Below, in pieces: positions 1 to 64,000 of a stretch of DNA of 64,000 nt; within the stretch, counting starts at the first letter, position 1; each line of letters begins with the position of its first letter. Under the pieces are notes generated by a model that did no database searches, was not told the origin of the DNA, and saw only the letters and a program-made list of their open reading frames with translations. The stretch spans positions 7,374,501 through 7,438,500 of the forward strand of contig NZ_CP104578.1 in assembly GCF_036826855.1 (NCBI RefSeq), written 5' to 3'. A program made the position numbers and the translations under genes. The DNA is from Streptomyces sp. SJL17-4. GTDB lineage: Bacteria > Actinomycetota > Actinomycetes > Streptomycetales > Streptomycetaceae.

Positions 1-1180
1 GCGCGCGCAGGGCCGCTTCGAGGGCGAACCGGTGGTCGGGATCGAGGAGCCGGTCGCCGAAGTGGCTGTCCAGGTTCCGCAGCCGGTAGCGGACCGTCTG
101 GGCGTGCACGCCGAGCATCTCGCCGACCTGCTCGGCGGGGGCGCGGGTGGAGATGTGGACGCGCAGGGTCTCGATCAGCCGGTCGCGCCGGGTGCCGGAC
201 AGCTCGTCGAGCGGCGCGAGTTCGCGCTGGGCGAGCTGGGCCACCAGGGCCGGGTCGGAGAGCAGCCACAACGTTGTCAGATGGTCCTCGCAGTGCACGA
301 GGGGCGCGTCGGCGACGACGCCGTCGTCGATCAGCTGGAGGACGCGCCGGGCCCAGCGGATGGAGTGGGCGGCCTGTGCCGGCGGCACGGTCAGACCGAC
401 GACGGCGGACGTGCCGGCCAGGGCGGAGCCGAGCATCGCGAGGCGGTCGGCGGTGAGCGGGCCGGGGATGAGCAGATACGGCTGGGGAAGGCCGAGGTCG
501 GCGAGGACGTCCCGGTCGAGCCCGGCCTGGACGAGTTCGGCGAGCGGCGGGCGGAGCGCGACCAGGGTGCACTCGGCGGGCAGCTGCCAGGAGGCGTCCC
601 GGCACAGCTCGGCGATCGTGGCCCGGGGCAGTGGCGGGCCGGCCACGACCAGGTGGAGTAACTGTCTTCGCAGCGCGGCCACATCGGACACCGCGCGGGT
701 CTGGACCATGACGTAGCCCTCGCGGGACAGGGCCTCCAGCTCGTCGACGTAGGCGAAGAGGGCGTCCGCGAAGGCGAGGATCAGGGTCGGGGAGAGGTTG
801 TACGTACGTCCGATGATCTTGGCCCGGCGCAGCGCGACGCGCGCCCCGAGGCGGTAGGCGCCCAGCAAGGTGTCGAGGTCGCGGCCCTCGTAGGCCTCCA
901 CCCGGCCGAACTTGCGGAGCAGTTCGTCCCGGAGGGCCGAGTTCGTCCCGGGGTCGGCGACCCGCTCCACGAAGGCGGCGAGCGCCTGCTCCACGCCCTG
1001 GCGGATCGCGTCCGAGTGCGGCCCGTTGAAGAGATGGGCGTACACGGGGTAGGTCCGCTGGACCTCCATGCCGATCTCCTTGATGAGGCCGGGGATCTCC
1101 GGCCTCATCAGGGCGGCGAACTCCCTGGGGAGCGGTTCGAGCGGTTCACCGATGTCCGGCGACTGGGCGATTGCGGGCAT
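1..1180 (-). CDS. PucR-type helix-turn-helix regulator, C-terminus cut by window edge
   Basis: The minus frame stays open from an ATG at 1180 to the left edge, giving about 393 residues with no stop seen. The start reads MPAIAQSPDIGEPLEPLPRE. The C-terminal part contains GVHAQTVRYRLRNLDSHFG, the typical PucR/CdaR C-terminal helix-turn-helix, followed by DPDHRFALEAALRA. The N-terminal two thirds looks like the GGDEF-like sensor half seen in streptomycete PucR proteins. Members are soluble DNA-binding regulators, and the effector cannot be read from the sequence. It lies upstream of the three secreted genes on the same strand, separated from them by about 216 bases. It could regulate the secreted/mce block, but nothing in the sequence proves this. 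Confidence 0.85.
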   Translation of the reverse strand, partial: MPAIAQSPDIGEPLEPLPREFAALMRPEIPGLIKEIGMEVQRTYPVYAHLFNGPHSDAIRQGVEQALAAFVERVADPGTNSALRDELLRKFGRVEAYEGRDLDTLLGAYRLGARVALRRAKIIGRTYNLSPTLILAFADALFAYVDELEALSREGYVMVQTRAVSDVAALRRQLLHLVVAGPPLPRATIAELCRDASWQLPAECTLVALRPPLAELVQAGLDRDVLADLGLPQPYLLIPGPLTADRLAMLGSALAGTSAVVGLTVPPAQAAHSIRWARRVLQLIDDGVVADAPLVHCEDHLTTLWLLSDPALVAQLAQRELAPLDELSGTRRDRLIETLRVHISTRAPAEQVGEMLGVHAQTVRYRLRNLDSHFGDRLLDPDHRFALEAALRA

Positions 1181-1396
1181 GAACCGATCCCTTGCTCTCC
1201 TACGCGACCGGTGGGGGAGCGACGGTGCGGAGCCCAGCCTGGCGTGGTGGGCGCCGCCGTGGTCGTCAGGTGCGTACCTACGTGGAATGCTGAAGCTAAG
1301 TCAACTGCTGTGTGCTGTACACACGTTGAGCAAGAGTTGGCGTGCCGGAGGGGTACGCGCTTACCGAGTAGGCCGGGAATCGACCCTGGGTGGCTG

Positions 1397-2341
1397 TTAC
1401 CGGACCGCAGAGTGCCAGTTCCGGGAGAGGACCTTGCCCGCGTCGGGGGCGGCGAGACCCGGGGCGAAGAGGCCCGTCAGGTGGGTCTGGGTGTTGTTGA
1501 GGGTGAGGCTGTTCTTGCCGGCGGCGGAGGGCAGCCCGGTCTTGAGGTTGACGGCGGCGTCGATCAGGCCGAACCAGCCGAGGCCGCAGCCGCTGGCGCC
1601 GGGGACGGCGAAGGTCTTGTCGCTCTGGGTGGAGCCGAGGATGTTGAGGCGGCTCATGTCGCCCTCCTCGTTCGGGGATCCGTCGCCGTTGAAGCGCTCG
1701 ACGCCGAAGTCGGGCGACGTGAGGTTGCTCGGGCGCAGGATGATCGGGTTGGCCTTCGTCCCGATGTAGCAGTTGCTGCCCAGGAACGGGTTCTCCAGGC
1801 GGATGCGGACCGGGATGGACACGATCGGCTTGTCGGTGAGGACGCCCGCGATCTGGTCGAAGTCCGAGGGGGTGCCGACCGACTCCATGGTGGCGGTGAT
1901 CTTGTTGAGCTTGGCGTCGGTCAACTGCCGGCAGATGTCGCTGATGAACGGGATGTCACTGGGACACATCAGGCCGAGGAGGCCGCCGGGGACGGTGGCC
2001 GGCGCGGCGATGAGCGCGCCGCCGGCCGGGGCGGCGACGGTGCTGGTGCCGTCGGGGTTCTGGATGACGCCGATCTGGAGGTTGGTGCTCCCGGTCGTCA
2101 CGGTGGTGTTGCCCAGCTTGATGGTGCCGCTGGCGGAGTAGGACACGACGCACTGCGGCGAGGTGTCGAGACCGTCCGAGGCGAGCATCGCTCCCGCGTC
2201 GACGGGGCAGCGGGTGGACGGCCCCCAACTGCCGTTCAGCTGCGGGGCACTGGCCGTCGCCGACCCCATGGAGGCGAAGGCGCCGAGCGCCGTCAGGGCG
2301 GAGAGCGTGGCGAGGCGCGTGCGGGAGGAGACGAGGGGCAT
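1397..2341 (-). CDS. secreted protein of unknown function (314 aa)
   Basis: The ATG at 2341 is chosen because it starts a clean Sec signal peptide (MPLVSSRTRLATL, then a hydrophobic ASMGSATASA cleavage region) and has GAAAGG about 8 bases upstream. The frame is open 49 codons further upstream, but that part is Pro/Arg-rich and looks spurious. The mature protein has several well-spaced cysteines (SQCVVSYS, LMCPSDIPFISDICRQL, GSNCYIG, GASGCGLGWFGLID) that suggest disulfides. It has a beta-rich, Gly/Thr-rich composition, no transmembrane segment after the signal and no catalytic motif I recognise. It is the last of three secreted genes transcribed away from the mce operon, so a role in binding or delivering an exported lipid is conceivable, but that is inference from position. 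Confidence 0.8.
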   Translation of the reverse strand: MPLVSSRTRLATLSALTALGAFASMGSATASAPQLNGSWGPSTRCPVDAGAMLASDGLDTSPQCVVSYSASGTIKLGNTTVTTGSTNLQIGVIQNPDGTSTVAAPAGGALIAAPATVPGGLLGLMCPSDIPFISDICRQLTDAKLNKITATMESVGTPSDFDQIAGVLTDKPIVSIPVRIRLENPFLGSNCYIGTKANPIILRPSNLTSPDFGVERFNGDGSPNEEGDMSRLNILGSTQSDKTFAVPGASGCGLGWFGLIDAAVNLKTGLPSAAGKNSLTLNNTQTHLTGLFAPGLAAPDAGKVLSRNWHSAVR

Positions 2342-2439
2342 GACGGTGCCTTTCGTTGACGGGGGAGCGGGGAGCGGGAGCGCGCGGGGGAGCCGGGGGT
2401 ACGGGGTACGCGAGGGTGAGGGGGTGCGGGTGCGTGGAT

Positions 2440-4110
2440 TCAGCGCTCGGGCTTCGGGACCAGGAGGGGTTGCAGGTCCTCGGTGCACTGGTCCGGAGGG
2501 GGTGTCTCCAGGCCCGCGGAGCAGGTCTGGCCCTGGATCTGCTTGAGGTAGTTGCCGGGGCCGGAGATGGAGGCGGTGAGGAGCCGGTCGAGGTTCTCGC
2601 CGCCGGCGCCGCAGCCGGTGAATGCGGGGATGGTCACCTCACCGGTGAGGGGTCCGCCGCTGGTGAGGACGTAACCCTCCGCGGGCAGGCCGAGGGGGAT
2701 CTTCCCCTTGCCCACCATCACCAGGTGCTTCCCGGGGTACTTGGCAGGCTGCGGATCGGACGAGAAGAGCGAGGTCGCCGTCCGGCACGAGGGACCCACG
2801 TCCAGCGTGACGCCGTTGACCTCGACGTCGAGGACGCGCAGGACGAGCGGGGCCCGGACCGTGTTCTCCAGGTAGTTGTCGCCGGTGGCGAAGATGATGC
2901 GGACCAGGGTGTCGATCGTGATGGGACCCGTCTGCTCCAGCACCATGGTCGCCGTGACCGGCTGGAAGTCGAAGGTCAGGAACGTGGAGGTGAAGGGCGG
3001 GGTCTGCTTGCGCCCCTGGTAGGAGAGCTGGCCCGGTGACAGGTTGGTGAAGTGGAACTCGCCCTCCGGGGGTGGCGTGGTGGGTATCTCCATCTGGCCC
3101 TGCTCGATCAGCATGCAGGACACCGGGATGAGCGTGGCGCCGTTCAGTTTCCGCACGTTGGAGTAGCCGGTGATGTACGCCGACAGCGACGTGGGGGTCG
3201 GCTTCTCGGTCACGCAGGGCGGCGCCGCCGGCCGGGCCGCCGGGGTGCCGGGCGCGTCCTCGTCGGTGGCAGCGGGACCCCCGTCCGCGGGCTGTCCGAC
3301 CTGAGGACCCTTCGCATCCTGGCCCGCGCCGCTCGCTGTTCCCGGCCGGGCGGGGAACGTCCGGTCCGTCGGCGACGACGGCAGGGGGAAGCCCGACGAG
3401 GGAGGCGGAGCGGACGAGGACGCGGAGGAGGAGGGAGGGGCGGTCGGCGTCACGGGAGGGATGCTCGGTCCACCGGTGCCGTTGCCCGCGCCGACCGGGA
3501 CCGTGGCGAGCAACGTACGGCCCTCCGCGTCCTGACCGGGGACACAGACGACGGAGAGGGACGCGGGGGTGGTGGGCACGCCGTCGGCCGTGCTCGGAGC
3601 GAGATCGACGGCGAGCCCCCCGGCGGTGAGCCGCAGGTCGCCGGCGGCGTCCGTCGTCAGGGTCGGCACGTCGCCGGTCGTGGTGAGCACGAGGGGGCCG
3701 TCGGCGGGTACGCCGGCGGGCTGTGCCGAGCCTCTCCACGTCGCTTCCGCACGCTGGTCGTTCTGCGTCACACCGACCGTGAGCCGGGTCTCCGCCCGTA
3801 CGGTGGCGGCCTTGAGCGCGGTGAGGTCGGCCACGGCCCCGGCCGGGAGTTCCACCGTCGTGGTGACGTCGGTGGGCCGGATCTCCTCGCCCACGGCCGC
3901 CCGTTCGGGGAAGGCCGCCGTGATCCGTACCGTCGCGGGCTGCTGTCCCGAGGGCAGGGTGCAGACGTAGGGCAGTGCGGCGTCGACCTTCAGCGTCCCG
4001 ACGGCGACGGCCGCCGCCGGCAGCAGGGGAGCGAGCGCCACGAACGCGGCGATCGTCGCACCCCGCGCGCGGACGCGGGAGGGTCGGGGGGTGGGCCGTG
4101 GGCCTCTCAT
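2440..4110 (-). CDS. secreted DUF6801-like protein with Pro/Ser linker (556 aa)
   Basis: The ATG at 4110 starts a long arginine-rich n-region followed by the hydrophobic stretch TIAAFVALAPLLPAAAVAVG, a Sec-type signal or anchor. The next about 140 residues (YVCTLPSGQQPATVRITAAF, then VGEEIRPTDVTTTVELPAG) resemble the actinobacterial DUF6801 secreted domain. A disordered Pro/Ser/Ala-rich linker of about 100 residues follows. The C-terminal half has four or more cysteines (PCVTEKP, VSCMLIEQG, PSCRTATS, TGCGAGGENLD) and similar beta character to the 314 aa neighbour, so the two may share a domain. The function is unknown. The DUF assignment is from recall of the pattern and would need a profile search. 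Confidence 0.78.
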   Translation of the reverse strand: MRGPRPTPRPSRVRARGATIAAFVALAPLLPAAAVAVGTLKVDAALPYVCTLPSGQQPATVRITAAFPERAAVGEEIRPTDVTTTVELPAGAVADLTALKAATVRAETRLTVGVTQNDQRAEATWRGSAQPAGVPADGPLVLTTTGDVPTLTTDAAGDLRLTAGGLAVDLAPSTADGVPTTPASLSVVCVPGQDAEGRTLLATVPVGAGNGTGGPSIPPVTPTAPPSSSASSSAPPPSSGFPLPSSPTDRTFPARPGTASGAGQDAKGPQVGQPADGGPAATDEDAPGTPAARPAAPPCVTEKPTPTSLSAYITGYSNVRKLNGATLIPVSCMLIEQGQMEIPTTPPPEGEFHFTNLSPGQLSYQGRKQTPPFTSTFLTFDFQPVTATMVLEQTGPITIDTLVRIIFATGDNYLENTVRAPLVLRVLDVEVNGVTLDVGPSCRTATSLFSSDPQPAKYPGKHLVMVGKGKIPLGLPAEGYVLTSGGPLTGEVTIPAFTGCGAGGENLDRLLTASISGPGNYLKQIQGQTCSAGLETPPPDQCTEDLQPLLVPKPER

Positions 4111-4153
4111 CTGGTGCTCCGCTCGGGGTCGTTCGTGTACGGGCGCGGACAGG

Positions 4154-4196
4154 CCCGCGCCCGCCCGGCCGGGGTCGCCGGCCGGGCGGACGCGGG
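4154..4196 (-). terminator. strong GC hairpin after the 211 aa secreted gene
   Basis: Perfect 10-base arms (CCGCCCGGCC at 4161-4170 and its complement at 4180-4189) close a 9-base loop. They extend by a further six pairs outside one mismatch (CCCGCG at 4154-4159 with CGCGGG at 4191-4196). The hairpin lies 12 bases beyond the stop of the 4208-4843 gene and before the 4110 start, so it could terminate or attenuate between these two secreted genes. There is no T-tract, as is usual in this kind of genome. Confidence 0.6.
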
Positions 4197-4207
4197 GTTC
4201 TGCGTCC

Positions 4208-5008
<801 letters not shown>

Positions 5009-5278
5009 TCAAGCGGGTGAGCGGTGGCCGGAATCGCCTTGGTTCCGTGGTGCGCAATGTCGACAATTATGATCGATCAGGGGTGGCTGGATTCAGCATT
5101 GCTCTCGCCGGTGACAAGCAGCGAAATGGGATTGTCTTCCGCCTGATAAATGCCCGGCCGTCGGCCATCTGTCGCCGAAAACTCCGGATCCGGTATTGCC
5201 GGGGGAGGTTACTCGGCCGTAACGTTCCCGGGGCGACGACCAGAGTCGCAGGTCGGCCCATCCGTGTGTCTCCGCGCA

Positions 5279-5303
5279 GACAAAGTCGAACCCGGACTTT
5301 GTC
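5279..5303. promoter_or_regulatory. 9-base inverted repeat, candidate operator upstream of mce
   Basis: GACAAAGTC at 5279-5287 and its exact complement GACTTTGTC at 5295-5303 flank a 7-base spacer. The site lies about 50 bases upstream of the mce promoter-like -35 element, so it could bind a dimeric regulator of the operon. It could instead be a small hairpin. Confidence 0.5.
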
Positions 5304-5352
5304 TCCGTGGTGACAAATACAGGAGCGGATCAAGGATTTTGCGCCACGCCTC

Positions 5353-5382
5353 TTGTCCAAGTGATCCGCACCGACTTAACGT
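5353..5382 (+). promoter_or_regulatory. promoter-like element for the mce operon
   Basis: TTGTCC (5353-5358), an 18-base spacer and TAACGT (5377-5382) sit about 40 bases before the ATG of the ATPase gene. The -10-like hexamer and the spacing are the same as in the divergent element at 4939-4968. Confidence 0.45.
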
Positions 5383-5424
5383 GCGCCCGCGGCGCACCCC
5401 CGACGCACGCTTGCTGGAGGTGGG

Positions 5425-6441
5425 ATGGGAATCGAAGTAGTCGTTGAGGGTCTGACCATGTCCTTCGGCAAGCAGAATATCTGGCAGGACGTGACCCTGA
5501 CCTTGCCGGCCGGAGAGGTGAGCGTGATGCTCGGCCCTTCCGGTACCGGGAAGACGGTCTTCCTCAAATCGCTCATCGGACTGCTCAAACCCCAGCAGGG
5601 CCGTGTTCTCATCAATGGCGTCGACATGGTGAGCAGCCCGGAACGGGACATCTACGAGACCCGGAAACTCTTCGGCCTCATGTTCCAGGACGGCGCCCTC
5701 TTCGGCTCCATGACCCTCTTCGACAACATCGCCTTCCCGCTGCGCGAACACACCCGCAAGCGGGAGTCCGAGATCCGCCGCATCGTGCTGGAGCGGATCG
5801 AACTCGTCGGACTGCTGGGCGCGGAGGGGAAGCTGCCGGGCGAGATCAGCGGCGGCATGCGCAAACGCGCCGGCCTGGCGAGAGCCCTGGTGCTCGACCC
5901 GCAGATCGTCCTCTGCGACGAACCGGACTCCGGGCTCGACCCCGTCCGCACCGCCTATCTGTCGCAGCTGCTCATCGACCTCAACGCGCGCATCGACGCC
6001 ACGATGCTGATCGTCACCCACAACCTGGACATCGCCGCCACGGTCCCCGACAACATGGGGATGTTCTTCCGGCGCAACCTCGTCACCTTCGGCCCGCGCG
6101 AGGTCCTCCTCACCAGCGACGAACCGGTCGTCACCCAGTTCCTCGCCGGCCGCCGCGAAGGCCCCATCGGCATGTCCGAGGAGAAGGACGCGGCCCTGCT
6201 CGCCGCCGAGCTGGACAACCCCGCCACCCTCCCGACCGCGCCCCGGGTCATCGTCCCGCAGCTGGAACCCTCGCCCGGCCTCCCGCCGCGCGCGGCGGTC
6301 GGCCGCCGCCGGGAGCGCGTCCTCGGCATGCTCGACCGGCTGCCGCCTGCGGCCCAGGCGGCCATCCGCGACACCTACGCCAGGGACGACGCGGCGTACA
6401 CCCTGCCCCAACGGGAGCGGATCACCGGGAGCGGCTCGTGA
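5425..6441 (+). CDS. mkl: Mce/Mla-type ABC transporter ATP-binding protein (338 aa)
   Basis: Cytoplasmic ATPase expected to power the mce lipid importer. Walker A is GPSGTGKT at residues 37-44, the signature is ISGGMRKRAGLARAL, and Walker B ends VLCDEPDSGLDPV, all of MlaF/MceG (Mkl) type. The H-loop is VTHNLD. The ATG at 5425 has GGAGGTG a few bases upstream. The protein is about 70-80 residues longer than a minimal MlaF. The C-terminal extension (from about residue 255) is Pro/Ala/Arg-rich and ends in a short helical segment. Unlike the mycobacterial arrangement, where the ATPase is encoded away from the mce loci, it is here the first gene of the operon and overlaps the first permease by 4 bases. 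Confidence 0.93.
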   Translation: MGIEVVVEGLTMSFGKQNIWQDVTLTLPAGEVSVMLGPSGTGKTVFLKSLIGLLKPQQGRVLINGVDMVSSPERDIYETRKLFGLMFQDGALFGSMTLFDNIAFPLREHTRKRESEIRRIVLERIELVGLLGAEGKLPGEISGGMRKRAGLARALVLDPQIVLCDEPDSGLDPVRTAYLSQLLIDLNARIDATMLIVTHNLDIAATVPDNMGMFFRRNLVTFGPREVLLTSDEPVVTQFLAGRREGPIGMSEEKDAALLAAELDNPATLPTAPRVIVPQLEPSPGLPPRAAVGRRRERVLGMLDRLPPAAQAAIRDTYARDDAAYTLPQRERITGSGS

Positions 6442-7202
6442 TCACCGGCGCGCTGCGGCAGACCGGCCGGCTCTTCGCCCTCGCCGCCGAAGTGACCAGG
6501 GCCGTCTTCCGACGCCCCTTCCAGTTCCGGGAGTTCGTCGAGCAGTTCTGGTTCGTCGCGAGCGTCACCATCCTGCCGGCCGCGCTCGTCTCCATTCCGT
6601 TCGGCGCCGTGATCGCCCTCCAGGTAGGTTCGCTCACCCAGCAGCTGGGCGCCCAGTCGTTCACCGGCGGCGCCAGCGTCCTCGCCGTCATCCAGCAGGC
6701 GAGCCCCCTGATCGTCGCCCTCCTGATCGCCGGCGCCGGCGGCTCCGCCATCTGCGCCGACCTCGGCTCCCGCAAGATCCGGGAGGAACTCGACGCGATG
6801 GAGGTTATGGGCGTCTCGCCCGTGCAGCGGCTGGTCGTCCCGCGCGTCCTCGCCACCATGGCGGTCGCCGTACTGCTCAACGGGATGGTCTCCGTCGTCG
6901 GCACGCTCGGCGGCTACTTCTTCAACATCATCCTCCAGGGCGGCACCCCCGGCGCCTACCTCTCCAGCTTCTCCGCCCTCGCCCAGCTGCCCGACCTCTA
7001 CATCAGCGAACTCAAGGCCCTGATCTTCGGGTTCATCGCCGGCATCGTCGCCGCCCACCGGGGACTCAACCCCCGCGGCGGCCCCAAGGGGGTCGGCGAC
7101 GCCGTCAACCAGTCCGTCGTCATCACCTTCATGCTGCTGTTCTTCGTGAACATGGTGCTGACGGGCATCTACCTGCAGATCGTCCCGCCGAAGGGAGGCT
7201 GA
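6438..7202 (+). CDS. yrbEA: YrbE/MlaE-family permease, first copy (254 aa)
   Basis: Integral membrane permease of the mce importer. The GTG start at 6438 overlaps the ATPase stop (GTGA). The family hallmarks are visible: QFWFVASVTILPA near the N-terminus, a central hydrophobic SPLIVALLIAGAGGSAICADLG, and the coupling-helix segment GSRKIREELDAMEVMGVSPV that contacts the ATPase. Five or six membrane segments are expected, matching MlaE. It should pair with the second YrbE protein encoded immediately downstream, giving an asymmetric permease core. Confidence 0.93.
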   Translation: MITGALRQTGRLFALAAEVTRAVFRRPFQFREFVEQFWFVASVTILPAALVSIPFGAVIALQVGSLTQQLGAQSFTGGASVLAVIQQASPLIVALLIAGAGGSAICADLGSRKIREELDAMEVMGVSPVQRLVVPRVLATMAVAVLLNGMVSVVGTLGGYFFNIILQGGTPGAYLSSFSALAQLPDLYISELKALIFGFIAGIVAAHRGLNPRGGPKGVGDAVNQSVVITFMLLFFVNMVLTGIYLQIVPPKGG

Positions 7203-7207
7203 GACCG

Positions 7208-8014
7208 ATGGCCTCCCCGTTCGTCTGGCTCGACCGCTCCGGTGACCAGCTCCTCTTCTACGTCAAGGCTCTGCTCTGGGTCCCCCGGACCCTGCGCCGC
7301 TACCTCAGGGAAGTGCAACGCCTGCTCGCCGAGGTCGCCTTCGGCTCCGGCGGTCTCGGCGTCATCGGCGGCACCATCGGCGTCATGATCGCGATGACGC
7401 TCTTCACCGGGACCGTCGTCGGCCTCCAGGGCTACGCCGCCCTGGAACAGATCGGCACCGCGGCGTTCACCGGCTTCGTCTCCGCCTACTTCAACACCCG
7501 CGAGATCGCCCCGCTCGTCGCCGGGCTCGCCCTCTCCGCGACCGTCGGCGCCGGATTCACCGCACAGCTCGGCGCCATGCGCATCAACGAGGAGGTCGAC
7601 GCCCTCGAAGGCATGGGCATCCGCTCCATGCCGTACCTGGTCACCACCCGCATCATCGCCGGAGTCGTCGCCATCGTCCCGCTGTACGCGATCGGCCTGC
7701 TCTCCTCCTACCTGGCCTCCCGCTATGTGACGGTCCTGTTCAACGGCCAGTCCCAGGGCACGTACGACCACTACTTCAACCTCTTCCTGTCACCGACGGA
7801 CGTCCTGCTGTCGGTGCTGAAAGTGCTGATCTTCAGCGTGATGGTGATCGTCGCCCACTGCTACTACGGCTTCCGCGCCTCCGGCGGCCCCGCCGGCGTC
7901 GGCATCGCGGTCGGCCGCTCCGTACGCAACGCCATCGTGCTGATCAGCGTCACCGACTTCTTCCTGTCGCTGGCCCTCTGGGGCGCGACCACGACCGTGA
8001 AGGTGGCGGGGTGA
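7208..8014 (+). CDS. yrbEB: YrbE/MlaE-family permease, second copy (268 aa)
   Basis: Second permease subunit, starting 5 bases after the first. It contains [39 protein letters not shown] and the coupling element MRINEEVDALEGMGIRSMPY, equivalent to the one in the first copy. The C-terminal helices (VLKVLIFSVMVIVAHCYYGF and the last about 30 residues) complete the usual MlaE fold. Together with the ATPase it should form the inner-membrane engine onto which the six Mce proteins dock. Confidence 0.93.
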   Translation: MASPFVWLDRSGDQLLFYVKALLWVPRTLRRYLREVQRLLAEVAFGSGGLGVIGGTIGVMIAMTLFTGTVVGLQGYAALEQIGTAAFTGFVSAYFNTREIAPLVAGLALSATVGAGFTAQLGAMRINEEVDALEGMGIRSMPYLVTTRIIAGVVAIVPLYAIGLLSSYLASRYVTVLFNGQSQGTYDHYFNLFLSPTDVLLSVLKVLIFSVMVIVAHCYYGFRASGGPAGVGIAVGRSVRNAIVLISVTDFFLSLALWGATTTVKVAG

Positions 8015-8015
8015 G

Positions 8016-9269
8016 ATGAGCGACTCACGTGCCGAGACCCTGCGCCGCCGGTTCGCCGGCGTGGTCTTCCTCCTGGTGCCCGCCCTGCTCGCCTGGCTCG
8101 CGGTCGCCGTCTACGACAAGAAGTTCACCGACTCCGACCCGATCGTCGTCGAGACCGGCAGCGTCGGCAACGAGATGCACCTCGGCGCCGAGGTGAAACT
8201 CCGCGGCGTCGTCATCGGCGAGGTCCGCGCCATCGACGCCACCGACGGCGGAGCCCGCCTCACCCTCGCCATGCGGCCCGGAACCCTCCGCCACGTGCCC
8301 TCCGACGTCCGCGCCCAGATGCTGCCCACGACCCTCTTCGGCGAACGGTTCGTCGCCCTCGTACCGCCCGGCGGCTCCACGGCCGAGCCGCTGGGCCCCG
8401 GCGCCGTCATCCCGGAGGACCGCTCCAGCAACGCCGTCGAACTCCAGCAGGTCCTCGACAACGTCCTGCCCCTGCTCACCGCCGTCCAGCCGCAGAAGCT
8501 GTCGGCGACCCTGTCGGCCGTCTCCCAGGCCCTGGAGGGCCGCGGCGACAAGCTCGGTGACACCCTCACCCGGCTCGACGCCCACCTCCGCGAGTTCAAC
8601 CCCCACCTGCCCGCCCTCACCCGCGACCTGAAAGAACTCGTGAAGGTCAGCCACCTCTACGCCGACGCCGCCCCGGACATCGTCACGGCGCTCACCGACT
8701 TCACCACCACCAGCGGCACCCTCGCCGAGAAGGAGGCCGACCTCGCCGGCACCCTCGGCTCCACCACCAGGACGGCCCAGGACCTGACCGCCTTCCTGCG
8801 CCAGAACAAGAACAACATCATCCGGCTCAGCGCCACCAGCCGTCCCACCCTGCAACTGCTCGCCGAGTACGCGCCGTCCTTCCCCTGCACCCTGCGCACC
8901 CTCGCCCAGTTCGTCCCCGCCATGGACAAGGCCCTCGGCAAGGGCACCGACCAGCCGGGACTGCACGTCGACGTCACCACCGTGCCCTCGCGCGGCGCGT
9001 ACGTCCCCGGCCGTGACACACCGTCGTACGGCTCCGGCGGCGGCCCGCGCTGCTACCCCGTGCCCTACCTCGGCATCCCGGTCGCACCCGCCGCACGGGC
9101 GTCCGCCGCGGCCGACCAGAACCTCGGACCCGCCAACTCCCCGCAGGAGAACGACCTCGTCAACGAACTCCTCGCCCCCGGGGCGAAGAAGCGGCCCGGC
9201 GACCTCCCGGACTGGAGCAGCACGCTGGTCGGCCCGGCGTTCCGCGGCGCGGAGGTGACCCTCCGATGA
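8016..9269 (+). CDS. mceA: Mce family protein, position A (417 aa)
   Basis: Membrane-anchored, exported lipid-binding subunit. One N-terminal transmembrane helix (about residues 14-32) is followed by an MCE domain (GNEMHLGAEVKLRGVVIGEV, then TTLFGERFVALVPPGG). A long helical needle region with heptad-like LTRDLKELVKVSHLY and SGTLAEKEADL comes next. Near the C-terminus are FPCTLRTLAQFVPAMDKAL and a Cys-containing PRCYPVPY segment, as in mycobacterial MceA-type proteins. ATG 8016 lies 1 base after the previous stop. First of six consecutive Mce genes. Confidence 0.93.
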   Translation: MSDSRAETLRRRFAGVVFLLVPALLAWLAVAVYDKKFTDSDPIVVETGSVGNEMHLGAEVKLRGVVIGEVRAIDATDGGARLTLAMRPGTLRHVPSDVRAQMLPTTLFGERFVALVPPGGSTAEPLGPGAVIPEDRSSNAVELQQVLDNVLPLLTAVQPQKLSATLSAVSQALEGRGDKLGDTLTRLDAHLREFNPHLPALTRDLKELVKVSHLYADAAPDIVTALTDFTTTSGTLAEKEADLAGTLGSTTRTAQDLTAFLRQNKNNIIRLSATSRPTLQLLAEYAPSFPCTLRTLAQFVPAMDKALGKGTDQPGLHVDVTTVPSRGAYVPGRDTPSYGSGGGPRCYPVPYLGIPVAPAARASAAADQNLGPANSPQENDLVNELLAPGAKKRPGDLPDWSSTLVGPAFRGAEVTLR

Positions 9270-10321
9270 CGACGCGGCCCACCCACACCCGCAGGCGCGG
9301 ACTGACCGGAACGCTCCTGAAGTCCCTCGTGTTCGTCCTGGTCACCGCACTGGCCACCACCGTCCTCGGCCTCAGCATCGCCAACACCGGGGTCGGCTCC
9401 GCCACCCGCTCCTACAAGGCGCTGTTCACCGACGTCACCGGGCTCGTCAAGGGCGACTCCGTGCGCATCGCCGGAGTGAAGGTCGGCGAGGTCACCGACG
9501 TACGCGTCGTCGAACGGCGCACGGCCCAGGTCACCTTCTCGGTCCGCGAGGACCGCTCCGTGCCCCGCTCGGCGACCGCCGCCGTGAAGTACCTCAACAT
9601 GGTCGGGCAGCGCTACGTCTCCCTCGGCCGCGGCAGCGGCGACCTGACCGGCACCCTGCGGGACGGGGACACCATCCCGCTCGACCGCACCACGCCCGCC
9701 CTCGACCTGACCCTGCTGTTCAACGGATTCAGGCCGCTCTTCGAGGGCCTCTCGCCCGCCGACGTCAACGACCTCGCCGGATCGCTCGTGCAGGTCCTCC
9801 AGGGCGAGAGCGGAACCGTCGACAGCCTGCTGCGCCACATCGGCTCCCTGACCAGGACGGTCGCGGCCAAGGACAAGGTCATCGGCCAGGTCGTCACCCA
9901 CCTCAACACCGTCCTCACCACCCTCAACAACCGCGAGGCCGCCTTCGACGACCTCGTCGTCACCCTCCAGAAACTCGTCACCGGCTTCAACACCGACCGC
10001 AAACCCCTCGGCGAGGCGGTCCAGGCCATCGGCGCCCTCACCACCACGACCGCCGGGCTCTTCCAGGAGGCGCGGGCCCCCCTCAAGAAGGACATCCGCG
10101 AACTCGGCCGGCTCTCCGGCACCCTCGGCGCACACACCCCCGCCATCGAGGCCTTCCTCGCCCGCACCCCCGCCAAGATGACCGCCCTGGCCCGGCTGTC
10201 CTCGTACGGATCGTGGTTCAACCTCTACCTCTGCGAGGCGCGCGTGACCGGCGTGGGAACCTCCGACGGCTCGAAGCCGCCGACCGGGATCGCCGTGACC
10301 GAACCGAGGTGCCGCGGATGA
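9266..10321 (+). CDS. mceB: Mce family protein, position B (351 aa)
   Basis: Its ATG overlaps the mceA stop by 4 bases. A single N-terminal helix (LLKSLVFVLVTALATTVLG) precedes the MCE domain: [32 protein letters not shown] and MVGQRYVSLGRGSGD. A long predicted helical stretch follows, ending in a conserved segment with SSYGSWFNLYLCEARVTG that recurs in the position-C protein. Expected to form part of the hetero-hexameric Mce channel in the envelope. Confidence 0.93.
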   Translation: MTTRPTHTRRRGLTGTLLKSLVFVLVTALATTVLGLSIANTGVGSATRSYKALFTDVTGLVKGDSVRIAGVKVGEVTDVRVVERRTAQVTFSVREDRSVPRSATAAVKYLNMVGQRYVSLGRGSGDLTGTLRDGDTIPLDRTTPALDLTLLFNGFRPLFEGLSPADVNDLAGSLVQVLQGESGTVDSLLRHIGSLTRTVAAKDKVIGQVVTHLNTVLTTLNNREAAFDDLVVTLQKLVTGFNTDRKPLGEAVQAIGALTTTTAGLFQEARAPLKKDIRELGRLSGTLGAHTPAIEAFLARTPAKMTALARLSSYGSWFNLYLCEARVTGVGTSDGSKPPTGIAVTEPRCRG

Positions 10322-11364
10322 GCCCCCGCCCCCGGCTCAAGCCGGTCAAGGAGCGCAACCCCGTCGCCGTCGCCGTCGCCGGACTGCTGTTCCTCGCCCT
10401 GGTCGCCGCCCTGGCGTTCAACGTGGAACGGCTGCCCCTCGTCGGTGACGACACCACCTACAGCGCCGACTTCTCCGAGGCCGCCGGACTCGACGCCGGC
10501 GACGAGGTACGCATCGCCGGAGTCAAGGTCGGCAAGGTCACCGAGGTCGCCCTCGACGGAGCCAAGGTCAAGGTGACGTTCGAGGTCGGCGACGCCTGGG
10601 TCGGCGACCGGTCCACCGCCGCCATCGCCATCAAGACCCTGCTCGGCGAGAAGTACCTGGCGCTCGACCCGCTGGGCTCCGGCCGGCAGGCCCCGGGAAC
10701 CCGCATCCCGCAGTCGCGCACCACCTCCCCGTACGACGTCACCCAGGCCTTCGAGGACCTCAGCGGCACCGTCGACGCCATCGACACCGCCCGGCTCGCG
10801 GAGAGCTTCGAGACGATCTCCGACACCTTCAAGAACTCACCTCCGCACGTCCGCAACGCCGCCACCGGCCTCTCCGAACTGTCGAAGTCCGTCTCCAAGC
10901 GCGACACCGAACTCGCCCGGCTCCTGGAGAACAGCAGGAAGTTCACCACGACCCTGGCGAACAAGAAGTCCAGCTTCGAGACCCTCATCGAGGACGGCGG
11001 TTCCCTGCTCGGCGAACTCCAGAAGCGCCGCGACGCCATCCGCGCCCTCCTCAAGGGCAGCAGGGCGCTCGGCACCGAACTCAGCGGCGTCGTCAGCGAC
11101 AACGACCGCCAGCTCGGCCCCACCCTCAAGGCCCTCAGCCGGGTCACCGCGGTCCTGGAGAAGAACAGCGGCCAACTCGACAAGACACTCGCCCTGATCG
11201 GCCCGTACTACCGGCTCGTCGGCAACACCCTCGGCAGCGGCCGCTGGTTCGACAGCTACCTGTGCGGCGTCGTGCCCCGTACCTATCTGCCCGAAGCCTC
11301 GCAGCCCACGACCGGATGCCTGCCGCCGCAACAGAAGGCGACGGCCAAGGGGAGCGGTGAATGA
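10318..11364 (+). CDS. mceC: Mce family protein, position C (348 aa)
   Basis: ATG 10318 is chosen because it overlaps the previous stop by 4 bases (ATGA) and begins a normal anchor ([20 protein letters not shown]). The same frame is open 35 codons upstream inside mceB but has no reason to start there. MCE domain: [30 protein letters not shown] and [15 protein letters not shown]. The helical region has repeated Leu/Lys heptads ([20 protein letters not shown]). The C-terminal [14 protein letters not shown] is the equivalent of the closing segment in mceB. Confidence 0.92.
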
Positions 11365-12443
11365 TGACCAAACCCAGAAAACCCCTCGTCGCCGGGCTCG
11401 CCCTCGTGCTGCTCGCCGCCTGCGGACTCGTGGCCGTCCGCGTCCTCGACGACGAAGGCACCAGGGTCACCGCCTGGTTCGACCGGACGGTCGGCATCTA
11501 CGCGGGCTCCGACCTGCGCGTCCTCGGCGTACGGGTCGGAGAGGTCGAGTCCGTGGAGCCACAGGGCACCCGGGTACGCGTCCGGCTCCTCCTCGACGAG
11601 GGCGTACGCGTCCCCGCCGACGCCCGGGCCCTCGTCGTCGCCCCGAGCATCGTCGCCGACCGGTACGTACAGCTCACCCCCGCGTACAGCACCGGCCCCA
11701 CCCTCGCCGACGGCGCCGAACTGCCCGCCGCCCGCAACCGCACCCCCGTCGAGATCGACCAGCTCTACGACTCGATCACCGAGCTGAGCCGGGCACTCGG
11801 ACCGAACGGCGCCAACTCCACCGGCGCCCTCTCCGAACTCCTCGACACCGGCGCGAAGAACCTCAAGGGCAACGGCACGTCCATCGGCACCTCCATCAAG
11901 GAGTTCGGCAAGGCCGCCAAGACCCTCGACGGCAGCAGCGAGGACCTCTTCACCACCCTCGGCCGGCTCCAGACCTTCACCACCATGCTCAAGGACAAGG
12001 ACGGCGACGTCCGCACCGCGCAGGAACGACTCGACGAGGTCGTCGGCTACTTCGCGGAGAACAAGGACGACCTCGCCGCCGCCCTCAAGGAACTCGGCAA
12101 GGCCCTCGTCCAGGTCAAGGCGTTCATCAAGGACAACCGCGGCGAACTGAAGAAGAACGTCGACCGGCTCGTCCCCCTCACCCAGGCCCTCGTCGACCAG
12201 CGCGCCTCCCTCGCCGAAGCCCTCGACGTCGCCCCGCTCGCCGCCGGCAACGTCGTCAACGCGTACAACAAGGACACCCGCACCCTCGACGGCCGCGCCA
12301 ACCTCAACGAGATCAGCATGGGCGGACCGCTGCTCCCGCTGCCGGTGACCGGCGGCGGTGCGTCGACCGGCGGCTCCGCCGGGGCCGGCGGCCCCACACC
12401 CACGGGCACCGCCTCCCCGGCCACCGGAGAGGGGGAGCGGTGA
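11361..12443 (+). CDS. mceD: Mce family protein, position D, with lipobox-like Cys (360 aa)
   Basis: Tandem ATGs at 11361 and 11364 overlap the mceC stop. The N-terminus [15 protein letters not shown] contains LAAC, which fits a lipobox, although the hydrophobic run continues past the Cys and could equally be a plain anchor. MCE domain: [29 protein letters not shown] and [14 protein letters not shown]. The needle region contains [19 protein letters not shown] and [16 protein letters not shown]. The tail is Gly/Pro/Thr-rich. In mycobacteria the lipoprotein member of such operons is usually the fifth gene, so a lipobox in the fourth is worth noting. Confidence 0.9.
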
Positions 12444-13648
12444 GACGCCCCGCCCTGCCCTCCCGGCGGGCCGCCGGAGCAGGCGCCGTCGGCGTGATCG
12501 CGGTCGGCCTCGGCCTCGCCGTCGTCCTCGGCGGGCTCCCCGGCAACCCCTTCCGCTTCGACGGCATCGAGGACCTGCCCCTGCCCGGCGGCGCCGACCT
12601 CGGCCCCCACCCCTACACGGTCACCGCCGAACTCGACGACGTCCTCAGCCTCGTGCCGCAGTCCGCGGTCAAGGTCAACGACGTCGCCGTCGGCCGCGTC
12701 ACCGCCATCGAACTCGGGACCGACACCTGGTCCGCCCGCGTCACCCTGAAGATCAACGGCGACGTCCGGCTGCCCGCCGACGCCGGCGCCCGCCTGGAAC
12801 AGTCGAGCCTTCTGGGCGAGAAGTACATCCAGCTCGTCGCCCCGCCGAAGGACGCCGGCGGACGGCTCACCGACGGCAGCGTCATCCCGCTCGCCCGCAC
12901 CAGCCGCAACACCGAGGTCGAGGAGGTGTTCGGCGCACTGTCCCTGCTCCTCAACGGCGGCGGCGTCAACCAGCTCAAGACCATCACCCGCGAACTCAAC
13001 GCCGCGCTCGGCGGACGCGAACCCGAAGTCCGCTCCATGCTCAGACGGGTCAACACCCTCGTGACCACCCTGGACGCCCACCGCGGCGACATCACCCGCG
13101 CCCTCGACGGCCTCAACCGGCTCTCCGCCACCCTTGCCGGCCGCAAGAAGGACGTCGACACCGTCCTCACCGGGCTCTCGCCCGGCCTGAAGACGCTGGA
13201 GAACCAGCGGGGTTCCCTGCTGACCATGCTGCGCGCCCTGGACACCCTGTCCGGGGTCGCCGTCTCCACCATCGACGCGAGCAAGAAGGACATGGTCGCC
13301 GACCTCAAGGCCCTCGCGCCCACCCTCACGGCACTCGCGGACGCCGGTGCCGACCTGCCCGAATCGCTCCAGGTACTGCTCACGTACCCCTTCACCGACG
13401 AGGTGCTGCGCGGCGTCAAGGGCGACTACCTCAACACCTATCTGCACCTCGCCGCCGCCCCGGGAACCCAGGTGATCCCGCCACTGATCCCCAGGACCGA
13501 GCCCACGCCCACTCCCACGCCCACCCCGACCGACCCGGGCCCGGCCGCCCGCCGGGGAACCGGATCGAGCGGCGGGATCCCGAGCCCGAACCCGCCCCTG
13601 CCGCTGCCCCCGGCCACCCCGCCGAAGGACGGAGGCGAGAGCCGGTGA
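12440..13648 (+). CDS. mceE: Mce family protein, position E (402 aa)
   Basis: The GTG at 12440 overlaps the mceD stop (GTGA) and starts [14 protein letters not shown] followed by a hydrophobic anchor ([17 protein letters not shown]). There is no lipobox Cys. MCE domain: [32 protein letters not shown] and [18 protein letters not shown]. Long helical middle ([20 protein letters not shown]), a segment with [21 protein letters not shown], then a Pro/Thr repeat tail ([12 protein letters not shown]). The same frame is open far upstream across mceD, but that part is an arginine-rich shadow. Confidence 0.92.
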
Positions 13649-14919
13649 TCACCCGTACCGTACGGCTGAAGAACCTCGCCTTCCTCGTCATCGCCGTCCT
13701 CGTCCTCGGCTTCGTCGGCGTCCGCTACGCCGACCTCGGCCGCTACGCCGGCGTCGCCGACCACTACACCGTCCGGGTCCATCTCGCCCGTACGGGAGGC
13801 CTGTTCACCCACTCCGACGTCACCTACCGGGGCGTCTCCGTGGGACGGGTCGGCGACATCGGTCTCACCGCCGACGGCGTCGTGGCCGAACTGCGCATCA
13901 AGAAGTCCGCCCCGAGGATCCCCGCCGACGCGCGGGCCGTGGTCGCCGGACTCTCCGCCGTCGGCGAGCAGTACATCGACCTGCGCCCCGAGAGCGACGA
14001 CGGCCCCTTCCTCGCCGACGGCGCCCGCATCGAACAGTCCGACACCCAGGTACCGGCGCCGGTCACCGACGTGCTCGCGAGCATGAACGACCTCACCGGC
14101 TCCGTACCCCTGGAATCCCTGCGCACCGTCGTCGACGAACTGGGCAAGGCCTTCCAGGGACACGGCGACGACCTCCAGGTCCTCCTCGACAGCGGCAGCC
14201 GGTTCGTCCAGGCTGCCGACACGTCGCTGCCGGCCACCACCCGGCTCATCAACGACGGCGAGGTCGTCCTGCGCACCCAGGCCGAGGAGAGCCGCGCCAT
14301 CCGGGACTTCGCCACCGGCGCGCGCACCCTGGCCACCACCCTCAAGGGCTCCGACAGGGACCTGCGCCGCCTCCTGGCGGTCGCCCCCGACGCGACCGGC
14401 CAGGTCAGCGGTCTCCTGCGCGATCTCGACCCGAGTCTGAGCGTCGTCCTCGCCAACCTCCTGACCACCTCGGAGATCGCCGTCACCCGGCAGCGCGGCA
14501 TGGAGGAACTGTTCGTGAAATACCCGGCGGCCGTCTCGGCCGGAGCCACCGCCGTCGAAGGAGGCCGCATGAACTTCGGCATGGCCGTCACCTTCTTCAA
14601 GCCACTGCCCTGCACCACGGGATACGGTGCCACGCGCTACCGCAACGGCCTCGACCTGGGCACCGCCCCCGCGCTCAACACCGGCGCCGCCTGTACGGGC
14701 TCCGCCGCGGCCGGGGTCAACGTACGCGGCTCGGCGCACGCGCCGAAGGGCGGCCCCGTCCCCGTACCGGCCCGGCCCGGCTCCCTGCCCTCGGGCAGCG
14801 CGCGCACCACGCCGGACACGCGGCAGGCACTGCCCGGCGCGCTCGCGCTCCCCGGCCAGAACGGCGGGCCGACGGACATGGCCGGGCTCCTCGGCCTGAA
14901 CACCGGGAGCACCCGATGA
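13645..14919 (+). CDS. mceF: Mce family protein, position F (424 aa)
   Basis: GTG 13645 overlaps the mceE stop. N-terminal anchor NLAFLVIAVLVLGFVGVRY, MCE domain (RTGGLFTHSDVTYRGVSV, GRVGDIGLTADGVVAEL, GLSAVGEQYIDLRPESDDGP), then a helical region and a Gly/Pro-rich C-terminus with CTTGYGATRYRNGLDLG. Sixth and last Mce gene in the row, giving the complete A-F set seen in actinobacterial mce loci. Confidence 0.92.
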   Translation: MITRTVRLKNLAFLVIAVLVLGFVGVRYADLGRYAGVADHYTVRVHLARTGGLFTHSDVTYRGVSVGRVGDIGLTADGVVAELRIKKSAPRIPADARAVVAGLSAVGEQYIDLRPESDDGPFLADGARIEQSDTQVPAPVTDVLASMNDLTGSVPLESLRTVVDELGKAFQGHGDDLQVLLDSGSRFVQAADTSLPATTRLINDGEVVLRTQAEESRAIRDFATGARTLATTLKGSDRDLRRLLAVAPDATGQVSGLLRDLDPSLSVVLANLLTTSEIAVTRQRGMEELFVKYPAAVSAGATAVEGGRMNFGMAVTFFKPLPCTTGYGATRYRNGLDLGTAPALNTGAACTGSAAAGVNVRGSAHAPKGGPVPVPARPGSLPSGSARTTPDTRQALPGALALPGQNGGPTDMAGLLGLNTGSTR

Positions 14920-15431
14920 GGCGGGGCCGGATCCTCGGCGCCGGCGCCCTCCTCGTCGCCCTGGGCTTCTGTGGAACCGGCGCCTGGACCTACGCGCAGG
15001 CCCGCACCGACGAGGGCCTCGCCTTCAGCCGAGAGCGGGACACGGCACTCGCCGAGGGCCGGGACCGCCTCACCGTCCTCAACACCCTCGACGCCTCGAC
15101 CCGCGAGCACGCCGAAGCGGGCATCCGGGCCTGGCGCGACGCGTCCACCGGACCGCTCCGCACCGAACTGGGACGCACCGCACCCGCGGTGGGTGCCTCG
15201 GCGCGCGCCACGGTCACCGAGGCCGCCCTCACCGCGCTCGACGCGAGAGCCGGTACGGCGAAGCTCATCGCGACCGTCCGCGTCGACGTCACCCCGCGCG
15301 GAGGCGGCGCCGCGACCACCGACCGCAAGCGTCTGGAGGCCGTCCTGACGCGCACCGGCGAGGACACCTGGAGGGTCGCGGCCCTGAGCGCGGTCCCCGT
15401 GGCCGGAGCCGAGGAGAGCGAGGACGAATGA
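14916..15431 (+). CDS. Mce-associated membrane protein, cassette 1 first gene (171 aa)
   Basis: The ATG overlaps the mceF stop by 4 bases. One transmembrane segment (GAGALLVALGFCGTGAWTY) is followed by an extracytoplasmic domain beginning RDTALAEGRDRLTVLNTLD and ending with VAALSAVPVAG. The domain pattern (a helix with NTLD, then ATVTEAALTALDARAG and a beta segment ATVRVDVTPRGGG) matches Mce-associated membrane proteins (Mas type). It is clearly paralogous to the protein at 16153-16695 (shared RDEALAxG...NLNTLD pattern). Probably stabilises or regulates the Mce complex; the exact role is unknown. Confidence 0.85.
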   Translation: MRRGRILGAGALLVALGFCGTGAWTYAQARTDEGLAFSRERDTALAEGRDRLTVLNTLDASTREHAEAGIRAWRDASTGPLRTELGRTAPAVGASARATVTEAALTALDARAGTAKLIATVRVDVTPRGGGAATTDRKRLEAVLTRTGEDTWRVAALSAVPVAGAEESEDE

Positions 15432-16126
15432 CGCGACTCTTGCGCAGCACGACGACGGAGGCCTCGGACGAGGGCGAGACGGCGGTCACGGACGGGGACG
15501 CGGAGGTCCCCGCGGACGACTCCGCCCGCCCCTTCCCCGTCACCTGGCAGCGGGCCGCCCTGGCCGCGGCCGTCGTCGTCCTCCTCCTCGCCGGGAGCGG
15601 TTTCTTCTACGGAGCCCACCAGCTCCGGACCACCCCCTCCGCGCGCAACCACGCGCTCACCGACCCCGCGGCCACCACCCGCGTCGGCGGCGACGTCGGC
15701 GAGGGTCTCGCCCGGATCTTCTCCTACACGCCCGCGAGCGACGACGGCGTCGAGCGCTCCGCCGGAACCGTCCTCGCCGGACGCGCCGCCCGTCAGTACA
15801 CCGAGCTGTTCGCCCAGGTCCGCGCGAAGCTCGTCGAGCAGCGGATCACCCTCAGTACGCAGACCGTCCGCACCGGCGTGATCGAGCTCGACGGGGACAG
15901 CGCGCGCCTTCTCGTCTTCCTCGACCAGACCTCGCGCCGGGACAACGCGAGCCAGGACAAGGCGCGTCAGGACAAGTCGGGTCAGGACAAGTCGGGTCAG
16001 GACAAGTCGCGTCAGGACAAGTCGCGTCAGGACGAGGCGACCGCCACGTCCGCCGCGGCCCAGCTCACCGTCACCGCGAAGTTCCAGGGAGACCGGTGGC
16101 TGATCGTCGACATCAAGGCCCGCTGA
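15428..16126 (+). CDS. Mce-associated membrane protein, cassette 1 second gene (232 aa)
   Basis: Overlaps the preceding stop by 4 bases. An acidic cytosolic N-terminus (about 35 residues) precedes one membrane helix (LAAAVVVLLLAGSGFFYGA). The periplasm-side domain (RIFSYTPASDDGVERSAGTV, then TVRTGVIELDGDSARLLVFL) is paralogous to the one at 16742-17545 (AALFSYDHADTAPFERAGKT, DGDRARVLVYADQ). Near the C-terminus five-residue units of QDKSG/QDKSR type, encoded by 15-base DNA repeats, interrupt the domain before a last strand DRWLIVDIKAR. The repeat is probably a charged, flexible loop. Confidence 0.85.
   Translation: MTRLLRSTTTEASDEGETAVTDGDAEVPADDSARPFPVTWQRAALAAAVVVLLLAGSGFFYGAHQLRTTPSARNHALTDPAATTRVGGDVGEGLARIFSYTPASDDGVERSAGTVLAGRAARQYTELFAQVRAKLVEQRITLSTQTVRTGVIELDGDSARLLVFLDQTSRRDNASQDKARQDKSGQDKSGQDKSRQDKSRQDEATATSAAAQLTVTAKFQGDRWLIVDIKAR
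15953..16042 (+). repeat. six tandem 15-base units inside a coding sequence
   Basis: Units of the form CAGGACAAGTCGSGT start at 15953, 15968, 15983, 15998, 16013 and 16028. The first and last are diverged. They keep the reading frame and encode a Gln-Asp-Lys-rich loop. Such a repeat is prone to copy-number change by slippage. Confidence 0.9.
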
Positions 16127-16152
16127 GCATGAGCGGGAGACGGGAGCACCCC

Positions 16153-16695
16153 ATGACACGCCCGGTCCGCACCCCGGCGGGCATCCGCCCGGCCCTGGCC
16201 GTGGCCCTCGTGCTCGCCCTCGGCGCGGGCGTCTCCGCGGCCTGGGCCGGCCGGGACTGGTACGCCGCCGCCCACGACGACTCCGCCGCGTACGCCGTGC
16301 AACGCGACGAGGCGCTCGCGGCCGGGGAGCAGGCCGTGCAGAACCTCAACACGCTGGACCACAAGCGGGTGGAACAGGGGCTCGACCTCTGGGAGTCCTC
16401 CACGACCGGTGAGCTGCACAAGCAACTGGTGGAGGGCCGCGAGGAGTTCACCGGTCAGGTGAGGTCCGCGAGGACGGTGACCACCGCCCGGGTGCTGTCC
16501 GGCGCCGTCACGGAACTGGACGACCGGGCGGGGCGGGCCCGGTTGCTCGTCGCCCTGCGCATCACCGTCACGACGCCCGACAGCAAGAGCACGGACAAGG
16601 ACAGCCGCATGCTCGGCGAACTCACCCGCACCGACGGCCACTGGAAGCTCAGTGCGCTGGGCCAGGCCCCCGTGGGCGGCACGGCGGCCGGCTGA
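16153..16695 (+). CDS. Mce-associated membrane protein, cassette 2 first gene (180 aa)
   Basis: ATG 16153 is preferred, with GGGAG at 16142-16146. An alternative in-frame ATG at 16129 would add eight residues. Membrane helix ALAVALVLALGAGVSAAWA, then an exported domain with RDEALAAGEQAVQNLNTLD, a TTARVLSGAVTELDDRAGRA segment and LLVALRITVTTPDSK, closing KLSALGQAPVGG. Same layout and clearly related sequence to the 171 aa protein at 14916, indicating duplication of the accessory cassette. Role in the Mce system is inferred from family and position. Confidence 0.82.
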   Translation: MTRPVRTPAGIRPALAVALVLALGAGVSAAWAGRDWYAAAHDDSAAYAVQRDEALAAGEQAVQNLNTLDHKRVEQGLDLWESSTTGELHKQLVEGREEFTGQVRSARTVTTARVLSGAVTELDDRAGRARLLVALRITVTTPDSKSTDKDSRMLGELTRTDGHWKLSALGQAPVGGTAAG

Positions 16696-16741
16696 CCGGG
16701 CCGTTCCGCGACCGCCGCCCGCACCCGAAAGGACACGCACG

Positions 16742-17545
16742 ATGCCGACGCCCCGCCACCACCTCAACCGCCAGCGCCGCCGCCAGGCCGCCCTCGCCGA
16801 CCAGCCGGCACCCGGCGGCAGGTCCCGCACGCCCGCGGGCGTGCTCACGGCGGAGAAGTCCGGACGGGAAACGGCCGCGGAGCCGAAGGGGGAGACGAGG
16901 GTCCGCGAAAAGACCGGCGGCGAGCGGGCCGGCCGCGAGAAGGCGGGCCGCGAGAAGGCGGGCCGCGAGAAGGCGGGCCGCGAGAAGGCCGGTCGCGTCC
17001 CCCTCGCTGTCCTGTGCGTCCTGACGCTCCTGCTCGGTGGCTTCGCCGGCTGGGCCTCCAGCAGGGCGGGCGAGCTCCGCGACGACCCCGCGCGCGGCAA
17101 CACCGCCCTCACGGACCTCGCCCGCACCAGTGAGATCAAGGGGCAGACGGGCGCCGCCGTCGCCGCGCTCTTCTCGTACGACCACGCCGACACCGCCCCC
17201 TTCGAACGGGCCGGGAAGACGCTCCTCACGGGCAAGGCCGTCGATCAGCACCGGACGCTGCTCGGAGCGGTGCTCGCCAAGGCGGCCCAGCAGAAGACGG
17301 TGATCACCACGACGGTCACCGACAGCGCGGTCGAGCGGATCGACGGCGACCGTGCCCGCGTCCTGGTCTACGCCGACCAGAGCAGCGTGAGCACGGCCGG
17401 TCAGCCGGCGCAGGGCAAGGCCAAGGGCAAGGGCAAGGCGACGGCCAAGGACCAGGGTGTCTACGCGGGCGCGATGTTCGCCGTGGACGTCGTGCGCCGC
17501 GACGGCCGCTGGCTCGTGGAGAACATCGACACGTTCGGCCGCTGA
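16742..17545 (+). CDS. Mce-associated membrane protein, cassette 2 second gene (267 aa)
   Basis: ATG 16742 follows AAAGGA and starts MPTPRHHLNRQRRRQAA. The N-terminal cytosolic part (about 80 residues) is very basic and carries four exact GREKA units, then a membrane helix (VPLAVLCVLTLLLGGFAGWA) and an exported domain paralogous to the 232 aa protein (RTSEIKGQTGAAVAALFSYD; AVERIDGDRARVLVYADQSS). A Lys/Gly-rich GKAKGKGKATAK loop precedes the final strand RRDGRWLVENIDTFGR, at the same place where the paralogue has its QDK repeat. Last gene of the mce operon. Confidence 0.83.
   Translation: MPTPRHHLNRQRRRQAALADQPAPGGRSRTPAGVLTAEKSGRETAAEPKGETRVREKTGGERAGREKAGREKAGREKAGREKAGRVPLAVLCVLTLLLGGFAGWASSRAGELRDDPARGNTALTDLARTSEIKGQTGAAVAALFSYDHADTAPFERAGKTLLTGKAVDQHRTLLGAVLAKAAQQKTVITTTVTDSAVERIDGDRARVLVYADQSSVSTAGQPAQGKAKGKGKATAKDQGVYAGAMFAVDVVRRDGRWLVENIDTFGR
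16931..16990 (+). repeat. four tandem 15-base units inside a coding sequence
   Basis: GGCCGCGAGAAGGCG repeats at 16931, 16946, 16961 and 16976 (the last unit ends in C). The units keep frame and encode Gly-Arg-Glu-Lys-Ala in the cytosolic N-terminus of the last mce accessory protein. Confidence 0.9.
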
Positions 17546-17562
17546 GCCCCTGTGCCGGTGAT

Positions 17563-17586
17563 CCGCCGACGTCGGGGGTCCGGCGG
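17563..17586. terminator. short hairpin between convergent mce operon and methyltransferase
   Basis: CCGCCG at 17563-17568 pairs with CGGCGG at 17581-17586 across 12 bases that include half of a palindrome (CCGACGTCGG, 17566-17575). It lies just after the last mce stop. The structure is modest, so this is a weak call. Confidence 0.3.
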
Positions 17587-17600
17587 TGGGTGGAGCCCCG

Positions 17601-18383
17601 TCACCCCGCCCGGGTGGCGACGAGCACGGTCGCGTACCGCTCCTCGCAGCTCAGGACCCGTGCCTCCAGACCGCACGCGGAGACCGCGTCCACCGCCCGC
17701 TCGGCCTGCCGCTCGCTCGTCTCGACCAGCAGCCGGCCGCCCGGTGCCAGCCATTCCGGCGCCTCGGCGGCGACCCGACGCAGCACGTCGAGGCCGTCAG
17801 GGCCGCCGTCGAGCGTGACGAGCGGCTCGTGGTCGCGGGCTTCCGGGGGCAGCAGCCCGATGTCCCCGGTCGGGACGTACGGCACGTTGGCGACCAGGAC
17901 CTCGATCCGGCCCCGCAGCTCGGGGGGCAGCGGGGCGAAGAGGTCGCCCTCGTAGACCCGGCCGCCGCGCGGTTCGACGTTCCGCCGGGCGCAGCGCACC
18001 GCCGCCGGCTCGATGTCCGAGGCGTGCACCTCCGCACCCTCGACCCGGTCGAGCAGGACCGCGCCCGCCGCGCCGGAGCCGCAGCACAGGTCGACGCAGA
18101 CGGCGCCCGGCCGGGCCAGTTCCACCGCGTGCTCGATCAGGAACTCCGTACGCCGCCGGGGTACGAACACCCCGCCGTCCACCTCGATGCGCAGCCCGGC
18201 GAACTCGGCCCAGCCCACGACGTGCTCCAAGGGCAGGCCCGAGGCCCGCCGCTCGACCAGCAGGTCGAGTTCCGCGGGCCCGGCCGCGGCCGCGAGCAGC
18301 ATCTCCGCCTCTTCCTCGGCGAAGACACAGCCCGCGGCCCGCAGCCGCTCGACGACCCCCGCGCCGCTCAGGACGTCAGACAA
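17601..18383 (-). CDS. PrmC/HemK-like putative N5-glutamine methyltransferase (260 aa)
   Basis: SAM-dependent methyltransferase. CVDLCCGSGAAGAVL is the SAM-binding motif I. VANVPYVPTGDI stands in for the catalytic NPPY motif, with Val-Pro instead of Pro-Pro; this variant occurs in the actinobacterial PrmC-related group. An N-terminal helical part (GVVERLRAAGCVFAEEEAEM) and GLPLEHVVGWAEFAG precede the Rossmann domain, as in PrmC. The best start is TTG 18383, which overlaps the upstream glutathione peroxidase stop by 8 bases with GAGG upstream. Likely substrate is a Gln side chain of a protein, not necessarily a release factor. Confidence 0.82.
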   Translation of the reverse strand: MSDVLSGAGVVERLRAAGCVFAEEEAEMLLAAAAGPAELDLLVERRASGLPLEHVVGWAEFAGLRIEVDGGVFVPRRRTEFLIEHAVELARPGAVCVDLCCGSGAAGAVLLDRVEGAEVHASDIEPAAVRCARRNVEPRGGRVYEGDLFAPLPPELRGRIEVLVANVPYVPTGDIGLLPPEARDHEPLVTLDGGPDGLDVLRRVAAEAPEWLAPGGRLLVETSERQAERAVDAVSACGLEARVLSCEERYATVLVATRAG

Positions 18384-18858
18384 GCTGCGCCTCGATCGCG
18401 GAGACGATCTCGAGGGCGTCCGGCTCGGTGCGCGGACGGAAGCGCGTGACGCGGCCGTCGCGGCCGATCAGGAACTTCTCGAAGTTCCACTGGACGTCAC
18501 CGGCCTCGCCCTCGGCGTCGGCGACCTTCACCAGCTCCGTGTAGAGCGGGTGGCGGGCCTCGCCGTTGACGTCGATCTTCTCCAGGAGCGGGAAGGAGAC
18601 GCCGTACGTCGTCGAGCAGAAGGTCCGGATCTCCTCGGCGCTGCCGGGCTCCTGCCCCGCGAACTGGTTGCAGGGCACACCGAGCACGGTGAAGCCGCGG
18701 TCGCCGTACTCCTTCTGCAGCTTCTCCAGGCCCTCGTACTGCGGGGTCAGGCCGCACTTGGAGGCGACGTTCACGACCAGGACCGCGCGGTCCCGGTAGT
18801 CGGCGAGGGAGACGGGCTCGCCGGTCAGGCTCTTCAGCGGGATGTCGTACAGGCTCAT
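18376..18858 (-). CDS. glutathione peroxidase family thiol peroxidase (160 aa)
   Basis: Compact GPx fold of normal length. The catalytic tetrad is visible: Cys35 in SKCGLTPQ, Gln69 in NQFAGQEPGS, and the Trp-Asn pair in VQWNFEKFLIGRDG. Actinomycetes lack glutathione, so the enzyme probably uses thioredoxin or another low-molecular thiol (family knowledge). ATG 18858 has GAGGAG six bases upstream. It is transcribed ahead of the PrmC-like gene, which it overlaps. The in-frame extension upstream (87 codons) covers the divergent DUF6011 gene and is rejected. Confidence 0.92.
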   Translation of the reverse strand: MSLYDIPLKSLTGEPVSLADYRDRAVLVVNVASKCGLTPQYEGLEKLQKEYGDRGFTVLGVPCNQFAGQEPGSAEEIRTFCSTTYGVSFPLLEKIDVNGEARHPLYTELVKVADAEGEAGDVQWNFEKFLIGRDGRVTRFRPRTEPDALEIVSAIEAQLV

Positions 18859-18884
18859 GGACGGCTCCTCGTCGGGATGGGATC

Positions 18885-18914
18885 TGATCTCAACAATGGG
18901 GTTTGATCTCAACA
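18885..18914. promoter_or_regulatory. 11-base direct repeat in a divergent intergenic region
   Basis: TGATCTCAACA occurs at 18885-18895 and again at 18904-18914, 19 bases apart. The second copy runs into the start codon of the DUF6011 gene. It may be a two-site operator shared with the glutathione peroxidase gene, or a small duplication. Confidence 0.4.
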
Positions 18915-19141
18915 TGGGAGACGAACCACTGGCAATCTCGATCGATTCCGCACCGGAGGGGCCCCGCCGGGTCCTGTGCCGACTCTGCGGCCGCCCGCTG
19001 ACCGGGGCGGAGTCCCGCCGCACCGGCCTGGGCCCGACGTGTGACGCCAAACTCCATCCGCCGGCCCCCGACATCCGCACCCGCCGCCACGAGGTGGACC
19101 AGGACACCCTCCCGGGCATGGACCCGTCAGCCTCCGGCTGA
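18914..19141 (+). CDS. small DUF6011-like zinc-ribbon-type protein (75 aa)
   Basis: Short cytosolic protein with CRLCGRPLTGAESRRTGLGP followed by TCDAKL. The CxxC...C pattern with the R-x-G-x-GP motif is typical of the DUF6011 family, where the cysteines probably bind metal. I start it at ATG 18914 (MGDEPLAISID). ATG 18896 in the same frame would add six residues. It diverges from the glutathione peroxidase gene and ends inside a convergent, apparently frameshifted gene. Function unknown. Confidence 0.7.
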   Translation: MGDEPLAISIDSAPEGPRRVLCRLCGRPLTGAESRRTGLGPTCDAKLHPPAPDIRTRRHEVDQDTLPGMDPSASG

Positions 19142-19523
19142 GGCGATCATCTCGGAGTGCGCCACCCACCGCTCCCCGTGCTCGAGCGCGAGCAGCGCAG
19201 TCTTCCGCGCGAGCAGTGGATCGGGATGCCCTGCGAGGCGGTCCACGGCGTGCTCGGCCGGCCAGGCCTGGAGTTCGGGCAGGAGTGATTCGTCCTCCCA
19301 GCCGAGGAGGCTCGTACCGTCGTCCCGGAGCAGCAGCTCGATCCATGACTCCACGAAAGCCGCCGGACTGTGGGGCCCGTGGCACCGCGAGCAGCGCCAG
19401 TTCGTCCTCCGTGTAGCAGCGCAGACACCCCTCGGCGGGTGCTGTCATGCCACCGAATACCGTCTCGACGCGACGGAGCGCGGAGGCGAGGGCGAGGGCG
19501 GGGGAGGGGACTGCAGAGGTCAT
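19127..19523 (-). pseudogene. probable frameshifted gene of unknown function
   Basis: Two adjacent minus-strand frames look like one protein. The first, from ATG 19523, reads MTSAVPSPALALASALRRVE and then EGCLRCYTEDELALLAVPRA. The second continues as AAFVESWIELLLRDDGTSLL and GWEDESLLPELQAWPAEHAV to a stop at 19127. Joining them needs one base skipped around the GGGCCCC run near 19375. The N-terminal CxxCY-x-E-x-EL-x-LL pattern resembles a streptomycete hypothetical family whose members are usually longer, so an internal deletion is also possible. An assembly error is the alternative. Confidence 0.5.
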
Positions 19524-19676
19524 GAGGGGGGCCTGACGTGACTCCGACGGGACACCGCCCGGCGAAGATCACGACGCTACCAGGCCGCAAATCGATGGCC
19601 CAGCCGATTCCCGCCCGGCAGGGTTGGCCGGCGATGAGAGTCCAAGCCGAGAAACCCGAGCACCCGGAGTCCTGAG

Positions 19677-20747
19677 ATGTCGACCCTGCGCGTCACCGCC
19701 GAAGTCCTGACCGTCCATCCCCACCCGAACGCCGACGCCCTGGAGCTGGCGCAGGTCGGCCTCTATCGGGCCGTCGTAGCCAAAGGCGCGTACCGGACGG
19801 GGGACGCCGCCGTGTACATCCCGGAGCAGGCCGTGCTGCCCGCCGCGCTCGTCGAGGAGCTGGGGCTCACCGGGCGACTCGCCGGTGGGAAGTCGGACCG
19901 GGTGAAGGCCGTGCGGCTGCGCGGGGAGCTGTCGCAGGGCATCGTCTGCCGGCCGGGCGCGCTCGCCGGCGCCGACCTGGCCCTTGCGGCGGCCGAGCGG
20001 ACCGACTTCGCGGAGACGCTGGGGATCACCAAGTGGGTGCCGCCGATACCGCCGACCATGAGCGGTGACGTGGAGGTCGCGCCGGACCTGCTGCCGTGGG
20101 TCGACATCGAGAACCTCCAGCGCTACCCGGAGATCTTCGAGCCCGGGGAGCCCGTCGTCCTGACGGAGAAGCTCCACGGTTCGGCCTGCCTGCTGACCTA
20201 CCTCGCCGAGGAGGGACGCGTCCAGGTCTCGTCGAAGGGCTTCGGATCGAAGGGCCTGGCCCTCCAGGAGGACCCGCGCAATCTGTACTGGCGCGCCGTC
20301 CACGGCCACGGCCTGCCCGCCGTCGCCGAGCGCCTGGCGAAACGTCTCGGCGCCCGCCGGGTCGGCTTCTTCGGCGAGGTCTACGGCTCCGGGGTGCAGG
20401 ACCTGGCCTACGGCGCCGACGCCCGCTCCGAGACCGTCGGCTACGCGCTGTTCGACGTGTCGGCCGAGATCGACGGCCGGGTGGAGTGGCTGGACCCGGC
20501 CGAGGTCCTGGAGTCCGGCGAGGTCCCGCTCGTACCGCGGCTGTACTCCGGCCCGTACGACCTGGACACGGTCCTCGCCCACGCGAGCGGTCGGGAGACC
20601 GTCTCGGGACGGGAGACGCACCTGCGGGAGGGCGTCGTGATCCGGCCCGCGACCGAGCGGTACAGCCCGGTCGTCGGCGGCCGGGCCATCGCCAAGGCGG
20701 TCAGCCCGGCCTACCTGACGCGGAAGGGCGGCACCGAGTACGAGTGA
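19677..20747 (+). CDS. ATP-dependent RNA ligase, DRB0094/Rnl5 type (356 aa)
   Basis: Joins RNA 3'-OH and 5'-phosphate ends through an enzyme-AMP intermediate. The nucleotidyltransferase motifs are in order: motif I TEKLHGS with nucleophile Lys165, RVGFFGEVYGSGVQDLAYG (motif III), EGVVIRP (motif IV) and AKAVSPAYL (motif V). The N-terminal about 110 residues (MSTLRVTAEVLTVHPHPNAD) match the OB-like module found in front of the ligase domain in the Deinococcus DraRnl family. The length is normal. It stands alone, with no repair partner beside it. The RNA substrate in bacteria is not established. Confidence 0.88.
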   Translation: MSTLRVTAEVLTVHPHPNADALELAQVGLYRAVVAKGAYRTGDAAVYIPEQAVLPAALVEELGLTGRLAGGKSDRVKAVRLRGELSQGIVCRPGALAGADLALAAAERTDFAETLGITKWVPPIPPTMSGDVEVAPDLLPWVDIENLQRYPEIFEPGEPVVLTEKLHGSACLLTYLAEEGRVQVSSKGFGSKGLALQEDPRNLYWRAVHGHGLPAVAERLAKRLGARRVGFFGEVYGSGVQDLAYGADARSETVGYALFDVSAEIDGRVEWLDPAEVLESGEVPLVPRLYSGPYDLDTVLAHASGRETVSGRETHLREGVVIRPATERYSPVVGGRAIAKAVSPAYLTRKGGTEYE

Positions 20748-20776
20748 CCGGGGCGGGGCGGGGCGGGGCCGGGCTG

Positions 20777-20800
20777 GGCCGGGACGGTCGTGGCCCGGCC
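20777..20800. terminator. hairpin between convergent RNA ligase and thioesterase genes
   Basis: GGCCGGG (20777-20783) pairs with CCCGGCC (20794-20800) over a 10-base loop. It is preceded by a GGGGC-repeat run (about 20750-20770). Placed between two converging stops, it fits a bidirectional terminator. Confidence 0.45.
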
Positions 20801-20827
20801 GGTCCCGCCCGGCGCTCGGCGCCCGGC

Positions 20828-21691
20828 TCAGAGCTTCCTGAACAGGCCCTCCTGGACCACCGACACCAGGAGCTGCCCCTCGCGGTCGTAGATCCGGCCC
20901 CGCGCGAGTCCCCGCCCGCCCGTGGCGATCGGGGACTCCTGGTCGTACAGGAACCACTCGTCCGCGCGGAACGGCCGGTGGAACCACATCGCGTGGTCCA
21001 GGGACGCCATGTCGAAGCCCCGCGGGCCCCAGAGCGGCTCGATGGGGATGCGTACGGCGTCGAGGAGCGTCATGTCCGAGGCGTAGGTCAGGGCGCAGGT
21101 GTGGATCAGCGGGTCGTCGCCGAGCGGCCCCACGGCCCGCATCCACACCGCGCTGCGCGGATCCGCGCCCTTGACCTCGTCCTGGGTCCAGCGCAGCCGG
21201 TCCACGTACCGGATGTCGAAGGGCTGCCGGCGAGCCATCCTCTCCAGCGCCTCCGGCAGCGCGCCGAGATGCTCGCGGATCTCGTCCGCCAGGTTCGGCA
21301 GGCTCTCCGGGTCCGTCAGGTGCCGCGGCGGCAGCTGGTGCTCGAAGGCGCCCTCCTCCGGCTTGTGGAAGGAGGCCGTGAGGTTGAAGATCGTCCGGCC
21401 CTCCTGGATCGCCGTGACCCGTCGGGTCGTGAAGGACCGGCCGTCCCGCACCCGCTCCACCTGGTAGACGATCGGCACCCCGGGCCGCCCCGGCCGCAGG
21501 AAGTAGGCGTGCAGCGAGTGCACCGGCCGGTCGCCCTCGGTGGTGCGGCCGGCCGCGACGAGGGCCTGTCCGGCGACCTGCCCGCCGAAGACCCGCTGCA
21601 GCGACTCCTGCGGGCTCCGCCCACGGAAGATGTTGACCTCGATCTGCTCCAGGTCGAGCAGATCGACGAGCCTCTCGGCGGGATTGGTCAC
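20828..21691 (-). CDS. tesB: acyl-CoA thioesterase II (287 aa)
   Basis: Double hot-dog thioesterase that hydrolyses acyl-CoA to free acid and CoA. The N-terminal hot dog carries RVFGGQVAGQALVAAGRT and SLHAYFLRPGRPGVPIVYQV. The C-terminal hot dog has the conserved SLDHAMWFHRPFRADEWFLY with the catalytic Asp region, and the protein ends with ARGRIYDREGQLLVSVVQEG. The length equals E. coli TesB. The GTG start at 21691 has a GGAGAG site. It lies 14 bases downstream of the helicase gene on the same strand and may be cotranscribed with it. Confidence 0.93.
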   Translation of the reverse strand: MTNPAERLVDLLDLEQIEVNIFRGRSPQESLQRVFGGQVAGQALVAAGRTTEGDRPVHSLHAYFLRPGRPGVPIVYQVERVRDGRSFTTRRVTAIQEGRTIFNLTASFHKPEEGAFEHQLPPRHLTDPESLPNLADEIREHLGALPEALERMARRQPFDIRYVDRLRWTQDEVKGADPRSAVWMRAVGPLGDDPLIHTCALTYASDMTLLDAVRIPIEPLWGPRGFDMASLDHAMWFHRPFRADEWFLYDQESPIATGGRGLARGRIYDREGQLLVSVVQEGLFRKL

Positions 21692-21705
21692 GTCAGGTCT
21701 CTCCT

Positions 21706-24219
21706 CTACAGCTGTCCGACGGACGTCACGCGGACGACCGCGCGGCCCTCCTCGTCGGAGGCCGCGAGATCCACCTCCGCGCTGATGCCCCAGTCATGGT
21801 CGTTGTTCGGATCGGCGAAGGTCTGCCGGACGCGCCACAGTCCGTGGGCCGCGTCCTCCTCGATGGCGAGCAGCTTCGGGCCGCGCGCGTCCGGGCCCGT
21901 ACCGAGGTCGTCGTACTCGTCCCAGTACGCGTCCATCGCCTCGCCCCAGGCGTCCGCGTCCCAGCCGGCCTCGGCGTCCATCTCGCCGAGCGCGTCGACG
22001 TTGTCGAGGGCCGCGAGCTCCACCCGGCGGAACATCGCGTTGCGCACCAGGACCCGGAAGGCGCGGGCGTTGGCCGTGACCGGCTTGACCTGGTCGGCCT
22101 TCTCCTGGGCCTCCTCGGCGGTCTGGATCTCCGGGTTGGCGAGCTGCTCCCACTCGTCGAGCAGCGAGGAGTCCACCTGGCGCACCATCTCGCCCAGCCA
22201 GGCGATCAGGTCCTCCAGGTCCTCGGTCTTGAGGTCGTCCGGGATGGTGTGGTCGAGCGCCTTGTACGCGCTGGCGAGGTACCGCAGGACGATGCCCTCG
22301 GTCCGCGCCAGCTCGTACCAGGAGGTGAACTCGGTGAAGGTCAGCGCCCGCTCGTACATGTCACGGATGACCGACTTCGGCGACACCGGGTGGTCGCCGA
22401 CCCACGGGTGGGACTTCCGGTAGACGTTGTACGCGTGCCAGAGCAGCTCCTCCAGCGGCTTCGGGTACGAGATGTCCTGGAGCCGCTCCATCCGCTCCTC
22501 GTACTCGACGCCGTCGCGCTTCATCTCCCCGACCGCCTCGCCGCGCGCCTTGTTCTGCATGGCGGCGAGGATCTGGCGCGGGTCGTCGAGCGTGGACTCG
22601 ACGACGGAGACCATGTCCAGGGCGTACGAGGGTGACTCCGGGTCGAGCAGGTCGAAGGCGGCGAGCGCGAACGTCGACAGCGGCTGGTTCAGCGCGAAGT
22701 CCTGCTGGAGATCGACCGTCAGGCGGATCGTGCGGCCCTCGGCGTCCGGCGTGTCCAGCTGCTCGACGACACCGCCGTCGAGCAGGGAGCGGTAGATCGC
22801 GATGGCCCGGCGGATGTGGCGCAGCTGAGCCTTGCGCGGCTCGTGGTTGTCCTCCAGGAGCTTGCGCATCGCGTCGAAGGCGTTGCCCGGGCGGGCGATC
22901 ACCGAGAGCAGCATGATGTTGGTGACCTTGAAGCGCGAGGTCAGCGGCTCGGGTTCGGCGTCGATGAGCCGGTCGAAGGTGGTGTCGCTCCAGGCGACGA
23001 AGCCCTCGGGCGCCTTCTTGCGGACCACCTTGCGGCGCTTCTTCGGGTCGTCGCCGGCCTTGGCGAGCGCCTTCTCGTTCTCGATGACGTGCTCGGGGGC
23101 CTGGGCGACGACCAGGCCGGCGGTGTCGAAGCCGGCCCGGCCGGCGCGGCCGGCGATCTGGTGGAACTCACGCGCGCGCAGGGTCCGCACCCGGTTGCCG
23201 TCGTACTTGGTGAGGGCGGTGAAGAGCACCGTGCGGATCGGCACGTTCACGCCGACTCCGAGGGTGTCCGTCCCGCAGATCACCTTGAGGAGGCCGGCCT
23301 GCGCCAGCTTCTCGACGAGCCGCCGGTACTTCGGCAGCATCCCCGCGTGGTGCACGCCGATGCCGTGGCGGACGTAACGCGAGAGGTTCTGGCCGAACTT
23401 GGTGGTGAAGCGGAAGTTGCCGATCAGCTCGGCGATCTTGTCCTTCTCCTCGCGCGTGCACATGTTGATGCTCATCAGCGACTGCGCGCGCTCGACGGCC
23501 TGCGCCTGCGTGAAGTGCACGATGTAGACGGGCGCCTGCTTGGTCTCCAGGAGTTCCGTCAGGGTGTCCGTGATCGGGGTCAGCCGGTACTCGTACGAGA
23601 GCGGCACCGGCCGGGTCGCCGAGCGGACCACCGAGGTCGGCTTGCCCGTGCGCCGGGTCAGGTCCTTCTCGAACATCGAGACGTCACCGAGCGTCGCCGA
23701 CATGAGGACGAACTGTGCCTGGGGGAGTTCCAGGATCGGGATCTGCCACGCCCAGCCGCGGTCCTGCTCGGCGTAGAAGTGGAACTCGTCCATGACGACC
23801 TGGCCGATGTCCGCGTACTTGCCGTCCCGCAGCGCGATCGACGCCAGCACCTCGGCCGTACAGCAGATCACCGGCGCGTCCGCGTTCACGGAGGCGTCGC
23901 CGGTCAGCATGCCGACGTTCTCGGTGCCGAAGATCTTGCACAGGTCGAAGAACTTCTCCGACACCAGGGCCTTGATCGGCGCGGTGTAGAAGGTCACCTG
24001 GTCGTTCGCGAGCGCGGTGAAGTGGGCAGCCGCCGCGACCAGCGACTTTCCCGATCCGGTGGGCGTGGAAAGGATCACGTTGGCCCCGGAGACGACCTCG
24101 ATCAGCGCCTCTTCCTGGGCCGGGTAGAGCGTGATGCCCCGGTCCTCGGCCCAGGAGGAGAAGGCCTCGAAGAGGGCGTCGGGGTCGGCGGTCGGCGGCA
24201 GCTGATCGATAAGGGTCAC
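21706..24219 (-). CDS. Ski2-like DEAD/DEAH-box helicase with DUF3516 C-terminus (837 aa)
   Basis: Superfamily 2 RNA helicase. Motif I is TPTGSGKS near residue 50, motif II DEFH in VVMDEFHFYAEQ, motif III SATLGD, and motif VI HQIAGRAGRAGFD, with QAQAVERAQ and LGVGVNVPIRTV between them. The remaining about 400 residues (VARPGNAFDAMRKLLEDNHE onwards) match the actinobacterial DUF3516 C-terminal region. GTG 24219 is chosen: it begins TLIDQLPPTADPDALF, and the 116 codons upstream overlap the divergent gene and are non-coding in character. Probably acts in RNA turnover or remodelling. Confidence 0.9.
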   Translation of the reverse strand: MTLIDQLPPTADPDALFEAFSSWAEDRGITLYPAQEEALIEVVSGANVILSTPTGSGKSLVAAAAHFTALANDQVTFYTAPIKALVSEKFFDLCKIFGTENVGMLTGDASVNADAPVICCTAEVLASIALRDGKYADIGQVVMDEFHFYAEQDRGWAWQIPILELPQAQFVLMSATLGDVSMFEKDLTRRTGKPTSVVRSATRPVPLSYEYRLTPITDTLTELLETKQAPVYIVHFTQAQAVERAQSLMSINMCTREEKDKIAELIGNFRFTTKFGQNLSRYVRHGIGVHHAGMLPKYRRLVEKLAQAGLLKVICGTDTLGVGVNVPIRTVLFTALTKYDGNRVRTLRAREFHQIAGRAGRAGFDTAGLVVAQAPEHVIENEKALAKAGDDPKKRRKVVRKKAPEGFVAWSDTTFDRLIDAEPEPLTSRFKVTNIMLLSVIARPGNAFDAMRKLLEDNHEPRKAQLRHIRRAIAIYRSLLDGGVVEQLDTPDAEGRTIRLTVDLQQDFALNQPLSTFALAAFDLLDPESPSYALDMVSVVESTLDDPRQILAAMQNKARGEAVGEMKRDGVEYEERMERLQDISYPKPLEELLWHAYNVYRKSHPWVGDHPVSPKSVIRDMYERALTFTEFTSWYELARTEGIVLRYLASAYKALDHTIPDDLKTEDLEDLIAWLGEMVRQVDSSLLDEWEQLANPEIQTAEEAQEKADQVKPVTANARAFRVLVRNAMFRRVELAALDNVDALGEMDAEAGWDADAWGEAMDAYWDEYDDLGTGPDARGPKLLAIEEDAAHGLWRVRQTFADPNNDHDWGISAEVDLAASDEEGRAVVRVTSVGQL

Positions 24220-24349
24220 GCCCCCATCTTGCCTGGATTCCGCTCGGATGAGGGAACCGGCCACCGGTTCGAAGATCACGGACGATAGGCTCGTCCGTCG
24301 ACCGGTCGTCAACTGAGCGCCGGCAGGGGAGAAACGGGGCGGGCCAACC

Positions 24350-25141
24350 ATGATGGGACCGGCGCACTCGCTGTCCGGAGCGGCGGCCTGGCTGGGTGTC
24401 GGAGCGGCCGCGGCGGCCTTCGACCGCCCGATGCCGTGGCCGGTTCTCGTCGTCGGCGCGCTCATCTGCGCGGGCGCGGCCCTCGCCCCCGACCTGGACC
24501 ACAAGTCGGCGACCATCTCGCGGGCCTTCGGACCGGTCTCCAAGGGCCTGTGCGAGATCGTTGACAAGCTGTCGTACGCCGTCTACAAGGCGACCCGCTC
24601 CTCGGCCGACCCCCGTAGGTCGGGCGGTCACCGGACCCTCACCCACACCTGGCTCTGGGCGGTCCTGATCGGCGGCGGTGCCTCCGTCGCGGCGGTCACC
24701 GGCGGCCGGTGGGCGGTGCTCGCGATCCTCTTCGTGCACCTGGTGCTCGCCGTGGAAGGCCTGCTGTGGCGGGCCGCCCGGATGTCCAGCGACGTCCTGG
24801 TCTGGCTGCTCGGCGCGACCAGCGCGTGGATCCTGGCGGGCGTCCTCGACAAGCCGGGCAACGGCGCGGACTGGTTCTTCACCGGCCCCGGCCAGGAGTA
24901 CCTGTGGCTCGGGCTCCCGATCGTGCTCGGCGCCCTCGTCCACGACATCGGCGACGCGCTCACCGTCTCCGGCTGCCCGATCCTGTGGCCCATCCCGGTC
25001 GGCCGGAAGCGCTGGTACCCGATCGGCCCGCCGAAGGGCCTGCGCTTCCGGGCCGGCAGCTGGGTCGAGCTGAAGGTCCTGATGCCCGCGTTCATGGTGC
25101 TCGGCGGGGTGGGCGGGGCCTCGGCGCTCGGTTTCTTCTAG
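24350..25141 (+). CDS. YdjM/DUF457-type membrane metal-dependent hydrolase (263 aa)
   Basis: Inner-membrane protein with several helices (LICAGAALAPDLDH, WAVLIGGGASVAAVT, VWLLGATSAWILAGV, LWLGLPIVLGALVHDIGDAL). The family hallmarks are MGPAHSLSGAAAW at the N-terminus, APDLDHKS, the HRTLTHTWLWA histidine motif and HDIGDALT. Tandem ATGs at 24350/24353. It abuts the tetR gene tail to tail with no intervening base. The biochemical function of the family remains unclear; the metal-hydrolase label comes from the His/Asp motifs. Confidence 0.85.
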   Translation: MMGPAHSLSGAAAWLGVGAAAAAFDRPMPWPVLVVGALICAGAALAPDLDHKSATISRAFGPVSKGLCEIVDKLSYAVYKATRSSADPRRSGGHRTLTHTWLWAVLIGGGASVAAVTGGRWAVLAILFVHLVLAVEGLLWRAARMSSDVLVWLLGATSAWILAGVLDKPGNGADWFFTGPGQEYLWLGLPIVLGALVHDIGDALTVSGCPILWPIPVGRKRWYPIGPPKGLRFRAGSWVELKVLMPAFMVLGGVGGASALGFF

Positions 25142-25888
25142 TCAGCCGCTGGTCTTCGGTACACCGAGTGTCGTCACGAGCCGGTTCAGCTCCTCCTGGA
25201 ACAGCTTGTCCGGGCTCGTGGTCTGGCGGCCCAGATGCCCGTACACCTCCAGAGCGACGAGTCCGTGCAGATGCCCCCAGAGCCGTAGCGCGAGGGCGAC
25301 ACCGGCCGGCGGCAGGCCGGGGAAGGCCGGGCGCACCTTGTCGAGCAGCCCGGCGTCGAAGTCGTCCCAGGTGAACGCGCTGTCCCGGTAGAGCGGTTCG
25401 GCGTACGGCCAGGCCGCCGCGGCGAGTCCGGCGAGGCCGGTGCAGACCCGGCGGGCCGCGTCCGGCGCGGGCCCTTCCTCCGGCGCCCGGTAGCCCGGCA
25501 CGGGGTCGCCGTACACGAGCCGGAAGCCCTCGGGGTTGGCCAGTGCCCATGTGCGGAAGGCGCGGGCCCAGGCGAGGATTTGGGCGGCGGGGCCCTCGGC
25601 GGGGGCGTGCGCCCAGGCCGCGTCCACGGCGTCGGCGAGCGCGGAGTACACGTCGTCGATGAGCGTGGTGACCAGGTCGTCGCGGGTGGCGAAGTAGCCG
25701 TAGATCGCGTTGGCCGTCATTCCCATCTCGCGGGCGATGGCCCGCAGGGTGATGGCGTCGGGACCGCCCGAGGCCATCAGACGGAGAGCCGTGTCCTTGA
25801 TCTCGGCGGTGGTCTCGGCCCTCAGCCGCTCACGGCGGCCTCGCCCGGCCGGAGCCGTCCCCGTCGTCGTTCCTGATGTCCCGGTCAT
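25142..25888 (-). CDS. TetR-family repressor (248 aa)
   Basis: The N-terminal HTH reads ITLRAIAREMGMTANAIYGY then FATRDDLVTTLI, a canonical TetR DNA-binding region, after a basic extension (APAGRGRRERLRAETTAE). The C-terminal ligand domain is of the WHG/TetR_C type (GFRLVYGDPVPGYRAPEEG; LWGHLHGLVALEVYGHLG). It diverges from the NAD(P)-binding reductase gene, and the 122-base space between them contains a 37-base dyad, the probable operator for both genes. The ligand is unknown. Confidence 0.92.
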   Translation of the reverse strand: MTGTSGTTTGTAPAGRGRRERLRAETTAEIKDTALRLMASGGPDAITLRAIAREMGMTANAIYGYFATRDDLVTTLIDDVYSALADAVDAAWAHAPAEGPAAQILAWARAFRTWALANPEGFRLVYGDPVPGYRAPEEGPAPDAARRVCTGLAGLAAAAWPYAEPLYRDSAFTWDDFDAGLLDKVRPAFPGLPPAGVALALRLWGHLHGLVALEVYGHLGRQTTSPDKLFQEELNRLVTTLGVPKTSG

Positions 25889-25922
25889 GGTGGCAGCCTA
25901 TCCCTGTCTTGGTGGCCGTTTG

Positions 25923-25959
25923 GAAACTGCACGCCGTGTACTTCACGGCGTATAGTTTC
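25923..25959. promoter_or_regulatory. 37-base concentric dyad, probable TetR operator
   Basis: Inner arms CGCCGTG (25932-25938) and CACGGCG (25944-25950), and outer arms GAAACT (25923-25928) and AGTTTC (25954-25959), all share one centre at 25941. A good -10 hexamer TATAGT (25951-25956) for the reductase gene sits in the right half, so repressor binding would block RNA polymerase. A second, weaker 6-base dyad (GACACG...CGTGTC) follows at 25960-25985. Confidence 0.75.
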
Positions 25960-26010
25960 GACACGGCGTCACGTCGTGGCGTGTCGAAGATGCGAGCACA
26001 GGGGAGAGCC

Positions 26011-26718
26011 ATGCACGTCGGAGTCGTCGGAGCCACCGGAACCATCGGCAGCCGCGTCGTCGCGGAGGCCCTGGAGCGCGGGCACCACATCAGGGCCTTC
26101 AGCCGCGACGCCACGGGGGCGGCGGCGCGGGAGACCCGCGAGAACATCACCTGGGCGAGCCTCGACGTCCTCGACCCGGCCGGCATCGCCGCCGTCCTGC
26201 CCGGACTCGACGTCCTCATCAGCGCCTTCCAGCCCGGAAACGCCGCCCAGGACATGGCGGAGACCGTCCGGCGCTCGATCGCCGACGCCGGGGTCTACGC
26301 CACCGCCGCCCGCGCCCTGCTCAAGGCCCTCGAAAGCCACCCGAGGACCCGGCTCATCGTGATCGGCGGCGCGGGCAGCCTGGAGATCGAGCCCGGCGTC
26401 GTGCTCGCCGACGCGGAGGAACGGCTCCACACGACCCTCGACGAGGTGGGTCTGCCCCGCGCCTATGCGGCGGCGGTACGCGGCCACCGCGACGCCCTGA
26501 ACGTGCTGCGCACCTCCAACCGCCGCTGGACCTACTTCAGCCCCGCCGAGGACATCGCCCCCGGCGAGCGCACCGGCCGCTTCCGCATCGGCGAGGACCA
26601 GCCGGTCCGCGACGCCGAGGGGCGCAGCCGCGTCTCGGCGGAGGACGCGGCCGTGGCCCTCGTCGACGAGGCGGAGCTGCCGCGCTTCGTCCAGCGCCGT
26701 TTCACCATCGGCTACTGA
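26011..26718 (+). CDS. NAD(P)-binding NmrA-like reductase (235 aa)
   Basis: Atypical short-chain reductase fold: the nucleotide motif GVVGATGTIGSRVVAEAL starts at residue 4. PGLDVLISAFQPGN and TRLIVIGGAGSLEIEPG follow, with RWTYFSPAEDIAPGERTG near the C-terminus. This is the common actinobacterial anti-repressor or NAD(P)H-binding type. ATG 26011 has GGGGAG just upstream. The frame is open further upstream, but that covers the operator. It is almost certainly the target of the divergent TetR protein. The substrate is unknown. Confidence 0.88.
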   Translation: MHVGVVGATGTIGSRVVAEALERGHHIRAFSRDATGAAARETRENITWASLDVLDPAGIAAVLPGLDVLISAFQPGNAAQDMAETVRRSIADAGVYATAARALLKALESHPRTRLIVIGGAGSLEIEPGVVLADAEERLHTTLDEVGLPRAYAAAVRGHRDALNVLRTSNRRWTYFSPAEDIAPGERTGRFRIGEDQPVRDAEGRSRVSAEDAAVALVDEAELPRFVQRRFTIGY

Positions 26719-26730
26719 TCAGGAGCCGGT

Positions 26731-26782
26731 GGAAGCGGGCCGGGCCGGGGCGTCGCACGACTCCCCGGCCTGGCCCGCTTCC
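26731..26782. terminator. strong bidirectional terminator
   Basis: Twenty-base arms with a single mismatch (starting GGAAGCGGGCC at 26731, complement ending at 26782) enclose a 12-base loop. The hairpin sits exactly between the converging reductase and ABC exporter genes. Confidence 0.8.
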
Positions 26783-26790
26783 CTCGGGTA

Positions 26791-28572
26791 TCACCCGTGC
26801 CACGACCTCCACAGCGCCGCGTACGCCCCGTCCGCCGCGACGAGTTCCGCGTGGCTGCCGAGCTCGCTGATCCGGCCCGACTCGACCACCGCGATCAGAT
26901 CGGCGTCGTGCGCGGTGTGCAGCCGGTGCGCGATGGCCACCACCGTCCGCCCGTCCAGGACCCGGCCGAGGGACCGTTCCAGATGGCGGGCCGCGCGCGG
27001 GTCGAGCAGCGAGGTCGCCTCGTCCAGGACCAGCGTGTGCGGGTCCGCGAGGACGAGCCGGGCCAGGGCGATCTGCTGGGCCTGTGCCGGGGTCAGCGAA
27101 CGGCCGCCCGAGCCGACCTCCGTGTCCAGACCCTCGTCGAGCCCCCGTGCCCAGACCTCCGCGTCCACCGCCGTGAGCGCCGCCCACAGCTCGGTGTCCG
27201 TGGCCCCCGTCCTGGCCAGGAGCAGATTGTCCCGGAGCGAGCCCACGAAGACGTGGTGCTCCTGGTTGACCAGGGCCACGTGCTCACGGACCCGCTCGGC
27301 GGGCATCCGCGCCAGCTCGGCCGAACCGAGCGTGACCGAGCCGGTCCTCGGGGCGTAGATGCCCGCGAGGAGGCGGCCGAGGGTGGACTTGCCGGCGCCG
27401 GACGGGCCGACCAGGGCGAGCCGGGTGCCGGGCGCCACCTTCAGGGACACCTCGTGCAGGACGTCGACGCCCTCGCGGTAGCCGAACCGGACGTCGTCCG
27501 CCCGGACCGCCCGGCCCTCCGGCCGTACCTCCGTGTCGCCCGCGTCCGGCTCGATGTCGCGGACGCCGACGAGCCGGGCCAGGGACACCTGCGCGACCTG
27601 GAGTTCGTCGTACCAGCGCAGCACGATGCCGATCGGGTCCACCAGCATCTGGGCGAGCAGCGCGCCCGTCGTCAGCTGCCCGACGTCGATCCAGCCCTGG
27701 AAGACGAAGACCCCGCCGAGGAGGAGTACGCCGCACAGCACCGTCGTGTGCGTGATCGTGACGACCGGGAACAGCACCGAGCGCAGGAACAGCGTGTACC
27801 TCTCCCACGCCACCCATTCCGAGACGCGCCGGTCGGAGAGGGCGACGCGCCGCGCGCCCAGCCGGTGGGCCTCCACTGTGCGGCCCGCGTCGACCGTCTC
27901 CGCGAGGGCGGCGGCCACCGCCGCGTACCCCGCGGACTCCGAGCGGTACGCGGAGGGCGCCCGCTTGAAGTACCAGCGGGTGCCCACGACGAGGACCGGG
28001 GTCGCGAGGAGGGCCGCGAGCGCGAGCGGGGGCGCGGTGACCGCGAGGCCGCCGAGCAGCAGACCCACCCAGACGACGCCGATGGCCAGCTGGGGCACGG
28101 CCTCGCGCATCGCGTTGGCGAGCCGGTCGACGTCCGTGGTGATGCGGGAGAGCAGATCACCGGTCCCGGCCCGTTCGAGGACGCCCGGCGGCAGGCCGAC
28201 CGAGCGGACCAGGAAGTCCTCCCGCAGATCGGCGAGCATCTCCTCGCCGAGCATCGCCCCCCGCAGCCGGACGAGCCGCACGAAGACCGTCTGGACGAGC
28301 AGGGCGACCGCGAACAGCGCGACCGTCCGCTCCAGATGGAGGTCACGGGCCCCGGCGGACAGTTCGTCCACCACCGAACCGAGCAGGTACGGGCCGGCCA
28401 TCGAGGCGATCACGGCGACCGCGTTCACCCCGATGAGCAGCGCGAACGCCCGGCGATGGCGACGCAGGAGCCCCCGTACGTAGATCTTCACGGACGCGCC
28501 GGCCGCGACGGGCAGCGTCGTCGCCGTCGTGGGGGCCGCCGGGTCGTACTCCGGTGGCGCCAGGCCGATCAT
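26791..28572 (-). CDS. ABC exporter half-transporter with degenerate signature motif (593 aa)
   Basis: Six-helix exporter domain (starting VKIYVRGLLRRHRRAFALLI) fused to an ATPase. Walker A is intact (LVGPSGAGKSTLGRLL), Walker B is LVLDEATSLLD and the H-loop is AIAHRL. The family signature LSGGQ, however, is replaced by SLTPAQAQQIALARL. The partner encoded upstream has the opposite defects, so the two should form a heterodimer with one working ATP site. ATG 28572 overlaps the upstream stop (ATGA). The frame is open 152 codons further but codes for nothing recognisable there. Substrate unknown; multidrug or lipid export is typical of the family. Confidence 0.9.
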   Translation of the reverse strand: MIGLAPPEYDPAAPTTATTLPVAAGASVKIYVRGLLRRHRRAFALLIGVNAVAVIASMAGPYLLGSVVDELSAGARDLHLERTVALFAVALLVQTVFVRLVRLRGAMLGEEMLADLREDFLVRSVGLPPGVLERAGTGDLLSRITTDVDRLANAMREAVPQLAIGVVWVGLLLGGLAVTAPPLALAALLATPVLVVGTRWYFKRAPSAYRSESAGYAAVAAALAETVDAGRTVEAHRLGARRVALSDRRVSEWVAWERYTLFLRSVLFPVVTITHTTVLCGVLLLGGVFVFQGWIDVGQLTTGALLAQMLVDPIGIVLRWYDELQVAQVSLARLVGVRDIEPDAGDTEVRPEGRAVRADDVRFGYREGVDVLHEVSLKVAPGTRLALVGPSGAGKSTLGRLLAGIYAPRTGSVTLGSAELARMPAERVREHVALVNQEHHVFVGSLRDNLLLARTGATDTELWAALTAVDAEVWARGLDEGLDTEVGSGGRSLTPAQAQQIALARLVLADPHTLVLDEATSLLDPRAARHLERSLGRVLDGRTVVAIAHRLHTAHDADLIAVVESGRISELGSHAELVAADGAYAALWRSWHG

Positions 28573-30377
28573 GCCGATTCCCCTTCCAGTGCTTCGAGTT
28601 CGCCGACGCGAGGCGCCGACGCGGCGAGTTCCTCGTCGGTCTCGCGGGTGACGACCGCCCGGTAGCGGGGTTCCGCGGCGAGGAGTTCGCGGTGGGTGCC
28701 GACGGCGACCGCCTGCCCCTCGTGGACCAGGACCACCCGGTCGGCGCGGTCCAGGAGCAGCGGCGAGGAGGCGAGGACCACGGTCGTCCCGCCCTCGCGC
28801 AGCCGGGCGATCCCCTCGGCCACCCGGGACTCGGTGTGCGAGTCGACCGCCGAGGTCGGCTCGTCCAGGACGAGCACCTCCGGGTCGGTGGCCAGCGAAC
28901 GGGCGAGCGCCAGCCGTTGGCGCTGGCCGCCGGAGAGCGACCGGCCCCGCTCGGTGATCCGGGTCCGCATCGGGTCCCCGTCGGTGCCGACGGACGCCTG
29001 GGCGAGTGCGTCGAGGACGTCGCCGCACTGGGCGGCGGCCAGCGCGTCCTCGGCCCGGACCGCCCCCGACGAGGGCACGTCGAGGAGGTCCCGGAGGGTG
29101 CCCGAGAGCAGGACCGGGTCCTTGTCCTGGACGAGGACGGCCGTACGGGCGCTCTCCAGCGGCAGTTCGTCCAGCGGGATCCCGCCGAGCAGGACCGAGG
29201 TGTGGTCCGCGTCGGGTTCGGCCGGGTGGCCGCCGAGCCGGTCCGCGAGCCGCCCGGCCACGTCCGGGTCACCGCAGACGACGGCGGTGAACCGGCCGGC
29301 CGGGGCGAGCAGCCCGGTCAGCGGGTCGTACAGGTCACCGGTCGCCTTGCGCTCCTCGCCCGTCTCGCCGGTGGTGGTCGTCGTGCGGGTCAGCGAGAGG
29401 ACCCGGGCGGCCCGCTTCGCGGACGGCCGCGAGAAGGAGTAGGCCATGGCGATCTCCTCGAAGTTCCGCATCGGATGATGGGTGAGGGCCACGGCGCCGT
29501 AGACGGTGACGAGTTCGCCGACCGTGATGCGGCCGTCGAGCGCGAGCCGCGCCCCGTACGCCACGACGACGATGAGCAGGATGCCGGGCAGGACGACCTG
29601 GATCGCGGCGATCAGCGCCCACATGCGCGCGCTGTGCACGGCTGCCCTGCGGACCTCCTGGGAGGCGGCGCGGTAGCGGCCGAGGAACAGCTCCTCGCCG
29701 CCGATGCCGCGCAGCACGCGGAGCCCGGCGACGGTGTCGGAGGCGAGCTCGGTGGCCTTGCCCGCCTTCTCGCGCTGGATGTCCGCCCGGCGGGTGGCGC
29801 GGGGGAGCAGCGGCAGCACGGCGAGGGCGAGGACGGGGACGCCGAGGGCGACGACGATGCCCAGGGCGGGCTGGTAGACGACGAGGGCCACGCAGACGAT
29901 CACCAGGGAGACGGCGGCGGCGGCGAACCGGGACATCGCCTCGACGAACCATCCGATCTTCTCCACGTCGCCCGTCGAAACGGATACGACCTCTCCCGCG
30001 GCGACCCTCCGGGTGAGGATGGAGCCCAGCTCGGCGGTCTTGCGGGAGAGGAGCTGCTGGACCCGGGCGGCGGCGGTGATCCAGTTGGTGACGGCGGTGC
30101 GGTGCAGCATCGTGTCGCCGACCGCGATCGCGAGCCCGCAGACCACGAGGATGCCTCCGCCGAGGGCGAGTCGCCCGCCGTCGCGGTCGACGACCGCCTG
30201 CACGGCGACGCCGACGCCGAGCGGCAGTCCGGCGATGCCCAGCTGGAGGAGCAGCCCCCAGGCGAGGGCCTTCAGCTGCCCGCCGAGCTGGTTGCGGCCG
30301 AGCCAGACGAGGAACCGGGTGCCCGAGCGGACATCGGGGACCCCTGGGTCGGCGTAGGGAAGATCTCGAATCTGCAT
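28569..30377 (-). CDS. ABC exporter half-transporter with degenerate Walker A (602 aa)
   Basis: The first gene of the pair starts at ATG 30377 (MQIRDLPYADPGVPD). The membrane domain has LLLQLGIAGLPLGVGVAVQA and RTAVTNWITAAARVQQLLSRK. In the ATPase the Walker A position (about residues 365-380) reads VVCGDPDVAGRLADRL and lacks the Gly-Lys-Ser/Thr core. The signature SLSGGQRQRLALAR and Walker B LVLDEPTSAVD are good. The switch His is also missing (VVLASSPLLL). This half therefore cannot hydrolyse ATP alone but supplies the signature motif to its partner. It diverges from the PNGase A-like gene over 136 bases. Confidence 0.9.
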   Translation of the reverse strand: MQIRDLPYADPGVPDVRSGTRFLVWLGRNQLGGQLKALAWGLLLQLGIAGLPLGVGVAVQAVVDRDGGRLALGGGILVVCGLAIAVGDTMLHRTAVTNWITAAARVQQLLSRKTAELGSILTRRVAAGEVVSVSTGDVEKIGWFVEAMSRFAAAAVSLVIVCVALVVYQPALGIVVALGVPVLALAVLPLLPRATRRADIQREKAGKATELASDTVAGLRVLRGIGGEELFLGRYRAASQEVRRAAVHSARMWALIAAIQVVLPGILLIVVVAYGARLALDGRITVGELVTVYGAVALTHHPMRNFEEIAMAYSFSRPSAKRAARVLSLTRTTTTTGETGEERKATGDLYDPLTGLLAPAGRFTAVVCGDPDVAGRLADRLGGHPAEPDADHTSVLLGGIPLDELPLESARTAVLVQDKDPVLLSGTLRDLLDVPSSGAVRAEDALAAAQCGDVLDALAQASVGTDGDPMRTRITERGRSLSGGQRQRLALARSLATDPEVLVLDEPTSAVDSHTESRVAEGIARLREGGTTVVLASSPLLLDRADRVVLVHEGQAVAVGTHRELLAAEPRYRAVVTRETDEELAASAPRVGELEALEGESA

Positions 30378-30513
30378 GGCGTCCCAGGGTCTCCGGGTCT
30401 CGTCTGGGGGAACGCGCGCCGAGGGTGTGCGACGGCGGAGGAAGCCGTGCAAGGTTCGCGTTTTCCCCCCGGGGCGGCAATCGATTTTCCGCAGGGAGGG
30501 AACAGATCGCGCC

Positions 30514-32187
30514 ATGTCCGCTCATCGTCCTCTGGACCGCACGGCGCCGAGCGCGCTTCACTCCAGCCCCATGAGATCACTCAAGATCATGAGCATGCTC
30601 AGCGGCCTGGTGCTCGCCGCGGGCGCGCTCCTCACCGCCCACCCGGCCGCCGCCGACGGTCCGAACGGCCCGACGCCCCCGGCCGAGTTCACGAGCGACT
30701 GGCACGACCCGGTCACCGCCGTCCCGCCCGTCGGGACTCCCGGCACCCGCAGCTGCGAGGTGACCCTCGCCGCCGCCCAGTTCCGCGACTTCACCCCCTA
30801 CCAGGGGAGTTACACCCCGCCGAAGGAATGCGGCACCAGGTGGAACAAGGTCGTCCTGCGCCTCGAAGGCAGTGTCAAGGGCCGCCAGTACGACCGCCTC
30901 GGGTACCTCTCCGTCGGCGGCGTGGAGATCCTCCGCACCTCCACGCCCCAGCCCTCGCCCGACGGCATCACCTGGTCGGTCGAGAAGGACGTCACCCGCT
31001 ACCGCGACACCCTCAGCCGCCCCGGCGCCGTCGAGATGCTCATCGGCAATGTCGTGAACGAGACCTACACCGGCGTCCTCGACGTCCGCGTCACCCTCAC
31101 CTTCCACACCGCCCAGGGCCGCGTGAAACCCGCCACCGGTACGCCCGACCGGGTGATCCCCCTCACCGGCCCCACCCTCACCACCCCGCGCAACACCGAA
31201 CGCGTCCTCGCCGAGGTGTACGCCACCGGCTCCGGCGGCGGCTGCGAGGAGTACTGGTACCTCTCCGTCCCCGACGCCGCCCCCTACTCGTGCCGGGCCA
31301 CCGACGGCCCCCACCGGGAGGTCCGCGTCTCCGTCGACGGACGCCTCGCCGGCATCGCCGCCCCGTTCCCCACGGTCTGGACCGGCGGCTGGTCGAACCC
31401 CTTCCTCTGGTACGTCACCCCCGGCCCGCGTGCCTTCGACGTCCAGCCGATCCTCTACGACCTGACCCCGTTCGCCGCCGTCCTCAACGACGGCCGCGCC
31501 CACCGCGTGGAGGTCACCGTCGCCGGGGTCCCGGCCGGCCAGTCGGGCTGGTCCACCCCCACGAACGTCCTCCTCTGGCAGGACGAGGGCAGCCGGGTCG
31601 TCACCGGTGGCCTCGACCGCCACGAGGAGACCACCCCGCGCAACTCCTCCGTCCACACCCCGGGCACCGGGGAGTCCCTCCACCGGGTCGACACCGACGC
31701 CGGCCACCGGCTCACCGTCGCCGGACACCTGAACACCTCGCACGGCCGGGTCACCACCACCGTCGACCGGACCGTCGCCCACACCTCCGTGCACCGCTGG
31801 GGCGAGGGGGAGAACCCGGACGCGTTCACCGCGCGCTGGACCGACCGCGAGACCGTGACCAGCGGCCGGACCGTCACCCGCGCCGACCGGACGTACACCA
31901 TGGACGGCGAGACCACGATCGGCGCGGGCGACCGGCTGCGGACCGTGCTCACCCTCGGGGACCGCGCCGACACCAGCGTCGTGCGCGACGGACGGCGCCT
32001 GTCCTGGTCGCGGCTCGACGACACGTACACCGGGGACGCCACGTACACCACCGGCGTCCCGCGCGACCAGCGGCACGCGGTCGGCACCACGAACGAGCGC
32101 TATCGGCTGTACGGCTCCGAGGGCTGCTACGACCGGAGCCTGACGACCGTTCAGGGCACGGTCACCCAGGACCTGCGGCGCTGCTGA
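30514..32187 (+). CDS. secreted PNGase A-like peptide-N4-asparagine amidase (558 aa)
   Basis: Exported enzyme of the peptide-N-glycosidase A family, which removes N-glycans from Asn. Family motifs: RQYDRLGYLSVGGVEILRTS (about residues 126-145) followed by WSVEKDVTRY, GNVVNETYTG, and GCEEYWYLSVPD (about 244). The Sec signal is SMLSGLVLAAGALLTAHPAAA. Two starts are possible: ATG 30514, with a distant GGGAGGG, or ATG 30571, which gives a more usual signal length (539 aa). The C-terminal half has Thr/Asp-rich beta repeats. Bacteria rarely make N-glycans of the plant or fungal type, so the substrate is probably foreign glycoprotein. Confidence 0.85.
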   Translation: MSAHRPLDRTAPSALHSSPMRSLKIMSMLSGLVLAAGALLTAHPAAADGPNGPTPPAEFTSDWHDPVTAVPPVGTPGTRSCEVTLAAAQFRDFTPYQGSYTPPKECGTRWNKVVLRLEGSVKGRQYDRLGYLSVGGVEILRTSTPQPSPDGITWSVEKDVTRYRDTLSRPGAVEMLIGNVVNETYTGVLDVRVTLTFHTAQGRVKPATGTPDRVIPLTGPTLTTPRNTERVLAEVYATGSGGGCEEYWYLSVPDAAPYSCRATDGPHREVRVSVDGRLAGIAAPFPTVWTGGWSNPFLWYVTPGPRAFDVQPILYDLTPFAAVLNDGRAHRVEVTVAGVPAGQSGWSTPTNVLLWQDEGSRVVTGGLDRHEETTPRNSSVHTPGTGESLHRVDTDAGHRLTVAGHLNTSHGRVTTTVDRTVAHTSVHRWGEGENPDAFTARWTDRETVTSGRTVTRADRTYTMDGETTIGAGDRLRTVLTLGDRADTSVVRDGRRLSWSRLDDTYTGDATYTTGVPRDQRHAVGTTNERYRLYGSEGCYDRSLTTVQGTVTQDLRRC

Positions 32188-32193
32188 ACACGG

Positions 32194-32229
32194 CGGTGCC
32201 CGGCCCCCCTACGCGGAGGCCGGGCACCG
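32194..32229. terminator. bidirectional terminator
   Basis: Perfect 12-base arms (CGGTGCCCGGCC at 32194-32205 and its complement at 32218-32229) with a 12-base loop, between the stops of the PNGase A-like and GH109 genes. Confidence 0.8.
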
Positions 32230-32248
32230 TACGCCGGGAGACCCGCCC

Positions 32249-33679
32249 TCAGGCGGGTTTCACCGAGTCCACGCCCGAGCGGGCCTTACGCCACTCGCCG
32301 CGCGTGAAGTCGGGGATCTCCTGCGGCGCGCCCTTCGCCTTGATCGAGGCGTGGCTCAGCGGCACCGGCGCCGTCCAGGTGGCGGCGTCGTACACGTCGA
32401 AGTCCGGCGGCAGCCCGAGCTTCATGCACTGCATCAGGCGGTAGACCATGATGTAGTCCATGCCGCCGTGTCCGCCCGGCGGGTTGGCGTGCTCCTTCCA
32501 CAGCCAGTGGTCGAACTCTCCCGCGTACGCCGAGAAGTCGGCCCACTGGTCGTCCTTGTGGTCCGGCTCCAGGTAGACCCGGGCCGGATAGTCCTCAAAG
32601 ACGCCCCGGGTGCCGCCCAGGCTGTTGATCCTGCTGTACGGGTGTGGGGTGGAGACGTCGTGCTCCAGCCGGATGACCCGGCCCTTGGCCGTCTGCACCA
32701 CGCTGATCGTCCGGTCGGCCCCGATGTACGTCTCCTTCCAGCTGGGGTCGCCGGACGGCATGTGCTCCTCGCGGTACTCGGCGAGGCCGAGCGCCGGGGT
32801 GCCGAAGCTGCTGATGCTCACCGCCCGGTCGCCGCGGTTGACGTCCATGTAGTTGGCGACGGGACCGAAGCCGTGGTTGGGGTAGAGGTCGCCCTTCAGC
32901 TGTGTGTGCCAGCGTCGCCGCCAGGGGCCCTCGTAGTACGTCGGGGAGAACATCAGACCGCGCAGGTCGTGGTTGTACGCCCCCGCTCCGTGCAGGAGCC
33001 GGCCGAACTTGCCGGCGTGCGCCATCCGCAGCACGCGCATCTCGTTCCGGCCGTAGCAGCAGTTCTCCAGCTGCATGCAGTGGCGGCGGGTCTGCTCCGA
33101 CAGGTCGACGAGCTCCCACAGCTCGTCGAGCCGCATCGCGACCGGACACTCCACACCGACGTGCTTGCCGCCCAGCATCGCCGCGCGGGCGATCGGGAAG
33201 TGGGTCTCCCAGGGGGTGGCCACGTACACCAGGTCGAGGTCGGTGCGGGCGCAGAGCTTCTCGTAGTCGTTCTCGCCGTTCGCGTAGACGGCGGGGGCGG
33301 GCTGTCCGGCGGCGACGACCGCCGCGGCGGCCCGCTCGGCCTTGTCGCGCACGGGGTCGCAGACGGCGTTCACCCGGACCCAGGGGAGCGAGAGGAAGTG
33401 GCCGATCATGCTGGCGCCCCGGTTGCCGTAGCCGACGATGCCGACCCGGACCGTGGACCGGCCCCCGAAGGGGACCCCGGCCATGGTGGCCCCGCGGCGC
33501 TTCGGCACGGCCGCGGCGGGTGACTCGGCGGCGGGGGCGGCGGCCGGAGCGACCGCCGGGGCCGCCGCCTGCGCGGACGGGACGCCGAGGGCGCCGATAC
33601 CGAGCCCCGTCCCGGCCGCGGCGGCGGTGGTCCTGAGGACCTTGCGGCGGCTCGGCTCGTGCGGTGACTGCTCGTTCAT
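32249..33679 (-). CDS. Tat-exported GH109-type glycosidase, Gfo/Idh/MocA fold (476 aa)
   Basis: Likely alpha-N-acetylgalactosaminidase using bound NAD. The twin-arginine signal SRRKVLR (residues 10-16) precedes a hydrophobic stretch ending SAQAAAP. The Rossmann motif is [22 protein letters not shown]109 hallmarks follow: [51 protein letters not shown] and [19 protein letters not shown] 33679 has GGGAGG four bases upstream. Export by Tat fits a protein that must fold around its cofactor first. It converges on the PNGase A-like gene, suggesting a shared glycoprotein-processing role. A plain sugar dehydrogenase is the alternative. Confidence 0.87.
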
Positions 33680-33857
33680 GGAACCTCCCGGAGCTGTGGG
33701 CACGGCTGTTTCATGAATCCCGCTCAGGACCCTGGCCCCGGTGACCGATGGTGCGCAAGGGCGCCGATAGGACTCTTGCGACGGGTGGTTGGACTTTACT
33801 GTTCCGGATCACGGAGCGAGCCGCACCGGACACCCACCCTCACCCGAACGTACGAAT

Positions 33858-33885
33858 GGCCCCTCACCACAGGGGATGAGGGGCC
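33858..33885 (-). terminator. hairpin after the FAD/Fe-S oxidase gene
   Basis: GGCCCCTCA (33858-33866) pairs with TGAGGGGCC (33877-33885) over a 10-base loop, 18 bases downstream of the stop at 33904. Confidence 0.7.
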
Positions 33886-33903
33886 GTCAAGGACGCGAAC
33901 GGG

Positions 33904-36828
33904 TCAGGGCCGGGTCGCGTGCTCCAGGGCGAGGAGCACCGATCCGTAGCTGCGGCCCGTCGCCCGGCCCATCCCGATCTCGCACATCCGATTGGCCGAG
34001 AGATGCGCGTCGAAGGGCCGCGCCGTCACCTCGGCCGCCTCCCGGGCTGTCGCCGAGGCCGTCAGCTCCGGGTGCAGCATGCCCCGGTCGCCCGCGAACG
34101 CGCAGCAGCCCGCGTCGGTGGGGACGACGACCTCCTCGGCGCAGGCCCGCGCGAGTTCCGTCAGCTTCTCCTCGTCGCCGAGGTGCCGCATCGAGCAGGT
34201 CGGATGGACCACGGCCGAGCCGACCCGGCGGCGGACATCGAGCCGGGGGAGCAGCTCGTCCGCCGCCCACACCAGCGAGTCGACCACCGTCATCTCGGCG
34301 TGCAGCGCCCGGTTGTCCTCCGTCAGATACGGCACGACCTCGTGCGCGATGCCCAGCGTGCACGAGGAGGCGTCCACGACCAGCGGCAGCGTCCCGCCCG
34401 CGGTCCATCCCCAGGCCGCCTCCACGATCCGGTTCGCCATCACCGCGTTGCCCCGCTCGTACCCCTTGGAGTGCCAGATCGTCGCGCAGCAGGTTCCGGC
34501 CACGTCGTCGGGGATCCACACCGGCTTCCCCGCGCGCGCCGACACCGCGACCACGGCCTCCGGCAGCGAGGGGCCGCGCTCGCCGTCCGGATTGCCGAAG
34601 ATCCGGTTCACACAGGCCGGGTAGTAGACGGCGACCGCGGCGGGGCGGTGGGTGCGGGGCAGCCGCCGCGCCGCCGCGCCGGGGATCTCCGGCAGCCACT
34701 CCGGTACGAGGTCGGTGCTGACCGCCCGGCGGGCCAGGCCCGTCACCGACTCCAGGACCCGGTCGCCGATCCGGTCGGCCGCGGCGACCGCGAGCCGCGC
34801 CGAGGCCTCCGCCGCCCGGAAGTTCTTGGCGGCCAGGGCGGCGATCCGCTCCTCGCGCGAGGTGTGCCGCTCGTGCCGGAACTCCTTCATCAGCGCGCCC
34901 GTGTCGATCCCGACCGGACAGGCCAGCTTGCAGGTGGAGTCGCCGGCGCAGGTGTCGACGGCGTCGTAGCCGTACGACTCCAGGAGTCGGGTCTCGACCG
35001 GGGAGCCGTCGCTCTGCCGCATCATCTCCCGGCGCAGCACGATCCGCTGGCGCGGAGTGGTCGTCAGATCGTGGCTGGGACAGGTCGGTTCGCAGAAGCC
35101 GCACTCGATGCACGGATCGGCGATCCGCTCCACGGTGGGGATCGTCTTCAGGCCCCGCAGGTGCGCCTGCGGATCGCGGTCCAGGACGATCCGCGGGGCG
35201 AGCACCCCGTCGGGATCGATGGCCTCCTTGACCCGCCACATCAGGTCGGTCGCCCGCGTCCCCCACTCCAGCTCCAGGAACGGCGCGATGTTGCGGCCGG
35301 TGGCGTGCTCCGCCTTCAGGGAGCCGTCGAAGCGCTCCACGGTCAGCTTGCAGAACTCGTCCATGAAGGCCGCGTACCGCTCGACGTCGGTCGGATCGCC
35401 CGCGTCGAAGGCGAGCAGGAAGTGGAGGTTGCCGTGCGCGGCGTGACCGGCCACGGCGGCGTCGAAACCGTGCCGGGACTGCAGGTCGAGCAGCGCCTCG
35501 CAGGCCTCCGCGAGCCGGGCCGGGGGCACCGCGAAGTCCTCGGTGATCAGGGTCGTCCCGGAGGGGCGGGAGCCGCCGACCGCCGTCACGAAGGCCTTGC
35601 GGGCCTTCCAGTAGCCGGCGATCCGCTTCGGGTCCGTGGTGAACGCGTTCTCCACGGAGGCCACCGGGGCCACCAGGTCGAGCCCGGCGAGGACCTCCGC
35701 CGCCGCCCGCTCGTACCCCTCGCGCGCCGCCGCGTCCGGCGCCCGGAACTCGACCAGGAGCGCCGCGGTCTCCTTGGGCAGCTCCGCCCAGTCCGCCGGG
35801 ACGCCCGCCACGCTGACCGAGGCCCGCAGCGTGTTGCCGTCCATGAGCTCGACGGCCAGCGCCCCCGCCGCGTTGAAGAGGGGTACGGCCTCGGCCGCGG
35901 CCGGCAGCGAGGGGAAGAAGAGCAGGGCCGAGGACACCTCGCGGTCCAGCGGCAGCGTGTCGAAGACGACCTCCGAGATGAAGCCGAACGTGCCCTCCGA
36001 GCCCACCATGAGACCGCGCAGGATGCTCACCGGCGTGTCGCCGTCGAGGAAGGCGTCCAGCCGGTAGCCGTTGGTGTTCTTGATGGCGTACTTGGCGCGG
36101 ATCCGGTCGGTCAGCTCGCCGTCCGCCTCGATCTCGGCCTTGAGCGCCATCAGCTCCGCGCACAGCCTCGGCTCGGCGCGCGCCAGCTCCTCGTCGGCGG
36201 CCGGGTCGGCCGTGTCGACCACGGTCCCGCTCGGCAGCACGAAGGTGAGCGAGGCCACCGTCCGGTACGAGTTCCTCGTCGTCCCGGCCGTCATGCCGGA
36301 GGCGTTGTTGGCGACGACTCCGCCGATCGTGCAGGCGATGGCGCTGGCCGGATCGGGACCCAGGACCCGCCCGTACGGGGCGAGTGCCGCGTTGGCCCGG
36401 ACGACGGTGGTGCCGGGGCGGATCCGCGCCCGTGCGCCGCCGTCCAGGACCTCGACGCCCGCCCAGTGGCGGCGCACGTCGACCAGGATGTCCTCGCCCT
36501 GCGCCTGCCCGTTGAGGCTGGTCCCGGCGGCGCGGAAGACCACCTCGCGGCCCTTGCCGTGGGCGTACGACAGGATCGTGGAGATGTCGTCGATGTCCTC
36601 GGCGACCACGACGACCTGCGGGACGAAGCGGTAGGGGCTGGCGTCGGAGGCGTACCGCACGAGGTCGGAGATCTTCGAGAGGACCTTCTCGGGGCCGAGG
36701 AACTCGGCCAGCTCCTCGCGCAGCCGCCTCGGCGTCCCCCGGGCCTGGAGCTCCGGTACGCGGTCCGGGGCCGGAGTCCGCTTCGTACCGGGGCGTAGGG
36801 CCTGCGGGTTCGGCTCGAACAGCGGCAT
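33904..36828 (-). CDS. GlcD-like FAD oxidase fused to an Fe-S/CCG domain (974 aa)
   Basis: Large two-part dehydrogenase of the D-lactate/glycolate (Dld/GlcD-GlcF fusion) type. The FAD-binding domain has VVVVAEDIDDISTILSYAH, FRAAGTSLNGQAQGEDILVD and GPDPASAIACTIGGVVANNA. The oxidase C-terminal domain has AVAGHAAHGNLHFLLAF. The ferredoxin-like part follows with CIECGFCEPTCPSHD and CAGDSTCKLACPVGID, and two CCG-type cysteine clusters (GTCCATIWHSKGYERGN; DAGCCAFAGDRGMLHPE). Electrons presumably pass to the membrane quinone pool. The donor 2-hydroxy acid cannot be fixed from sequence. ATG 36828. The marR gene lies 37 bases upstream on the same strand. Confidence 0.9.
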   Translation of the reverse strand: MPLFEPNPQALRPGTKRTPAPDRVPELQARGTPRRLREELAEFLGPEKVLSKISDLVRYASDASPYRFVPQVVVVAEDIDDISTILSYAHGKGREVVFRAAGTSLNGQAQGEDILVDVRRHWAGVEVLDGGARARIRPGTTVVRANAALAPYGRVLGPDPASAIACTIGGVVANNASGMTAGTTRNSYRTVASLTFVLPSGTVVDTADPAADEELARAEPRLCAELMALKAEIEADGELTDRIRAKYAIKNTNGYRLDAFLDGDTPVSILRGLMVGSEGTFGFISEVVFDTLPLDREVSSALLFFPSLPAAAEAVPLFNAAGALAVELMDGNTLRASVSVAGVPADWAELPKETAALLVEFRAPDAAAREGYERAAAEVLAGLDLVAPVASVENAFTTDPKRIAGYWKARKAFVTAVGGSRPSGTTLITEDFAVPPARLAEACEALLDLQSRHGFDAAVAGHAAHGNLHFLLAFDAGDPTDVERYAAFMDEFCKLTVERFDGSLKAEHATGRNIAPFLELEWGTRATDLMWRVKEAIDPDGVLAPRIVLDRDPQAHLRGLKTIPTVERIADPCIECGFCEPTCPSHDLTTTPRQRIVLRREMMRQSDGSPVETRLLESYGYDAVDTCAGDSTCKLACPVGIDTGALMKEFRHERHTSREERIAALAAKNFRAAEASARLAVAAADRIGDRVLESVTGLARRAVSTDLVPEWLPEIPGAAARRLPRTHRPAAVAVYYPACVNRIFGNPDGERGPSLPEAVVAVSARAGKPVWIPDDVAGTCCATIWHSKGYERGNAVMANRIVEAAWGWTAGGTLPLVVDASSCTLGIAHEVVPYLTEDNRALHAEMTVVDSLVWAADELLPRLDVRRRVGSAVVHPTCSMRHLGDEEKLTELARACAEEVVVPTDAGCCAFAGDRGMLHPELTASATAREAAEVTARPFDAHLSANRMCEIGMGRATGRSYGSVLLALEHATRP

Positions 36829-36865
36829 GTCACGGCTCCCCTTCGCGCGTCGGGGCGGCCGAGGG

Positions 36866-37345
36866 TCAGCAGCCGCCCTCCGGGCCGGGGTCGACCAGGG
36901 CGGACAGCAGACCTCCGAGCACCTCGCGCTGTGCGGCGGTCAATGGAGCAAGGATGTCCTCTGCGGCCGACCGGCGCGCGCTGCGCAGCTCCCGCAGCGT
37001 GGCGCGGCCCGCGTCGGTGAGCTCGATGCGCACCACCCGGCGGTTGCTCGGATCGGGCACCCGGCGCACCCGGTCGACGGCCTCCAGACCGTCGACGAGA
37101 CTGGTCACCGCGCGCGGGACGACCTCGAGCCGGGTCGCGAGGTCGGCCATCCGGGGCGGCTCCCCGAAGTACGCGACCGTGCGGAGCAGCCTGGACTGGG
37201 CGGGTGTGATGCCGAGCGGCTCCAGGTGGCGCTTCTGGATGCGGTGCAGACGCCGGGTGAGGCGCAGCAGCTGCTCGGCGAGGAGGCCGTCGGCGTCGGG
37301 TTCCCCCGAACGGCCGGGTCCGGTCGGGACGGCGGAGGTGCTCAT
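36866..37345 (-). CDS. MarR-family regulator (159 aa)
   Basis: Winged-helix dimer of normal length. ITPAQSRLLRTVAYFGEPPR, the recognition helix region MADLATRLEVVPRAVTSLVD, and the wing RRVPDPSNRRVVRIELTDAG are typical. ATG 37345 diverges from the ABC exporter gene with 92 bases between, filled with ACAAT-type half sites. This is the standard MarR-exporter layout in which the repressor controls both genes. The FAD/Fe-S oxidase 37 bases downstream may be read through. Confidence 0.93.
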   Translation of the reverse strand: MSTSAVPTGPGRSGEPDADGLLAEQLLRLTRRLHRIQKRHLEPLGITPAQSRLLRTVAYFGEPPRMADLATRLEVVPRAVTSLVDGLEAVDRVRRVPDPSNRRVVRIELTDAGRATLRELRSARRSAAEDILAPLTAAQREVLGGLLSALVDPGPEGGC

Positions 37346-37350
37346 GCGGG

Positions 37351-37393
37351 AACAATATCAGGACCTTGTTCATTGTGAGCGTAGGTAACAATG
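37351..37393. promoter_or_regulatory. clustered inverted repeats, probable MarR operator
   Basis: CATTGT (37371-37376) and ACAATG (37388-37393) form a perfect 6-base dyad with an 11-base spacer. AACAA (37351-37355) and TTGTT (37366-37370) form a second dyad. The ATTG/CAAT half sites resemble known MarR boxes, and the cluster covers the likely promoters in both directions. Confidence 0.65.
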
Positions 37394-37437
37394 AGCTAAG
37401 CTCTCATCGACACATCACCGAACCCTCGAAGGAGCCC

Positions 37438-39333
<1,896 letters not shown>

Positions 39334-39416
39334 TCGTTCCGGAATTCGTTGCTCAACTCCCGTACGGCGTCGGATGATTGCGGTGTGCGATCGACGGGCT
39401 GCAGACCGTGACCGCG

Positions 39417-39447
39417 CAGTCCCACTGAAGCATCAGTCCCACTGATG
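39417..39447 (+). repeat. twin small palindromes ahead of a small ORF
   Basis: CAGTCCCACTGA occurs at 39417-39428 and 39434-39445, 17 bases apart. Each copy is itself a dyad around CCC; the second is a perfect CATCAGT-CCC-ACTGATG (39431-39447). They lie just upstream of the ribosome-binding site of the 19-residue ORF and could be operator sites or leader hairpins. Confidence 0.65.
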
Positions 39448-39473
39448 TACCTGTTACGAGGAGAAGCACCACC

Positions 39474-39533
39474 ATGAACGTCATCACCAACCTGCTCGCC
39501 GGCGTCGTCCACTTCCTGGGCTGGCTCGTCTGA
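39474..39533 (+). CDS. 19-residue hydrophobic small ORF
   Basis: ATG 39474 is preceded by a nearly ideal ribosome-binding site GAGGAGAAG (39458-39466) at 7 bases and ends with TGA at 39531-39533. The product is MNVITNLLAGVVHFLGWLV, almost wholly hydrophobic with a helical periodicity, like a small membrane peptide. It sits alone in the 307-base space between the ABC exporter and mltG genes, behind two palindromes. No family is recognised. It is too short for codon statistics, so the case rests on the strong translation signal and the peptide character. Confidence 0.6.
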   Translation: MNVITNLLAGVVHFLGWLV

Positions 39534-39640
39534 CGATCGCAGTGCCCCGGCGCCGTCGGTTCCCCGTCCCAGGGGACCGGCGGCGCCGCCGCGTACGCGG
39601 GTTCCCGGGATTCCCGTACGCGGCGGGTTAGCGTGCGGCC

Positions 39641-40537
39641 ATGACGTACCGGCCGCCGTCACCGTACGCACCCGCACGCCGCCGCCCTTCCCTTCCCCCG
39701 AGTCTCCGCCCGTTCCGCCGCCGTCCCCGGCTCACCCGGCGCGGACGCCTCGCGCTCCTCCTCGGAGCCCTCGTCGCCGTGGCCGTCGCCGTCACCCTGC
39801 CGCTGCTCCTGACGCGGGACGAACCGGCCGTCGAACAGCCCCGGCCGCTCCTCGTCCCCGAGGGCTGGCGGGCCGGCCAGGTCTACACGGCCGTCGACCG
39901 GGCGCTCGGCCTGCCCGAAGGCACGGCCCGGAAGGCCGCGACCGCGTCCGCCACCGCCCTCCCGCTGCCCGCGGCCGCCGGAGGGAACCCCGAGGGCTAC
40001 CTCTTCCCGGCGACGTACCCCGTGCTCAACGCCTCCACCCCCGAGGGACTGCTCCGCTTCATGGTCGACACGGCCGGGAAACGCTTCGGGGCCACCCGGA
40101 TCGCCGTGGGCGCGCGGGCGCACGGCATGAGCGTCTACGAGACGGTGATCGCGGCCAGCATCGTCCAGGCCGAGGCCGACAACCCGGAGGACATGGCCAA
40201 GGTCGCCCGGGTCGTCCACAACCGGCTCGCCCGGGGCATGGCCCTGCAGATGGACTCGACCCTCAACTACGCGCTCGACCGCAGCACCGTGGACACCACG
40301 TTCGAGGACACACGGCTCAAGAGTCCGTACAACACCTATGAGCGCAAGGGTCTGCCGCCGACGCCCATCGGCAACCCGGGGGACCAGGCCATGGACGCGG
40401 TCATCCGTCCGGCGGACGGTGACTGGCTCTACTTCGTCACGGTGGCCCCCGGAGACACCCGCTTCACCGCCGACTACGCGGCGCACCAGATGAACGTGGC
40501 CGAGTTCAACACCAACAGGGGTGCGGAGAAGGGCTGA
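39641..40537 (+). CDS. mltG: MltG-like endolytic murein transglycosylase (298 aa)
   Basis: Membrane-anchored enzyme that cleaves nascent peptidoglycan strands. A basic Pro/Arg-rich cytosolic tail (about 35 residues) precedes one membrane helix (LALLLGALVAVAVAVTLPLLL). The YceG-type domain has EGYLFPATYPV, the catalytic-Glu segment IAASIVQAEAD, KVARVVHNRLARGMALQMDS, SPYNTYERKGLPPTPIGNPG and DWLYFVTVAPGDTRFTADYA. It is shorter than the main MltG of most actinomycetes and lacks their long N-terminal extension, so it may be a second paralogue. Confidence 0.88.
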   Translation: MTYRPPSPYAPARRRPSLPPSLRPFRRRPRLTRRGRLALLLGALVAVAVAVTLPLLLTRDEPAVEQPRPLLVPEGWRAGQVYTAVDRALGLPEGTARKAATASATALPLPAAAGGNPEGYLFPATYPVLNASTPEGLLRFMVDTAGKRFGATRIAVGARAHGMSVYETVIAASIVQAEADNPEDMAKVARVVHNRLARGMALQMDSTLNYALDRSTVDTTFEDTRLKSPYNTYERKGLPPTPIGNPGDQAMDAVIRPADGDWLYFVTVAPGDTRFTADYAAHQMNVAEFNTNRGAEKG

Positions 40538-40543
40538 ACCGGA

Positions 40544-41788
40544 TCACAGGGAGGCGGCCACGGAGGCGGCCGCCGGGGCGGACATCGAGGCGGACATCGA
40601 GATGCTCCCCGTCACGGTCGCGGTCGCCGTCGCCGTCGCCGTCGTCGCGGTCTCGGTCTCGGTCGCTGTCGCCGAGGCCGCCGTCTCGCGCCGCAGCAGG
40701 CGCCGTACGTCCGAGACCGCCGCCCGCCCGGCCCGGTTGGCGCCGATCGTCGACGCCGAGGGCCCGTACCCCACGAGGTGGACGCGCTCGTCCCGGACCG
40801 CGCGCGTGCCCTCGACCCGGATCCCGCCGCCCGGCTCGCGCAGCCGCAGCGGGGTCAGATGGTCGATCGCCGCCCGGAAGCCGGTCGCCCAGAGGATCAC
40901 GTCCACCGCCACGTCACCGGTTCGGCCGTCGTCCCAGGCCACCCCGGTCGGGGTGATCCGGTCGAACATCGGGAGGCGGTCGAGGATCCCGCGCGCGCGT
41001 GCCGCGCGGATCGCGTCGTTGAGGGGGAGCCCGGTGACCGAGACGACACTCTTGGGGGGCAGCCCCTGCCGTACCCGCTCCTCGACCATGGCGACGGCGG
41101 CCCGCCCCTCCATCTCCCCGAACGGCCCCTCGCGCCAGACCGGCTCGTTCCGGGTCACCCAGAAGGTCTCGGCGGCGACGTCCGCGATCTCCATGAGGTG
41201 CTGGGTGCCGGAGGCCCCGCCGCCGACGACGAGGACCCGCTTCCCGGCGAACTCCTCGGGGCCCGGGTAGCCGGCGGTGTGCAACTGGCGCCCCCGGAAG
41301 GTCTCCTGGCCCGGGTAGCGCGGCCAGAAGGGGCGGTCCCAGGTGCCGGTGGCGTTGATCAGGGCACGGGTCGCGTACGTACCCTCGGAGGTCTCGACGA
41401 GAAGCCGCCCGCCGTCGCCCTCCCGGACGGCGGTGACGTCGACGGGCCGGTGGATCCGCAGGTCGAAGGTCTGCTCGTACGTGTCGAAGTAGGCGCCGAT
41501 CACCTCGGACGACGGGCGCGCGGGGTCGGCGCCGGTCAGCTCCATGCCGGGCAGTGCGTGCATCCCATGGACCTTGCCGTAGGTGAGCGAGGGCCAGCGG
41601 AACTGCCAGGCGCCGCCCGGTCGCGGGGCGTGGTCGAGGACCACGAAGTCCCGGTCCGGCTCCAGGCCGGTGCGGCGCAGGTGGAAGGCGGCCGAGAGGC
41701 CCGCCTGACCGGCGCCTATGACGACGACGTCCACCGGCGTGAGCAGCTCGGCGTTCGCCCCGGACTCTTCGACCCCGTATTCGTTCAC
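40544..41788 (-). CDS. flavin-containing monooxygenase-like protein (414 aa)
   Basis: FAD/NADPH monooxygenase of the FMO/YdcC-like group. The FAD motif VVVIGAGQAGLSAAFHLRRT is near residue 20, with RPGGAWQFRWPSLTYGKVHG after it, and the NADPH motif VLVVGGGASGTQHLM sits mid-protein. ATG-like initiation uses GTG 41788; the frame further upstream overlaps the next gene. The last about 45 residues are a low-complexity Thr/Ala/Val tail ending SMSASMSAPAAASVAASL, absent from the core fold. It is 73 bases downstream of the sulfonate operon on the same strand and may act on a sulfur or nitrogen compound taken up by it. Confidence 0.87.
   Translation of the reverse strand: MNEYGVEESGANAELLTPVDVVVIGAGQAGLSAAFHLRRTGLEPDRDFVVLDHAPRPGGAWQFRWPSLTYGKVHGMHALPGMELTGADPARPSSEVIGAYFDTYEQTFDLRIHRPVDVTAVREGDGGRLLVETSEGTYATRALINATGTWDRPFWPRYPGQETFRGRQLHTAGYPGPEEFAGKRVLVVGGGASGTQHLMEIADVAAETFWVTRNEPVWREGPFGEMEGRAAVAMVEERVRQGLPPKSVVSVTGLPLNDAIRAARARGILDRLPMFDRITPTGVAWDDGRTGDVAVDVILWATGFRAAIDHLTPLRLREPGGGIRVEGTRAVRDERVHLVGYGPSASTIGANRAGRAAVSDVRRLLRRETAASATATETETATTATATATATVTGSISMSASMSAPAAASVAASL
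40550..40690 (-). repeat. low-complexity GTC/GCC run encoding the FMO tail
   Basis: Imperfect 3-, 6- and 12-base repeats of GTCGCC/GTCTCG type on the plus strand encode the Thr/Ala/Val/Ser-rich tail of the monooxygenase on the minus strand. Slippage in this run could lengthen or shift the tail. Confidence 0.7.
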
Positions 41789-41861
41789 GGTTCTACCAAC
41801 CGAGGTGGGGGCGCGGATCTTCCCGCGCCCCCACGACAGGAGCCGACAAGCCGACCGCGCC

Positions 41862-43073
41862 CTACCGCCCGCCGGCCACCAGCAGCGGAGCGCCCCCCGG
41901 AGCCGAGGCCGGCCGGCCGTTCGCGGCCGGGACGCCGAGCAGCGGGGACGGCACGACCGTCGGCAGCAGCCCGCGCGCCGCCAGCTCCGGCCGCACGCCC
42001 TCGCCGAACCAGTACGCCTCCTCCAGATGCGGATAGCCGGACAGGACGAAGTGCTCCACGCCCAGGTCGTGGTACTCCTCGATCCGGTCCGCGACCTCGG
42101 CGTGGCTGCCGACGAGCGCGGTGCCGGCCCCGCCCCGGACGAGACCGACCCCCGCCCACAGGTTCGGCGAGATCTCCAGCCGGTCGCGGCCGAGAGAGCC
42201 GCCCTCGTGCAGCGCCAGCATCCGCTGCTGACCCACCGACTCGCTGCGGCCCAGCACCTGCTGCGCGGCGGCGATCGTCTCGGCGTCGAGATCGGCGAGC
42301 AGCCGGTCGGCCGTCGCCCACGCCTCGCGCGCCGAGTCACGGGAGATCGTGTGCAGCCGGATTCCGAAGCGGACCGTACGGCCGCGCTCCGCCGCGAGGC
42401 CTCGGATCCAGTCGATCTTCTCCTTGACCTGCCACGGCGGCTCGCCCCAGGTCAGATAGACGTCGGCGTGCCCGGCCGCCACCGGACCGGCCGCGGCGGA
42501 CGAGCCGCCGAAGAAGATCTCGGGCAGCGGGTCCGGCGGCAGCGCGGTGAGCCCGCCCTCGATCCGGAAGTGCTCGCCCTCGTAGTCGAACGGCCGCCCG
42601 CTCCACGCGCCCCGCACGACCGACAGGAACTCGGCCGTGCGCGCGTACCGCCGGTCGTGGTCCAGATGGTCGCCGAAGCGGCGCTGCTCGGTGGAGTCTC
42701 CGCCGGTCACCACGTTGAGGAGGAGCCGGCCGCGGGTGATCCGCTGGTAGGTGGACGCCATCTGGGCCGCGAGCACCGGAGAGATCACCCCCGGCCGGAA
42801 CGCCACCAGGAATTTGAGCCGCTCGGTGTGCTGGGCGAGCGCGACCGTGGTGAGCCAGGCGTCCTCGCACCACGTCCCCGTCGGGGTCAGTACCGCTTCG
42901 AAGCCCAACTGCTCGGCCGCCTTGGCGATCTGGATCAGATAGTCGATGTCGGGCGCCCGCACCCCGGACACGGTGCGGTCGCGGGTGATTCCGCCGTCCG
43001 TGTAGGCGTGCCGGTCGACGAGGGTCCGGCCGTCGCCGCCGGTGGGCAGGAACCAGTGCAGATGGACGGTCAC
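41862..43073 (-). CDS. ssuD: LLM-class FMN-dependent (alkanesulfonate-type) monooxygenase (403 aa)
   Basis: Luciferase-like TIM-barrel enzyme that uses reduced FMN to desulfonate organosulfonates. MTVHLHWFLPTGGDGRTL, DIDYLIQIAKAAEQLGFEAV, FRPGVISPVLAAQMASTYQR, GRLLLNVVTGGDSTEQRRFG and DVYLTWGEPPWQVKEKIDWI are the SsuD-family landmarks, and YHDLGVEHFVLSGYPHLEEA is near the end. ATG 43073 overlaps the binding-protein stop by 4 bases. No SsuE flavin reductase is encoded in this cluster, so the reduced flavin must come from elsewhere. Confidence 0.92.
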   Translation of the reverse strand: MTVHLHWFLPTGGDGRTLVDRHAYTDGGITRDRTVSGVRAPDIDYLIQIAKAAEQLGFEAVLTPTGTWCEDAWLTTVALAQHTERLKFLVAFRPGVISPVLAAQMASTYQRITRGRLLLNVVTGGDSTEQRRFGDHLDHDRRYARTAEFLSVVRGAWSGRPFDYEGEHFRIEGGLTALPPDPLPEIFFGGSSAAAGPVAAGHADVYLTWGEPPWQVKEKIDWIRGLAAERGRTVRFGIRLHTISRDSAREAWATADRLLADLDAETIAAAQQVLGRSESVGQQRMLALHEGGSLGRDRLEISPNLWAGVGLVRGGAGTALVGSHAEVADRIEEYHDLGVEHFVLSGYPHLEEAYWFGEGVRPELAARGLLPTVVPSPLLGVPAANGRPASAPGGAPLLVAGGR

Positions 43074-44104
43074 GAGGAGGCCCTTCCGTAGCTGCGCGCC
43101 GGGGTGGTGGACGGCGGCAGGTCCTTGTTGAAGCGGGTGTCGACGTAGTCGGCGAAGCGGAACGTGCGGGGGATGAGCCCGAGGGCCGCGAAGGTGTCGG
43201 CGATCTTCTGCTCGGAGGCGATGGCCGCGTCGTCGAGGGCGACCGGGATACGGGTGCCGTTGCTGCGCCTCACGGCGGCGAGCGCCACGTCGTACGGCAG
43301 CCCGGTCTCCTTCGCCCAGACCTTCGCCCAGGCCTCGGGGTGGTCGAACACCCAGTCCTGCGCGCGCCGGAGCCGCTCGACGAAGTCACCGATGGCCTTG
43401 GCCTTCGCGGGGTCGGCGAGCGCCGACGGGGCGGCGACCTGGAAGCCGAGGCCGTTGACGAGCCCGCGCCCGTCGGCGAGGACCCGGCCCTTGCCGCTCA
43501 GCAGGACCTGCGAGGTGTACGGGTCCCAGGCCGCCCAGGCGTCCACCTTCCCGCTGGTGAACGCGGCCAGGGCGTCGGCCGGCTGCAGCAGCGTCACCCG
43601 GACGTCGCTCAGCTTCAGACGGGCCTTTCCGAGCGAGGAGATCAGCTGGAAGTGGGCGGAGCTTCCCTGGGCGACGGCGACCTGCCGTCCCTTCAGGTCC
43701 GCCACGGAGCGCAGGGACGAGTCCTTCGCGACGAGGATCGCCTCGCCCGCGGAGTCGCCGTGCGTCGCGGAGATCACGGTGATCTTCGAGTCGGCGCCCG
43801 CGGCGAAGACGGGCGGGGTGTTGCCGACGGAGCCGATGTCGACGGCCTTGGCGTTCACCGCTTCGAGGAGGGGTGGTCCCGAGGTGAACGTCGACCACGT
43901 GATCCGGTAGGGGAGGTCGTCCAGCTCACCGGCGGCCCGCAGCAGGGCCTCGGCGCCGCCCTTCTGGTCGCCGACGTTCAGGACGAGCGAGCCCTTTCCG
44001 TCGGAGTTCGATGAGGAGCCGGCCGCGGAGGCGCCGGTGCAGGCGGAGGCGAGGAGCGCGAGCGGCACCAGCAGGGCCGCGGTGGACAGGCGGAAGGACT
44101 TCAC
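43070..44104 (-). CDS. ssuA: aliphatic sulfonate ABC transporter substrate-binding lipoprotein (344 aa)
   Basis: Exported lipoprotein. GTG 44104 begins KSFRLSTAALLVPLALLASAC, where LASAC is a lipobox with the Cys near residue 22. The mature protein has the SsuA/TauA family pattern: LVLNVGDQKGGAEALLRAAG, ITWSTFTSGPPLLEAVNAKA, VDIGSVGNTPPVFAAGADSK, GRQVAVAQGSSAHFQLISSL and VDAWAAWDPYTSQVLL. It sits between the ATPase gene (35 bases upstream) and the monooxygenase gene. The upstream reading frame is open far beyond the GTG but overlaps ssuB. Confidence 0.92.
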   Translation of the reverse strand: MKSFRLSTAALLVPLALLASACTGASAAGSSSNSDGKGSLVLNVGDQKGGAEALLRAAGELDDLPYRITWSTFTSGPPLLEAVNAKAVDIGSVGNTPPVFAAGADSKITVISATHGDSAGEAILVAKDSSLRSVADLKGRQVAVAQGSSAHFQLISSLGKARLKLSDVRVTLLQPADALAAFTSGKVDAWAAWDPYTSQVLLSGKGRVLADGRGLVNGLGFQVAAPSALADPAKAKAIGDFVERLRRAQDWVFDHPEAWAKVWAKETGLPYDVALAAVRRSNGTRIPVALDDAAIASEQKIADTFAALGLIPRTFRFADYVDTRFNKDLPPSTTPARSYGRASS

Positions 44105-44139
44105 GGGTGGCTCTCCTTGAGAGGGGGAAGGGGCACGGG

Positions 44140-44871
44140 TCAGGCCGCCTGTTCGGCGAACTCGGCTTCGCTGACTCCGAGTTCGGCGAGGAGGCGGGTG
44201 CGGAGCGCGGCCAGCGCGGGATCGCCGGGGGAGCGGGGCCGGTCCAGATCCACGGCGGTGTCGTACGCGATGACGCCGTCCCGCATCACCAGGGCGCGGT
44301 CCGCGAGTTGCAGTGCCTCGTCCACGTCGTGGGTGACCAGCAGGACGGTGCAGCCGCGCCGCCGCCACAGCTCGGCCACGAGCCGCTGGGCCTTGATCCG
44401 GGTCAGCGCGTCGAGCGCGCCGAACGGTTCGTCGAGAAGGAGCAGATCCGGGTCCCGTACCAAGGCGCGGGCGAGGGAGGCCCGTTGGGCCTCGCCGCCG
44501 GAGAGTGTCTTCGGCCAGGCTCCCGCACGGTGCCCGAGCCCGACCTCCGCCAGGGCCTTCTCCGCCACCGCGCGGCCCGGCTTCCCCGGCAGTCCGAGGA
44601 GCACATTGCGCCAGACGCGCTTCCACGGCATGAGTCGCGGCGCCTGGAAGGCGACGGCACGACGGCGCGGGACGAGGACGGTGCCGGAGATCTCCCGGTC
44701 GAGCCCGGCGAGGACCCGCAGGAGCGTGGACTTGCCGCAGCCGCTGTGGCCGAGGAGTGCGGTGAACTGTCCGGCGCGCAGGGTGAGATCGAGCCCGTCG
44801 ACGACCGGTCGCCCGTCGAAGGAACGGGTGAGGCCCTGGACGGTCACTGCCCGGTGAAGGTCGGTCGCCAT
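44140..44871 (-). CDS. ssuB: sulfonate ABC transporter ATP-binding protein (243 aa)
   Basis: Cytoplasmic ATPase: Walker A LLGHSGCGKSTLLRVL, Q-loop AVAFQAPRLMPWKRVWRNV (SsuB-type), signature LSGGEAQRASLARAL, Walker B LLLLDEPFGALDALTR, H-loop LLVTHDVDEALQLADR. ATG 44871 overlaps the end of the permease gene by 28 bases, indicating translational coupling. Size and motifs match SsuB. The frame is open far upstream across ssuC but shows no sign of being translated there. Confidence 0.93.
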   Translation of the reverse strand: MATDLHRAVTVQGLTRSFDGRPVVDGLDLTLRAGQFTALLGHSGCGKSTLLRVLAGLDREISGTVLVPRRRAVAFQAPRLMPWKRVWRNVLLGLPGKPGRAVAEKALAEVGLGHRAGAWPKTLSGGEAQRASLARALVRDPDLLLLDEPFGALDALTRIKAQRLVAELWRRRGCTVLLVTHDVDEALQLADRALVMRDGVIAYDTAVDLDRPRSPGDPALAALRTRLLAELGVSEAEFAEQAA

Positions 44872-45704
44872 TGCAGCAGCAGCCTTTCGAGAGTACGGAC
44901 GACGGCGTCGGCGAGGAGGCCGAGGAAGGCGTAGACGACCAGGCAGACGACGATCACGTCCGTGCGGAAGAACTCCCGCGCCTGGTTCATGAGGAAGCCG
45001 ATGCCGGCGTCGGCGTTGATGGACTCGCCGAAGACCAGCGCCAGCCAGGCCGTGGCGAGCGAGTACCGAAGGCCGGTCATGGCCCCGGGCAACGCGCCCG
45101 GCAGCACGACGTGCCGGACCAGACCCCAGCGACCGAGCCCCAAGGACTGGCCCGCTTCGACGAGTTGGGCGTCGACGCCGCGGATTCCGGCGTACACGTT
45201 CAGATAGAGGTGGAAGGCGACGCCGAGCGCGATGAGCGCCACCTTGGGCGCCTCCCCGATGCCCAGCCAGATGATGAGGAGCGGGATCAGGCCGACCCAG
45301 GGCACGGTCCGCAGCATCTGGACGGGGGCGTCGACGAGGTCCTCGCCGAGCCGGGAGAGCCCGGAGAGCAGCGCCAGCGCGATGCCGACGATCCCGCCGA
45401 TCAACAGTCCGGCGGCGACGCGGCGCAGGGAGACGCCCATCGCGGCGGGGAGGGTTCCGTCGCCGATCAGCCCACCGCCGGCGCGGGCGATGGTCCCCGG
45501 CGAGGCGAGCGCTTCGGCCGGGAGGACCCCCGTCGAGCTGAGGGTCTGCCACAGGGCGAGCAGGAGTACGGGCCCCACGGTGCGGCGCAACCAGCGGGGA
45601 ACGGCGGGGCCGCGACCGGGGCTGCGAGCGGGGGTGAGGGGCTCGACATCCGGCAAAGGCGATATGTCGGGCGGGGAATGAGGTGGGGCATGGCCGACCG
45701 TCAA
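44844..45704 (-). CDS. ssuC: sulfonate ABC transporter permease (286 aa)
   Basis: BPD-type inner-membrane permease. The helices include TVGPVLLLALWQTLSSTGVL, AAGLLIGGIVGIALALLSGL, VGLIPLLIIWLGIGEAPKVA and DVIVVCLVVYAFLGLLADAV. The EAA-loop equivalent is VEAGQSLGLGRWGLVRHVVL. The only sensible start is TTG 45704, with GGAG about 7 bases upstream; no in-frame ATG or GTG lies near. It is the first structural gene after the leader peptide at 45873-45956. Confidence 0.9.
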   Translation of the reverse strand: MTVGHAPPHSPPDISPLPDVEPLTPARSPGRGPAVPRWLRRTVGPVLLLALWQTLSSTGVLPAEALASPGTIARAGGGLIGDGTLPAAMGVSLRRVAAGLLIGGIVGIALALLSGLSRLGEDLVDAPVQMLRTVPWVGLIPLLIIWLGIGEAPKVALIALGVAFHLYLNVYAGIRGVDAQLVEAGQSLGLGRWGLVRHVVLPGALPGAMTGLRYSLATAWLALVFGESINADAGIGFLMNQAREFFRTDVIVVCLVVYAFLGLLADAVVRTLERLLLQWRPTFTGQ

Positions 45705-45872
45705 GGCGGGACTCCGGGGGAGGGAGGCGAGGAGAGGGCGTGTGGGTGCGCGTCAGCGACCGCGGGCGGCGCGGCGCGAGCGCGGGCACACGGCGGTCAG
45801 AGCGTCAGTGGGGGTACGGGTGCGGCGCGCGGCGTCGGAGGGACGGCGGCGCGTCGGAGACGTGAAAGGGCG

Positions 45873-45956
45873 TCAGCAGCCGCGGCGACACGCGGCGGAG
45901 GCCACCCGCAGCAGGTCGATGTGACCGCGCGTGGTGAGCAGGGCTGTACGCAACAT
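45873..45956 (-). CDS. Cys-rich leader peptide of the sulfonate operon (27 aa)
   Basis: Small ORF from ATG 45956 to TGA 45873. It begins MLRTALLTTRGHIDLLRVAS and ends AACRRGC. The pattern R-x-H-I/V-D-L-x-R-V-x-S-x-x-C is that of the putative leader peptides found before sulfur-metabolism genes in actinobacteria, where the terminal Cys codons are thought to let translation sense cysteine supply (family knowledge). Its position, 168 bases before ssuC on the same strand, fits. No clear ribosome-binding site is visible, so it may be translated from a leaderless or near-leaderless transcript. Confidence 0.8.
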   Translation of the reverse strand: MLRTALLTTRGHIDLLRVASAACRRGC

Positions 45957-46027
45957 GGCGCGAAGGTAGCGACGCTCGCGCCCCGGGTCAACGGTGTCTC
46001 GGAGCGTGGACGCGCTTGCGGGGCCGG

Positions 46028-46046
46028 GGCCTGTCTTTTGGATCAC
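46028..46046. repeat. solo copy of an IS-end-like 19-base sequence
   Basis: GGCCTGTCTTTTGGATCAC at 46028-46046 matches, with one base missing, the complement of 62998-63017 beside the broken IS5-type transposase. No transposase is near this copy, so it is probably a solo insertion-sequence end or a small dispersed repeat. Confidence 0.5.
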
Positions 46047-46135
46047 GCCGGGCTCGGGGTGGAATGAGGCGGGCGCATCAGCTTGGCCTGAATACATCTT
46101 GTGCCCGCGACTCGGGATCCCCTTTCGTCGATCAC

Positions 46136-46154
46136 TAAGGTTAGGCTAACCTCT
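46136..46154 (+). promoter_or_regulatory. iron box (DmdR/IdeR operator)
   Basis: AGGTTAG-G-CTAACCT (46138-46152) is a perfect 7-base dyad and a near match to the actinobacterial iron-box consensus TTAGGTTAGGCTAACCTAA. It ends six bases before the GTG start of the siderophore ATPase gene, so Fe2+-loaded DmdR/IdeR would repress the operon when iron is plentiful. Confidence 0.9.
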
Positions 46155-46159
46155 GCGGC

Positions 46160-47020
46160 GTGCAAGCAGCTGAACAGGCCGACGCGACTCCCCGTCCCCG
46201 CGGTCATGAACTCTCGGCCACAGGTGTCACCGTGGCGTACGAAGGCGTCGATGTCGTCCACGACGCCGCCATGACGCTGCGCCCCGGCGAAGTGACCGTC
46301 CTCGTCGGGCCCAACGGCAGCGGCAAGTCGACGCTGCTCCGCACCCTCGCACGGCTCCAGCAGCCGCGCACCGCCACGCTCCTGCTCGACGGGACCACCG
46401 ACGGCCTCGCGCTGAGCCCCCGTGAGTTCTCGCGTCAGGTCGCCCTGCTCACCCAGGGACGCCCCACCCCCAGCGGGCTGACCGTCCGGGACGTGGTCGA
46501 ATTCGGCCGCTACCCCTACCGGGGACGCTGGGGCAAGGCCGACCCGGACGGCAGTGCCGCGGTGGACCGCGCGCTCGCCATGACGGGCGTCACCGAACTC
46601 GCCGGACGCGGCGCCGAGAACCTCTCCGGCGGCCAGCTCCAGCGCGTCTGGCTGGCCGGCTGCCTCGCCCAGCAGACGGGCGTGCTGCTGCTCGACGAGC
46701 CCACCACCTACCTCGACCTGCGCTACCAGGTCGAACTCCTCGACCTCATGCGTGACCTGGCGGACGACCACGGCATCGCCGTCGGTGCCGTCCTCCACGA
46801 CCTCGACCAGGCGGCGGCCGTCGCCGACCGGATCTTCCTGCTCGACGCGGGCCGGGTCGTCGCCGAGGGCAGCCCCTCGGACGTCCTGACTCCGGAGCGG
46901 CTGACCGACACGTACGGCATCCGCATCGAGGTCGACACCGACCCCCTCACCGGCCGGCTGCGCACCCGTGCGATAGGCCGGCACCACTCGCGAAGCGAAA
47001 GGCTCAGCACCACCTCATGA
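46160..47020 (+). CDS. iron-siderophore ABC importer ATP-binding protein (286 aa)
   Basis: FecE/FepC-type ATPase: Walker A LVGPNGSGKSTLLRTL, signature LSGGQLQRVWLAGCLAQQTG, Walker B LLLDEPTTYLDLRYQVELLD, then AVLHDLDQAAAVADRIFLLD, all hallmarks of siderophore importers. GTG 46160 begins QAAEQADATPRPRGHE. The iron box ends only six bases before it and there is no ribosome-binding site, so the transcript is probably leaderless or starts at the GTG. First gene of a three-gene iron-controlled operon. The stop overlaps the next start by 4 bases. Confidence 0.92.
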   Translation: MQAAEQADATPRPRGHELSATGVTVAYEGVDVVHDAAMTLRPGEVTVLVGPNGSGKSTLLRTLARLQQPRTATLLLDGTTDGLALSPREFSRQVALLTQGRPTPSGLTVRDVVEFGRYPYRGRWGKADPDGSAAVDRALAMTGVTELAGRGAENLSGGQLQRVWLAGCLAQQTGVLLLDEPTTYLDLRYQVELLDLMRDLADDHGIAVGAVLHDLDQAAAVADRIFLLDAGRVVAEGSPSDVLTPERLTDTYGIRIEVDTDPLTGRLRTRAIGRHHSRSERLSTTS

Positions 47021-47994
47021 GACGCCTCCTCCTCACCACGGCGGTCGCCACCACCGCGGCCCTCACCCTCACCGCCTGCGGCACCACCGAGCCCGCCGCC
47101 GACGACGCGAAGAAGACCACCGAGCGCATCACCCTCACCGATGCCACGGGCACCAAGGTGGAGCTCGACGGCCCCGCCAAGAAGGTCGTCGGGACCGAGT
47201 GGAACGTCGTCGAGCACCTGATCGAGCTCGGCGTCGACCCGGTGGGCGTCTCCGACGTCAAGGGCTACAAGACCTGGGACACCGCCGTCCCGCTGAAGAA
47301 CGAGCCCAAGGACATCGGCACGCGCGGCGAGCCGAGCATGGAGACCGTCGCGGCGCTCAAGCCCGACCTCATCCTCGCGACCTCCGACCTGCCGCCGGCC
47401 GCCGTCAAGCAGCTGCGCAAGATCGCCCCGGTCCTCGAGGTGAAGGCCGCCGACGCCGCCGACCCGATCGGCCGGATGACCGAGAACCTCGACCTGATCG
47501 CCAAGGCCACCGGTACCACGGACAAGGCCACCGAGCTCAAGAAGCAGTTCGAGGCGAAGCTCGACGAGGGCAAGAAGGCCCTGGCCGACGCGAAGCTCGC
47601 CGGTGCGAAGTACGCCTTCGCCGACGGGTACGTCGTCTCCAACCAGGTCTCGATCCGCCCCTACACCAGCGGCTCGCTCATCGGCGCCGTCAACGAGGAG
47701 CTCGGCCTGAAGAACGCCTGGACGGTGAAGGGCGACCCGGCCTACGGCCTCGGCGCCACCGACGTCGAGGGCCTCACCAAGATCGGTGACGTGCAGTTCG
47801 CCTACATCGGCAACGACGGCGACGCCTCCAGCAACCCGTTCGCGGGCGTCCTCGCCAAGGACAAGGTGTGGACCTCGCTGCCGTTCGTCAAGAAGGGCAA
47901 CGTCCACCGTCTGCCCGACGGCGTCTGGATGTTCGGCGGTCCCGGGTCGATGAGCGCGTACGTCGACTCCCTCGTCGCCGCCCTGACGAAGTAA
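47017..47994 (+). CDS. iron-siderophore binding lipoprotein (325 aa)
   Basis: Exported lipoprotein with signal MRRLLLTTAVATTAALTLTAC; LTAC is the lipobox with Cys near residue 21. The mature part is a class III (TroA/FecB-like) binding protein: ITLTDATGTKVELDGPAKKV, VVGTEWNVVEHLIELGVDPV, METVAALKPDLILATSDLPP, SGSLIGAVNEELGLKNAWTV and PDGVWMFGGPGSMSAYVDSL. It starts inside the ATPase stop (ATGA) and is followed four bases later by the permease. The specific siderophore is unknown. Confidence 0.92.
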   Translation: MRRLLLTTAVATTAALTLTACGTTEPAADDAKKTTERITLTDATGTKVELDGPAKKVVGTEWNVVEHLIELGVDPVGVSDVKGYKTWDTAVPLKNEPKDIGTRGEPSMETVAALKPDLILATSDLPPAAVKQLRKIAPVLEVKAADAADPIGRMTENLDLIAKATGTTDKATELKKQFEAKLDEGKKALADAKLAGAKYAFADGYVVSNQVSIRPYTSGSLIGAVNEELGLKNAWTVKGDPAYGLGATDVEGLTKIGDVQFAYIGNDGDASSNPFAGVLAKDKVWTSLPFVKKGNVHRLPDGVWMFGGPGSMSAYVDSLVAALTK

Positions 47995-47998
47995 CACC

Positions 47999-50068
47999 AT
48001 GGCCGTCACCGCAACCACCCCCGCCACCCGTCCGCCGACGGCCACGTCCCGGACGGGCGCGGCCCGGGTGACGGCCGCCCTCGTCCTTCTCGTCGTCGCA
48101 CTCGCGGTCGTGGACATCACCCAGGGCACGGCCGCGGTCGGCGCCCCTGAGGTGTGGAAGGCGCTCACCGGCCGGGCCGACCAGGCCGACGCGTCCGTCC
48201 TCATCGCCTCCCGGCTGCCCCGGGTGGCCGCCGGGCTGCTCGTCGGCGCCGTCCTCGGCATGGCGGGCGCCGCCCTCCAGGCCGTCAGCCGGAACGTCCT
48301 CGCCTCGCCCGACACCCTCGCGGTCAACGCGGGCTCCTACTTCGCCCTCGGTCTGGCCACGGTCACGGGTGTCTCGCTGCCCCTGCTCGCCTCCTCCGGC
48401 ATCGCGTTCGCCGGCGGGCTCGCCGCGGCGGCCGTCGTCCTCGGCCTGTCCGGCCTCGGCGCCGGCACCGTCCGGCTCGTCCTCGCGGGCAGCGCCCTCA
48501 CCCTCGGCCTCACCGCCCTCACCGAAGGCCTGCTCCTGCTGTTCCCCCAGCAGACCGACGGCCTCTACCACTGGAACCAGGGCAGCATCGCCCAGAACGG
48601 CTTCGACGGCGTCCTCCAGATGCTGCCGATCGCCGTCGTCGGACTCGTCGGACTGCTCCTCCTCGCCCGCCGGATCGACGCCCTGGCCCTCGGCGACGAC
48701 GCCGCCCGCGGTCTCGGCGTGCCCGTCCGCGCCACCCGGCTCACCGCCGTCGTACTCGCCGCCCTGCTCTCCACGGCGGCGGTCACCCTCGCCGGACCCA
48801 TCGGCTTCGTCGGCCTGTGCGCGCCCGCGCTCGTCCGGCCGCTCGCCCGACGGTTCCGTGCCCTCACGCGCACGCGGGGCAACCTGCCCGTCGCGGGCCT
48901 CACCGGCGCGGCCCTGGTGCTCGGCTCCGACGTGCTCCTGCGCGCCCTCGTGCCCTCGGACGTGGCGGTCGGCGTGCCGACGGGCATCGTCACCAGCCTC
49001 GTCGGCGCCGTCTTCCTCGTCGTCATGGCCTGCCGGACCCGCGACACGGCCGCGGCCGCCGCGCCCGACCGGCTGCACATCAGGAGCCGGGCCGTCTTCC
49101 TCACCACCACCGCCGTCCTGGTGGTCGTCCTCGTCGGCGTGGTCATCGCGGCCGTGCTCCTCGGCGACGCCCGGCTGTTGCTCGGCGACGTGGTGAACTG
49201 GCTGCAGGGGCGGGCGGGCCGGACCACCGCGTTCGTCCTCGACACGCGCGTGCCCCGCGTCCTCGCCGCGCTGTTCGCCGGCGCCGCCCTCGCCCTGGCC
49301 GGCACCCTCGTCCAGGCCGTGACCCGCAACCCGCTCGCCGAACCGAGCATCCTGGGCGTCTCCGGCGGAGCCGCGCTCGGCGCGGTCCTCCTGGTCACCA
49401 CGGTGCCGATGGTGGGATCGTGGGGCGTGGCGGGCGGTGCCTTCGCGGGCGCCGCCGTCAGCTCCGTCCTCGTCTTCGGCCTCGCCGCGCGGGGCGGGTA
49501 CCAGCAGAACCGGCTCGTCCTCGTCGGCTTCGGTGTCGCGACCGGGGCGGCGGCCCTGATCAGCCTCCTCATCATCATCACCGACCCGTTCAACGCGATC
49601 AAGGCGCTGACCTGGCTCTCGGGCTCCACGTACGGGCGGACCCTGCCCGACATCGTCCCCCTCGCGGCGGTCCTCGCCGTGGGCGTGGTCGTCGCGGCCG
49701 CCCGGCGCACCGAACTCGACCTGGTCTCGCTCGACGAGGACACCCCGCGACTCCTCGGCCTGAACCTGGGCCGCGGCCGCCTCGGTTTCCTCGTCCTCGC
49801 CGTCCTGCTCGCCGCCGCTGCCGTCGCCGCCGCCGGCACCATCGGATTCGTGGGCCTCGTCGCACCCCACGCGGCCCGCGCCCTGGTCGGCCGTCAGCAC
49901 GCGCGCGTGGTGCCGGTCGCCGTCCTCCTCGGCGCCGTCCTCGTCTGCGCCGCCGACCTGGTGGGCCGTACGGTCATCGCCCCGGCCCAGCTCGGCGCGG
50001 GCATGATGACGGCGGTCATCGGCACGCCGTACTTCCTCTACCTGCTGGTACGAAGCCGACGCGGATAG
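47999..50068 (+). CDS. fused double permease for iron-siderophore uptake (689 aa)
   Basis: FhuB-like fusion of two FecCD-type permeases. The first half has [40 protein letters not shown] and [20 protein letters not shown]. The second half repeats these landmarks: [40 protein letters not shown] and [20 protein letters not shown]. About 18-20 membrane helices are expected. One gene thus supplies both halves of the channel, which explains the three-gene operon. ATG 47999 is 4 bases after the previous stop. Confidence 0.93.
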
Positions 50069-50095
50069 CGGGTGCCAGGAGTGCCACGAGGCCCC

Positions 50096-50129
50096 GCCGG
50101 AGGGCGGACGACCTAAGCTGCCCTCCGGC
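50096..50129 (+). terminator. hairpin after the siderophore operon
   Basis: GCCGGAGGGC (50096-50105) pairs perfectly with GCCCTCCGGC (50120-50129) over 14 bases. A further outer pair GAGGCC (50088-50093) / GGCCTC (50133-50138) shares almost the same centre. Confidence 0.7.
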
Positions 50130-50156
50130 ACAGGCCTCGACCCAGGAGCACGCACC

Positions 50157-50705
50157 ATGACCGACCGCGACCGGAAGCATCCGTACCCCGACGCCCTCCG
50201 GCCGGACGCGGCACCGGCCCCGCACGAGCTGCTCGCCCCGGTGACCGGACTGCTCGGCACCTGGACCGGCACCGGCCGGGGCGAGTACCCGACGCTCGCC
50301 GAGGACTTCACGTACGCGCAGGAGGTCACCTTCAGCCACGACGGCCGCCCCTTCCTCCACTACGAGGCGCGCGCCTGGCTGATCGACGCGGACGGCACCC
50401 CGCTGCGACCCGCGGCACGCGAGAGCGGCTGGTGGCGCCTCAAGCCCGAGGGCACGATCGAGGCGCTGATCACCCAGCCCACCGGCATCGCGGAGATCCT
50501 GGTCGGCCGCGCGGAGGACGGCACGATCGACTTCACCACCCACACCGTCGCCCTCGCCCCCACCGCCAAGCACGTCGAGGCAACCCGCCGCCGCTACACC
50601 CTGACGGACGCGGACACCCTGGACTTCGTCCACGACCTGGCGGCGGTGGGGCAGCGGCTCCAGCACCACCTTTCGGCACGGCTCCGGCGCGAGGACGGGA
50701 AGTAG
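50157..50705 (+). CDS. nitrobindin-like heme-binding beta-barrel protein (182 aa)
   Basis: Cytosolic ten-stranded beta-barrel of the nitrobindin/UPF0678 family. The hallmark [16 protein letters not shown] is near residue 30, [17 protein letters not shown] and [20 protein letters not shown] follow, and the C-terminal [12 protein letters not shown] holds the His expected to ligate heme. Family members bind ferric heme and react with NO or peroxynitrite; nothing here distinguishes those roles. It is four bases upstream of the prolyl oligopeptidase gene, so the two are likely cotranscribed. Confidence 0.87.
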
Positions 50706-50709
50706 CACC

Positions 50710-52875
50710 ATGCGGAAGCAGATCGACGACGACCCCTACGTGTGGGACGACCCCTACCTGTGGCTGGAAGACATCTCCGGCGAGGCCGCCCTCGCCTGGG
50801 TGGCCGAGCGGAACGCGGAGACCGCGGGAGCGGTGACCGGGGGCGACGAGTTCGGGGCGCTGAAGGCGCGGCTGCGCGAGGTGCTCGACGCCTCCGACCG
50901 GATTCCGTACACCGTGCGGCGCGGTGAGCACCTCTACAACTTCTGGCGGGACGCGAAGCACCTGCGCGGGGTGTGGCGCCGGACGACCCTGGAGCAGTAC
51001 CGCGAGGACACCCCCGAGTGGGAGGTGCTCCTCGACATCGACGCGCTGGCCGCCGCAGAGGACGAGAAGTGGGTCTGGGACGGGGCACGTGTACGGCGGC
51101 CGGAGTACGACCGGGCCCTGGTACGGCTCTCGCGGGACGGTGGGGACGCCGTCGTCGTGCGCGAATTCGACCTCGGCACACGGGAGTTCGTCGACGACGG
51201 ATTCCGGCTGCCCGAGGCCAAGACGCGGATCGGATGGGCCGGCGACGACACCGTCCTCGTCGGCACTGATCTCGGACCGGACTCGCTCACCGACTCCGGC
51301 TACCCGCGTACCGTCCGCAGATGGCGGCGCGGCACACCCGTCGAGGACGCGCCACTCGTCTACGAGGCCGACCGGGCGGACGTGGCCGCCTGGGGCTACC
51401 GGGACCCGACACCCGGGTTCGAGCGGGAGTTCGTCGGCCGCTCCCTGGACTTCTTCCGCAGCGAGACGTACCTCCTGCGCCCCGACGGCACCCGCGCACG
51501 GATCGAGGTGCCCGACGACGCGAGCGCCTACGCCCATCGGCAGTACCTGATCGTCACCCTCAAGTCCACCTGGCTCGGGCAGCCGACGGGCTCGCTGCTC
51601 GCCTTCGACTTCGACGCCTTCCTGGCGGGCGATCGCACCCATGAGGTGCTGTTCACCCCCGACGCGCGGACCGCGCTCGCCGGGCACACCTGGACCCGCA
51701 ACCACCTCCTCCTGGAGACGATGAGGGACGTCAGCACCCACATCGAGGTACTCACCCCCGCCTCCGACGGCGGCGGCTGGACGCGCGAGCCGCTCGTCGG
51801 CGTCCCGGCCCTGTCCGCCGTCAGCATCGTCGACACCGACCCCGACGTGTCCGACGAGTACTTCCTCGACGTTTCGGGGTTCCTCCAGCCCTCCACCCTC
51901 CACCACGGGCGGATCGGCGCCGGCTCGGAGGCCCTCAAGCAGGCCCCGCACCACTTCGACCCCGCCGGCCTCACCGTCGACCAGCACTTCGCGACCTCCC
52001 GGGACGGCACGCGCGTCCCGTACTTCGTCGTCGGCCCGGACCGCGCCACCGCGCCCGGCCCCGGGCCCACCCTCCTCTACGGCTACGGAGGCTTCGAGGT
52101 CTCCCTCACCCCGTTCTACGGCGGGGTGACGGGCCGGGCCTGGCTGGAACGCGGCGGCACCTACGTCATCGCGAACATCCGCGGCGGCGGCGAGTACGGC
52201 CCCGACTGGCACCAGGCCGCGCTCGGCGCCGAACGCCCCCGGGCCTTCGAGGACTTCGCGGCCGTCGCCGAGGACCTCGTCGCGCGGGGCATCACCACGC
52301 CCGCCATGCTCGGCGCCAAGGGCGGCAGCAACGGCGGGCTCCTCATGGGCGCCATGCTCACCCGCCACCCCGAGCTCTTCGGCGCGATCGTCGCCCAGGT
52401 GCCGCTGCTCGACATGACCCGCTTCCACAAGCTCCTCGCGGGCGCGTCCTGGATCGCCGAGTACGGCGACCCCGACGACGAGGCCGACCGCCCCCATCTG
52501 CTCGAACTCTCCCCGTACCACCGGCTCGCGGCGGACCGGGACTACCCGCCGGTCCTCCTGATGACCTCGACCCGCGACGACCGCGTCCACCCCGGGCACG
52601 CCCGGAAGACGGCCGCCCGGCTGCGGGAACTCGGCCACCGGGTCCTCTTCCACGAGAACACCGGCGGTGGGCACGCGGGCGCGGGCGACAACGAACAGGC
52701 CGCCCACAACAGCGCGCTCGTGCACACGTACCTGTGGCAGCAGCTCACGGGAGCGGGAGCGGAAGCGGAACCGGGAGCAGGCGGGGGAGCGGGAGCGGAG
52801 GTGCCGGCCATCCCCGGACCGCTCACAGCCACCCCGACCGCTGCGCCTGCAGCGCCATCTGGAACCGGCTCGTAG
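50710..52875 (+). CDS. S9 prolyl oligopeptidase family serine peptidase (721 aa)
   Basis: Cytosolic oligopeptidase cutting after proline or a related residue. An N-terminal beta-propeller (DDPYVWDDPYLWLEDISGEA onwards) is followed by the alpha/beta-hydrolase domain: the catalytic Ser540 lies in GAKGGSNGGLLMGAM, the Asp at 623/624 in TSTRDDRVHPGHARK, and His655 in HENTGGGHAGAGDN. GANIRGGGEYGPDWHQAA-like sequence precedes the nucleophile. The last about 40 residues are an Ala/Gly/Pro-rich tail encoded by GGAGC-type repeats; it runs 53 bases into the convergent regulator gene. No signal peptide. Confidence 0.92.
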   Translation: MRKQIDDDPYVWDDPYLWLEDISGEAALAWVAERNAETAGAVTGGDEFGALKARLREVLDASDRIPYTVRRGEHLYNFWRDAKHLRGVWRRTTLEQYREDTPEWEVLLDIDALAAAEDEKWVWDGARVRRPEYDRALVRLSRDGGDAVVVREFDLGTREFVDDGFRLPEAKTRIGWAGDDTVLVGTDLGPDSLTDSGYPRTVRRWRRGTPVEDAPLVYEADRADVAAWGYRDPTPGFEREFVGRSLDFFRSETYLLRPDGTRARIEVPDDASAYAHRQYLIVTLKSTWLGQPTGSLLAFDFDAFLAGDRTHEVLFTPDARTALAGHTWTRNHLLLETMRDVSTHIEVLTPASDGGGWTREPLVGVPALSAVSIVDTDPDVSDEYFLDVSGFLQPSTLHHGRIGAGSEALKQAPHHFDPAGLTVDQHFATSRDGTRVPYFVVGPDRATAPGPGPTLLYGYGGFEVSLTPFYGGVTGRAWLERGGTYVIANIRGGGEYGPDWHQAALGAERPRAFEDFAAVAEDLVARGITTPAMLGAKGGSNGGLLMGAMLTRHPELFGAIVAQVPLLDMTRFHKLLAGASWIAEYGDPDDEADRPHLLELSPYHRLAADRDYPPVLLMTSTRDDRVHPGHARKTAARLRELGHRVLFHENTGGGHAGAGDNEQAAHNSALVHTYLWQQLTGAGAEAEPGAGGGAGAEVPAIPGPLTATPTAAPAAPSGTGS

Positions 52876-53806
52876 CCCCGAGCCGGGCCATCAGGACCTG
52901 CACCCGGCGGAAGAGCGTACGACGGCTGACGCCGATCTCCCGGGCGATCACCTCGTCGCTCGCCCCCGCCGCGAGCAGCCGGAGCAGACGCCGGTCGGCG
53001 GGCAGCAGCCCCGCCGGCCGGGCCGAGCGGCCGTGGAACGGCAGCGCGTTCTGCCAGGCCTGCTCGAACAGCGCCACGAGCGCGGAGAGCAGGCCGCACG
53101 GCTGCACGACCAGCATCGTGTTGTACACGTCCGTCTCCTTGATCGACAGGGCGACCAGGGCGTACGCGTCATCGATGATCACGAGCTTGACCGGCACCGA
53201 CGGAAGGACCCGCGCCTGCTCGCCGGCCTCGATGCACGGCTCGATCGAGTTCTCCAACTGCCCGGGGTGCTCAAGGGACTCCCGCGAGTACACGACCCGC
53301 TGGGTCACCCCACGCACGAGCGTGGCCAGCGCGTCGTCCGTGGCGCCGACGAGGGGGAAGTACGGCGGCGAGTCGAACTGCCGGATCTGCTCCCGTGCGC
53401 TCGTCCACGCCTGACGCATCCGGAGCCCGATGGCGTCACCGGTCACCACCTCCACCAGCGGATCGTGATACCCGGCGAGCCGCTGCCGCCGGAACGACTC
53501 GAACGCGCCCCCGACGGTGATCCGGGACGCGTCGAGCTCGGCCGCCCGGCGCCGCCCGAGGATCTCCAGACCTGCGGCGGGAGGCACCGGCGCCACGACG
53601 TCGGAGCCCTCCTCCGCGGTGCTCGCCAGCCCGCTGTCGACCAGCTCGCGGTACGCCTCCGCCAGCGCCTCGTCGCCGAGCCCGGCCGCGGCGCCGATCG
53701 AACTCAGCGGCGCGGGCCCGCACTCCAGGAGCGTGCGGTACACCAGGGCGGCCTCGTGCCCGACCCCCAGAAGCCGAAGGGCCTCGCTGAGTTTCTCGTT
53801 CGCCAT
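52823..53806 (-). CDS. LuxR-type HTH regulator with TrmB-like N-terminus (327 aa)
   Basis: ATG 53806 is chosen: MANEKLSEALRLLGVGHEAA starts a winged-helix (TrmB-like) domain (LGVGHEAALVYRTLLECGPA). A middle region like the PLD-type sensor of streptomycete regulators follows (REQIRQFDSPPYFPLVGATD; VKLVIIDDAYALVALSIKET). The C-terminus is a LuxR HTH: LLPADRRLLRLLAAGASDEV then IAREIGVSRRTLFRRVQVL. Upstream codons in frame are non-coding in character. Such proteins are orphan regulators, and the target is not evident. Its tail overlaps the convergent oligopeptidase gene. Confidence 0.88.
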   Translation of the reverse strand: MANEKLSEALRLLGVGHEAALVYRTLLECGPAPLSSIGAAAGLGDEALAEAYRELVDSGLASTAEEGSDVVAPVPPAAGLEILGRRRAAELDASRITVGGAFESFRRQRLAGYHDPLVEVVTGDAIGLRMRQAWTSAREQIRQFDSPPYFPLVGATDDALATLVRGVTQRVVYSRESLEHPGQLENSIEPCIEAGEQARVLPSVPVKLVIIDDAYALVALSIKETDVYNTMLVVQPCGLLSALVALFEQAWQNALPFHGRSARPAGLLPADRRLLRLLAAGASDEVIAREIGVSRRTLFRRVQVLMARLGATSRFQMALQAQRSGWL

Positions 53807-54045
53807 GCGTCGATTATCGACGTCTTCGATTCGGGGCCGTCGGTCCCCGCCGTTCATGTGCCGTGACGGGCTCGAGGGGCACCTCGGACGCCCGCAGACA
53901 GGGGTCGCCGCCCCCTGGGCCGACAGCCTCGCGAGAGGCGCCCACCCACCCTCCCAGGCGTTCGCCAAAACCCCTCTGACCTGGTGTTTTGCGGGAATCC
54001 GCCTAGGCTGACAGAGGTCTGGAAGACACCGTCGGAGGGGACTTC

Positions 54046-55209
54046 ATGAGCGACGCCGCACACACGTACGACGCCAGTCGGATCCAGGTGATCGAGGGGC
54101 TGGAGGCCATCCGGAAGAGGCCGGGGATGTATGTCGGATCGACCTCGCAACGAGGTCTGCACAACATGGTGCTCGAAGCCGTGAGCTCGGCCGTGCACGA
54201 AGTGCTGGCGCGTGGTGCGGGCTCCGTCGACGTCACGCTCACCGCCGACGGCGGTGTCCGGGTCGCCGACGACGGGCCCGGCGTCCCCTTCGAGAGCGTC
54301 GGGGACGCCGCCGCTCCCGGACTCGAAGCCCAGCTGACGCGTGTGTACGCCGGGCGGGATCCGGGCGCACATCGTGTGGCGAGGCTCGACCTCTTCTCTG
54401 TCGGGCTGAGCACCGTCAACGCGCTGTCGAGCCGCCTGACCGCCGAGGTGCGGCGCGACGGAGCGCGCGAGATCCAGGAGTACGCGCGCGGTGTCGCACT
54501 CACCCCGCCCACGCCCGCCGGGCCCGCGACGGGGAGTGGGACCACCCTCGCCTTCTGGCCGGACGCCGACATGTTCGAGACGACGGATTACTCGTACGAC
54601 GCGCTGGTGGAGGTCGTCAGTGCGCTCGCCCTCCTGAACCGGGGCCTGCGCGTGTCCCTGACGGACGAACGCCCTCCGGGCGGGGCCGTGACGGAGCGGT
54701 TCGAGGGCGGGGTACGGGACTTCGTCGCCTTCCTGGAGACCGCCGCCGAGGGGCAGCCCGTCCACCCGGACATCCTCGCCTTCGAGGTGGAGGACCCGCG
54801 GATGGCGGGGTCGGCGGAGGTGGCCCTCCGGTGGTGCGACTCGGGGGAGGCGGTGGTCCGAAGCTTCGCCAACAGCCGTCGCACCCATGAAGGCGGCGAG
54901 CACGTGGAGGGCTTCCGCACCGGCCTTGCGGCCGCGGTCACCGCGTACGCGAGGGAGCGGCGTCTTCTGACGGCGGCGGACCCGGATCTCGATGCCGACC
55001 GGGTCGGGGAGGGTCTCACGGCGGTCGTGTCGGTGAAGCTGGACCGGGTGGAGTTCAGCGGAGCCACCCGCACGCTCCTGGGCGGCGCCGAGGTGCGGTC
55101 CTGCGTAGAGGACGCCGTCCGCGTGCACGTCGGCACATGGCTGGAGCGGCACCCGGAGCAGGCCTCGGCCGTCGTCGGCCGCATCGTCCGGGGAGCGCGC
55201 CGGGACTGA
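54046..55209 (+). CDS. stand-alone degenerate GyrB ATPase/transducer paralogue (387 aa)
   Basis: Matches the N-terminal GHKL plus transducer part of GyrB, with no TOPRIM or C-terminal domain before the stop. GyrB-like landmarks: QVIEGLEAIRKRPGMYVGST, RGLHNMVLEAVSSAVHEVLA and DDGPGVP. The ATPase Glu is kept (Glu44), but the Mg-binding Asn is Ser48 (VSS for VDN). The ATP-lid GLHGVG reads DLFSVG, and the transducer loop QTK reads ATR (VEFSGATRTLLGG). ATP turnover is therefore doubtful. ATG 54046 has GGAGGGG upstream. The gene looks intact, not decayed. Possible roles: a decoy or regulator of gyrase, or a repurposed ligand-binding protein. Confidence 0.82.
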   Translation: MSDAAHTYDASRIQVIEGLEAIRKRPGMYVGSTSQRGLHNMVLEAVSSAVHEVLARGAGSVDVTLTADGGVRVADDGPGVPFESVGDAAAPGLEAQLTRVYAGRDPGAHRVARLDLFSVGLSTVNALSSRLTAEVRRDGAREIQEYARGVALTPPTPAGPATGSGTTLAFWPDADMFETTDYSYDALVEVVSALALLNRGLRVSLTDERPPGGAVTERFEGGVRDFVAFLETAAEGQPVHPDILAFEVEDPRMAGSAEVALRWCDSGEAVVRSFANSRRTHEGGEHVEGFRTGLAAAVTAYARERRLLTAADPDLDADRVGEGLTAVVSVKLDRVEFSGATRTLLGGAEVRSCVEDAVRVHVGTWLERHPEQASAVVGRIVRGARRD

Positions 55210-55222
55210 GCCGTCGAGCCGC

Positions 55223-55258
55223 GGCGCTGCTACTCAGCCACGGGTGAGTAGCAGCGCC
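55223..55258 (+). terminator. very strong hairpin after the GyrB-like gene
   Basis: Perfect 14-base arms (GGCGCTGCTACTCA at 55223-55236 and its complement at 55245-55258) with an 8-base loop, 14 bases after the stop. It separates the GyrB-like gene from the next gene on the same strand. Confidence 0.8.
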
Positions 55259-55296
55259 CACGCGCGCCACCCGGGAGCCGTCCTACGCTCCCGATC

Positions 55297-55875
55297 ATGA
55301 GTGCTGTCGCCCGAAGCCGTCAGGGCCGCCTGGTGCGGCGCTTTCTCTACGGCCTGATCGCCGTCGGCCTGGTCGCCGCCGGTTCCTACGTCTGGAACGG
55401 AACGCCGTACCCCGCGACCGACCCCGACGCGGTCGCCGCGCGCCTCAAGGCGGAGGGTCAGCGGGTGTACGACGAGGCCGTTCTGCCCGCCGGAGCCGAC
55501 GGCGTGGGGTCACGGGTGGAGACGCGCCTCTGCTCGTACCGCGGCCTCAGGGGGTTCGCGCACATCGACAGCGGCCGCCTCGACGTGCGCAGCTTCGAGC
55601 TCTCGTGGCGCGTCACGGACGTGCCGGTCGCGACGGCCCGCGCCGCGCAGGCGCGCACCCGCCTCCGCCTGGAGCGGGACGGCTGGAAGCTGGTCAGCGA
55701 GAACATCTCCGACCTGGGCTTCCGCTTCGAACACCCGGGGACCGGCGACAAGGTGGACGTCGACTGGTACGAGCCGACGGGCACGTTCGCCCTCAGCGCG
55801 TACGCCCCCTGCGGCAAGCTGCCGGACGGTTTCTCCGAGTACGCCTGGCCGGCCGCCGACTGGACGCCCCGCTAG
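55297..55875 (+). CDS. membrane-anchored protein of unknown function (192 aa)
   Basis: ATG 55297 begins a basic N-terminus (RSRQGRLVRR) and one hydrophobic helix (FLYGLIAVGLVAAGSYVW), followed by an exported alpha/beta domain. VETRLCSYRGLRGFAHIDSG and FALSAYAPCGKLPDGF each contain one Cys, which may form a disulfide. A helix, then ELSWRVTDVPVATARAAQAR, and KVDVDWYEPTGTFALSAY suggest a small sensor or lipoprotein-like fold. I do not recognise a family. Coding character is good throughout. Confidence 0.8.
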   Translation: MSAVARSRQGRLVRRFLYGLIAVGLVAAGSYVWNGTPYPATDPDAVAARLKAEGQRVYDEAVLPAGADGVGSRVETRLCSYRGLRGFAHIDSGRLDVRSFELSWRVTDVPVATARAAQARTRLRLERDGWKLVSENISDLGFRFEHPGTGDKVDVDWYEPTGTFALSAYAPCGKLPDGFSEYAWPAADWTPR

Positions 55876-56002
55876 CCGTCGCGAGGCTGGCCGATCCGTG
55901 CCACTGGCGGTCTTCGGCAACCGGCGCACGCGTCGCGGAGTACCTTCCGGAAGTCGCCGGCCCACGGCGGTCGATGAACTCATCCGGAAGAAGGTGCAGG
56001 AC

Positions 56003-57415
56003 GTGGCGAAGGGTCGCAAGAACGGCCTCTACGAAGGCGTCTCCGAGGAGCTGTCCGCCCTGATGAGGTCGGGGTGGGCGGACACCGAGCGGCACGGGCT
56101 CCAGCCCGACGAGCAGGCCCCGTACGCGGCCCGCCGCCGCGCCGCGCTCTCCGCGCGCTTCCCCGGCGAGCGCCTCGTGATCCCCTCCGGCAACCTCAAG
56201 ACCCGCTCCAACGACGACATGTACCCCTTCCGCCCGTACACGGGATACGTGCACATGACGGGCGACCAGGCACGTGACGGCGCGCTGGTGCTCGAACCCC
56301 GCGCGGACGGCGGCCACGACGCCTACTGCTACCAGCTGCCGCGCGACAGCCGCGACAACGACGAGTTCTGGATCGGCTACACGGCCGAGCTGTGGATGGG
56401 CCGGCGCCGCTCCCTCGCGGAGGCCGAGGTCGTCCTCGGGCTGCCCTGCCGCGACGTCCGCAAGGCCGCCGACGACCTGGCCGCCGCCACCGGCGTCCCC
56501 ACCCGGATCGTCCGGGGCATCGACCCGGCCCTGGAGGCCGCGGTCGCCACGGACGAGGACCGCGACGACGAACTGGAGGAGGCGCTCTCCGAACTCCGGC
56601 TCGTCAAGGACGCGTGGGAGATCGGCGAGATGCGCAAGGCGGTCGACTCCACCGTCCGCGGCTTCACCGACTGCGTCGGCGAGCTGTCGCGGGCCGTCGC
56701 CTCCTCCGAGCGGTGGATCGAGGGAACGTTCTTCCGCCGGGCGCGCCTTGAGGGCAACTCCGTGGGCTACGGCTCCATCTGCGCCGCCGGTGAGCACGCC
56801 ACGATCATGCACTGGACGGACAACGACGGTCCGGTCCGGCCCGGCGACCTGCTGCTGCTCGACGCCGGCGTGGAGACCCGCTCCCTGTACACCGCCGACG
56901 TCACCCGCACGCTCCCGATCAGCGGCACCTTCACCCCGGTCCAGCGCCAGGTGTACGACGCGGTGTACGAGGCGCAGGAGGCGGGCATGGCCGCGGTCAA
57001 GCCGGGTGCCCCGTACCGCGACTTCCACGAGGCGTCCCAGCGTCACCTGACGGCACGGCTGGTCGAGTGGGGCTTCATCGAGGGCCCGGTCGACCGTGCG
57101 TACGCCCTCGGTCTCCAGCGCCGCTTCACCATGGCCGGCACCGGGCACATGCTCGGCCTGGACGTCCACGACTGCGCGCAGGCCCGCACGGGGGAGTACG
57201 TCGGCGGCGTCCTCGAACCGGGCATGGTGCTCACCGTCGAGCCCGGCCTGTACTTCCAGCCCGACGACCTGACCGTGCCGGAGGAGTGGCGGGGCATCGG
57301 CGTCCGGATCGAGGACGATCTGCTCGTCACCGACGACGGTCACGAGAACCTGTCGGCGGGCCTCCCGCGCTCCTCGGCCGAGGTCGAATCCTGGATGTCC
57401 CGCTTCGCGGGCTAG
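56003..57415 (+). CDS. M24 Xaa-Pro aminopeptidase (470 aa)
   Basis: Dinuclear-metal peptidase removing N-terminal residues next to proline. The creatinase N-domain includes RKNGLYEGVSEELSALMRSG and RFPGERLVIPSGNLKTRSND. The metal ligands of the pita-bread domain are visible: LLLLDAGVETRSLYTADVTR (two Asp), GTGHMLGLDVHD (His), LTVEPGLYF (Glu) and GIGVRIEDDLLVT (Glu). GTG 56003 is preferred because family members start about 10-20 residues before RKNGLY and AGAAGG lies upstream. GTG 55898 in the same frame would add 35 doubtful residues. Confidence 0.88.
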   Translation: MAKGRKNGLYEGVSEELSALMRSGWADTERHGLQPDEQAPYAARRRAALSARFPGERLVIPSGNLKTRSNDDMYPFRPYTGYVHMTGDQARDGALVLEPRADGGHDAYCYQLPRDSRDNDEFWIGYTAELWMGRRRSLAEAEVVLGLPCRDVRKAADDLAAATGVPTRIVRGIDPALEAAVATDEDRDDELEEALSELRLVKDAWEIGEMRKAVDSTVRGFTDCVGELSRAVASSERWIEGTFFRRARLEGNSVGYGSICAAGEHATIMHWTDNDGPVRPGDLLLLDAGVETRSLYTADVTRTLPISGTFTPVQRQVYDAVYEAQEAGMAAVKPGAPYRDFHEASQRHLTARLVEWGFIEGPVDRAYALGLQRRFTMAGTGHMLGLDVHDCAQARTGEYVGGVLEPGMVLTVEPGLYFQPDDLTVPEEWRGIGVRIEDDLLVTDDGHENLSAGLPRSSAEVESWMSRFAG

Positions 57416-57424
57416 CCCGACCCG

Positions 57425-57481
57425 GACGGCGCCGCCCGAGCTCCCCGTGCGAGAGCGCGCAGGGGCTCGGGCGGCGCCGTC
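57425..57481. terminator. long bidirectional terminator
   Basis: Perfect 17-base arms, starting GACGGCGCCGCCCGAGC at 57425-57441 with the complement at 57465-57481, between the converging peptidase and 57499-57876 genes. The 23-base loop can partly pair as well. Confidence 0.85.
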
Positions 57482-57498
57482 GCAGGGGCTGTGGGCTG

Positions 57499-57876
57499 TC
57501 ACCAGATGACGACTCCGCCTCCCACGGCCCGTGCCCGCACGGCGGCGTCCTCGACGATGGCCAGCCGCACGGTGATCGTGTGCCGGTGTTCCTCCACGGT
57601 CCGTACGGGTTCCGTTCCCGCGACGATCGTCTCCAGGTTCTCGCGCAGCAGCCGGCACTCGCTCTGGAACGCGGGGACATTCTCCGGTTCGACGAACAGG
57701 TCGCCCTCGGCCAGGACCGGGAAGAACCGAGCCCCCAGCGACCGCACCACGGGCGAGCCCCACACGCGCGTGCGCCAGCTCTCGAAGCCCGCGGCGTCGT
57801 TGCATCCCTCCGGAACGTCCTGCACCTGCCTCTCACCGTTCGCGCCGACCAGGAAGACATCCACCGACAAGCTCAT
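57499..57876 (-). CDS. small cytosolic protein of unknown function (125 aa)
   Basis: ATG 57876 starts MSLSVDVFLVGANGERQVQD. The sequence is acidic and soluble, with a conserved-looking core (VPEGCNDAAGFESWRTRVWG, SPVVRSLGARFFPVLAEGDL, ENVPAFQSECRLLRENLETI) and a C-terminal strand-rich part (VEEHRHTITVRLAIVEDAAV). There is no signal or membrane segment. It resembles the size and style of streptomycete hypothetical proteins that accompany toxins as immunity proteins, but no toxin is adjacent, so no function is assigned. It is bounded by a strong terminator on its 3' side. Confidence 0.75.
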   Translation of the reverse strand: MSLSVDVFLVGANGERQVQDVPEGCNDAAGFESWRTRVWGSPVVRSLGARFFPVLAEGDLFVEPENVPAFQSECRLLRENLETIVAGTEPVRTVEEHRHTITVRLAIVEDAAVRARAVGGGVVIW

Positions 57877-58016
57877 GAGGGGAGTGGATCACGGGCTCGG
57901 CGGTGCGGTCCAAGGGATTGTGCGTCGGCGGGGCTACAGTCGGCGCCCGTAGTTCGCCCCGCGCTCCCGTCCGGGTGGGCGGCGGCGCGGGGCGTGAGCG
58001 GCACCGGAGGAACCCC

Positions 58017-59378
58017 GTGAGACGAGTGACCGTAGGGGCTGTGGCGAGTCTGGTCGTGGCCGTCGGAGCGCTGAGCTCCGCCGGGTGGGCCCCCAGCGGG
58101 TCGGCCGTCGCGCGGGAGCGGGCGGCGGACCCCGTGGTCCGGGCGGCCGGTGGCGTCGGCGGGGCCCGGTGCGAGGTTTCCGTCCCGTACACCTCGGGCG
58201 TCGGCGGGTACGCGTCCTACCGCATCCCGGCCGTCGTACGGACCCCGGCCGGCACCCTGCTCGCCTTCGCCGAGGGGCGGGTCGGCGGCGCCGGGGACAG
58301 CGGCGACATCGACCTCGTGGTGCGGCGGTCGGAGGACGGCGGATGCACCTGGGGGCCGACGCGCGTCGCCGCCGCAGGACACGGCGACACCCGCGGCAAC
58401 CCCGCACCCGTCGTCGACCCGCGCTCCGGCGACGTGGTCCTGCTGAGCTCGTACAACGGCGGTGAGGCCACCGAGACGCAGATCCTGGGCGGTGAGGTGC
58501 CGGCCGCGCGGAGCCGACGGGTGTTCGTCCAGCGCAGCACCGACGACGGGTGGACGTTCTCGACGCCGCGCGAGATCACCGCGACCGTCAAGCGTTCCGA
58601 CTGGCGCTGGTACGCCACGGGTCCCGGCCATGCCGTCGCGCTGACCCGCGCTCCGTACGCCGGTCGTCTCGTCGTGCCCGCCAACCACTCGACCGCACCC
58701 CCCGAAGGCTCGGGCGACACCGGCCGCGAGCCCAGGTATTACGGGGCGCACGCCGTCTACAGCGACGACGGCGGCCGGTCCTGGCACCTCGGTCTCGTGG
58801 ACGACACATACGACGGCTTCGTCAACGCCAACGAGTCGACCGTGGCCGAACTGCCCGACGGCAGGCTGTACTTCAGCGCGCGCGACCAGTTCGGCACCAG
58901 CCCGGGCAACCGCGCCGACGCCGTGGCGAGCCGTGGCGGGGAACACCTCGTGCGCCCCTTCGCGCCCCAACCCGACCTGGACCGCGTCCCCGTGGTGCAG
59001 GGCAGTGTGCTGTACGCCGGCGGGCCGGGCGGCGCCCTGCTGTTCTCGGCCCCGTCGGCCCCGACCGCCCGAGCCGAGCCCGCCCTGTGGAGCAGCGAGG
59101 ACGGCGGTCGCACCTTCACGAAGCGGCTGACCGTGTCCCGGAACAAGGCGGCGTACTCCGACCTCGTCCAGCTGGACGAGGCGACGATCGGCCTCCTCCA
59201 CGAGACCGGGACCAGGAGTGCGTACGAGACGGTGGAGTTCCGCCGTATCCCGCTGGCGGCCGTGACGAGTCCGGCGGACCGGGTCACCGTCCGAGGGCGT
59301 GAGCCGGACCGCCCGCTCACCGCCCGGCGCGGCTCCCGCCAACCCGCCGGAGAGGCACGGTTCACGCGAATGCCGTGA
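58017..59378 (+). CDS. secreted exo-alpha-sialidase, BNR repeats, GH33-like (453 aa)
   Basis: Exported neuraminidase. GTG 58017 with GGAGG six bases upstream opens a Sec signal (RRVTVGAVASLVVAVGALSS). The catalytic domain starts with GGYASYRIPAVVRTPAGTLL (the YRIP Arg), GDSGDIDLVVRRS (acidic residue), four Asp boxes (SEDGGCTW, STDDGWTF, SDDGGRSW, SEDGGRTF), and HETGTRSAYETVEF near the end, which supplies the Glu/Tyr pair. It has a single six-bladed propeller with no lectin domain. The C-terminal tail is Arg-rich and overlaps the convergent PaaX gene by 17 bases. Confidence 0.9.
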   Translation: MRRVTVGAVASLVVAVGALSSAGWAPSGSAVARERAADPVVRAAGGVGGARCEVSVPYTSGVGGYASYRIPAVVRTPAGTLLAFAEGRVGGAGDSGDIDLVVRRSEDGGCTWGPTRVAAAGHGDTRGNPAPVVDPRSGDVVLLSSYNGGEATETQILGGEVPAARSRRVFVQRSTDDGWTFSTPREITATVKRSDWRWYATGPGHAVALTRAPYAGRLVVPANHSTAPPEGSGDTGREPRYYGAHAVYSDDGGRSWHLGLVDDTYDGFVNANESTVAELPDGRLYFSARDQFGTSPGNRADAVASRGGEHLVRPFAPQPDLDRVPVVQGSVLYAGGPGGALLFSAPSAPTARAEPALWSSEDGGRTFTKRLTVSRNKAAYSDLVQLDEATIGLLHETGTRSAYETVEFRRIPLAAVTSPADRVTVRGREPDRPLTARRGSRQPAGEARFTRMP

Positions 59379-60342
59379 GGTCCTCGTACAGGGCGAAGAG
59401 GCGGGGGAGTGGCTGGTCGGACTCCCGCCCCGGGTGGTGCGTCAGGGCGGTCCACGCGGTGGCGAAGCGCTCGCGGGCCCGGGCCCCCGGCCAGGGCGCG
59501 GGGAGCAGTTCGGGCGGCAGCAGGGGGTCCGGCCCCATGGCGTGCGTGAAGGCGGCGGCGAGCCGGACGGCGAGCGTCAGCCGCTCGACGGCCGTGAGGC
59601 TCTCGGTGCGCTCCGCGCCTTCCGGGTTCCCCAGCCGGTCCAGGCAGCCTCGGGCGAAGGCGGCAAGCCGGTCGTGCCGGGCGGCGATCTCGTCGAGCGG
59701 CCAGAGCGCGGCGGCCAGCGCCCGTGGTTCGGTGACGTCCCCGACCCGCAGGTCGGTGCTGGTGAGGTAGGTGACCTGGCCGGGGACGCCGAGGTGGTGG
59801 GCCTGGGCCTCGACGAGCGGTCCGATCGGGTTGGCGGCGGCGTACAGGCCCCCTTGGAGCGGCGCGGCGCCGAGGTGGAGCAGCGTGTCGCGGAGCGCGT
59901 CGCGGGCGGCCCGCGACGACTCCGGGACGGCGAAGGCGAAGAGGTGCCACCTGCCGTCCCAGGGGGCGAGCCCCTGGTCCTGGCGGTAGGCGTAGTCGGC
60001 ATGGGCGGCGTCGGGGGCGATCGCGCCGGTGGGGTCGGCGACCGCGCGGAGGACGGCCTTGCGGCCCCGTCCCTCGTGGGTGAAACGGCCCTCCGCGACG
60101 AGGCGCTTGACGCAGAGCCGGACCTGCTGGTCGGTCATGGAGAGGAGCCCGGCGACGGTGTAGAGCTCCCCGGCGTCGACGGTGCCGTCGGTACGGACGA
60201 GGGCGTGGACGAGCGTACGGGTGGGGAGAGGGGTCCACGCGGAGTCATCGGTGGGTTCCGTGGGTTCGGTGAGTCCGGCGCGTTCGGGTTCATCGGCGGC
60301 CGCCGCGTTCCCCGCCCCCGTCGTGGTGGTGTCGCGTTTCAT
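59362..60342 (-). CDS. PaaX-family transcriptional regulator (326 aa)
   Basis: The N-terminal HTH (PLPTRTLVHALVRTDGTVDA, then LSMTDQQVRLCVKRLVAEGR) is followed by the PaaX middle domain (WDGRWHLFAFAVPESSRAAR, HLGAAPLQGGLYAAANPIGP) and C-terminal domain (RHDRLAAFARGCLDRLG). The long Thr/Ala/Glu-rich N-terminal tail (about 40 residues) is probably disordered. PaaX proteins repress phenylacetate and related aromatic catabolism, but no paa genes are present here. ATG 60342 overlaps the acetyltransferase stop by 4 bases, so the two genes are cotranscribed. Confidence 0.87.
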   Translation of the reverse strand: MKRDTTTTGAGNAAAADEPERAGLTEPTEPTDDSAWTPLPTRTLVHALVRTDGTVDAGELYTVAGLLSMTDQQVRLCVKRLVAEGRFTHEGRGRKAVLRAVADPTGAIAPDAAHADYAYRQDQGLAPWDGRWHLFAFAVPESSRAARDALRDTLLHLGAAPLQGGLYAAANPIGPLVEAQAHHLGVPGQVTYLTSTDLRVGDVTEPRALAAALWPLDEIAARHDRLAAFARGCLDRLGNPEGAERTESLTAVERLTLAVRLAAAFTHAMGPDPLLPPELLPAPWPGARARERFATAWTALTHHPGRESDQPLPRLFALYEDLTAFA

Positions 60343-60962
60343 CGGGCCTCCTGGGCGTGCGGGAAGTCGGCCGCCGTGACCGGCCGGTGCATCGTCGTGG
60401 CGGCCCCGAAGCCCATCAGGCCGCGGAGGTAGGGGGTCTTCTCGGTGTGCACGGCGACGAAGCCGTGCCGTTCGTACAGTGCACGGGCGCGTGGGTTGAC
60501 GTCGATGACGTCCAGCCGGATGCGGCGGCAGCCGGCTTCGGCGGCCACGGCCGCGACCTCGCGCAGGAGGAGGCCGCCGATGCCCGTGCCCCGGTGCTCG
60601 GGGGCGACCGCGATGCCGTCCATCACCAGTTCACGGTCGCCGGGCCGGCGCTCCAGGAGCGCGAGCAGGGCAAGGCGGGGCAGCCCGCGCACCGCCCCGT
60701 ACGCCGCCAGCACGTCCCACGGCCCGCCGCCGGTGAGCCCGCGCCCGTCGAGCTGGTACCCGGCGACGCCCGCCACCTCGCCGTCGACGAGCGCGGCGAC
60801 GCCCCGGTCGACGTGGAGGTGGGCCGCGATGAAGGCGCGGGCCTTGTCGGGCGGGTTGAGCGCGGCGCCGAGCTTGCGCCCGAACGCCTCCCAGTACAGC
60901 GCGGCGACCCTGGCCTCACTGCCCTCGGGCACGCCCCTGTGTACCACCGGCCGAGTGTCCAT
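60339..60962 (-). CDS. GNAT-family N-acetyltransferase (207 aa)
   Basis: Acetyl-CoA-dependent acetyltransferase. The pyrophosphate-binding motif is VAPEHRGTGIGGLLLREVAA. LVMDGIAVAP precedes it, and CRRIRLDVIDVNPRARALYE then RHGFVAVHTEKTPYLRG complete the fold. An N-terminal VHRGVPEGSEARVAALYWEA matches the group that acts on amines or antibiotics, but the substrate is not determined. ATG 60962; the upstream region has the concentric dyad at 61004-61056. First gene of a two-gene unit with the PaaX regulator. Confidence 0.88.
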   Translation of the reverse strand: MDTRPVVHRGVPEGSEARVAALYWEAFGRKLGAALNPPDKARAFIAAHLHVDRGVAALVDGEVAGVAGYQLDGRGLTGGGPWDVLAAYGAVRGLPRLALLALLERRPGDRELVMDGIAVAPEHRGTGIGGLLLREVAAVAAEAGCRRIRLDVIDVNPRARALYERHGFVAVHTEKTPYLRGLMGFGAATTMHRPVTAADFPHAQEAR

Positions 60963-61003
60963 CGGTCCTCCCCTTCCTTCGAGCGGGCGTCCTTCGCGTC
61001 GAT

Positions 61004-61056
61004 TCTATCGACAGTAGTACGTTCATTCTCGATACGAACGTTTTCGGGTCGATAGA
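61004..61056. promoter_or_regulatory. 53-base concentric dyad upstream of the GNAT-PaaX unit
   Basis: TCTATCGAC (61004-61012) pairs with GTCGATAGA (61048-61056), and ACGTTC (61019-61024) with GAACGT (61036-61041). Both dyads share the centre 61030. The stretch is noticeably less GC-rich than its flanks. It probably serves as an operator between the GNAT gene and the decayed reductase gene; PaaX itself is a candidate binder. Confidence 0.65.
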
Positions 61057-61069
61057 TTCGGCCCGGGGT

Positions 61070-61571
61070 CGACCGCGTCGTCGACGAGACGCCGAGCACC
61101 CGCACCTTCGGGCTCCGCCGCCCCGGCGGCGCCGACCTGCCGCCCTTCCTCGCCGGGCAGTACGTGGGAGTGTTCGCGGACGGGGACGAACCGGCCGTAC
61201 GCGCTCTCCTCCGGCCCGGCCGACCTGAGCCGCTACGACCTGACCGTGCGCCGTGTGCCCGGCGGGCGGATCAGCAACCACCTGCTCGACACCCTCGCCA
61301 CCGGTGACACCCTCTCGACCACCGGCCCCCAGGGCACCTTCCACCGTGTACGTGTGCGGGCCCAGGCCTTCTACCCGTACGCCCTTGAGGACGCCGGCAT
61401 CCGCCCCGAGCCGCCTGCCGCTCCGGCGAGTGCGGCCTGTGCCGGGTCCGCGTCCTCCAGGGCGAGGTCCACCACGCGGAGGAGGCCCGGCTCCGGCTCT
61501 CCGATCCGGACTCGGGGTACGCGCACGCGTGCGCCGCCTATCCCCTGACGGACGTGGAGCTGGACGTGTGA
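61070..61571 (+). pseudogene. decayed ferredoxin-type NAD(P)H reductase gene
   Basis: Fragments of one protein appear in successive frames. RVVDETPSTRTFGLRRPGGA with FLAGQYVGVF comes first, then (shifted near 61182) TNRPYALSSGPADLSRYDLT and GPQGTFH. Then VYVCGP in another frame, AFYPYALEDAGIRPE, and finally CGLCRVRVLQGEVHHAEEAR up to DVELDV and TGA at 61569-61571. These are an FAD domain, a trace of the NAD domain (mostly deleted) and a C-terminal 2Fe-2S domain, as in PaaE/PaaK-like or phenol hydroxylase reductases. At least four frame breaks make this a clear pseudogene. Confidence 0.8.
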
Positions 61572-61747
61572 GGGGGGACAGGAGAGCGACGGGAGTGGGC
61601 GTACGTACGCACATCGGTCGTCCGTGCGAGGGAAAATGGCGAGAACATTCACCGATTCAGGTGACAGCGGCCGAGGCGAAACGTCCCTCCCGGAAGGGGG
61701 ACGGCCACGCTCGAAGCGACACATGGAGCCACCCTGTGGAGCGCCCG

Positions 61748-62203
61748 ATGCAGCTGATTCCCCGTCATGACCCCTACATGATCGTCCGCTCGACCGGCGG
61801 CGTCACCGTCGCCGCCCTCCGGGGTGAACTCGACCTCGTCCTCGTCCGGCACCTGCGGCCCGAGCTGGACGCCCTCGTGCGGGAGTCCGACGCCCTGACC
61901 GTGGACATCCGGCGCCTCACCTTCTGCGATGCCACGGGGCTCGGCCTCCTCGCCCACTGCGCCGGACGCACCCGTCAGCGGGGGGCGCGCTGGAGGCTCG
62001 TCTGCGACCAGCCGTGGATCCTCCGCCTCATCCGCCTGACCGCACTCGGCGACGTCCTGTGCCCGGACGCCGATCCGACGGGGGCACTTCCGGTCGCCTG
62101 GGAGGAGGGCCCGGCGGACGCACTGCCGGTGATGACGGCCCTTCAGCGGGATCCGGCGGCCCCTTGCCCGGTCGAGCTGGGCGTGACAAGACCCGTCTCG
62201 TAG
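61748..62203 (+). CDS. STAS-domain anti-sigma-factor antagonist-like protein (151 aa)
   Basis: ATG 61748 follows GGAG and begins MQLIPRHDPYMIVRSTGGVT. The STAS core reads VAALRGELDLVLVRHLRPEL, TVDIRRLTFCDATGLGLLAH and GRTRQRGARWRLVCDQPWIL, matching SpoIIAA/BldG-type antagonists. The usual DSSG phosphoserine site is DATG here, so a Thr stands where the phosphorylated Ser would be. A 30-40-residue acidic tail follows the domain. It presumably binds an anti-sigma factor kinase; no partner is encoded nearby. Confidence 0.85.
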   Translation: MQLIPRHDPYMIVRSTGGVTVAALRGELDLVLVRHLRPELDALVRESDALTVDIRRLTFCDATGLGLLAHCAGRTRQRGARWRLVCDQPWILRLIRLTALGDVLCPDADPTGALPVAWEEGPADALPVMTALQRDPAAPCPVELGVTRPVS

Positions 62204-62262
62204 GCGGCGATCACGGCTGCTCTCCTGCCTGTGATCGGCCCCCGTCCGGCGGACGAGGTCCA

Positions 62263-62283
62263 GGCCGTTTCCTTCGGATCATC
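62263..62283 (+). repeat. left-end-like sequence of the IS5-type remnant
   Basis: GGCCGTTTCCTTCGGATCAT (62263-62282) resembles, imperfectly, the inverted copy at 62998-63017 and the solo copy at 46028-46046. It lies about 45 bases before the transposase start, where a terminal inverted repeat would be expected. Confidence 0.5.
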
Positions 62284-62306
62284 TGATCGTTGCTTGATGC
62301 GTCTCG

Positions 62307-62713
62307 TTGACTGATACTCAGTGGGCGAGGATCGAGCCGTTGCTGCCGGACCGGACACCGAAGCGGGGTGGGCGGTGGCGTGATCACCGGCAGGTGATCG
62401 ACGGCATCGCGTTCAAGTACCGCACCGGGACGCCTTGGAAGGGCCTGCCCGAGCGCTTCGGGTCGTGGCAGGGCGCCCACAACCGCCTGCGGAAGTGGGC
62501 CGCCGACGGCACCTGGGAGAAGGTCTTCACCGCCCGGCGGCCTGACCACCAAGATCCACCTTGCCGCGGACAGCCGCTGTCGGCCACTGGCGTTCGTCCT
62601 CACGCCCGGCCAGGCCGGCGACGCACCCGCGTTCCCCGAGGTCGTGGCCCGCTTACGGGGTGCCCCGGCCGATCAGTCGGCCTCGGACCACACCGGAGGT
62701 GGTCCTGGCAGAC
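62307..62713 (+). pseudogene. broken IS5-family transposase
   Basis: Starts TDTQWARIEPLLPDRTPKRG then GRWRDHRQVIDGIAFKYRTG and SWQGAHNRLRKWAADGTWEK, the N-terminal helix-turn-helix domain of IS5-group transposases. After about 62540 it shifts frame and loses sequence. GLTTKIHLAADSRCRPLAF then VLTPGQAGDAP continue in a second frame, and SRPRTTPEVVLAD, part of the DDE catalytic core, in a third up to about 62713. The element is non-functional. It contains a TTA codon, rare in this genome type. Confidence 0.85.
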
Positions 62714-62818
62714 GTTGAGGGAGCTGAGGCCGTGCGCGCTGTACCAGGTCGGCTCCTGATCGTCCTGCGGCACCTGATACTCGATGAAGCCGCTTATGTC
62801 TGTACCCATGCCAGGCAT
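62714..62818 (-). pseudogene. 5' stump of a gene cut off by the IS remnant
   Basis: From ATG 62818 (or 62809) the minus strand reads MPGMGTDISGFIEYQVPQDD then TWYSAHGLSSLNV. The GTD-x-x-GF/W-x-E pattern followed by W-x-x-A is the usual N-terminus of a streptomycete hypothetical family beginning MGTDIHGW. At about 62713 it runs straight into transposase sequence on the other strand and no further gene sequence follows. Confidence 0.6.
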
Positions 62819-63017
62819 CCTCCCGACGCCGTCAAATGATTTCGTCTGCGCCGGATCGACTACCTACACATACGTGAGCCTCCTGGTCAGGAGGTTGTGG
62901 TGAGAAACAGCGCCCGGACGCGGCCTTACGGTCAAAGCACGGAGCGCAGCTCTGCCCGCAGTCCGGTGTACACGGACGCGACCGGTACCGACGGCATGTG
63001 ATCCGAAAAGACAGGCC
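62819..63017. other. non-coding remainder between the stump and the kinase gene
   Basis: No gene is seen. There is a 7-base dyad CCTCCTG-GT-CAGGAGG (62879-62894) and the IS-end-like repeat at 62998-63017. Short open frames on both strands have no start signals. Confidence 0.5.
62998..63017 (-). repeat. right-end-like IS sequence abutting the kinase stop codon
   Basis: GTGATCCGAAAAGACAGGCC at 62998-63017 is the complement of the solo repeat at 46028-46046 (one base longer) and resembles the left end at 62263-62283. It ends exactly one base before the TAA of the kinase gene (63018-63020, minus strand). Confidence 0.55.
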
Positions 63018-64000
63018 TTAGGGCGCGCCGGGAAGCCGGACCATGACGAGCAGGCCGCCGGCCGGGCGGGGGGTGAGGTGGAGGGAACCGTCGTGCGCGC
63101 GGACGACGCTCTGCACGATGGCAAGGCCGAGGCCGACGCCGGGGTGTTCGTCGTCGGTGCGGACGCGTTCCGTTCCCCGTCGGAAGGGTTCGGTGAGGGT
63201 CGGTACCAGGTCCGGCGGGAGCCGACGGCCCGTGTTCTCGACCCGCAGTACGCTCATGGCGCCCTCCGCCCCTGTGCGGACCGTCACGGTGCCACCGGTG
63301 GGGACGTTGTGGACGACGGCGTTCTGGACGAGGTTCGTCACCATCCGCAGCAGGAGCTCCGCGGAGCCGCTGGTCCTGGCAGCGCCGCCGGTGACGTCGA
63401 GCGTGATCCGGCGCTGTTCGGCGAGGGGGAGCAGCGTTTCGGCGGCCTCCTCGGCGAGGAGGGAGAGGTCGACGCTCTCGCGGGTGAAGGTGCCGGTGTC
63501 GCCGCGGCTGAGCAGCAGGAGGGCCTCGGTGAGGTCGATCGCCCGCGTGTTGACGGCCTGCAGGCGTTCGACGAGTTCGTCCCGGTCCCGGGTGGGGTCC
63601 TCGCGGGCGACGTCGAGGAGCGCTCGCGAGATCGCCAGTGGGGTGCGCAGTTCGTGGGAGGCGTTCGCGGCGAACCTCCGCTGCTCGGCGACGTGCGACT
63701 CGAGTCTCTGGAGCATCGAGTCGAACGCGTCGGAGAGTTCGCGGAACTCGTCCTGGCGGCCCTTCATCCGGATCCGGTGGGACAGCGACCCCTCCCCGGC
63801 CCTCCGTGCCGCGTCCCTGATCTGGGTCAGCGGTGCGAGCATCCGGCCGGCGAGGAGCCACCCCCCGACGAGGCCGAACACGAGGAGGAAGGCCATTGCC
63901 CACGCCGCCGCGGGGAGGAAGGTGCGGACGAGGAGGTAGCGGTTGGGCGAGACCCCGAGGAGGCCCTGCGGGTTGTCGGGTACGTAGCGCAGCAGGTACC
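63018..64000 (-). CDS. sensor histidine kinase, N-terminus cut by window edge
   Basis: Membrane two-component sensor; the frame is open to the right edge (about 327 residues seen). The order is: end of an extracytoplasmic sensor (YVPDNPQGLLGVSPNRYLLV), a membrane helix (MAFLLVFGLVGGWLLAG), a HAMP linker (RMLAPLTQIRDAARRAGEGS), the H-box ANASHELRTPLAISRALLD with phospho-accepting His, the N-box VTNLVQNAVVHN, and the G-boxes HPGVGLGLAIVQSVVRAHDG. It stops in LLVMVRLPGAP at a TAA directly beside the IS-end-like repeat, so the extreme C-terminus might have been altered. A response regulator would be expected outside the window. Confidence 0.9.
   Translation of the reverse strand, partial: YLLRYVPDNPQGLLGVSPNRYLLVRTFLPAAAWAMAFLLVFGLVGGWLLAGRMLAPLTQIRDAARRAGEGSLSHRIRMKGRQDEFRELSDAFDSMLQRLESHVAEQRRFAANASHELRTPLAISRALLDVAREDPTRDRDELVERLQAVNTRAIDLTEALLLLSRGDTGTFTRESVDLSLLAEEAAETLLPLAEQRRITLDVTGGAARTSGSAELLLRMVTNLVQNAVVHNVPTGGTVTVRTGAEGAMSVLRVENTGRRLPPDLVPTLTEPFRRGTERVRTDDEHPGVGLGLAIVQSVVRAHDGSLHLTPRPAGGLLVMVRLPGAP

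Follow-up and report, generated by a model that had tools for sequence, protein, structure and literature searches.

Aminocoumarin producers carry a resistant GyrB (GyrB-R), an extra GyrB paralogue in streptomycetes that is a full-length, working topoisomerase subunit. In the 43-kDa half of GyrB (GyrB43), Asn46 binds Mg, Lys337 forms a salt bridge to the gamma-phosphate, and Gln335, which also contacts the gamma-phosphate, is a two-state switch; the N-terminal brace of each subunit extends to the nucleotide held by the other (PMC4159350). One active ATPase site is enough for gyrase to close its N-gate (PMC5983639).

The gene described here lies in a 64,000-nucleotide stretch of DNA from Streptomyces sp. 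SJL17-4, which was analysed as a whole and is called the window below. The host genome also has an ordinary GyrB and a ParE-like gene, and the product of the window gene is 45% identical to the host's own GyrB. It contains the GHKL ATPase and transducer domains of gyrase/topo IV subunit B. An earlier sequence-only reading had described an intact 387-residue GyrB half that ends after the transducer and has no TOPRIM, and frame and domain analysis confirmed this. The terminator claimed by the same reading is no more than a possible one, as the hairpin after the stop codon has no T run. The features of the gene are:

54046..55209, plus strand: class I (defined below) TOPRIM-less, ATP-site-dead GyrB homologue of 387 aa, with GHKL domain at residues ~8–221 and transducer at 222–385
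54052..54144, plus strand: codons 3–33, the N-terminal arm and RKRPGMYVGST segment, kept
54343..54405, plus strand: codons 100–120, the ATP lid, the most variable class I segment and nearly invariant in GyrB
55223..55258, plus strand: hairpin 3' of the stop codon, without a T run, a possible terminator

In alignments, Tyr8 and Ile13 of the window protein correspond to E. coli Tyr5 and Ile10. Its predicted structure is that of a monomer, in which the arm is modelled at low confidence.

Distribution, length and descent of the short GyrB homologues

We define class I as one clade of proteins of ~380–413 aa that have lost Asn46, Gln335 and Lys337 and whose genes carry a conserved upstream block, and the window protein shows all of these features. 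A protein search gave 1356 proteins above threshold. Among the best 120 of these (the window protein and 119 relatives), every relative is at least 58% identical to the window protein across 96% or more of its length, most by far have 380–413 aa (extremes 367 and 466), and the named hosts are Streptomyces, Kitasatospora and Embleya. Where source names are given, they are mostly 'DNA gyrase subunit B' or 'ATP-binding protein'.

The sequence-only reading had looked to orthologues of the same length in other Streptomyces as a check, and the short form is indeed widespread: a profile of 42 members detected class I in 45 of 392 Streptomyces genomes (47 matches, the window's own included). In this draw, class I scored at least 496 bits, the next match was a class II protein (see below) at 466 bits, and GyrB followed from 460 bits. 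A family-wide draw of 297 Streptomycetaceae genomes gave class I in 53 of them (57 rows), representing 6 of 17 genera, with class I assigned by the author's reading of scores and frame lengths; G536 and G540 (479 bits, against 473 for the top GyrB) were counted as class I on their short frames, and a second G530 match (461 bits, 444-aa frame) was placed in no class. When 394 genomes were drawn class-wide, covering 137 genera, class I was absent outside Streptomycetaceae at an E-value of 1e-130 or better. The sole matches from elsewhere at that level, G659 and G661, have frames that run ~260 residues past the transducer and are GyrB-like, and for this reason class I looks specific to Streptomycetaceae. 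Two class I copies are present in each of G095 and G199 (Streptomyces draw) and G447, G462 and G467 (family-wide draw). The paired copies of G095 (L058/L059) and G199 (L169/L170) are ~150 kb apart, and the match to the second G199 copy begins only at residue 62–63.

Among the 85 distinct loci fetched, six are incomplete or broken: the start is missing from L042 and L170, L044 has a frame change, L088 and L101 diverge before the end, and L122 has an internal stop. These six and exact duplicates are omitted from the set of 79 class I members used below. In 78 of the 79, the frame ends no more than 15 residues from the end of the window protein (30 residues beyond it in the remaining one), whereas 40 of 40 GyrB frames extend 257–258 residues further, so that TOPRIM and the C-terminal GyrA/ParC-binding region are absent from class I. 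An aminocoumarin-resistant, full-length GyrB paralogue was ruled out, since the frames lack the TOPRIM half. In-frame stops are absent from 46 of 47 class I rows in the Streptomyces draw and from 48 of 57 in the family-wide draw. Five of the nine family-wide rows with stops were read, and the stop is at or near the natural end in L109, L120, L124 and L125, and internal in L122.

A second group, class II, also stops at the transducer; its members share 45–48% identity with the window protein. Searching with one of them gave 70 class II proteins down to 496 bits, followed by full-length GyrB from 458 bits. In a maximum likelihood tree built from 40 of the 79 class I rows, 8 class II rows, 24 of the 40 GyrB rows and 2 ParE rows (74 in all), class I and class II each form one clade and the two are joined in one clade with SH-aLRT support of 99, in a tree that comes from a quick search, carries SH-aLRT values only and has long stem branches that call for caution. 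Together they are placed beside Streptomyces GyrB on a weaker node (86), in what is a tree of GyrB and ParE only. The simplest history would be a single loss of the TOPRIM half in an ancestor within Streptomycetaceae. A Topo VI B lineage was considered and rejected, as the best sequence matches of the window protein are to GyrB. The PADLOC anti-phage defence models gave no matching family at E-values up to 1.

Estimates of dN/dS for class I were 0.26–0.59 by NG86 (12 pairs chosen by the author) and 0.10–0.31 by YN00 (11 of the 12), and for GyrB 0.03–0.28 by NG86 (six informative pairs). Between G000 and G162, the class I copies are 83% identical and the GyrB N-halves 99%, showing that class I evolves faster. 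In a set of 16 genomes, the distances between class I copies show no clear correlation with those between GyrBs (Mantel rho 0.15, with 319 of 2000 permutations as high), as expected if class I moves between hosts by transfer. Recent truncation or a pseudogene, which a full-length, TOPRIM-bearing orthologue in relatives would have indicated, is rejected by the spread, clade structure, dN/dS and constant frame length, and no such orthologue was found. Judged by sequence comparison, class I is a maintained family, kept by selection. The earlier suggestion that the gene is probably selected for something other than topoisomerase activity is supported by the lack of a full-length orthologue, the constant length and dN/dS below 1; the roles it offered as examples, namely binding of gyrase or of a gyrase inhibitor, or signalling, would be candidates.

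Residues lost and residues kept

The loss of key ATP residues reported for the window protein holds throughout class I: Asn46, Gln335 and Lys337 are each kept in 0 of 79 class I proteins and in 40 of 40 GyrBs. The serine noted at the place of the Mg-binding asparagine (Ser48) is correct for the window protein but is not a family trait, as 58 of the 79 have Arg there, 8 Trp, 6 Gln, 4 Leu and 2 Pro, with Ser in the window protein alone. Among the 70 class II proteins, neither Asn46 (63 have Tyr) nor Gln335 is kept in any, and the Lys337 place is Lys in 11 and Arg in 55. The catalytic Glu42 survives in 58 of the 79 class I proteins and in 64 of the 70 of class II, and Arg76 is lost in all but 6 of the 79. 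The ATP lid has an entropy of 2.16 bits in class I versus 0.01 in 40 GyrBs, and 2 of 366 alignment windows are as high. It is less degraded in class II (0.65), where Lys103 is found in 51 and Tyr109 in 69 of 70 proteins; the Tyr109 place is Tyr in 2 of 79 class I proteins. Of the lid motif LHAGGKF, all 40 GyrBs have the AGG, against 3 of the 79 proteins in class I and none of 8 in class II. Judged by its residues, class I cannot run the ATP cycle, and the pattern of losses suggests that ATP binding has gone.

Other parts are well kept. The RKRPGMYxGS segment has an entropy of 0.39 bits in class I (0.00 in GyrB), and residues 8–33 taken together are among the least variable of class I, with 14 of 361 alignment windows as low; the arm proper (residues 8–20) stands at 1.16 bits against a class I average of 1.23. 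Of the arm contact residues, Tyr5 is found in 75 and Ile10 in 74 of the 79 class I proteins; the adenine-pocket residues Asp73, Gly77 and Thr165 are kept in 73, 73 and 76. In the transducer cavity, 74 of the 79 class I proteins and 66 of the 70 in class II retain Arg286. Arg136 is kept in 63 of 79 class I, 70 of 70 class II and 2 of 2 ParE proteins, and in only 10 of the 50 GyrBs of the class II search. Full-length GyrBs of these bacteria mostly have Thr at this coumarin-contact place (37 of 50 and 31 of 40 in two sets). Class I is acidic, with a median net charge of -12, compared with -16.5 for GyrB.

Upstream block, neighbours and replicons

Upstream of the gene are the following features:

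52823..53806, minus strand: divergent regulator gene, with weak LuxR/TrmB-like Pfam matches below cut-off
53828..54045, plus strand: noncoding DNA block of ~218 bp that accompanies class I genes across different neighbourhoods
53977..53990, plus strand: TGACCTGGTGTTTT, the best conserved core of the upstream block
54004..54009, plus strand: TAGGCT, candidate -10 box, of which the T, A and last T (TAnnnT) are invariant in 42 members; putative role
54034..54040, plus strand: GGAGGGG ribosome-binding site, read in the sequence and conserved in the alignment of upstream regions

The block has a mean column identity of 68% in an alignment of 42 members picked by the author out of the 79, and conservation falls to nothing beyond it. 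TGACCTG is invariant in the 42 aligned members; it occurs no more than 120 nt from the start in 73 of 79 members, and in 72 of those 73 it lies at 66–69 nt. The upstream region in the window has no match to the sigma-70 consensus. RNAalifold found no conserved pair in the block and Rfam gave a chance match only. Not one upstream reading frame stays open across all 79 members, though at 73% G+C this test has little power. Its pattern of conservation marks the block as a DNA-level element, probably an operator together with a promoter.

The host genome has one exact copy of the core extended by its next two letters, AT, and two further copies with one mismatch. Across 150 Streptomyces genomes the 14-mer core has 46 exact sites, versus 0 for the reversed pattern, and by position 8 of the 46 are class I and 38 are not. 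Thirty of these loci were read (L179–L208); four are class I and, because the other 26 share no single gene or spacing, though a few of them agree in twos or threes, no regulon is claimed for the core. By eye, two of the sites outside class I are before CitMHS-like transporter genes and two are beside tRNA genes. The divergent regulator and the class I gene have a common intergenic region, and the regulator is kept in the closest kin of the window (L033–L035).

Neighbouring genes were surveyed by codon-score gene calls at 32 loci and the window (including three class II and two partial loci), followed by all-against-all BLAST. The GyrB-like gene itself was recovered in 32 of the 33 stretches, and no constant neighbour or operon partner of class I was found, the commonest other family occurring in 6 of 33; families seen in four or five stretches come mostly from the closest kin L033–L035. 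Among these families, compared by BLAST and unnamed, there is no recurrent biosynthetic or resistance gene family beside class I. Related plasmids have some genes in common, namely a lamin-tail gene in L094 and L099, and a Ku gene in L095 and L098, both linear plasmids, where it lies ~1 kb downstream of the class I gene and faces it. A gene for an ATP-dependent DNA ligase is found within ~1 kb (L099) and ~8 kb (L094) of the class I gene.

All plasmids examined are linear, 9 of 9 with class I and 5 of 5 with class II, these being raw counts without a Streptomyces plasmid baseline. Linearity may be usual among the large plasmids of Streptomyces. Of the 22 class I genes located on contigs of more than 8 Mb, 17 map to the outer 15% at one end or the other, though some of these contigs may be rotated (in G110, gyrB is at 2.1 of 9.9 Mb). 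Accessory Streptomyces genes generally favour the chromosome arms.

The class II gene follows an inward helicase gene, in the same direction, at 4 of 9 loci (L090, L210, L091 and L063), of which L090 and L210 are strains of one species. At all four, this arrangement is found within ~6 kb of a linear plasmid or chromosome end. HA and DEAD/ResIII domains are present in the L090 and L091 helicases, that of L210 is annotated 'Helicase associated', and that of L063 was recognised by eye. A helicase neighbour is absent in the stretches read for L062 and L064 (both by eye), L092 and L093, and the ninth locus (L156) is without gene calls. Near class I, no telomeric helicase is seen in the annotated surroundings on 8 of 9 plasmids. 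The ttrA helicases are transcribed inward at replicon ends and are required for conjugation of SLP2 (PMC8743542), a text in which the word gyrase is absent. From their place, direction and domains, the helicase neighbours of class II may be TtrA itself, and the two genes could possibly form a telomere or transfer module.

Possible functions and comparison with known systems

From its residues, the class I product probably works as a clamp or brake rather than an enzyme. The reading we tentatively prefer is that this pseudo-GyrB would be an ATP-independent N-gate half whose main partner is the host's GyrB or ParE, and by which gyrase would be tuned or braked. The N-gate half of GyrB would have become an ATP-dead, non-cutting protein in the ancestor of one Streptomycetaceae clade, and would still form an N-gate type dimer for which ATP is not needed, with the resident GyrB (or ParE) as its presumed main partner. 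Its own pocket being dead and the link to GyrA absent, it would lend its arm to the ATP site of GyrB, and thereby occupy the N-gate and tune or brake gyrase. Expression would be from its own conserved promoter block, and spread between replicons would be as a single-gene unit. Since a single active ATPase site closes the N-gate, a dead partner could be latched by ATP-bound GyrB. A role in completing the site of a partner that is intact would account for the retained Tyr and Ile of the arm, and the lack of a recurrent neighbour family agrees with a partner that all hosts encode, for example GyrB. The loss of phosphate-side residues while the arm contacts, Asp73, Thr165 and Arg286 are mostly kept also fits a brake, as do the contrast between the variable lid and the constant RKRPGMYxGS segment and dN/dS below 1. 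Against it, the arm at residues 8–20 is near the family average in variability, and the contact residues and RKRPGMYxGS may be kept for folding; the structure model is monomeric with a low-confidence arm; class I evolves faster than GyrB and includes partial or broken copies; and a homodimeric, ATP-free clamp or a ligand decoy would explain most of the same residues. More broadly, and just as tentatively, the family could be one of widespread, mobile, ATP-dead N-gate halves that form mixed N-gates with gyrase or topo IV, or that close on DNA free of ATP, and so reset the topology of linear replicons; it would then be a bacterial pseudo-subunit of type IIA topoisomerase serving as regulator or clamp.

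By analogy, class I could instead be an ATP-independent homodimeric clamp that holds duplex DNA in the transducer cavity and perhaps serves the ends or transfer of linear replicons, which we consider unlikely though worth weighing. The linear plasmids and the outer position of most class I genes on the large contigs would suit such a role, but both may be general in Streptomyces; moreover, the window gene is ~1.1 Mb from the chromosome end, a telomeric helicase is missing from the annotated surroundings of nearly all the class I plasmids, and the net charge is acidic, though less so than that of GyrB. The retained cavity arginine and the class II genes behind an inward telomeric helicase gene, two of the four from one species, speak for the clamp, and plant MTOPVIB, which lacks ATP binding, dimerises without ATP and binds DNA, offers a precedent (PMC11077084). 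Distinctly less probable is a decoy or sponge for inhibitors of the GyrB ATP pocket, for example streptomycete aminocoumarins. It is possible because the adenine/coumarin side of the pocket is largely kept (Asp73, Gly77, Thr165 and Arg136), and disappearance of the phosphate side would remove competition by ATP; Arg136, universal in class II and infrequent in GyrB, rapid evolution and patchy spread would suit an arms race. Two further drug-contact residues are nevertheless lost, Asn46 throughout class I and Arg76 almost so, the DxGxG box may be kept for folding alone, and no recurrent biosynthetic or resistance gene family adjoins class I.

A decoy for, or arms-race product with, protein toxins that attack the GyrB ATPase domain is very improbable. 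Tyr109, the Fic target, is nearly gone from class I, though almost always kept in class II. The toxin Cpe1 cuts GyrB at LHAGGKF (PMC12136450), so the AGG count, complete in GyrB and close to nil in the short proteins, touches the attacked site itself, which a decoy should keep. That class I consists of decaying, functionless GyrB fragments is hardly credible and, for the family, largely refuted: the low identity of the G000 and G162 copies relative to their GyrB N-halves and the six damaged or partial loci would agree with decay, but dN/dS is below 1, the members form one clade of constant length with a conserved upstream block, and in-frame stops are missing from most rows.

Our searches of open-licence papers gave no description of a TOPRIM-less, ATP-dead GyrB family. 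The names 'DNA gyrase subunit B' and 'ATP-binding protein' hide a maintained family of gyrase halves whose ATP site appears dead. As partners of gyrase, if that reading is true, they would be a natural means of braking an essential antibiotic target; as ATP-free DNA clamps, if that one is true, they would parallel the B subunit of the meiotic topoisomerase VI. With at least 190 natural sequences (at least 120 class I, including that of the window, and 70 class II), the family sets the ATPase of GyrB43 apart from its dimer and DNA functions, and it offers a lead, open to testing, on how linear Streptomyces replicons manage topology and transfer.

Among known systems, the 43-kDa half of GyrB (E. 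coli 1EI1 and 4PRX, M. tuberculosis 3ZKB, M. smegmatis 6ZT3) has the same fold, domain order and transducer end point, and class I keeps its arm contact residues, RKRPGMY segment and Arg286. Unlike GyrB43, class I is a separate gene, Asn46, Gln335 and Lys337 are absent, the lid is degenerate, and there is no TOPRIM or GyrA-binding part, a combination that would make the family a pseudo-enzyme branch of GyrB. A truncated GyrB of Myxococcus xanthus (PDB 3CWV, released 2008) is a free-standing structural parallel, with 26% identity and from another phylum. GyrB-R and class I are both extra streptomycete GyrB paralogues, but the former is full-length and the latter a half. TtrA, the telomeric DEAD-box helicase of Streptomyces linear replicons, is unrelated as a protein to class I and class II. 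MTOPVIB/TOPOVIBL resemble class I as relatives of a GHKL topoisomerase B subunit that have lost ATP binding, as class I probably has, and differ from it in belonging to the Topo VI lineage, in being eukaryotic and in having SPO11 as partner.
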